IMG/VR virus record: IMGVR_UViG_3300021136_000062
Span: 1 to 22,496 of that record
Strand: one strand, 5' to 3'
DNA from: a virus
Length of the DNA stretch: 22,496 nucleotides
Each line of letters opens with the position of its first letter. The stretch's first letter is position 1. The position numbers were made by a program, and so were the translations under genes. A model generated the notes under the pieces. That model saw only the letters and a list, made by a program, of their open reading frames with translations. It did not search any database and had not been told where the DNA came from. Positions 1 through 22,496 of this stretch are shown here, in pieces.

Positions 1-41
1 ATAATGACTGATAAGACAGATACAATGATTGTTTGTTTCAT
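1..41 (-). CDS. 5' end of a gene cut by the window edge
   Basis: Thirteen codons remain open from an ATG at 41 to the window edge; the visible peptide is MKQTIIVSVLSVI. It begins with a Lys and then a hydrophobic run, as in a signal peptide or membrane anchor, but too little is visible to assign a function. Support for a real start is the ATATTTATA motif ending 13 nt upstream (63 to 55), the same arrangement seen before the neighbouring late genes, and the position immediately downstream of the 77-aa gene on the same strand. There is no Shine-Dalgarno sequence, as is usual in this genome. Confidence 0.5.
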   Translation of the reverse strand, partial: MKQTIIVSVLSVI

Positions 42-54
42 AAAAACTATTTAT

Positions 55-63
55 TATAAATAT
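55..63 (-). promoter_or_regulatory. ATATTTATA motif, candidate late promoter
   Basis: The minus strand reads ATATTTATA, 13 nt before the ATG at 41. It lies in the 26-bp gap between the 77-aa gene and the gene cut by the edge. It is one of six such sites in the window with a similar position relative to a start codon. Confidence 0.5.
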
Positions 64-67
64 GTAA

Positions 68-301
68 TTAATTTGATTCGTCTATAGAAGATCTTTTAGT
101 CTTATAAAAAGATACAGACTTTTCCCAAGATAATTGAGAATGTTTTAATCCATAAATGTAATATTCTTTTTTACCATCAGCGTAAATCCATGCAGGACCA
201 TCTATTGAATGTGGCTTAGCAGTTTCTCCAGGAATTTCTACTAAATGTATAGTATTACCATCTGTAGTTGTGATGATTCTATATTGCGGTATATTTGACA
301 T
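68..301 (-). CDS. Small phage protein with a DGPAxxxxDGxxxYYxxGxxH motif
   Basis: A 77-residue protein starting MSNIPQYR. The central stretch D-G-P-A-W-I-Y-A-D-G-K-K-E-Y-Y-I-Y-G-L-K-H resembles the short beta-hairpin repeat common in small T4-like phage proteins (GPAxxxxDGxxxWYxxGxxH), which is related to MORN/YwqK-type repeats. Its function is unknown. A longer reading frame starts at a TTG at 319, but I prefer the ATG at 301: a degenerate copy of the promoter-like motif (ATATTTGTT, 323 to 315) lies exactly 13 nt before this ATG and would be inside the longer frame. It is the last complete gene of the minus-strand series here and is separated from the 708-aa gene by a hairpin. Confidence 0.7.
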   Translation of the reverse strand: MSNIPQYRIITTTDGNTIHLVEIPGETAKPHSIDGPAWIYADGKKEYYIYGLKHSQLSWEKSVSFYKTKRSSIDESN

Positions 302-314
302 TATAACTTGTTTA

Positions 315-323
315 AACAAATAT
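315..323 (-). promoter_or_regulatory. Degenerate promoter-like motif ATATTTGTT
   Basis: The minus strand reads ATATTTGTT with 13 nt to the ATG at 301. It matches seven of nine positions of the ATATTTATA motif and has the same spacing as the other sites. It directly follows the hairpin at 321-348. This is a weaker call than the exact copies. Confidence 0.3.
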
Positions 324-348
324 AACCCGGTCTTACGACTGGGTATAA
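321..348 (-). terminator. Hairpin with GTAA tetraloop, probable terminator of the 708-aa gene
   Basis: On the minus strand CCCAGTC (343 to 337) pairs with GACCGGG (332 to 326) around a GTAA loop, which fits a GNRA tetraloop. There is one A-C mismatch, and flanking TATA/TTATA bases can extend the stem. It lies 15 to 40 bp after the stop of the 708-aa gene and is followed by a T-rich stretch (TTATATTTGTTT). In a genome this AT-rich a stem with six G/C-containing pairs stands out. The plus-strand version has a G-T wobble instead of the mismatch, so the transcribed strand is inferred from gene direction and the loop sequence. Confidence 0.6.
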
Positions 349-363
349 TTTATCTTTTATGTA

Positions 364-2490
364 TTAAAGAATTCTGAAAGCTAATTTTTTGTTGGAGGGC
401 TTATATGCTGATAATGCTGAATCAAATTCAAATTGAGAACTAGAAAAACTCTTTAAGTTAAAATTAGCTGTATTTTGTTTAACATTCATTGTTAAATATA
501 GTTGTTTAACTTCAGATTTACTCATTATATCAGTCAAAGCTTTTTTGTAAACTTTATCGCTATTTAAATAAGCCGCTACATAATTAGCTAATGGAGCAGT
601 TACAATTCCAAAATATCTTTGAGGAGACAAATCTCTCCATTTTAAAGGAAAGTTTGGAGATTTTTGTATTAATTTAAAGAAAGACCCAAATTTATTTTTT
701 ATAATACCTTCTTTTTGTTGATCAGTAGTGGCTGATTTTAATAAATTTTGCATATAAACATTTAAATTACCGTGATTAATATCTTGAGCAGGTATTTTTA
801 CGATCTGTGATAATTTTTCAAGTCCAGCTAAATGTTCTAAACCTTCAGATTTTATCATTTTTGCAACTTCAATAGGTCCTTGAATTGCATCGAATGATAA
901 AATAGTTTGAAATATTTTATATAATTTTTTTTGCCCTGGTGTAGTTAATTGATCTTTTTTAAGATTTTTTATAGTATCAGTTATAGTTGCTGCGCCACCT
1001 TTATTGTATTTAGAAGATACATTATATCCGTCTAATATAAAATCTGCTAAAGGATTTGCTTCATCTGCAGGGAAAATTAATCCTGATCCTGAATCTTTTA
1101 CACTGTTTAATAATACTATTGCTCCTAAGCACTCTCCAAAATCAGAACCAATCATTCCTAAATCTTGCGAGCTAACTTGTGAAATAGCTTTTTTAGTTCT
1201 TTCACTTAATTGAATAGGCTCATTATATTTTGTAATTTCTGATACATCTTTAAATCTACCTTTTGGTGATTTTGCTAATACATCATCTACTAAACTATCT
1301 AAAAGTTCTATTAATTTTGGATTATTTGTAACTGATGGTATATTATTTTTAATTGTAGTCGCTAATGTAGCTGCGCGTTTAAATGATTTAGAAGTAACAC
1401 CTAATTTATTTGGAGTTAAAGCTTTACCTTTTGTGCTTGCGCCTTCTTTCATAGTACTTACTACAAATATGGATTCTCCTTTCTTATAGTTATTAATATC
1501 TTTTACTAATTCAATTTTATAAGTAGGATAAGTACTAGATTTGGACTCACCTTGATTTTTTTGAAATTCAGTTATTTTAAAAGTTCCTTTAGGTAATAAT
1601 TTACTTAAAGTTTTTTCAATTACAGATTTTGTATCTGTTGATGTTTTAAAATCAGCTCTTAATACTGGACCTCTGTTACCTTTATTCTCTGTTGATACTT
1701 TAAATCCATCATCAGAAATTGCTTTTTGAATAGCTTTGTAAAGGGTTACTGTTTTTTCTGTGTTCTTTTTCATTTGATTTGTTTTTGGTTTAGAAGGTAA
1801 ATTTACTTCTTTTACCAATACCCTAATCATTTCTTGATCATTCACAGAAAATTCTTCATTGGTTATCAATAATAAATTTTTTAACATATTGATTTTCAAT
1901 GCTGATTCTTTTAACGATTCTTCACTTTCTGGAGCTGTTTCTTCTCCTGTTTCAGTGGTTTCTGTGCCTTCCTCACCTCCAGTTTCTGTAGTTTCTGCAC
2001 CACCTCCAAATCCACCACCGCCTCCAGTAGATCCTCCTCCAGTTTCTGGACGAGTTCCTTGTTCTGCTCCTTCTGGGCCTTTGCTTTTTAAAGGATTTCC
2101 AAACTTAAGAAGTCTAGCTATAGCTTCCATAGCTCTTTCTTTTATACCTATATTATTTAAATAGTATCTTTTTCCTGCTATATTTGCTTCATATATATTT
2201 TTCCCCATATATTTTATAAAGAAAAATTGACCATTGTGTAATACAATTTTAAATGTAGTTGGTTTTGGAGCAATAACAAAAATTGCTGTCAAATACTGTT
2301 TAAAATCATTGCTCATTAATTCAACTAATGTCTCTCTTAACCCATGATATTTACGTATAATAAATCCCATAGGATCCTCTTCAAATCCTTCAGGTTTTTT
2401 AGGTTTTTCATTTGGTTGCTTTTCAGGATCATTTGGATCTGCGTCTGCTTCCAATAATATTTTTAATATGTTATTATTATCTATCATCAT
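364..2490 (-). CDS. Large multidomain late protein with a PD-(D/E)XK-like core
   Basis: A 708-residue protein of unknown function. It has an N-terminal segment (NILKILLEADADP, residues 7-19), a compact domain at about 40-132, a low-complexity linker rich in Gly, Thr and Glu (146-190), then a long C-terminal region. Within the latter, F-G-E453-C-L-G, L-A-D483-F-I-L-D-G and V-S-S-K494 are spaced like the E...D...(S/E)xK active site of PD-(D/E)XK nucleases; K-A-L-T-P-N-K-L-G-V precedes it (residues 356-365). This fold assignment is inference from motif spacing, not a match I can confirm. There is no signal peptide or membrane segment. It is the last gene of a unit with the 174-aa gene and lysozyme, 16 bp after lysozyme. 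The start is ATGATG at 2490; the second Met is equally possible. Alternative: a virion structural or internal head protein without nuclease activity. Confidence 0.75.
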   Translation of the reverse strand: MMIDNNNILKILLEADADPNDPEKQPNEKPKKPEGFEEDPMGFIIRKYHGLRETLVELMSNDFKQYLTAIFVIAPKPTTFKIVLHNGQFFFIKYMGKNIYEANIAGKRYYLNNIGIKERAMEAIARLLKFGNPLKSKGPEGAEQGTRPETGGGSTGGGGGFGGGAETTETGGEEGTETTETGEETAPESEESLKESALKINMLKNLLLITNEEFSVNDQEMIRVLVKEVNLPSKPKTNQMKKNTEKTVTLYKAIQKAISDDGFKVSTENKGNRGPVLRADFKTSTDTKSVIEKTLSKLLPKGTFKITEFQKNQGESKSSTYPTYKIELVKDINNYKKGESIFVVSTMKEGASTKGKALTPNKLGVTSKSFKRAATLATTIKNNIPSVTNNPKLIELLDSLVDDVLAKSPKGRFKDVSEITKYNEPIQLSERTKKAISQVSSQDLGMIGSDFGECLGAIVLLNSVKDSGSGLIFPADEANPLADFILDGYNVSSKYNKGGAATITDTIKNLKKDQLTTPGQKKLYKIFQTILSFDAIQGPIEVAKMIKSEGLEHLAGLEKLSQIVKIPAQDINHGNLNVYMQNLLKSATTDQQKEGIIKNKFGSFFKLIQKSPNFPLKWRDLSPQRYFGIVTAPLANYVAAYLNSDKVYKKALTDIMSKSEVKQLYLTMNVKQNTANFNLKSFSSSQFEFDSALSAYKPSNKKLAFRIL
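1921..2055 (-). repeat. Low-complexity Gly/Thr/Glu-coding stretch
   Basis: This part of the 708-aa gene encodes a Gly-rich run followed by repeated E-T-T-E-T-G-(E/G)-E units (residues 146-190). Its DNA is built from repeated CCTCC and TTTCTG-type words on the plus strand and is visibly richer in G+C than its surroundings. It reads as a flexible interdomain linker and is a plausible site of replication slippage. Confidence 0.7.
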
Positions 2491-2506
2491 GGTATTAAAT
2501 TAACAA

Positions 2507-2977
2507 TTATTGTGTAAAATATAAATCAGCCTCTGCTATTCTTCTTCTTTCTAGTCCTGGGACTTCTTTACCTGATGCTCTATCCCATCTTAAAAATTGA
2601 TTTCTAATATCAGGATTATTTGGATTAGAATTAATTTCTTTTAAAAGAGTTGAACTTTCTAAAGCGCCTTCTCCTAAATTATACTCAAAACTAATTATAG
2701 CTCCCCATTGATTGGGAGTTAAATTAGCATGAACTATGTTTGGTAAATGAGAAGTTTTTACATTTACTTCCCACATAAGAAATTCAATTGCTTGATCTTC
2801 TGTAATTTTAGGATCTCCTACTTTTACATACTTACCTCCTAAATAAGTTGGAGGATATTGTATAGTACCATATCCTATAGTATCTACTCCAGGAGGATCT
2901 ATTAGATCATGATATGCATTTAAATAAAGACCTTCAAAAGACTTAATTAAATTAATGCAATTACTATTTGCTACCAT
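2507..2977 (-). CDS. Phage-type lysozyme (GH24 endolysin)
   Basis: A 156-residue muramidase of the T4 lysozyme/P22 gp19 family that cleaves the N-acetylmuramic acid to N-acetylglucosamine bond of peptidoglycan. The family pattern is clear: S-F-E15-G, then Asp (D24 or D27) and T33 in D-T-I-G-Y-G-T, matching the Glu-Asp-Thr catalytic set with a few extra residues in the loop. N-Q-W-G-A-I-I-S-F-E-Y-N-L-G (residues 88-101) and the C-terminal G-L-E-R-R-R-x-x-E also fit. The length is normal for the family. There is no signal peptide, so it would need a holin, or act from the particle. Its start lies 2 nt after the stop of the 174-aa gene. In T4 a second lysozyme is fused into gp5; here the gp5-like protein lacks one. 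Confidence 0.92.
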   Translation of the reverse strand: MVANSNCINLIKSFEGLYLNAYHDLIDPPGVDTIGYGTIQYPPTYLGGKYVKVGDPKITEDQAIEFLMWEVNVKTSHLPNIVHANLTPNQWGAIISFEYNLGEGALESSTLLKEINSNPNNPDIRNQFLRWDRASGKEVPGLERRRIAEADLYFTQ

Positions 2978-2979
2978 AA

Positions 2980-3504
2980 TTATTTATTTTTAGTATAACT
3001 GTTTTTAAATTTTTTCTTTCTCTTTCTTTTAATATTTTCAAAAATATTATCTAAACTCATATCATTATTATGTTCAGGTTCTTCTTCTGGCTCATTATTA
3101 TCTAAATAAAATCCATCTGCGGCTTCATCTAAAAATGTACCAGATTTAGTAATATGATCTACTATCCATGCTGGGATTTCTTCCCCGCTATGAACTTTTT
3201 CTAATAATTCATTTACATTATCTAAAATATGTTCTAATGTTTTTTTAACCATAAAAACGGTATCTTCACCTTCTTCTATATATCCACACTCTTGACACTT
3301 TCCTTCATACATTGCAGGAACTCCACATTCTTGGCACATTCCGTATTCTTGTTCTTCTCTATGAGGATCATAATCTTTCATTCCAATATGAACAGAATCT
3401 TCTTTTCTTTTAGGAAATTTAGCTACAATAGTATCTTCTATTTCACCAGGTTGATGACCAAATTCTTTAAGGAGGGCTAATTTTAATTTAGTACTAGTTT
3501 TCAT
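2980..3504 (-). CDS. Zinc-ribbon phage protein of unknown function
   Basis: A 174-residue protein. A four-cysteine zinc ribbon is formed by C57-Q-E-C60 and C70-Q-E-C73. It is followed by a helical region (about 83-135) with L-E-K-V-H-S-G-E-E-I-P-A-W-I-V-D-H-I-T-K, a pattern I recognise from small T4-like phage proteins (WVxxKIxKA). The tail is acidic and then very basic (KRKRKKKFK), which could bind DNA. The N-terminus K-L-A-L-L-K-E14-F-G carries the LxE segment discussed in the findings. It is the first gene of the unit with lysozyme and the 708-aa gene; an ATATTTATA motif ends 14 nt upstream of its ATG. Confidence 0.75.
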   Translation of the reverse strand: MKTSTKLKLALLKEFGHQPGEIEDTIVAKFPKRKEDSVHIGMKDYDPHREEQEYGMCQECGVPAMYEGKCQECGYIEEGEDTVFMVKKTLEHILDNVNELLEKVHSGEEIPAWIVDHITKSGTFLDEAADGFYLDNNEPEEEPEHNNDMSLDNIFENIKRKRKKKFKNSYTKNK

Positions 3505-3518
3505 GTTTATTTTATTAA

Positions 3519-3527
3519 TATAAATAT
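3519..3527 (-). promoter_or_regulatory. ATATTTATA motif, candidate late promoter
   Basis: Exact motif on the minus strand in the 30-bp gap between the 105-aa and 174-aa genes, with 14 nt to the ATG at 3504. It would drive the 174-aa, lysozyme and 708-aa genes. Confidence 0.55.
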
Positions 3528-3534
3528 TGTGATA

Positions 3535-3852
3535 TTACCATGCTCTACAGCTCCAATAATTAGCACGATCTCTAGGCCCTGGATTTTCGCAGTGGTGACG
3601 TGCTCTATAAGATTTTCTATGTTTCGGTAAATGTTTTTTTATTGCTACACCTTTTTGACCAAAATTAACTTTAACCACATTTCCTTTTGCATTTTTAACA
3701 TAGACAGATCTTTTTTTAGGACCATCAGGAGTAAGAAATGGTTTTCCTAAAGTAACAGTTTTACCATGATACTTTGCTTCTTGTAAAGAATTCCAATGTT
3801 TTTTGATATATTCATATAAACATTGAGGACAAAAATGATTAGTTTCAATCAT
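3535..3852 (-). CDS. Conserved small Cys/His phage protein
   Basis: A 105-residue basic protein. It has an N-terminal C8-P-Q-C11 pair and C-terminal R-H86-H87-C88 and W-S-C102, which together could hold a zinc ion. The middle stretch G-K-P-F-L-T-P-D-G-P-K-K-R-S-V-Y-V-K-N and the end R-A-R-H-H-C-x-N-P-G-P-R-x-x-A-x-Y-W-S-C belong to a domain I recognise as widespread in T4-like phages, with no known function. S-L-Q-E25-A-K, just before the conserved part, fits an LxE/A cleavage site. Its ATG overlaps the stop of the DUF3008-like gene by one base (TAATG), which indicates translational coupling. Confidence 0.75.
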   Translation of the reverse strand: MIETNHFCPQCLYEYIKKHWNSLQEAKYHGKTVTLGKPFLTPDGPKKRSVYVKNAKGNVVKVNFGQKGVAIKKHLPKHRKSYRARHHCENPGPRDRANYWSCRAW

Positions 3853-4466
3853 TATTTCTTTTTTTCTTCTTTTTTATGTTTTTTTGATCTTTCTACTCTT
3901 TCAAGTTTATCCATTAAATCATCTATTTGATGAGCTAAATGAGCAATATGTTCTTTGTGAGATCTAGCATTTTTAGGATCTTCTTTTGCTAAATCTACAT
4001 GATCTTTTCTTTTCTTTTCTAAAGAATCAATAGTATGAGTGATTTTTTTAGCAACATGATCTTTCTTTTTTTCTACCTCTTCTAATTTTTTAAGATGTTC
4101 ACCATGAAGTTTTGTAGCCGTTTTAAGTGCGTGTTCTCTGCTAGGATGTAAACTATGCACTTCTTCTGCCATTATAGAATGAGGAGCTAATCCTTTTAAA
4201 GGATCAATTTCTTTAATCATTCCTGCTACCGTACAACCTTCATGAGGATGAACAACAGCATGAATTTCTCCTATATGATTTTCATATTTAGGTTTTTTCT
4301 TTTTATTTGGAAGACCTTTATGCTTTGTAGAAGCAAAGTCTGTTGCTGATGTTTTTGTCATTGATTTTGCTAACTTTGCGACTTTAGGACTTGCGGGTTT
4401 TTCACCTTTTTGTGCGGCATGTACCATTCCCATTAGGCGTTGTTGAGCTTTTGATTTTGAAGGCAT
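3852..4466 (-). CDS. DUF3008-like protein with a charged coiled-coil extension
   Basis: A 204-residue protein. Residues 1 to about 55 (MPSKSKAQQRLMGMVHA... then D-F-A-S-T-K-H-K-G-L-P) match the small DUF3008 family found alone in many phages and bacteria; its function is not known. The rest is highly charged and Lys-, Glu- and His-rich, with residues 115-160 and 170-204 likely to form coiled coils. The fusion to a long coiled coil is unusual, because DUF3008 proteins are normally about 60 to 70 residues. It is the first gene of a two-gene unit with the 105-aa protein and is preceded by an ATATTTATA motif ending 15 nt before the ATG. Confidence 0.8.
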   Translation of the reverse strand: MPSKSKAQQRLMGMVHAAQKGEKPASPKVAKLAKSMTKTSATDFASTKHKGLPNKKKKPKYENHIGEIHAVVHPHEGCTVAGMIKEIDPLKGLAPHSIMAEEVHSLHPSREHALKTATKLHGEHLKKLEEVEKKKDHVAKKITHTIDSLEKKRKDHVDLAKEDPKNARSHKEHIAHLAHQIDDLMDKLERVERSKKHKKEEKKK

Positions 4467-4481
4467 CTCTTGAGATTTATT

Positions 4482-4490
4482 TATAAATAT
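4482..4490 (-). promoter_or_regulatory. ATATTTATA motif, candidate late promoter
   Basis: Minus-strand motif immediately after the stop of the 189-aa gene and 15 nt before the ATG at 4466. The extended sequence TATTTATAAATA also contains an exact T4-type TATAAATA in the gene's direction (4485 to 4478), the only gene-oriented upstream copy I noticed. Confidence 0.55.
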
Positions 4491-4491
4491 G

Positions 4492-5061
4492 TTATAATTT
4501 TACTTTCTTTTGTTCTTCTATCCATTGTTTAACTTCTTCATATATTTTACTTTTATTACCTTGTGACCAACTTTCTATCTCTCCTGCTTCTGATACAAAT
4601 GAATCTTTTTGATTTAACCAAGCTTCAATAGCTACTTCTAAATCATCTAATTCTGAATTTTTATTAGCGTTTCTTTGTTCACTAACATACTCTTCCCACT
4701 TTCCTTGTCTTTTGATTTCTCCTTCCATGTCTATGGTACAATCAAAGCATATTTTATGAATTCCGTACATTTTTTTGTTCAATTCGTCTGCTTTCATAGG
4801 TTTTTGACACTTAGGACAACATAGAGGGAATATTGCCAGACTCTTTAATCCATCAAGCTTTGTAATTGTTTGCTTTAACCCATTAGAGATTGTCCATGAG
4901 CGCCCATCTTCTTCCCAGATATCTCCCTCTTGATGATCTTGAGTCTTTTTTTCCCAACCAGCTAATACTTGAGTTTTATCACCTATTTTTTTGGTGATAA
5001 TATTTCTCATTCTTTGCACATCTTTCTTTGAAAACTCTCTTTTCAAAACTGTTTCTTTCAT
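4492..5061 (-). CDS. Conserved phage zinc-binding protein
   Basis: A 189-residue soluble protein with no known function. F-S-K-K-D-V-Q-R-M-R-N (residues 10-20) and G-D-I-W-E-E-D-G-R-S-W-T-I (46-58) form a conserved N-terminal part that I recognise from T4-like phages of marine type. A four-cysteine site follows: C82-P-K-C85 and C105-F-D-C108. The C-terminal half is an acidic helical domain ending in a coiled-coil-like helix. It starts 5 nt after the stop of the HExxH peptidase gene and belongs to the unit headed by the 756-aa gene. There is no signal peptide or membrane segment. Confidence 0.75.
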   Translation of the reverse strand: MKETVLKREFSKKDVQRMRNIITKKIGDKTQVLAGWEKKTQDHQEGDIWEEDGRSWTISNGLKQTITKLDGLKSLAIFPLCCPKCQKPMKADELNKKMYGIHKICFDCTIDMEGEIKRQGKWEEYVSEQRNANKNSELDDLEVAIEAWLNQKDSFVSEAGEIESWSQGNKSKIYEEVKQWIEEQKKVKL

Positions 5062-5066
5062 ATTCT

Positions 5067-5465
5067 TTATTTTATTAATTCAGCAAAGATATTTTTTTTA
5101 ACCCCTTCGTATATTAGTTCATTTTTCTTACCAAATTCTCTCATTAATATTCCAGCCACTATATTAGCTTCATCTTCTACATCAGATCCAGTTTCTCCTG
5201 ACTTAGCGTATAATAATCCTAATTCATTTTGTCTATGATGTGTTAATTCATGACCTAAAGTACGTAAAGAATCTGCTAAATTTCTATTTGCAATATACAT
5301 TACTATTGAATTTTTAGCATCTGTATATTCTCCAAAACTGTGTCTAGCTAATACCCAACTTTTATCATCTATAAAAGTTATTTTAGGAAGGTTTTCTATC
5401 TTTAAATGATAAGATGCAAAATCTATAAAATCTTCTATTAAATTTATTCTTTCTTGAGTAGTCAT
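5067..5465 (-). CDS. Small HExxH metallopeptidase-like protein
   Basis: A 132-residue protein with the zinc-protease signature G-H72-E73-L-T-H76-H in a helix, followed 20 residues later by E97-D-E99-A-N-I-V-A-G, which can supply the third ligand (E97 or E99), as in gluzincins. The core is small, with no propeptide or signal sequence. The family is recurrent in T4-like phages, but its substrate is not known to me. T4's own prohead protease is a serine enzyme of a different fold, so this is not its obvious equivalent. The ATG overlaps the stop of the 756-aa gene by one base (TAATG), so the two products are probably made together. Confidence 0.8.
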   Translation of the reverse strand: MTTQERINLIEDFIDFASYHLKIENLPKITFIDDKSWVLARHSFGEYTDAKNSIVMYIANRNLADSLRTLGHELTHHRQNELGLLYAKSGETGSDVEDEANIVAGILMREFGKKNELIYEGVKKNIFAELIK

Positions 5466-7735
5466 TATCTTGTAAATGATGTTTCTAATCCTCTAACTAT
5501 AAAGGATCCAGTTATTTTAAATGGTTCGTTCGCAATTGCTTTATCTCTTACAACTATGCCCTCTTGTTTATCAACCGGACCTAAAGGAGAATTCATAGAT
5601 TTTAGTAATGAATCTCCCAATTCCATAGTAGCTTCATAAATTACAAAAGAATCTATAGCAACTTTTTGGTCTTTAGGATCCGCAATCAAATCAGTTATAG
5701 GTGTTCCTTTTTTAACAGCTAAAAATACTTGTTTACTTAATGCGTCTACTGTTTTACCGTCTTTTAATTTTAATTTAAGACCTTTTGTATTATTAGCTTC
5801 ACTTAACCACTGTTTAAGAGATTTAGTTTGCTTATTTTTTCCATCAATATTAACAGTATAATTTTTAGAAAGAGCTAATCCATAGTTTGGAGTTTTTTCT
5901 AATTTAGCAGGAATTGAAGATAGTATTTCGAATCCGTATTTTTTAGCTACTGGTTGCATTTTAGTAATCATAGACTCTAAAACATCTTTAGAGTATGGAA
6001 TTTCATGAGTTGATCTTGATTTTTTTCCTGGATTTTGAGCTATTTCTAATAGTCCATGGATAGCTAAAAAGTTTTTACCATAATCTTGCACATTTGTCTT
6101 GCCTTCAACATATTCTATATTAAGCATTATATTAGGATTTTTAATCATTCCTAATTTAGCTAAATCATCTTTTATTAATGGAAGAGACTTATTAAAAATA
6201 TCTAATACATTACCTCCAACTTTAATCATTCCATGTCCAGGTATATCGAATCTTGCAGGAAGATCAGCTTTTGTAACTCCTTTTACATCTAATTCTTTAG
6301 ATGATCCTCTATCAATTACGAATTCTCTTTTTCCATCTATATTACCGAGTCTTATTGAAGCATTTACGCCGTCTATTTTTACTGGTGCGGGATTTTTTGT
6401 TAAGAATTTTGCAGTTTGTTCAAATACTGATAATAAATCATTACCGGTTTTAACTCTATCTAGATCGAATGGATGGGCCATATGACCACCAGCTCCTCCT
6501 TCTCTTAATAGCAATCTAAGCAAAGATTCATTTAAATTAGAAACTTTTGGTTTTCCGTATAATCTTTTTACGATAGTTTTATCTACTTTAGATAATTTTC
6601 TTTTATAATATCCATCATCCATCATTTCTAATCCTTTATTTCCGGCTATAGAATTTATTATTTTTGGATCTGTAATTACTGGTACATCGGATTTTGAGAG
6701 AATATCTTCCATTTTCATGGAAGCTTCTAAAAACCATCCTGGGGTTTTTAATAACCTAAATACTTGTTTTAATAAATCTTTTTTTGCTTCTTTTTTATCA
6801 TTAGTTCCAAGTAAAGCTATTTTATTTCCAAACTCAGTTGGTTTGTATATTATAAATGCATCAGGTATACCATCGTTATCCACGTCTTCTATAGAAACTG
6901 CTTTATACTTACTTCTTAATTCATTGTAGTCTGATGCTGAAAAATCCAATCCATTTTTTGCGTAAGTATTTGAGTACATATCCCAAATAACTTTCATATC
7001 TTCATCTTCTAAAGAACTTAGATCATAGTCTTTCCAAACTCTATCTTTTAAATCGAATTTCTCCTCTAAATCGTGTTCTTTTAATAGATTTTTAAAAATA
7101 GAACTTAGTATAAAAGTTTCTTTTAAAGGTTGACTAGAAAATTTTTGTTTCATTAATTTTCCTAATTTTTCATCCCACCATCCAAATATTCCCTCAAAAT
7201 TCTTTTTATATTGTTCTGTAGTAGTAGGAGTAGAAAGAGCTTTTCTTATATTTGTACCACTCATTTCTCCGACTCCAGGTATATCATAAGATTTATGAGG
7301 AGCCACTACCAAATATCCATGTTCTGTGTATGGTTTTAAAGTAGTTTCATCATCGTATTTTCTAAAATATGAATCTTTTCCTGATTTATTTACCCCAATG
7401 GTGAATCTAGGATCTTCTTTCATATCCTTTTCTCCTACCATAAACACTACGGCAGTAGTTTTTGGATCATATTTAGAAGTTATTTCTGCTGATTGATAGG
7501 GATTTTTTACTTGAACTACTTGATTTCCAAATCCATATTTAGATATGATTGCTTTTTTTTCTTGAAAGTTTAATGGACTCTTTGGAGGATCTACTTTATC
7601 TGTGGTTGCTATAAATGTATCTGCTGAACCAAATTTTGACTCTAACCATTTAAATGCCGCTGCATGATGCTTAGAAAATGGTTGAAATCTTCCTGGAAAT
7701 ACGGCTATAACTGTTTTTATCACATTAAATTCCAT
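5465..7735 (-). CDS. Three-domain protein: HIGH nucleotidyltransferase, unknown middle domain, ligase-like domain
   Basis: A 756-residue protein. Residues 5-200 form a NadM/cytidylyltransferase-type domain: G15-R-F-Q-P-F-S-K-H23-H24 (HxGH-like) and S159-G-T-N-I-R164 (the ISSTxIR-type motif). Residues 221-400 are an uncharacterised domain with D-V-D-N-D-G-I-P-D (284-292), like a calcium-binding DxDxDG loop, and possibly a GNAT-like fold. Residues 413-756 resemble nucleotidyl-lysine ligases: K453-I-D-G456 (motif I), L-N-I-E541-Y-V-E-G-K-T-N-V (motif III-like), E725-G-I-V-V-R730 (motif IV) and F-K740-I-T-G (motif V-like). G-A-G-G-H-M-A-H-P-F opens this domain; from memory it may be the phage family DUF6267. 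Two L-L-x-K/R-E-type segments (to E220 and E412) separate the domains. It heads a unit with the peptidase and the 189-aa gene. The first domain is a firm call, the ligase reading moderate, the middle domain weak. Confidence 0.82.
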   Translation of the reverse strand: MEFNVIKTVIAVFPGRFQPFSKHHAAAFKWLESKFGSADTFIATTDKVDPPKSPLNFQEKKAIISKYGFGNQVVQVKNPYQSAEITSKYDPKTTAVVFMVGEKDMKEDPRFTIGVNKSGKDSYFRKYDDETTLKPYTEHGYLVVAPHKSYDIPGVGEMSGTNIRKALSTPTTTEQYKKNFEGIFGWWDEKLGKLMKQKFSSQPLKETFILSSIFKNLLKEHDLEEKFDLKDRVWKDYDLSSLEDEDMKVIWDMYSNTYAKNGLDFSASDYNELRSKYKAVSIEDVDNDGIPDAFIIYKPTEFGNKIALLGTNDKKEAKKDLLKQVFRLLKTPGWFLEASMKMEDILSKSDVPVITDPKIINSIAGNKGLEMMDDGYYKRKLSKVDKTIVKRLYGKPKVSNLNESLLRLLLREGGAGGHMAHPFDLDRVKTGNDLLSVFEQTAKFLTKNPAPVKIDGVNASIRLGNIDGKREFVIDRGSSKELDVKGVTKADLPARFDIPGHGMIKVGGNVLDIFNKSLPLIKDDLAKLGMIKNPNIMLNIEYVEGKTNVQDYGKNFLAIHGLLEIAQNPGKKSRSTHEIPYSKDVLESMITKMQPVAKKYGFEILSSIPAKLEKTPNYGLALSKNYTVNIDGKNKQTKSLKQWLSEANNTKGLKLKLKDGKTVDALSKQVFLAVKKGTPITDLIADPKDQKVAIDSFVIYEATMELGDSLLKSMNSPLGPVDKQEGIVVRDKAIANEPFKITGSFIVRGLETSFTR

Positions 7736-7746
7736 TAAAGTTTCTT

Positions 7747-7755
7747 AATAAATAT
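7747..7755 (-). promoter_or_regulatory. ATATTTATT motif, candidate late promoter
   Basis: The minus strand reads GATATTTATT in the 22-bp gap after the SbcDC gene, with 11 nt to the ATG at 7735. It differs from the consensus in the last base only. It would drive the 756-aa, peptidase and 189-aa genes separately from the upstream replication genes. Confidence 0.45.
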
Positions 7756-7757
7756 CT

Positions 7758-10700
7758 CTAAATATGTTCTATCTTAGATTTACCTTTGATCTTATTGATC
7801 TCTATATGAGAATCTACAACATCTCGCATAGAATCAATATGGGATATGATCATTATAAACTTAAATTGTGTCTTTAAGTAGTCAAATAGCATGATCATAG
7901 AGCTTAAATTAGTAGAATCTAACGCACCAAACCCTTCATCTATGGCTAAAAAATTAGGCTTTGGAAGCGATGACACATTAATTAAAGAAGTTCTAATAGC
8001 CAAACTAGCTATGAATTTTTCCATTCCAGAAGTTAGTTCTAAAGGCCAATAATTGTCTTCAGAATACGCTATATATGCGTTAATGGACTTGTCTTCTGCT
8101 TGTAACACAATTTGGAAATCAACTATTTGACTTAAAATGTTATTAATTTCCTCTTCTACACTTGGTATGATACTTGCGATTAAGGTGTGCGGAATACCAT
8201 CTCTATGAGTAGAGGTTAAATACATTTGGTAATCTTTAAATTTTAGTTCTAGATCTCTTAAATTATCTATGGATTTTTGATAAGAATCTCTATTTTTTTC
8301 AGTTAGCTTATATTCAATAGTGAGATTGGTTATTTGCTTATTCACTGAGGTTAAAGAATCTTCATACTCATTTTTTACGGTTTGTAAAGAAGATATCGTT
8401 TTATTTACTTCTTCATTTTTTTGAATAGATTCTAAATGATCGTAATATTCTTTTATAAGATCCTTTTCTGTTTGTAGCTGAATATTTCCCTGTCTAAGTT
8501 TATCATAGATCTTATTTATTTCTAATTCTAATTTAGATTTTTCTAATTCAAATTTACCAATTTCAGCTTCTAAATCATCATAAAAATTAGAAATTCCTTG
8601 CCATTCTTTTAATTCATCAACTTTAAATTTTAATTCTTTTGCCTCATTTTCTAATAAATTAACTACTAATTCTTCATTTACGATATTTTTTTTAGTTTCT
8701 ATAGCGTCTTTAACAAAAATATTATTCATACAGAAAGAACAATTTTCATCGTACTTTAATTCTGCAAGTTTTTCCATCTTTTTTTGACTATTCCATAAAT
8801 TAGTAGAAGCTTTTGTTAGCTCTAAATTCTTTTTAGTTAATAATTCTCTATTCGTTTTCCAATCTTCTACGCCTTGATTTACTTCTTTATGATTCAATTT
8901 CGATAAACTTTCAATTTTTTCTTTTAAAGTAGATTCTATTTCTTCTAATTTTTTCTGTCTATCGATAGTCATTTGATGTAATTTTGTTACAGCATCTTCT
9001 ACACCCTTTTTATTTCTATTAAGATTATCTATATTTTGAATTTTTGAATTCAATTTAATTAATTCTTTTGTTTTTTCAAGAATTTCTTTGTCTTTTTGTT
9101 GAATTTTAAATACTAAATTATTCTTATCTTCTGTCTTTTCTTCTATTTGAATTTCAAAAGTTTCCATATCATAATTAGCTTTCTTCAATAAATCATGATA
9201 ATCTTCTTTTTGATGTTGTTTAAGTAACACAGAAAGATCTCTTGATTCATTATTAGCTAATTGATATAATTCTTCATAGATATTGATGTCTAGAAATTGT
9301 GATAATAAATCTTTACGATCACTTTGAGACATATCAATAAATCCAGTATTATTATTTTGAACAGACAACGCAGTTAATATAAAATCTTCATAGTTACCCA
9401 TGATTGATCTAATATTAGCATTAGTATCACTACGATCTTTTCCATTTAAAGAAGTAATTTCTTCTCCATCTTTACAAGAAAAATCCACATTAACTTTAAC
9501 ATTACCTTGTTTTTGTTTAATTCCTTTTCTTTCAATTGTATATTCTTTACCATGTAATTCAAAAACTAATTTGCAATGAAAATTATGAGATTGATTGTTC
9601 ATTACTTGAGCAGCTTTTGATGTTTTAGAACATTTATCAAAAATACAATAAGTAATAGAATCCAATAAAGTAGATTTTCCACTAGCATTTGGAGCAAAAA
9701 TACCATATGTTCCTTCCATATTTGAAAAATCTATTTGATTACCTTTTCCATAAGAGAACATGTTATCAAATTCAAACTTTTTAGGAATCCACATTGAATT
9801 TCTAGGAACTTCCGATTTAGAAAGAGCATTATTTAAGTTAGAATTTATTTCTAAAATTCTTAGTATAGAATCTTTATCTATTTGAAAATTATCTTCTAAA
9901 TAATTCGATAATACTTGATTTTGATATTGAAGATCTCTTACATCAATAGAGTGAATTTTATGTGTTAAAAACTCTCCAACAAGATCATTAATCTTTTGAA
10001 TAGAAGTTTCTATTACGTTATATTTTTCTTTAACATCAGAAATTATATCTTTTATTGTAGATTGACTTGTATTTTTATGTCTTATTCTCAAATAAAGATT
10101 TTTAGAAAGATCAGAAGGTAATTTATCGTACTTTCCTTTATCTACATAAATTGTATAAAAAGATGTATCATTTTCTATTTCTACGTATTCAGCACTTCTA
10201 TTATTTAGATCCCACACTAAAATGCCTTTACCAATTGTTTCTCCATGATTTTGTTGAATTAAAGATCCTGGATATCCTATTGTTTTATCTTCATTTAAAA
10301 ATTGTCTAGTGTGAATATCTCCAAATAATCCGAAATCGAATCCATCAAAATCTGATATATTCAAGCATTGATCTAATAATTGAGCATTTTCTTTTATTTG
10401 AACTCCAGTTACCGGTCCATGATATAAACAAATTTTGTATTCAGTCCTTAATTTATCTGGTTTAATGTATTTTTCTGGTTTATCAAATACAGACCAATGA
10501 ATAAACATTATATCGGCTATAGTAATTACGCACGTGTCTATTAAATAGACTAAATTTGGATGGTTTAATGCCTTTACTATCGGAGTAAGTGCGTCCATAC
10601 GGTGAGAATTATTTAAATTCGCATCGTGATTTCCAGGAATCATTAAAACAGGTCCAATATTACATAACTTTCTTAAAAATTCTTGAACTATATTCACTAA

Positions 10701-10910
10701 TTCAGGAGTTACGTCAGTTTTAGAATGAACAATATCTCCTGTTAACAAAATTAAACTATCGTCTGTAAAAGTATTAGTTATGTATTTGTTTAATCTATCA
10801 AAAACTCTAGAATATTCATCATGTCTTTTAAAATTTCTAATGTGTATATCACTAATGTGGTATATTTTGTTTAATTTTTCAAGATCAAAAAATGTGTAAT
10901 TACTTTTCAT
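7758..10910 (-). CDS. Fused SbcD-SbcC (Mre11-Rad50; T4 gp47-gp46) recombination nuclease
   Basis: A single 1050-residue chain containing both halves of the DNA-end-processing complex. The N-terminal phosphoesterase has S-D21-I-H23, G58-D59-I-V-H62, G93-N94-H95-D96, H138, H164 and G197-D198-I-H200, the metal-binding set of Mre11/SbcD. From about 373 the Rad50/SbcC ATPase follows: Walker A A-P-N-A-S-G-K412-S-T, long coiled coils (about 560-715 and 735-900), a zinc hook C724-S-F-C727, signature L-T-S961-G-M, Walker B F-L-A-I-D991-E992, D-loop G-A-L-D and H1024. In T4 these are two proteins (gp47 about 340 and gp46 about 560 residues). No stop or frameshift is visible at the junction (310-375). 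It resects DNA ends for recombination-dependent replication. It starts 5 nt after the primase stop. Confidence 0.95.
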   Translation of the reverse strand: MKSNYTFFDLEKLNKIYHISDIHIRNFKRHDEYSRVFDRLNKYITNTFTDDSLILLTGDIVHSKTDVTPELVNIVQEFLRKLCNIGPVLMIPGNHDANLNNSHRMDALTPIVKALNHPNLVYLIDTCVITIADIMFIHWSVFDKPEKYIKPDKLRTEYKICLYHGPVTGVQIKENAQLLDQCLNISDFDGFDFGLFGDIHTRQFLNEDKTIGYPGSLIQQNHGETIGKGILVWDLNNRSAEYVEIENDTSFYTIYVDKGKYDKLPSDLSKNLYLRIRHKNTSQSTIKDIISDVKEKYNVIETSIQKINDLVGEFLTHKIHSIDVRDLQYQNQVLSNYLEDNFQIDKDSILRILEINSNLNNALSKSEVPRNSMWIPKKFEFDNMFSYGKGNQIDFSNMEGTYGIFAPNASGKSTLLDSITYCIFDKCSKTSKAAQVMNNQSHNFHCKLVFELHGKEYTIERKGIKQKQGNVKVNVDFSCKDGEEITSLNGKDRSDTNANIRSIMGNYEDFILTALSVQNNNTGFIDMSQSDRKDLLSQFLDINIYEELYQLANNESRDLSVLLKQHQKEDYHDLLKKANYDMETFEIQIEEKTEDKNNLVFKIQQKDKEILEKTKELIKLNSKIQNIDNLNRNKKGVEDAVTKLHQMTIDRQKKLEEIESTLKEKIESLSKLNHKEVNQGVEDWKTNRELLTKKNLELTKASTNLWNSQKKMEKLAELKYDENCSFCMNNIFVKDAIETKKNIVNEELVVNLLENEAKELKFKVDELKEWQGISNFYDDLEAEIGKFELEKSKLELEINKIYDKLRQGNIQLQTEKDLIKEYYDHLESIQKNEEVNKTISSLQTVKNEYEDSLTSVNKQITNLTIEYKLTEKNRDSYQKSIDNLRDLELKFKDYQMYLTSTHRDGIPHTLIASIIPSVEEEINNILSQIVDFQIVLQAEDKSINAYIAYSEDNYWPLELTSGMEKFIASLAIRTSLINVSSLPKPNFLAIDEGFGALDSTNLSSMIMLFDYLKTQFKFIMIISHIDSMRDVVDSHIEINKIKGKSKIEHI

Positions 10911-10915
10911 ATTAT

Positions 10916-11845
10916 TTAAAATTGCAATCTTTTCAATAAAAGATCTGCGAATGTTATAGGTTTAGCTTGTTGTAGTAAGTGTGTCATTTTTTCGAAACCC
11001 AGATCACTTGGGTCTTTACCTTCCAATTCAATTAAGTATACTTCTTTGCCATGGTCTAAAAGAGTCTGGGAGTATAGCAGGGCTTCTCTTAACGCATCTT
11101 TATCTAGCGCTAGATATATAGTTTTTACTTGGGACTCAACCAATTTTAACATTAATGCTTTTGGAATAGTTTTACCAAATAGAGGAATAGCGTTTCTTTT
11201 TATGGCAATAGCATCAAATACGCCTTCGCATAATATTACTGGCACATTCCAATTGATAAAATATTCCATGCCAACAATTTCTGTTTTATTTATAGCGGGT
11301 GCATCATATTTTAAAAATGGATCCTTTTCATAGGATCTAGCAATAAAGTAGTTTAATTTACCAGTCTTATCATAAGAAGGAACAATAACTTTATTTCTAT
11401 ATCTTCCTGTTTTGCAATATCCTAAATTGTATTTAAGGACATCTGGAGATTGTACACCTCTCATTTTTAAGTATGATACGGCTCGACGATAATCAAGCGA
11501 TCCATCATTGTCAGTGATGGATTCAAATTCATTTGGTAAAAATACGCTTTTGTCTCTTTTGTCTTCGTCGATAATAGTTGTATCGTTCTTAAAATAACTT
11601 TTCATCTCTTTTAAACGTTCCAAATCAACACCTAATTTATTAAAAAGAGATACAGGAGTTTTTCCTTTTGTTTTAGGAAAACACGTCCAACAATTATATT
11701 TACCAGTCTTTACATTAATAATTAATTTTGGCTTTTTGTGATTGCAGAAAGGACAACTAAACGCATAATCTAATGTGTTTCTATCTTTTTTACCCTTACC
11801 GAGTACAGATTCTAAAAGTCCTAATACGTAGTCATGCGATTCCAT
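10916..11845 (-). CDS. DnaG-type DNA primase (T4 gp61-like)
   Basis: A 309-residue primase that makes RNA primers for lagging-strand synthesis. The N-terminal zinc ribbon has C31-P-F-C34 and C52-W-T-C55. The TOPRIM catalytic domain shows C-E207-G-V-F-D211 (the conserved Glu), L-D248-K-D250 (the DxD pair) and G-K-D278-P-S-D, all in the expected order and spacing. The length is close to T4 gp61 (about 340). There is no helicase domain, so a separate gp41-like helicase should be encoded elsewhere. It lies upstream of and probably co-transcribed with the SbcDC gene. The ATATTTATA motif is absent upstream, fitting an early or middle gene. Confidence 0.92.
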   Translation of the reverse strand: MESHDYVLGLLESVLGKGKKDRNTLDYAFSCPFCNHKKPKLIINVKTGKYNCWTCFPKTKGKTPVSLFNKLGVDLERLKEMKSYFKNDTTIIDEDKRDKSVFLPNEFESITDNDGSLDYRRAVSYLKMRGVQSPDVLKYNLGYCKTGRYRNKVIVPSYDKTGKLNYFIARSYEKDPFLKYDAPAINKTEIVGMEYFINWNVPVILCEGVFDAIAIKRNAIPLFGKTIPKALMLKLVESQVKTIYLALDKDALREALLYSQTLLDHGKEVYLIELEGKDPSDLGFEKMTHLLQQAKPITFADLLLKRLQF

Positions 11846-11991
11846 ACTAACTAATATAACGATTAAATTCTAATTAAAAAATAAAATTCTTATGTGTAGA
11901 AATAATTTGATGTACTTGAAAAATATTCTTTAATTGTATCGTAACTAACATTATATTTAATCTATGTCTTAGATAATAAATAACCAAGGGG
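11846..11991. other. Divergent intergenic region
   Basis: A 146-bp gap between the leftward primase and the rightward 52-aa gene. It must carry promoters in both directions. It is nearly all A and T. A TATAAT lies on the minus strand (AAATATAATG, near 11950), but I see no matching -35 element at a normal distance. I also see no clear Bacteroidota-type element, hairpin or repeat. Confidence 0.5.
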
Positions 11992-12150
11992 ATGTTAATA
12001 GAGGATATAAATATAGAAAATATAAAAGATGAAGAATTAGATTTAATATATCTATTTCTATCTATAGAATTTGATTCCATGTCAATTGAAGATAAAATTC
12101 TCTGGATAAATTTAATGACGGTCATAGATAAAAATTTTACAGATGAATAG
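11992..12150 (+). CDS. Small acidic phage protein, 52 aa
   Basis: ATG at 11992 to TAG at 12150. The protein begins MLIEDINIENIKDEELDLIY and ends with V-I-D-K-N-F-T-D-E. It is strongly acidic, with one Trp and alternating hydrophobic positions, as in a small two-helix protein. I recall similar small acidic proteins (pattern E-D-K-x-x-W then I-D-x-x-F-x-D-E) in T4-like phages, function unknown. Its end overlaps the start of the glutaredoxin-like gene by 8 bases (ATGAATAG), which is typical of coupled phage genes. GGGG directly abuts the ATG, too close for a normal Shine-Dalgarno. An antisense open frame covers the same DNA, but the plus-strand frame fits the operon better. Confidence 0.65.
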   Translation: MLIEDINIENIKDEELDLIYLFLSIEFDSMSIEDKILWINLMTVIDKNFTDE

Positions 12151-12487
12151 AAATAAAAATGGTTCTAAATTAGCTAAAGTATTGTTAGTTACTCTTAATG
12201 GATGCGATAAATGTAAGAAATTAAAAGCTTCTCTAGAAATAGAAAATATTAGTGTCTATAACATGGATTGCGATGATAATCCAAATTTTTGTGATGAACT
12301 AGAGAGTCAGACAAATACAAGCAATTATCCTATGGCTCTAACAGAACGAGGAAGCTTAGAGATGATACATTATGTGGCTGAATCTTACAAGGATCTTAAA
12401 TATACGAATGTAATAAAAAATAATTATATTCTACAACCTTACTTGTCTCTTGAACTAATGATAGAGGCGTTAAAACAAAATAAATGA
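12143..12487 (+). CDS. Glutaredoxin/thioredoxin-like protein
   Basis: A 114-residue thioredoxin-fold protein. N-G-C21-D-K-C24 follows a first beta strand (K-V-L-L-V-T-L) and is the redox CxxC. N-Y-P63-M matches the cis-proline segment that faces the active site. The likely role is as a dithiol donor, for example to a ribonucleotide reductase, as with T4 NrdC; which partner it serves cannot be seen here. The C-terminal extension (about 85-114) is longer than in minimal glutaredoxins. It overlaps both neighbours: 8 bases with the 52-aa gene and 4 bases (ATGA) with the 60-aa gene. In T4 a glutaredoxin-type gene also lies in the broader neighbourhood of 47, 46 and 55. Confidence 0.8.
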   Translation: MNRNKNGSKLAKVLLVTLNGCDKCKKLKASLEIENISVYNMDCDDNPNFCDELESQTNTSNYPMALTERGSLEMIHYVAESYKDLKYTNVIKNNYILQPYLSLELMIEALKQNK

Positions 12488-12666
12488 AACACAAAGACTT
12501 AATTATTAGAAAATTTAATGAATTAACTAACATTATTGCAGTGCAAGAATCAGCTATCTCTAGGTTAGAGCATCCAGATATTCTTAAGCAGCAATTAGAA
12601 AGAATGAGACTCAAATTAAATGAAATAGAGATTTTAATTAATAATGAAAATTCAACACAATTTTAA
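12484..12666 (+). CDS. Small coiled-coil protein, 60 aa
   Basis: The ATG overlaps the previous stop in ATGA. The product is almost entirely helical with heptad-like hydrophobic spacing (I-I-R-K-F-N-E-L-T-N-I-I, then L-K-Q-Q-L-E-R-M-R-L-K-L-N-E-I-E-I-L). No function is recognised. Placement in a tight operon between the redoxin and HD-domain genes is the main evidence that it is real. Confidence 0.65.
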   Translation: MKHKDLIIRKFNELTNIIAVQESAISRLEHPDILKQQLERMRLKLNEIEILINNENSTQF

Positions 12667-12681
12667 TAAAAAGTAAAGGTT

Positions 12682-13323
12682 ATGAAAAAATTAAGTGAAC
12701 AACAGTTAATTGAAAATGTTAAAAAGTTTCTTGGATACATTGAAAAATATATTTCTAAAGAAAGAGCAGAAAAACTTCTTGATTTCTATATCTCAATAGA
12801 ATTAAATCTAGCGACTGCTCCAGCATCTCCTAAAGCTAGTTTTCATAATTGTTTTCCTGGAGGATATGTAGATCATGTTATTCGGGTAGTTGAAGCTGCT
12901 CTAGTACTAGATAAGGTTTGGGATAGATTTAATCAAATCAAAAATTATACCACTGAAGAGTTAGTATTTTCAGCTATTAATCATGATCTTGGTAAATTAG
13001 GAATGGATATAACAGAACCATTTTATATTCCAAATGATTCCCAGTGGCACATAGATAAGCAAGGAGCTCATTATAAAATCAATCCTAAGTTAACTCATAT
13101 GAGAATTTCTGATCGTAGCCTATACTATCTACAATTACATGGGATATCAGTCAGTGAAAATGAATTTTTAGCAATAAAATTGCATGACTCTCTATATGAA
13201 GAAAGTAACAAAGCATATTTAATGACATATAGCGAAGATACTCAGATTAAATCTAATTTAATCCACATATTGCATCAAGCTGATTTTATGGCTTCAAAAA
13301 TAGAATGTCAAATAAATAAATAA
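12682..13323 (+). CDS. HD-domain metal-dependent phosphohydrolase
   Basis: A 213-residue HD-superfamily hydrolase. Metal ligands are visible in S-F-H55-N, G-G-Y-V-D-H65-V, N-H101-D102-L-G-K, K-L-H168-D169 and the C-terminal H-I-L-H198-Q-A-D201. The first part, with H-N-C-F-P-G-G-Y-V-D-H, is like the HD domain of the exonuclease YhaM and related phage proteins. The substrate could be nucleotides, (p)ppGpp-like molecules or RNA ends; the sequence does not decide. Similar stand-alone HD proteins occur in T4-like phages. It has an AAAGG just upstream of its ATG and follows the 60-aa gene by 15 nt. Confidence 0.85.
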   Translation: MKKLSEQQLIENVKKFLGYIEKYISKERAEKLLDFYISIELNLATAPASPKASFHNCFPGGYVDHVIRVVEAALVLDKVWDRFNQIKNYTTEELVFSAINHDLGKLGMDITEPFYIPNDSQWHIDKQGAHYKINPKLTHMRISDRSLYYLQLHGISVSENEFLAIKLHDSLYEESNKAYLMTYSEDTQIKSNLIHILHQADFMASKIECQINK

Positions 13324-13324
13324 T

Positions 13325-13441
13325 ATGTCGCTTGTATATCAACATAGAAAATTATTAGTATTTAAATGTCCTTTTTGCGATAAAGAAGGCAGTATTAATA
13401 TTAAAAAATGGCATTTTAATAATTGTAAATTTAAAAAATAA
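13325..13441 (+). CDS. Tiny zinc-finger protein, 38 aa
   Basis: ATG at 13325 to TAA at 13441, beginning one base after the HD gene stop. The core is C-P-F-C-D-K-E-G followed by K-K-W-H-F-N-N-C-K, a CxxC...HxxxC zinc knuckle. The pattern CPxCxKxG...WHFxNCK is common in small phage proteins and at the ends of phage HNH endonucleases, where it is thought to contact DNA. Here it stands alone with a basic tail. Function unknown; it could be a remnant of a homing endonuclease or an independent small DNA-binding protein. Confidence 0.7.
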   Translation: MSLVYQHRKLLVFKCPFCDKEGSINIKKWHFNNCKFKK

Positions 13442-13446
13442 ATAAA

Positions 13447-13722
13447 ATGATATTTGGAATTATCTCAATCATCCTATGGATAGGTACTATTATAGGATAT
13501 GTAATTTGGAATTTAATAGAAAAAAATAAAAAATTAGAAGATGTAGTCATTAATCAAAGTAGTTTTGTAAATGAAACAATTGTATTACTTGATGAATTTA
13601 ATGTATTAGTGAATAAAATTGATATGACTATGTGGGTTCAATCTGATCCTGAATTACATCAATTATTCGAAACAATTAAACAAATTCAACAACGTGTACA
13701 ACAATTCACAGGGAGAAAATAA
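13447..13722 (+). CDS. Small single-pass membrane protein
   Basis: A 91-residue protein with one hydrophobic N-terminal segment (residues 2-23, I-F-G-I-I-S-I-I-L-W-I-G...), then K-N-K-K, and a soluble helical tail with a coiled-coil look (E-L-H-Q-L-F-E-T-I-K-Q-I-Q-Q-R-V). It is probably anchored in the inner membrane with the tail in the cytoplasm, given the positive charges after the segment. Position between the small zinc finger and the sigma factor does not point to a function. It is too short on charged pairs to call a holin or spanin. Confidence 0.65.
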   Translation: MIFGIISIILWIGTIIGYVIWNLIEKNKKLEDVVINQSSFVNETIVLLDEFNVLVNKIDMTMWVQSDPELHQLFETIKQIQQRVQQFTGRK

Positions 13723-13723
13723 A

Positions 13724-14485
13724 ATGGCTACAGAACAAGAAGTTGAATTTTTAGGTCTTACAAAAAAAGGCGTTCCAAGAAAAAGAAAGCCCAAAACAAA
13801 AAATAATTATTTTACTCCTGAAACTGAAGAAGCAATTCTCAAATATAGAAAATGTGAAAATCAAGCAGATAAAAATAAAATCTATAATGCAGAAATTCAC
13901 AATTCTTTTTATAAGTTGGCTGAAAATATTATACACACTTTTAAATTTTATTACACAGAAGTAGATAATATTGAGGATTTAAAATATGAAGTCATTTCAT
14001 TTTTATTACAGAAACTTCATCTATACGATCAATCAAAAGGAAAGGCTTTTTCTTATTTCGGTACAATAGCTAAAAGGTATTTAATAATTTACAATCAAAA
14101 AAATTATAAAAAATTAGTATCTAAAATACAAGTAGAAGAGATAGATAATCAAAATGAAACTCACGAAAGTCTAGTATTAAATCCTGATGAGCATACCGTA
14201 GATAGATTAGACGTTATAGAGATTTTTATTAAGCACGTAGATGATAATTTAATGGATCTTTTTGATAAAGATGATGAAGTAAAGGCAGCGGATGCTATAT
14301 TGGAAATATTTAAAAAAAGAGAAAATATAGATATTTTTAATAAGAAAGCTCTCTTTATCTATGTTAAAGAAATAGCTAATGTACAATCTAATACTATAAC
14401 AAAGGTAGTAAAAAAGCTTAAAACTATCTACCTAACTATCTTACAAGATCAAATAGAAAACCACGATCATGATATTTATATCTAA
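13724..14485 (+). CDS. Late-transcription sigma factor (T4 gp55-like)
   Basis: A 253-residue protein. Residues 55-125 resemble sigma70 region 2: a helix H-N-S-F-Y-K-L-A-E-N-I-I, then D-L-K-Y-E-V-I-S-F-L-L-Q-K-L-H-L-Y-D-Q-S-K-G-K-A-F-S-Y-F-G-T-I-A-K-R, the pattern of gp55-type sigma factors that direct RNA polymerase to late promoters. The N-terminus is basic (G-V-P-R-K-R-K-P-K). Residues 205-236 could form a helix-turn-helix. T4 gp55 is about 185 residues, so this one has a longer C-terminus. A GTG at 13694 would add ten residues, but the ATG at 13724 has GGGAG 9 nt upstream and lies just after the previous stop, so I chose it. The neighbouring ATATTTATA motifs are candidate targets. Confidence 0.85.
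   Translation: MATEQEVEFLGLTKKGVPRKRKPKTKNNYFTPETEEAILKYRKCENQADKNKIYNAEIHNSFYKLAENIIHTFKFYYTEVDNIEDLKYEVISFLLQKLHLYDQSKGKAFSYFGTIAKRYLIIYNQKNYKKLVSKIQVEEIDNQNETHESLVLNPDEHTVDRLDVIEIFIKHVDDNLMDLFDKDDEVKAADAILEIFKKRENIDIFNKKALFIYVKEIANVQSNTITKVVKKLKTIYLTILQDQIENHDHDIYI
14472..14480 (+). promoter_or_regulatory. ATATTTATA motif, candidate late promoter
   Basis: Exact motif overlapping the last codons of the sigma-factor gene, 13 nt before the ATG at 14494. It would begin the rightward baseplate transcription unit. Confidence 0.5.
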
Positions 14486-14493
14486 ATATAAGC

Positions 14494-14853
14494 ATGGAAT
14501 TAGATAAAGAGATATTCCCAGGTAAAAAATTATCTGATCTCGTACAAGAAGTTTATAATAGACAACACAATCAAGATTCTACTATACAAGAAAAAATAGA
14601 GCAGATATCTGAAATGATTGAAGGACCTGGAGATGCTATTGTTTTAATGCCACAAATTAAAGGATTAATCGATTCTAGTTTAAAAAATGATGAGGTTTTA
14701 GTTAAATTATTAGCTTTATTTCAAAAAGCTTCTCAAGCTGCTCAAAAAGAATCTGAAACTATGGATGGACTTCTATCAGAAAAAGACATTGAACAATTGA
14801 TGAAAGAGGTTAATGCTGTTAATTCTACAGTAAAACAAATAACCGATAAATAA
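14494..14853 (+). CDS. Conserved phage protein upstream of the baseplate genes
   Basis: A 119-residue acidic helical protein starting M-E-L-D-K-E-I-F-P-G-K-K-L-S-D-L. The stretch P-Q-I-K-G-L-I-D-S-S-L-K-N-D-E-V-L-V-K-L-L matches a family I recall from T4-like marine phages directly before baseplate hub genes; no function is known to me. It has no membrane segment. It may be a small structural protein or chaperone of the baseplate. First gene after the candidate late promoter at 14472. Confidence 0.75.
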   Translation: MELDKEIFPGKKLSDLVQEVYNRQHNQDSTIQEKIEQISEMIEGPGDAIVLMPQIKGLIDSSLKNDEVLVKLLALFQKASQAAQKESETMDGLLSEKDIEQLMKEVNAVNSTVKQITDK

Positions 14854-14861
14854 TTTAAAAG

Positions 14862-15800
14862 ATGGCCGGTATTTTAGGCAATCCTAATAATCAAATTCAA
14901 GATAACTCTAATTTAGGCCCTGGATATATAATTGGTAGGGTAAAAGACATTGTGTTAGGTCCTATAAAACAAGGTGAATTAAATATTAAAGATTCTAATT
15001 TCACAGGATACGGTGATATAGGCAAAATTACTTTTGATATTTTATATTCTCCTGTGATATTATCTATGGGAGGAGTTTCTAAGTCTGCATATCCAATGTT
15101 TAGTTTTATAAAACAACTACCAGTAATTCATGAAATAGTTTATATAGTTCCTGGTCCATCTCCAGATATGAATGATGATATGGCTAATAGAAAATTATAC
15201 TATATGCCGGCATATTCTACATGGAATGCAGTTAATCATAATGCTTTTCCAAATTTAGATGAATTTGCTCAATATATGAACAATCAAAAATCTAAAGGCA
15301 ATTATAATTCTTCTAAAAATACAGTGCAATATGAAATGCCAAAAGGTTATACTTTTGGTGAAAATGATGTAATTAGACCATTAACTCCGTTTGAAGGAGA
15401 CACAATAATAGAATCACGATTCGGTCAATCTATAAGATTTGGATCAACTATACCAGCCATGTTAAAATACAATCACTGGTCTGATTCTGGTAAAAATGGA
15501 GATCCAATTACTATTATAAGAAATGGACAAGGTAATCCAACAAATCCTAATGATAAATTTGCAACCACAGTAGAAGATATAAATTCAGACAATTCCTCTA
15601 TTTATTTGACTGCTGGACAAAAAATAATAATAGATTCTATAATTAATTATCCATTAAATTCATTTGACGGAGTACAATTTGTGACACAAGAACAAAACGT
15701 AATTACATCTTATTATCAATCTCCAATTTCTAATGAAACTATAGATGCAGTAGCCCAAGATGAAGTTGCATTTAAAACCTCAACTAATACTATACAATAA
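14862..15800 (+). CDS. Baseplate hub/spike protein with gp5-like OB domain
   Basis: A 312-residue protein. Residues 20-100 (G-Y-I-I-G-R-V-K-D-I-V-L-G, later G-D-I-G-K-I-T-F-D-I-L-Y) resemble the N-terminal OB fold of T4 gp5. Residues 170-200 hold P-L-T-P-F-E-G-D-T-I-I-E-S-R-F-G-Q-S-I-R-F-G-S-T, a motif I recognise in hub proteins of T4-like phages. D-P-I-T-I-I-R-N-G and V-E-D-I-N-S-D-N-S-S-I-Y-L-T follow. The gp5 lysozyme domain is absent, and the beta-helix that forms the tip of gp5 is encoded by the next gene. It would form part of the central spike complex that first touches the cell. Its stop overlaps the next ATG (TAATG). Confidence 0.75.
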   Translation: MAGILGNPNNQIQDNSNLGPGYIIGRVKDIVLGPIKQGELNIKDSNFTGYGDIGKITFDILYSPVILSMGGVSKSAYPMFSFIKQLPVIHEIVYIVPGPSPDMNDDMANRKLYYMPAYSTWNAVNHNAFPNLDEFAQYMNNQKSKGNYNSSKNTVQYEMPKGYTFGENDVIRPLTPFEGDTIIESRFGQSIRFGSTIPAMLKYNHWSDSGKNGDPITIIRNGQGNPTNPNDKFATTVEDINSDNSSIYLTAGQKIIIDSIINYPLNSFDGVQFVTQEQNVITSYYQSPISNETIDAVAQDEVAFKTSTNTIQ

Positions 15801-16246
15801 TGTACGCTCCAATATTTCCATATACAGGAAGTCAAGCAATTATTTCTTCAGAAAGAGTAACTTTATTAGGAGATAAAGATGCAGTATTTATTTTTGGAAA
15901 TCAAGCTGTAAGTTTATCTAGTCAACATACAGTTAATATAGATGCTAATGATAAATTTATCATTAGTTCACCTAAAACATTGTTAGGAAGTAAGAATGCT
16001 GATCAAAGTGAATTTGGTGAACCTGTTTTATTAGGTGATACATTGGTAAATGAATTATTATTACTTATAGATGGATTAATAGAATTTTTTAATAAATCAA
16101 AAGAAGTACAATATTCTGATTTAAATACTCTTAGATCTAATTTAAGTGCACCTGCTAGTAAAATATCTAAAAATTTACCTAGAATAAGAAACGCAATACA
16201 AAATTCTACTCGATCACAAAAAGTATTTATACAAAAAAATAATTAA
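15800..16246 (+). CDS. Baseplate spike beta-helix protein (gp5 C-terminal-like)
   Basis: A 148-residue protein. Residues 10-80 are short beta strands with regularly spaced polar turns (S-S-E-R-V-T-L-L-G-D-K-D-A-V-F-I-F-G-N-Q-A-V-S-L), typical of the intertwined beta-helix at the gp5 needle, ending E-P-V-L-L-G-D. Residues 80-130 are a helical tail. In T4 this beta-helix is part of gp5; here it is a separate chain coupled to the OB-domain gene by a one-base overlap. The product probably forms the trimeric membrane-piercing spike. Confidence 0.72.
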   Translation: MYAPIFPYTGSQAIISSERVTLLGDKDAVFIFGNQAVSLSSQHTVNIDANDKFIISSPKTLLGSKNADQSEFGEPVLLGDTLVNELLLLIDGLIEFFNKSKEVQYSDLNTLRSNLSAPASKISKNLPRIRNAIQNSTRSQKVFIQKNN

Positions 16247-16248
16247 TT

Positions 16249-18090
16249 ATGGCAGGAGGAATATTTGAAGGAGCAATCAAGTCTGCTAATGAAACAATAG
16301 ACACGATTTATTCGAATATTGACACTGTGTTTAATGGTACTCAAACCTTATCTCCTGGTGAATTAAAGACAGCAGGAATTAATGAGAGAATTAAGGATAT
16401 TGGAGTTTTAGGCGTGATTAATTTACTAGCTTCAGTAGATCTTTGTTCTATTTTAGCGTATGAAGCAAATTTATTATCTAATATACAAGGGTATAAATTT
16501 GATCCAAACAATCCTCCCAATAAACAACAATTCCCTTCAGTAATTACTCAAAAGGGTTGGTTAATTCAAAAGGCCGCTTACGAAATTCAATTAGAAATAG
16601 ATAACTATAATGCCGCAAATGGACAAGAAGTTAATATGTCAGATCTAATTGCTTTAATCGGAGATGTAGTAATAAGATTAAAAAATTTAAATGATCCAAA
16701 AAGTCAAGCAAATATAGTAGATCCTACTATTACTACAGCATTTCCAACTTTAAATGTAATTAATATATTTGTAAGTAGTGCTATTATTTTTTTAAACACA
16801 TATGTAACCGCAGTTAATATATCAAATGAAGATTTAAATACAGTTAGTATAAATAGTTTAAAAAATAAAACTTCTGTAGGAGGAATACAACTTACTTCTA
16901 ATACTGATCTTAAAAAAGTTTTAGTTTTTTTAAATAATATAAGAACAACGTGCGTTAGAATACAGGCTATAAACGTAAAAAATCCTCAAAGTGCAATAGC
17001 GTCTGCAGCATTAGCTGAAGCCGCTGTATTAACTAATTCTTTAGTTCAGGCTCAATTAGCACAATTAAACAGCGTTTTAGGCAATTCTCTAACTAAATTA
17101 GTACCGAGTTTACAAAATATACAGCAACAATGTGTTTCAATAGAGAGGTTTTGTAGTATGATATTATCTACTATAAGAACTTGTCAAACCTATGTAAATA
17201 TAGCAGCAGGTTTAGTTAAAGTTTTTTCTACCATTGTTTCTTTTTTAGGTAAACTTCCAATACCAAATGAATTTACAATAGTTGGTATTACAACTACTGT
17301 AGCAGGCGCTGCAGCAAAAATAAATTCTTTTTTAGATAAGATTTTATTAGATATAGCTGCATTAAATGATTTTTTATCATTGATGGTAAATTTAGTTTCA
17401 AGCATTTCAGGAGATTTAAATCAAGTAGTTCAAAGTTTGAATATTATTATAATTAATCTTGAATCTTGCCAAAATGCGCCTACTGGACTAGTTGATAGTT
17501 TAAAAGCTACGTTAGTTCATTTAAATGGAGACTCTACTGCTCAAATACCCACAATAGGATTAATTGGTCAATTAAATAATTTTGTAAAAAATAGTCAAAA
17601 AAAGAAAAATACTGCAAATACTACATTTGGTGGATATACTATTCAAATTATATCTGAACAATTATTAAATCCTAATGTAAAAATATTTAGAAGATATGGG
17701 ATTGCTCTTGATTCTAATGGATTTGAAGTAGTACATTCTACTCCTACATATGCTTCCAATGACAATATTATAATAGAAGAAGTTCAACTTTTATTAGAAT
17801 CTAAAAAACTTGTGCAAATACCAAATTCATCTTTAAGTAGAGATCAATTAGCAACTATTCAAGAAGCTTTATCTTACATAGAAGATAATACACAATCATT
17901 AGATTTCTTAAGTAATATAGATACTCAAGTAGATCCTCCTGATAATGAGGATGAAGATGTAGGACTTGGATTAAACGCATTTATGAATAAGCAAAAAGGC
18001 GGAAAAGCTCTTAGAAGACGTATGAGAAAGGCAATGGCACAAGCGACTGCACAACTTCAACAAAATCTAATGTCAGCAAATAAAGGATAA
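16249..18090 (+). CDS. Large phage structural protein, baseplate-associated
   Basis: A 613-residue, Asn-, Ile- and Leu-rich, mostly helical protein. Long amphipathic stretches (about 170-310 and 340-405) resemble packed coils. A beta-rich segment at 459-515 (F-G-G-Y-T-I-Q-I-I, R-R-Y-G-I-A-L-D-S-N-G, then N-I-I-I-E-E-V-Q-L-L-L) is the conserved core I recognise in structural proteins of T4-like phages next to gp25. The C-terminus is basic and helical (about 578-613). It starts 2 nt after the spike gene, well inside the baseplate module. A precise role, for example in the hub or as a wedge-to-tube link, cannot be assigned. The hydrophobic stretch at 313-356 is not long or clean enough to call a membrane segment. 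Confidence 0.7.
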   Translation: MAGGIFEGAIKSANETIDTIYSNIDTVFNGTQTLSPGELKTAGINERIKDIGVLGVINLLASVDLCSILAYEANLLSNIQGYKFDPNNPPNKQQFPSVITQKGWLIQKAAYEIQLEIDNYNAANGQEVNMSDLIALIGDVVIRLKNLNDPKSQANIVDPTITTAFPTLNVINIFVSSAIIFLNTYVTAVNISNEDLNTVSINSLKNKTSVGGIQLTSNTDLKKVLVFLNNIRTTCVRIQAINVKNPQSAIASAALAEAAVLTNSLVQAQLAQLNSVLGNSLTKLVPSLQNIQQQCVSIERFCSMILSTIRTCQTYVNIAAGLVKVFSTIVSFLGKLPIPNEFTIVGITTTVAGAAAKINSFLDKILLDIAALNDFLSLMVNLVSSISGDLNQVVQSLNIIIINLESCQNAPTGLVDSLKATLVHLNGDSTAQIPTIGLIGQLNNFVKNSQKKKNTANTTFGGYTIQIISEQLLNPNVKIFRRYGIALDSNGFEVVHSTPTYASNDNIIIEEVQLLLESKKLVQIPNSSLSRDQLATIQEALSYIEDNTQSLDFLSNIDTQVDPPDNEDEDVGLGLNAFMNKQKGGKALRRRMRKAMAQATAQLQQNLMSANKG

Positions 18091-18104
18091 TTTTAAACAA
18101 ATTG

Positions 18105-18113
18105 ATATTTATA
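18105..18113 (+). promoter_or_regulatory. ATATTTATA motif, candidate late promoter
   Basis: Exact motif in the 27-bp gap before the 176-aa gene, but only 4 nt from the ATG. If it works as a promoter the mRNA would be essentially leaderless, or the next start would be used. It is the least convincing of the exact copies. Confidence 0.35.
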
Positions 18114-18117
18114 CAAT

Positions 18118-18648
18118 ATGGCAACTAAAAAAACAAGCGCTTTAGCTAAATTAAGGATCCTTATAAGAGAGGAAGTAAAAAATGCTATTAGAGAAGAGAT
18201 GCCCGTTTTGATAATGGAAGCTCTTGCTAAGCAAAATAGATTATTGGAATCAAAATCTAAACAAACTATTAATCCACAAGATAAAAAAGTGATTAAAGAT
18301 AAACCTCAACAAAGGCCAATAGCTATTCCAGGTACTTTAAATGAGACTCCATTTAATCCAGCTCAGCAATATAATCGAACTTTTGTAGGAAAACCAAATA
18401 ATCCAATTAATCAATTATTAGCAGAAACCGCAAATAATATGATGGAAGATGATAATTTTGCTTTTGCTTCTCCTGAAGTCGAAATGGATCCTATGAGTTT
18501 TATTCAAAATATTGATGCGCCTGTTGGAAGTGTTGATGGAATGTTAGCATCATCTAGACCAAGTTCAGCTGTAGAAATGGTACAAGTTAATCAAGTTCCA
18601 GATTTTACTGATTTAATGCAAAAAATGATTAAAAAAGGAATAATGTAA
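18118..18648 (+). CDS. Phage structural-module protein, unknown function
   Basis: A 176-residue protein with a helical N-terminus (A-L-A-K-L-R-I-L-I-R-E-E-V-K-N-A-I-R-E-E) followed by a low-complexity Asn-, Pro- and Gln-rich middle and a short C-terminal helix (F-T-D-L-M-Q-K-M-I-K-K-G-I-M). The mostly disordered look and the place directly before gp25 suggest a small assembly or linker protein of the baseplate. No family is recognised. Confidence 0.65.
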   Translation: MATKKTSALAKLRILIREEVKNAIREEMPVLIMEALAKQNRLLESKSKQTINPQDKKVIKDKPQQRPIAIPGTLNETPFNPAQQYNRTFVGKPNNPINQLLAETANNMMEDDNFAFASPEVEMDPMSFIQNIDAPVGSVDGMLASSRPSSAVEMVQVNQVPDFTDLMQKMIKKGIM

Positions 18649-18649
18649 T

Positions 18650-19063
18650 ATGGCATACGGATTAGCAAAAATACCAGCTTTAGATTTTAGGCCTTCAATA
18701 TCTTTAGGAGTTAAAATACCTTTTGCTGCTCCAAATGTATTTACACCAGTTTATACTTCGCAAGAACAAACAAAATATAATTTAATTAATTTTTTATTAA
18801 CTGATGCTGGTGAAAGACCGATGAATCCAAATTTTGGGGCTAGTCTTAGAAAGTCTTTATTTGATCAAATAACAAATTTATCTTTAGATGAATTAAAATT
18901 ATCATTAACTAATAAAATACAATCATATTTTCCTAACATACAAGTAACAGAACTATCTTTTTTAGGTGACCCTGATCATAATTCAGTAACTATAACACTT
19001 AGTTATTTTTTATTGGGTACAAATCAAAATGATACTGCGACTATAAACATACAAAACGCATAA
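18650..19063 (+). CDS. Baseplate wedge protein gp25 (GPW_gp25 family)
   Basis: A 137-residue protein of the GPW/gp25 family, which starts sheath assembly at the baseplate. The family core is clear: N-L-I-N-F-L-L-T-D-A-G-E55-R56-P-M-N-P-N-F-G63-A-S-L-R-K-S-L-F (residues 44-71), followed by the alternating beta strands of the C-terminal half. The length is normal (T4 gp25 is 132). It begins one base after the stop of the 176-aa gene and ends one base before the gp6-like gene. The 25-6 order matches T4-like phages. Confidence 0.92.
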   Translation: MAYGLAKIPALDFRPSISLGVKIPFAAPNVFTPVYTSQEQTKYNLINFLLTDAGERPMNPNFGASLRKSLFDQITNLSLDELKLSLTNKIQSYFPNIQVTELSFLGDPDHNSVTITLSYFLLGTNQNDTATINIQNA

Positions 19064-19064
19064 G

Positions 19065-20924
19065 ATGCCTAACCAAATAGACGTCACATATTTAAATAAG
19101 AATTTTACTTCTTTCAAATCTGATTTGATTGAATACGCAAAATCTTATTATCCTACTGTATATAATGATTTCAGTCAAGCATCCCCAGGTACAATGTTCA
19201 TAGAAATGGCTGCCTATGTTGGAGATGTATTATCATTTTATTTAGATAATCAACTACAAGAAACTTTTTTACAGTATGCTAAACAGCCAAATAACTTATA
19301 TACTTTAGCGTATATGTTGGGGTATAGACCAAAAGTTATTTCTTCGGCTATAGTAAATTTAGATGTTTATCAACAAGTTCCTGTTGTGACTTTAGGAGGG
19401 CAACCTTTTCCTGATTTTAGTTATGCTTTAACTATTCAACAAGGAATGCAAGTTCAATCTAATTTAAATAGTAGTACATACTTTTTTATTGGAGATTCTA
19501 TAGATTTTACAGTATCTTCATCTCTTGATCCAACTAATGTTTCTATATATCAATTAAGTGGAAATAATCCTCAAACTTATTTATTAAAGAAAACTAGAAA
19601 AGCAATATCTGGTCAAGTTAAAACACAAAATTTTAGTTTTGGTACTTCTCAAAGATTTTCAACTGTTACTATTAATGATTCTAATATTATATCGATTATA
19701 AGTGCTATAGACTCAAATGGTAATGCTTGGTATGAAGTACCTTATTTGGCTCAAGATTATATTCTAACTCCAGTAGCCAATACAGCAGCAAATTTTCCTG
19801 CTTTAAATCAATATCAAAATCAAGTACCTTATATAATACAAAAACAATCTGTTCCTAGAAGATTTGTATCAAGATTTAGATCTGATAATACTTTAGAAAT
19901 AGAATTTGGATCTGGAATTAATTCTGTTGCTGATGCTTCACTATTACCAAATCCAAATAATGTTAATGTTGGTTTTACTGGTGGAGGATTAAGTTATTTA
20001 TCTAGTTCTTGGGATCCTACTAATTTTGTAACTACTCAAACCTATGGATTAGCTCCATCAAATACTACAATTACATTTAATTATTTATCTGGTGGTGGTG
20101 CATCTTCTAATGTATCAATCGGCGAATTAACAAAAGTAAGTTCTTTTAATTTTACTGGAAATAATACATCTTATAATAATACTGTAATTACTAATAATGT
20201 TAGTTCTTCAGTTGGAGGTGGGGATGGTGATACAGTTGAAGAAATTAGAATGAATACATTAGCAGAATTTCCAACTCAATGGAGAGCTGTAACTCAACAA
20301 GATTATTTAGCTCGAGTATTATGTATGCCTCCTATATATGGCAAAGTTTCAAAAGCATATGTAACTAAAGATGATCAAACATTTTCTAATTATATTGGAA
20401 ACACAGGCGCTAAACAAAATCAATTATTAATATCACTATATACTCTTGGATTAGATACTAATGGAAATTTAGCACAACCATCTCCTGCATTACTTCAAAA
20501 TATTCAAACTTATTTACAAGATTATAGAATGTTAACAGATGCAATAAAAATATTATCTGCATACATAGTTAATATTGGGATTAATTTTGATATAGTTATA
20601 CTTCCTAATTATAATGGACAAGACGTAGTTTCAAGATGCATAACTACATTACAAAACTTTTTTAATATAGGTAATTGGCAAATAAATCAACCCATAATAT
20701 TAACAAATATATATTCTTTATTAGATCAAGTACAAGGCGTACAAACAGTTAAAAATATTACAATAAGCAATTTAGTAGATTCTACAGGAAATACCTATTC
20801 TCAATATGCTTATGATATAGCAGGAGCAACTGTAAATAACGTTATATATCCTTCATTAGATCCCTGCATATTCGAAGTTTTGTATCCTAATAAAGATATT
20901 CAAGGTCGTGTAGTAACATTTTAA
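19065..20924 (+). CDS. Baseplate wedge protein gp6 (baseplate J-like)
   Basis: A 619-residue protein. The N-terminal signature is strong: S-P-G-T-M-F-I-E-M-A-A-Y-V-G-D-V-L-S-F-Y-L-D (40-61), then L-Q-E-T-F-L-Q-Y-A and L-A-Y-M-L-G-Y-R-P-K (81-90), as in gp6 of T4-like phages. The C-terminal part has D-T-V-E-E-I-R-M-N-T and F-P-T-Q-W-R-A-V-T-Q-Q-D-Y-L-A-R-V-L (389-419), the typical baseplate-J motif. T4 gp6 is about 660 residues. It forms the ring that holds the wedges together. A Ser/Asn/Gly-rich insertion lies at about 305-385. Confidence 0.92.
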   Translation: MPNQIDVTYLNKNFTSFKSDLIEYAKSYYPTVYNDFSQASPGTMFIEMAAYVGDVLSFYLDNQLQETFLQYAKQPNNLYTLAYMLGYRPKVISSAIVNLDVYQQVPVVTLGGQPFPDFSYALTIQQGMQVQSNLNSSTYFFIGDSIDFTVSSSLDPTNVSIYQLSGNNPQTYLLKKTRKAISGQVKTQNFSFGTSQRFSTVTINDSNIISIISAIDSNGNAWYEVPYLAQDYILTPVANTAANFPALNQYQNQVPYIIQKQSVPRRFVSRFRSDNTLEIEFGSGINSVADASLLPNPNNVNVGFTGGGLSYLSSSWDPTNFVTTQTYGLAPSNTTITFNYLSGGGASSNVSIGELTKVSSFNFTGNNTSYNNTVITNNVSSSVGGGDGDTVEEIRMNTLAEFPTQWRAVTQQDYLARVLCMPPIYGKVSKAYVTKDDQTFSNYIGNTGAKQNQLLISLYTLGLDTNGNLAQPSPALLQNIQTYLQDYRMLTDAIKILSAYIVNIGINFDIVILPNYNGQDVVSRCITTLQNFFNIGNWQINQPIILTNIYSLLDQVQGVQTVKNITISNLVDSTGNTYSQYAYDIAGATVNNVIYPSLDPCIFEVLYPNKDIQGRVVTF

Positions 20925-20934
20925 TCAATAAACA

Positions 20935-22053
20935 ATGGCAGTATATAAAATATTCGCATCAGCTGACGCCTCAATCTATTCTTCAGATATAGGTAAAAAT
21001 ACAGGATTAGATGAAATATTAGAAGTTGGAGTTAAAAATTATGGAGCTTCTATTAATGGTAGATATCTATCTCATACAACAGAAGATATTAGAAGATCAA
21101 TAATAAAATTTTCAGATTCTGATATAGCTACAATTAATGCACTAAATCCTTCTGGAAATTCAAATTTTCAAACAAGTCTAAGATTATATTTAGCTAATGC
21201 TGAAAACTTGTCTACTACGTATTCTCTTTATTTTCATTCAATGAATCAATCATGGGATATGGGTACAGGCAAATTTGGAGACTATCCTGATACTATTAAT
21301 GGAGTTTGTTGGAATTCACCTAATGCGTATGTCACAGGATCTAGCGCTAGTTGGACAGCAGTTACTAATTATTACACAGTTCCAGGAGGTGGATCATATA
21401 TTCCTACATCTAGTGGATTTGCATATTCTACTCAAAGTTTTGGATATTCTGATAATAAAGATATTAATGTAGATGTTACAAACATATTTAAAGGCTGGTA
21501 TTATTCTATATATGCAAATAATGGAATTTTAGTTAGACATGCTCCAAATATAGAAATAAATTCAGGATCTTATATAGAAACTAAATTTTTTAGCACAGAC
21601 ACTCATACAATATATCCTCCTACATTAGAATTTAAGTGGGATGATAGTAATTATATAACTGGTTCAATCATTTCAGATGATGATTTCGTAGTTAACTTTG
21701 CAAATAATAAAAGTGAATTTAAATACGGCACACAACAGTATAGAGTAAAATTAGCAACAAGAAAAACATTTCCTACTCGTCAGTTTGTAACTTCTTCAAT
21801 ATATTTAAATACCCTTTTATTACCTTCAAGTTCTTATTGGGCAATACAAGATTATAAAACAGAAGAAATGGTTATAGATTTTGATACTAATTATACAAAA
21901 ATTAGTTCTGATGGCGTATACAACTATTTTAATTTATATATGAATGGATTGGAGCCTGAAAGATATTATAAACTCTTAGTAAAAACAGTAGTACCATCAA
22001 CTCAAGAAAGTATAAACATAGATAGTGACTTGATTTTTAAAATTGTTAGGTAA
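20935..22053 (+). CDS. Baseplate or fibre-associated protein with a DNRLRE-like beta-sandwich
   Basis: A 372-residue, beta-rich protein. Residues 1-190 begin A-D-A-S-I-Y-S-S-D-I-G-K-N-T-G, then R-R-S-I-I-K-F-S, S-L-R-L-Y-L-A-N-A and W-D-M-G-T-G-K-F-G-D, a layout typical of DNRLRE/CBM-like beta-sandwiches used in adhesins. The second half (about 235-372) looks like one or two Ig-like domains. It occupies the place where T4-like phages carry gp7 or gp8 after gp6, so it is either a divergent wedge protein or a host-surface binding protein. The adhesin reading is inference. The ATG follows the gp6-like stop by 10 nt; the end overlaps the next ATG by one base. Confidence 0.68.
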   Translation: MAVYKIFASADASIYSSDIGKNTGLDEILEVGVKNYGASINGRYLSHTTEDIRRSIIKFSDSDIATINALNPSGNSNFQTSLRLYLANAENLSTTYSLYFHSMNQSWDMGTGKFGDYPDTINGVCWNSPNAYVTGSSASWTAVTNYYTVPGGGSYIPTSSGFAYSTQSFGYSDNKDINVDVTNIFKGWYYSIYANNGILVRHAPNIEINSGSYIETKFFSTDTHTIYPPTLEFKWDDSNYITGSIISDDDFVVNFANNKSEFKYGTQQYRVKLATRKTFPTRQFVTSSIYLNTLLLPSSSYWAIQDYKTEEMVIDFDTNYTKISSDGVYNYFNLYMNGLEPERYYKLLVKTVVPSTQESINIDSDLIFKIVR

Positions 22054-22397
22054 TGGCACAAAGTGTAAATTTAATAAAACAGGTTTACGGAATAAACACG
22101 TATAATAAAGTAATAGATATAACTTTTTCAGAGTTAGTAACTCCTACTCCTATTATACCAAGCTCAACTATATCTATTCAACAATTTTTTGATTATTATA
22201 ATCAATTATTCTATGATATACCAGTAAGTGGATCAATTAATTCTCATATTGAATTAATAACAAGAAGTTCTCAATATGTAGGAGGCACAACTGTAAGTCA
22301 ACAAGAACAAGCTCTAATAGATGAAATTAATTCATTAAGACAGCAAATAGTAGATTTAAGTCAGACTTATTTAACTGTAAGTAATATAACACAATAA
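22053..22397 (+). CDS. Small tail/baseplate module protein
   Basis: A 114-residue protein. The N-terminal two thirds look like a small beta domain with Ser/Thr/Pro-rich linker (T-P-T-P-I-I-P-S-S-T). The C-terminus (V-S-Q-Q-E-Q-A-L-I-D-E-I-N-S-L-R-Q-Q-I-V-D-L) is a short coiled coil, suited to trimerisation. It overlaps both neighbours by one base (TAATG), so it is tightly coupled in the structural operon. No family is recognised. Confidence 0.7.
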   Translation: MAQSVNLIKQVYGINTYNKVIDITFSELVTPTPIIPSSTISIQQFFDYYNQLFYDIPVSGSINSHIELITRSSQYVGGTTVSQQEQALIDEINSLRQQIVDLSQTYLTVSNITQ

Positions 22398-22496
22398 TGG
22401 AATTAGTAAATATATCATATACCGGCACAGGTACAGAAGCTCAAAATTATAGTAATATTGATAATTCATTAATATCTAATAATTACATTAATACTA
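22397..22496 (+). CDS. 5' end of a further structural gene, cut by the window edge
   Basis: ATG at 22397 overlaps the previous stop (TAATG) and the frame stays open to the edge. The visible part starts MELVNISYTGTGTEAQNYSN and is rich in Asn, Ser, Thr and Gly, like phage tail and baseplate proteins. The same TAATG coupling as its neighbours supports the start. Its function cannot be told. Confidence 0.65.
   Translation, partial: MELVNISYTGTGTEAQNYSNIDNSLISNNYINT

Follow-up and report, generated by a model that had tools for sequence, protein, structure and literature searches.

The 22,496-base window analysed here (IMGVR_UViG_3300021136_000062, an IMG/VR fragment of a T4-like phage) carries an eight-gene cluster on its minus strand (364–7735) that probably encodes T4-type head cargo. 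On this reading, its 756-residue product is a cargo polyprotein, which would be packaged via internal segments and cut by a gp21-type prohead protease, with the products injected into the host. We also lean towards the view that several T4-like lineages encode such cargo polyproteins, in which internal segments may double as address label and cut site for an enzyme kit separated by the phage's own prohead protease.

The window and its minus-strand gene cluster

Recognisable in the window are a gp47/gp46 fusion, a gp61-type primase, and homologues of the baseplate proteins gp25 and gp6. An INPHARED megablast search with the window as query returned no match. Gene calls were simple and ORF-based, made without a trained gene finder, and some start sites may be wrong. 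The cluster consists of the following genes (slashes mark cut positions, predicted for the window).

5465–7735, minus strand: ORF for the 756-residue candidate polyprotein (nucleotidyltransferase, GNAT, and ligase-fold domains with two LLxE joints); homologous architectures in 80 IMG/VR loci
5067–5465, minus strand: 132-residue zincin-like metallopeptidase, assigned from its HELTHH motif; one-base overlap with the polyprotein gene
4492–5061, minus strand: 189-residue cluster protein; neighbour kept in related contigs G003, G005, and G012
3852–4466, minus strand: 204-residue DUF3008 protein (PF11450)
3535–3852, minus strand: 105-residue protein (phrog_7595) with SLQE/A26 ahead of its conserved domain (DNA 3778–3789)
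2980–3504, minus strand: 174-residue protein with putative N-terminal targeting peptide MKTSTKLKLALLKE/F (DNA 3463–3504)
2507–2977, minus strand: phage lysozyme within the cluster (PF00959, E 5.8e-30)
364–2490, minus strand: 708-residue protein with N-terminal peptide NNNILKILLE/A (DNA 2449–2490)

The sequence-only reading had listed five amphipathic segments ending in Glu, and all five were read directly at the residues given: SIFKNLLKE/H221 and SLLRLLLRE/G413 in the 756-residue protein, KLALLKE/F15, NILKILLE/A15, and SLQE/A26. It had placed the gene for the 708-residue protein between 2980 and 7735; this gene lies outside that interval, at 364–2490. As had also been proposed, the segments stand directly before conserved domains, and the N-terminal ones recur in homologues. 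The N-terminus type of the 174-residue protein is found again in G003, G005, and G006, and homologues of the 105-residue protein carry QLEE/AEYHG (G012) and MKKFKQYIDE...LTE/AEYQG (C48C1). In the 708-residue protein, a further LxE-bounded segment lies between the two regions of the chain (DNA about 1777–1920); the N-terminal tag and this internal junction are both kept in G003, G005, G006, G012, and G013, with differing linkers.

The 708- and 174-residue proteins remained unnamed after searches of Pfam, PHROGs, and NCBIfam, and Pfam gave no match for the 132-residue protein. Homology between the C-terminal region of the 708-residue protein and gp90 of phage S-SCSM1 was considered and not found.

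T4 cargo carries an N-terminal peptide of approximately 10–20 residues ending in (L/I)xE, and so do the 174- and 708-residue proteins. The segments of the 756-residue protein lie inside the chain. Because they are internal, we file this protein as a variant of T4-type targeted head cargo, not as a plain member.

Domains of the 756-residue protein

The proposal that this protein is a three-enzyme chain held up: nucleotidyltransferase, GNAT, and ligase-fold domains were recognised, separated by the two segments (profile ranks are explained in the next section).

7121–7735, minus strand: domain 1, residues 1–205, NMNAT/cytidylyltransferase-like HIGH-superfamily nucleotidyltransferase (phrog_395, E 1.4e-8)
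7076–7102, minus strand: segment 1, SIFKNLLKE, residues 212–220; profile rank 2 of 748; predicted cut before H221
6527–7075, minus strand: domain 2, residues 221–403, GNAT acetyltransferase fold (AF2 pLDDT 79, disordered ends)
6500–6526, minus strand: segment 2, SLLRLLLRE, residues 404–412; profile rank 1 of 748; predicted cut before G413
5468–6499, minus strand: domain 3, residues 413–756, divergent ATP-dependent ligase/nucleotidyltransferase fold (KxDG and EGxVxR motifs)

Domain 1 resembles an NMNAT-type nucleotidyltransferase, domain 2 a GNAT acetyltransferase, and domain 3 a divergent enzyme of the ATP-ligase fold. For domain 1, PF01467 scored 18 bits, under the cut-off, and PDB matches to PPAT/NMNAT were weak. 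This domain lacks an N-terminal targeting peptide of its own, which counts against the cargo reading. Foldseek searches of the PDB with domain 2 retrieved acetyltransferases (best E 2.1e-4, probability 1.00).

The AF2 model of domain 3 has a pLDDT of 90.4, and its first four residues, right after the Glu, are predicted to be disordered. Its Foldseek matches were weak, many of them being RNA/DNA ligases, and a PDB sequence search with a profile of the domain gave chance-level matches only. Ligase motifs I (KxDG) and IV (EGxVxR) and the lysine of motif V are present: among 39 sequences, K41, D43, G44, E313, G314, V316, and K328 are invariant, and R318 is kept in at least 90%. Homology of this domain to DUF6267 is suggested by a weak alignment confined to the surroundings of motif I (E 0.0065, probability 5.8%), and we do not claim it. 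Pfam and PHROGs recognised no peptidase domain in the 756-residue chain; one is encoded in the adjoining gene.

Position and conservation of the segments

In these proteomes, the tripeptide [LI]xE is found at 1.27% of residues; it occurs eight times in the 756-residue protein, where 9.6 occurrences are expected. Bare counts were therefore discarded as a signal: they are not above chance, and the presence of the tripeptide is uninformative because it is so common. The signal is carried by the position and conservation of the segments.

An unsupervised motif search took as input the N-termini of 508 dereplicated proteins, drawn from ten related contigs and the window itself; polyproteins were excluded. 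The search returned a KLKxLLKE-like motif with a likelihood of 323 versus 192–216 in four internal-segment control runs, which contained fewer sequences than the N-terminal run. We then scanned the 756-residue protein with a targeting profile whose 49 N-terminal training segments came from other genes, in the window or in relatives, and excluded the polyprotein family. Residues 404–412 ranked first and 212–220 second among 748 windows, with an impure training set, to which probable non-cargo genes (terminase and baseplate genes among them) contributed. Among 154,890 internal windows, the tail fractions of the two junctions were 5.8e-5 and 8.4e-5. In the marine clade, the segment is of another type (LFSKEWW...ILxE) and gets low profile scores, and for this reason the junction ranked first in only 33 of the scored proteins. 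Junctions of the long marine polyproteins were not cleanly recovered by the profile scan, again because their segment type differs.

Homologues had been expected to keep the LxE segment while the linkers vary, and the alignment agrees. Of 51 non-redundant relatives, 49 have Glu at P1, immediately ahead of the ligase domain, and all have a hydrophobic P3 (L in 35, I in 13, V in 3). P4 is hydrophobic in 88% and P8 in 66%; outside P1, P3, and P4, no residue exceeds 46% at any of 30 upstream positions, and most of the linker varies. One exception, L036, has an HNH-like insertion between LLTEGGAA and GGAAGHMAHPFD, with no Rfam intron detected; without the insertion, its junction would read LLTE/GGAAGHM. 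The other, L169, begins directly with M-GGAAGHM and has the ligase domain first, followed by the nucleotidyltransferase. L062, a near relative of L061 that is outside the set of 51, has Asp at P1 (LISD/GG). The GG after the Glu is invariant in 39 aligned relatives, yet predicted to be disordered; such a pattern is better explained by recognition from outside than by a role in the fold. Close upstream of the GNAT domain, a hydrophobic-x-E pattern occurs in several unrelated contexts.

Among the first loci, 53 proteins join nucleotidyltransferase and ligase without GNAT, five have GNAT between them, and 23 were matched through the ligase part only. Long marine relatives add superoxide dismutase, plastocyanin, DUF192, and other domains. 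Ligase relatives encoded as stand-alone proteins usually have a tag at the N-terminus, for example, MNFSEYIELINE/GGAAGHM, and the ligase-like genes of C48C1 and HTVC008M have one too.

Prohead protease and capsid protein

A gp21-family (S77) protease was found in 15 of 34 related contigs, and the gp23 capsid protein in 14 of 34. Contigs with both include G002 and G003, whose polyproteins are 98% identical to that of the window. The sequence-only reading had named the lack of a gp21-type protease and of a matching capsid site as grounds for refuting it; its refuting conditions, where checked, mostly turned out in favour of the proposal. The protease is encoded by these relatives and was not seen within the 22.5-kb window itself. 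The capsid site was found: gp23 of 11 contigs contains Q-A-[KR]-Q-L-[IV]-x-E (QAKQLIVE/T and variants) at a place comparable to the T4 gp23 cut. P3 of this predicted site is I or V, rather than strictly L/I. The gene order in G003 is polyprotein, cluster, terminase and portal-type genes, protease, scaffold-type gene, and gp23.

Related proteins in cultured phages and published virions

Microcystis phage Mel-JY01 encodes a 639-residue protein in which MGKLINILLSE is followed by a nucleotidyltransferase and by NNNIIAE/GGLGGHMNHPFD ahead of the ligase domain; a prohead protease and a capsid protein are annotated in its genome. At the equivalent place, Flavobacterium phage immuto encodes a 907-residue multidomain protein, with similar gene order.

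NMNAT has been detected by mass spectrometry among the virion proteins of S-CREM2 (PMC10665884) and S-SCSM1 (PMC9602691), although the authors of both studies caution that such proteins, NMNAT included, may be copurified contaminants. These NMNATs begin MKNFSSFLTE/A (S-CREM2) and MKSFLQFLKE/A (S-SCSM1); T4 IPIII begins MKTYQEFIAE/A, with an annotated 10-residue leader in X04567. S-SCSM1 gp93, an annotated virion protein, shares 68% identity over 59 residues with the N-terminus of the window's 204-residue protein. In S-CREM2, a strict T4-like tag occurs in five proteins (SAM hydrolase, APH-like kinase, cytidylyltransferase, and two unknowns), and all five were detected in the published virion proteome; as the pattern was defined after looking, the p value (6.5e-4) serves only as an indication.

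The view that the whole cluster is virion cargo stands in part. Homologues of its NMNAT and of the 204-residue DUF3008 protein are published virion proteins, and it is these cyanophage homologues that were detected in virions. The 189-residue, 132-residue, and lysozyme genes have no N-terminal targeting signal.

Proposed mechanism and alternative explanations

The two amphipathic joints are like the capsid-targeting peptides that neighbouring cargo genes encode at their N-termini and, placed internally, would bring the 756-residue chain into the prohead core. There, the gp21-family prohead protease that also trims gp23 would cut the chain after (L/I/V)xE, freeing three separate enzymes that would be retained in the head and enter the host along with the DNA. 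Packaging of the cargo is well supported by several independent lines. That the internal segments act as targeting signals, and that gp21 cuts the polyprotein, we infer, the latter from conservation, predicted accessibility, and the fitting protease; injection of the enzymes is proposed by analogy with T4 Alt. As to roles in the cell, we can offer guesses from the enzyme types: NAD supply, host protein acetylation, and sealing of cut RNA/DNA (nick repair).

Among the alternatives, the chain could be packaged via its segments and stay uncut internally, or the segments could be leftovers of gene fusion, so that one multifunctional enzyme acts in the virion or after entry. We regard this as unlikely. 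The Asp at P1 in L062 resembles a change in T4 IPIII that blocks processing, not targeting (PMC9026906), but in a fossil one would not expect the Glu at P1 and a hydrophobic P3 to be kept so strictly while the linkers diverge, and the predicted disorder beside the junctions suggests that they are accessible. Separation of the chain by the zincin metallopeptidase of the cluster, a free gene here and embedded in the immuto protein, instead of gp21, strikes us as quite improbable: the junction fits the gp21 rule (L/I)xE and resembles the gp23 site of the same phages, and the equivalent segment type occurs at the N-termini of unrelated genes. These observations outweigh, in our view, the adjoining position of the HELTHH gene, the peptidase-like segments in immuto gp88, and the self-processing by such domains proposed by Iyer et al. 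2017 (PMC5512222).

We see just as little likelihood that the enzymes do their work in the cytoplasm while replication goes on, in NAD metabolism and RNA repair, with LLxE as ordinary linker helices. Homologous NMNATs with T4-like tags occur in the virions of two cyanophages, and the cluster lies between gp46/47-primase and terminase-portal-gp21-gp22-gp23 genes in relatives. On the other side, NMNAT and ligase activities would suit nucleotide and RNA metabolism, and the N-terminal tag is absent from the DUF6267-type ligase-like genes of the three cyanophages examined, a point counted against the cargo reading, with homology resting on the weak alignment described above. Finally, [LI]xE is frequent, and the conserved Glu might be due to chance or be required structurally by the ligase domain. 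The probability for a fixed site is 1.7e-87 under independence, a value that is too extreme because the relatives share ancestry, and the residues beside the Glu are predicted to be disordered; we consider this explanation practically negligible.

If the cargo polyprotein reading is true, the head cargo of T4-like phages would be readable from sequence, and the tag would predict which of the many unknown proteins of phages reach the host along with the DNA. It would also mean that bacterial viruses have a counterpart of polyprotein processing, carried out by the capsid-maturation protease, and would provide natural blueprints for packing several enzymes into a single phage head. The cultured carriers Mel-JY01 and immuto make this reading testable.

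Comparison with known systems

To our knowledge, the T4 tags have been characterised as N-terminal, and we know of no test of internal tags. A literature search conducted largely outside subscription journals found no account of polyprotein head cargo with internal targeting and cleavage segments. Already known are the T4 targeting sequences and gp21 processing (PMC9026906) and the polyvalent proteins (PMC5512222). The cluster shares with T4 IPI–III and Alt the short amphipathic (L/I)xE peptide, the gp21-family protease, the gp23 site, and, in Alt, enzyme cargo; the T4 proteins have one N-terminal tag each (Alt also has a C-terminal cut), whereas here tags also lie between fused enzymes (PMC9026906). 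Stand-alone S-CREM2 gp154 and S-SCSM1 gp91 (NMNAT/cytidylyltransferase) correspond in enzyme type, carry T4-like N-terminal tags, and were found in virions by mass spectrometry, but no internal tags are reported for them.

Polyvalent proteins (Iyer et al. 2017, PMC5512222) are likewise multidomain enzymes with predicted injection, and they include GNAT, Pol-beta NTase, and metallopeptidase domains. With three domains, the 756-residue protein has the at least two enzymatic domains per phage chain that characterise this class, for which Iyer et al. drew the polyprotein analogy. Release by embedded peptidases was proposed for some polyvalent proteins, without defining all of them (PMC5512222), whereas the joints described here fit the prohead protease rule. 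Ejection proteins of phiKZ and SPN3US (PMC5694885) are similar in that a gp21 homologue cuts the propeptides of head cargo, in some cases at more than one site. Those cuts remove propeptides, and we found no account of several enzymes being split from one chain, as would be the case for the polyprotein described here.

A tag-rich contig binned with a rumen bacterium

T4-like N-terminal tags were carried by 89 of the 574 ORFs on a 410-kb contig (ONIZ01000001.1; G035:C82, loci L256–L275) binned with a rumen bacterium, compared with 14 of 2,268 internal methionines. The leader EKFRLSKDNL is common to 48 of its ORFs and is in most cases preceded by MKKLNQFITE; the single leader-bearing ORF tested matched DUF285 (E = 2.2e-79).

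Polyprotein relatives and tag-like segments in other proteins

The marine phage polyprotein L067 contains two further domains within one chain. In L036–L038, relatives of the 756-aa polyprotein, an HNH-like in-frame insertion is placed exactly at the conserved LLTE/GGAA junction (slash, predicted cut site), with GGAA on each side; an Rfam search of L036 found no intron. OR473000 gp12, annotated as Cas9 and reported in virions of cyanophage S-CREM2, gave no Pfam match; it has tag-like LRFASFMAE/A close to its N-terminus and ends in TFRDFLN, also tag-like. Two other proteins have tag-like C-termini.

L067 residues 342–543: superoxide dismutase domain (E = 6.7e-42)
L067 residues 665–746: plastocyanin-like domain (E = 1.7e-15)
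L279 7704–10313: OR473000 gp12
L300 36627–36836: cyanophage S-SCSM1 gp93, C-terminus RTFKEFLEYIE
G012 3448–3858: counterpart of the 132-aa zincin-like protein, C-terminus KLGNLLKEIKRK

Scaffold tails and cargo tags

The comparison covered the gp22-like scaffold genes of four related contigs (G003, G005, G012, and G023), gp83 of Flavobacterium phage immuto, and small neighboring ORFs.

G012 16384–16704: region used in this comparison

Because the scaffold C-termini (RMQQLAGIKK) resemble the N-termini of the adjoining small ORFs (KRMQQLAGIIKES, RRMQKLAGIITES), cargo tags may, judging from these sequences, mimic the scaffold tail.

What the first reader, a model, noticed from the sequence alone, without database searches (positions are those of the whole stretch)
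5465..7735. HIGH-type nucleotidyltransferase joined to a ligase-like domain in one chain
The N-terminus has GRFQPFSKHH and SGTNIR, as in NadM-type adenylyltransferases. The C-terminus has KIDG, NIEYVEG and EGIVVR in the order of the nucleotidyl-lysine ligase superfamily (motifs I, III, IV) and an FKITG that could be motif V. A chain holding both an NAD(P)- or CDP-type nucleotidyltransferase and an RNA/DNA ligase-like domain suggests nucleic-acid end repair, capping or NAD-linked modification. The ligase assignment is from motifs only.
Basis: partly seen in the sequence, partly recalled or inferred. Interest (0 to 1): 0.72.

Follow-up and report, generated by a model that had tools for sequence, protein, structure and literature searches.

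The report
Phage capsid polyprotein with ligase module
A phage gene encodes three different enzymes in one chain, and the joints between them look like the sites that the phage's own capsid protease cuts, so the chain is probably a package of enzymes loaded into the virus particle rather than one multi-step enzyme.

Summary
The 756-aa ORF and all the motifs cited are real. The ligase family has over 380 relatives in uncultivated phage contigs and no Pfam or PHROG model of its own.

The main finding lies at the joints. In 58 of 59 non-redundant relatives the ligase is preceded directly by [L/I/V]-x-E|GGA, though the upstream partner changes. The same signature precedes unrelated modules. It matches the L/I-x-E site of the T4 prohead protease gp21. 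Contigs carrying this gene also encode gp21 and gp23 homologues with the same motif. A cyanophage relative of the nucleotidyltransferase, with a T4-like leader (MKKFSAFLNE|A), was found by others in purified virions.

Best reading: a late precursor polyprotein packaged in the prohead, cut into separate enzymes, and probably injected. Cleavage, packaging, injection and activity are untested for this protein; the ligase's role in RNA-end repair is inferred.

The parts
5465..7735 (-). ORF of 756 aa, the putative precursor polyprotein
   Evidence: full-length ORFs of the same architecture in L001, L002 and L003
7133..7717 (-). HIGH-type nucleotidyltransferase domain, residues 7-201
   Evidence: PHROG_395 1.4e-8; model residues 8-206 match NadM 2qjo with Z 11.8, 156 aa, 2.9 A
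7664..7693 (-). GRFQPFSKHH, degenerate HIGH motif (first His replaced by Ser)
   Evidence: sequence; clade comparison
7244..7261 (-). SGTNIR motif of the nucleotidyltransferase
   Evidence: sequence; S159 and R164 are the only invariant columns of alignment A3
7052..7132 (-). Linker 1, residues 202-228, with [LI]xE sites after E206, E220 and E225; low model confidence
6536..7051 (-). GNAT acetyltransferase-like domain, about residues 229-400
   Evidence: Foldseek to GNAT chains, 9mto 3.5e-5 and RimI 5isv 2.4e-4; module found in only seven viral contigs
6500..6535 (-). Linker 2, residues 401-412, with [LI]xE sites after E403 and E412 (NLNE|SLLRLLLRE|GG)
   Evidence: 58 of 59 relatives have [LIV]xE at this exact place
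5468..6499 (-). Ligase-like covalent nucleotidyltransferase domain, residues 413-756
   Evidence: model pLDDT 90.2; T4 Rnl1 Z 8.8, 176 aa, 3.9 A
6368..6379 (-). Motif I KIDG, predicted adenylated lysine K453
   Evidence: invariant; profile alignment of the far subfamily places KxDG on T4 Rnl1 K99
6302..6313 (-). DRGS, motif Ia position
   Evidence: invariant
6107..6121 (-). Motif III NIEYV, E541
   Evidence: aligned with T4 Rnl1 E159
5543..5563 (-). Motif IV EGIVVRD
   Evidence: invariant E, G, V; T4 Rnl1 has EGYVAV
5507..5521 (-). Motif V FKITG; T4 Rnl1 has FKIKS, so the second lysine is a threonine here
   Evidence: K and T invariant; T4 sequence
5067..5465 (-). Adjacent gene, overlapping start: small zincin-like metallopeptidase (HELTHHRQ). 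Metallopeptidase-like modules are fused inside relatives
   Evidence: weak Pfam hits only; fused metallopeptidase-like segments in L060-L077

Best explanation
The gene encodes a precursor polyprotein of a T4-like phage, probably of Bacteroidota. Three folded enzymes (HIGH-type nucleotidyltransferase, GNAT acetyltransferase, Rnl1-like ligase domain) are joined by short hydrophobic helical linkers that end in [L/I]-x-E. The chain is made late, taken into the prohead core (linker or leader peptides acting like T4 capsid-targeting sequences), cut after the Glu by the gp21-type prohead protease, and the freed enzymes are packaged with the DNA and injected. In the cell the ligase domain, charged at K453, would seal broken RNA ends (for example host-cut tRNAs) at the start of infection, with the nucleotidyltransferase as a partner. 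Shown: domain content, invariant ligase residues, motif at the joints, gp21 and gp23 homologues with the same motif in close relatives. Supported by published data on a relative: presence of the cyanophage nucleotidyltransferase in virions. Inferred: cleavage, packaging and injection of this protein, and RNA sealing.
For: Joint signature: [LIV]xE|GG in 58 of 59 non-redundant relatives, P3 Leu 43, Ile 12, Val 3; the exception carries an HNH-like insertion there. The same at unrelated modules with dissimilar upstreams: GDTYEKM 8/9, NFPPYK 6/7 distinct contexts. [LI]xE density 4.72 per 100 aa in linkers against 0.40 in domains; reversed motif 1.83 against 0.86. T4 gp21 cuts after L/I-x-E (PMC9026906). 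gp21 homologues in 8 of 10 and 3 of 5 contigs with the gene, gp23 in 7 of 10 and 3 of 5; in a contig whose ligase is 99% identical all three are on one strand within 20 kb, with MKQLLIE| (gp21) and QLIVE|T (gp23). Standalone ligases start with short leaders, such as MNLIKILLSE|GG, as T4 IPIII MKTYQEFIAE|A does. The cyanophage nucleotidyltransferase (T4-GC190; S-SM1 MKKFSAFLNE|A) was detected in purified S-SM1 virions (PMC3037559). Ligase fold. A PHROG_415 (polynucleotide kinase) HAD-type segment lies in one relative.
Against: No cleavage or virion data for this protein or any ligase-family member. The motif is short: a genome-wide test for N-terminal leaders in a 174-kb relative was not significant (58 of 187 genes against 52 of 187 in an internal control stretch). 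A few [LI]xE (E564, E646, E701) also lie inside the ligase domain. The window protein has no N-terminal leader of its own. The second motif-V lysine is Thr in all members, so sealing activity may be altered or absent. The first His of HxGH is missing in this clade. The 59 relatives are related, so counts are not independent.
Confidence: 0.66

Rival explanations
1. A stable multifunctional enzyme: nucleotidyltransferase and ligase act together in one chain on nucleic-acid ends (for example recycling NMN or priming a 5' cap), and the LxE segments are ordinary linkers.
For: The pair is kept together far beyond this clade: adjacent genes in cyanophage S-SM1, consecutive in S-PM2 with the order reversed, adjacent in a 462-kb phage, in one chain in Mel-JY01 and a 484-kb phage.
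Against: Other unrelated enzymes (GNAT, SOD, plastocyanin, SET, DUF192, HAD, metallopeptidase) sit between them in relatives; P3/P1 conservation at the joints with a variable P2 is hard to explain as linker sequence; standalone ligases exist.
Confidence: 0.2
2. A polyvalent protein in the sense of Iyer et al. 2017: injected uncut and released in the host by a peptidase domain in the chain.
For: Metallopeptidase-like modules are embedded in several relatives and a metallopeptidase-like gene overlaps the window ORF; PMC5512222 proposes such release.
Against: Most two- and three-domain members, this one included, have no peptidase in the chain; the joints fit gp21 specificity, and gp21 substrates are cut in the prohead.
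Confidence: 0.15
3. The N-terminal domain is an NMN adenylyltransferase (NadM type) that restores NAD+ during infection, the rest being accessory.
For: Best structural match is NadM; phages are known to carry NadM with NadV (PMC9503650).
Against: Far below the NadM/NMNAT curated cut-offs; no NadV/NAPRTase in seven related contigs up to 180 kb, while controls ring; Z ties with PPAT; the first HIGH His is lost.
Confidence: 0.15
4. The conserved LLxE helix is a structural part of the ligase domain, not a cleavage site.
For: Position -4 is also hydrophobic (49 of 58 Leu or Ile) and the helix is always there.
Against: The same xxE stands directly before other, unrelated module families, and the same motif lies in the N-terminal propeptide regions of gp21 and gp23 in the same phages.
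Confidence: 0.12

Closest known systems
T4 RNA ligase 1 (Rnl1, gp63)
   Same: Fold of the nucleotidyltransferase core (Z 8.8), order of motifs I, III, IV and V, EGxVx...FKI
   Different: 12-14% identity over the structural alignment; motif V has one lysine only; the family always has a GGAxGHMAHPFD-type start; mostly encoded inside multi-enzyme chains near head genes
T4 internal head proteins and Alt (CTS, gp21-cut)
   Same: Hydrophobic leader ending in L/I-x-E, a gp21 homologue in the genome, candidate injected enzymes
   Different: Here the signals are internal and separate several enzymes of one chain; T4 uses one leader per protein
Polyvalent proteins (Iyer et al. 2017, PMC5512222)
   Same: Many unrelated enzymatic domains in one phage chain, probably packaged and injected
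   Different: Release probably by the prohead protease at repeated [LI]xE joints rather than by an embedded peptidase; that paper's three mentions of RNA ligase do not describe one inside a polyvalent protein
Cyanophage cytidyltransferase T4-GC190 with DUF6267 (T4-GC71), PHROG_455/395
   Same: HIGH nucleotidyltransferase next to or joined with a KxDG...EGFV domain; T4-GC190 is a core gene, found in virions (PMC3037559)
   Different: Reversed order; DUF6267 is linked to the ligase domain only by motifs, a weak profile match (E 0.029) and a Foldseek match of an S-PM2 chain (1.1e-4)
NadM / NMN adenylyltransferase
   Same: Fold and SGTxxR motif
   Different: HxGH degenerate, no Nudix domain seen, no NadV partner found

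Membership tests
HIGH-superfamily nucleotidyltransferase | Rossmann-like fold of the superfamily | tested here: met
   Z 11.8 to NadM, 11.6 to archaeal NMNAT, 11.3 to PPAT
HIGH-superfamily nucleotidyltransferase | (H/T)xGH motif | tested here: not met
   Window has SKHH; 32 relatives have the first His replaced ([GSA]xHH), 19 have HxGH. Relationship by fold stands, activity is open
NadM / NMNAT equivalog | Score above curated cut-off | tested here: not met
   13 bits against 449
NadM / NMNAT equivalog | NadV partner in the same phage | tested here: inconclusive
   None in seven related contigs, which may be fragments
Covalent nucleotidyltransferase (ligase) superfamily | KxDG, Ia, III, IV, V in order with invariant K, E, E, K | tested here: met
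   motif V lacks the second K of Rnl1
Covalent nucleotidyltransferase (ligase) superfamily | Fold | tested here: met
   top-50 VIA rows all of this superfamily, best Z 8.8; Foldseek best 9.7e-3 to T4 Rnl2, so distant
Covalent nucleotidyltransferase (ligase) superfamily | Adenylation of the motif-I lysine and strand joining | not testable with these tools
   needs protein
Rnl1 (PF09511) or Rnl2-type (PF09414) family proper | Family profile score | tested here: not met
   no Pfam hit for the window domain; 5 of 28 relatives hit PF09414 at E 0.0035 at best
T4 gp21 substrate / CTS protein | L/I-x-E site before the mature part | tested here: met
T4 gp21 substrate / CTS protein | gp21 homologue in the same phage | tested here: met
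   in contigs with a 99% identical ligase; not in the 22.5-kb window itself
T4 gp21 substrate / CTS protein | Cut and present in virions | not testable with these tools
   only for the cyanophage nucleotidyltransferase, by others (PMC3037559)
Polyvalent protein | Several unrelated enzymatic domains in one phage chain | tested here: met
Polyvalent protein | Embedded releasing peptidase | tested here: not met
   none of the three domains is a peptidase; a metallopeptidase-like gene is next door

The most novel reading that the evidence does not exclude
T4-like phages of uncultivated aquatic groups carry true polyproteins: cassettes of capsid-packaged enzymes, exchanged between lineages at [LI]xE joints, loaded as one precursor and dissected by the prohead protease, delivering a kit (ligase, nucleotidyltransferase, and by lineage GNAT, SOD, plastocyanin, SET, HAD phosphatase, peptidase) at injection.
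Probability: 0.62. Interest if true: 0.83.

Novelty: new variant of a known kind. Interest (0 to 1): 0.72.

Why it matters
It would add a polyprotein strategy, familiar from eukaryotic viruses, to tailed phages, with the capsid protease as the processing enzyme, and would give a sequence rule for reading out what enzymes a phage injects. It gives a family of over 380 unnamed proteins a predicted fold, places a ligase at time zero of infection, where defence nucleases act, and offers a reading of a cyanophage core virion protein (T4-GC190 beside DUF6267) whose role is unknown.

Tried and rejected
Sequence search of the PDB with the window protein or its ligase profile: nothing relevant. Pairwise profile comparison with Rnl1 and Rnl2 is weak (best E 0.0014), but so is Rnl1 against Rnl2 (0.041) while unrelated controls give 0.17-0.75. 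Genome-wide N-terminal leader enrichment: not significant. BLAST breakpoints as junctions: noisy, starts 0.32 and ends 0.51 against 0.22 at random. T4 late promoter TATAAATA: at chance level in the window. NadV, Rnl1 and Rnl2-type families in related contigs: none; the Rnl1 control rang nowhere, so that absence is not shown. Genome collection: one hit only, on a 3-kb MAG contig, so this is a phage family. PADLOC: nothing. Paper searches found no account of such polyproteins in the held library, which lacks most subscription journals. Chance fusion or assembly error: rejected, same architecture in independent contigs.

Full report
What is there. The ORF at 5465-7735 (-) is real and 756 aa long. 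The window is a 22.5-kb record of a T4-like phage: an SbcD-SbcC fusion and primase upstream on the same strand, an endolysin downstream, baseplate-type genes on the other strand (the baseplate reading is from the sequences, not from a search). By major capsid protein, the nearest cultured phages to a close relative are Flavobacterium phage immuto (52%) and Microcystis phage Mel-JY01 (50%), so a Bacteroidota host is likely but not shown.

Domains. Residues 413-756 were modelled from 28 sequences with pLDDT 90.2. Foldseek against the PDB ranks T4 Rnl2, an archaeal RNA ligase and T4 Rnl1 first, with weak E-values. The structural re-alignment puts T4 Rnl1 first at Z 8.8 (176 residues, 3.9 A), and every one of the 50 rows listed is an RNA, DNA or tRNA ligase or close relative. 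Invariant residues include K453-x-D-G, R476, E541, E725-G and K740. Profile alignment of the far subfamily (Mel-JY01 and two huge phages) sets KxDG on T4 Rnl1 K99 and the motif III Glu on E159. T4 Rnl1 ends its core with EGYVAV...FKIKS; this family has EGIVVR...FKITG, so the second motif-V lysine is lost in all members. Ligase ancestry is therefore well supported; strand-joining activity is not.

Residues 7-201 fold like NadM, archaeal NMNAT and PPAT, which tie. This clade has SKHH or GKHH where the superfamily has HxGH; the marine relatives keep HxGH. The model of this part is less certain (mean pLDDT 80.5 for residues 1-408, five sequences for the GNAT part).

Relatives. The ligase domain has at least 437 confirmed matches in viral contigs and practically none in cellular genomes. 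Among 62 non-redundant relatives the chain runs from about 350 to 1482 aa. A HIGH nucleotidyltransferase comes first and the ligase last or near last; between them lie, by lineage, nothing, GNAT, a HAD-type segment (PHROG_415 polynucleotide kinase), metallopeptidase, SOD, plastocyanin, SET, DUF192 or unknown modules. Some ligases stand alone (L040, L057, L156; L070 with a probable GTG start).

The joints. Directly before the ligase's GGAxGHMAHPFD, 58 of 59 relatives have [LIV]-x-E, with L 43, I 12 and V 3 at P3 and a variable P2, although the preceding sequence is poorly conserved. The single exception, L033, carries an HNH-like insertion at that point. Two further module families show the same: GDTYEKM, Glu directly before it in 9 of 9 distinct contexts, 8 with LIV at P3; NFPPYK, 7 of 7 and 6. 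In the two-domain members [LI]xE is twelve times denser in linkers than in domains, its reversal only twice. In the window protein the linkers hold sites after E206, E220, E225, E403 and E412. Sequences are related, so none of these counts is a probability.

Why the prohead protease. T4 gp21 cuts after L/I-x-E (PMC9026906) and T4 internal proteins carry a targeting leader of about ten residues (PMC9958956; IPIII MKTYQEFIAE|A). Contigs with a 99% identical ligase encode a gp21 homologue (2.9e-29) and a gp23 homologue (5.8e-76). Their N-terminal regions read MKQLLIE|HSL and ...QLIVE|TSQ, as T4 reads LLIE|TWG and FLTE|AEI. In one contig the chain, gp21 and gp23 lie on one strand within 20 kb.

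Published virion data on a relative. In cyanophage S-SM1 the nucleotidyltransferase SSM1_190 (T4-GC190) begins MKKFSAFLNE|A, and T4-GC190 was detected in purified S-SM1 virions, like gp21 (PMC3037559). The gene next to it, T4-GC71, is a DUF6267 protein with KWDG and EGFV; in S-PM2 the two are consecutive with DUF6267 spread over both frames, and BFVD holds a single 591-aa S-PM2 chain that the ligase model matches at 1.1e-4. The link of DUF6267 to this ligase family is probable, not proven. The recurrent pairing, in both orders, argues that nucleotidyltransferase and ligase serve one purpose even if they part.

Mechanism. Best reading: late precursor, prohead uptake, cutting by gp21, packaging, injection, then RNA-end repair before phage genes are expressed. 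The last step rests on fold, a PNKP-like segment in one relative, and the lack of another detected RNA ligase in related contigs (with an uninformative control for one family). I put 0.66 on the packaged precursor and about 0.4 on RNA repair as the ligase's role.

Comparison. It works like T4 internal proteins and polyvalent proteins (PMC5512222), but with internal processing sites and no peptidase in the chain.

Noticed in passing
window 364-2490 (-): 708-aa protein with a leader-like start MMIDNNNILKILLE|ADADP and no Pfam hit; a protein with a similar start lies near gp21/gp23 in L184 (MNKDLHILKAILLE|AD). Possible further packaged protein.
   Followed up: partly
window 7758-10910 (-): SbcD and SbcC (T4 gp47 and gp46 counterparts) fused in one 1050-aa chain.
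   Followed up: no
L033:6555-9026 (also L034): In-frame HNH-like insertion right after an LLTEGGAADH copy at the ligase start; the only relative without E before GG.
   Followed up: partly
L061:1431-5660, L071:5427-9065, L068, L069: Marine chains with superoxide dismutase, plastocyanin-type cupredoxin, SET and DUF192 domains between [LI]xE joints: candidate packaged redox and modifying enzymes.
   Followed up: partly
L166:12132-14855 (Flavobacterium phage immuto gp088): Protein annotated NadR is a 907-aa chain: Pol-beta-like segment, HIGH nucleotidyltransferase, two metallopeptidase-like segments; neighbourhood resembles the window (primase, exonuclease, chain, zinc-ribbon gene).
   Followed up: partly
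L195:26-1805 (S-PM2p141 and p142): DUF6267 spans two annotated genes; a frameshift or sequencing error may split what BFVD holds as one 591-aa chain.
   Followed up: no
Synechococcus phage metaG-MbCM1, H8ZNG8: 728-aa protein named NrdB ribonucleotide reductase A subunit matches the ligase fold (2.4e-5); the name is probably wrong.
   Followed up: no
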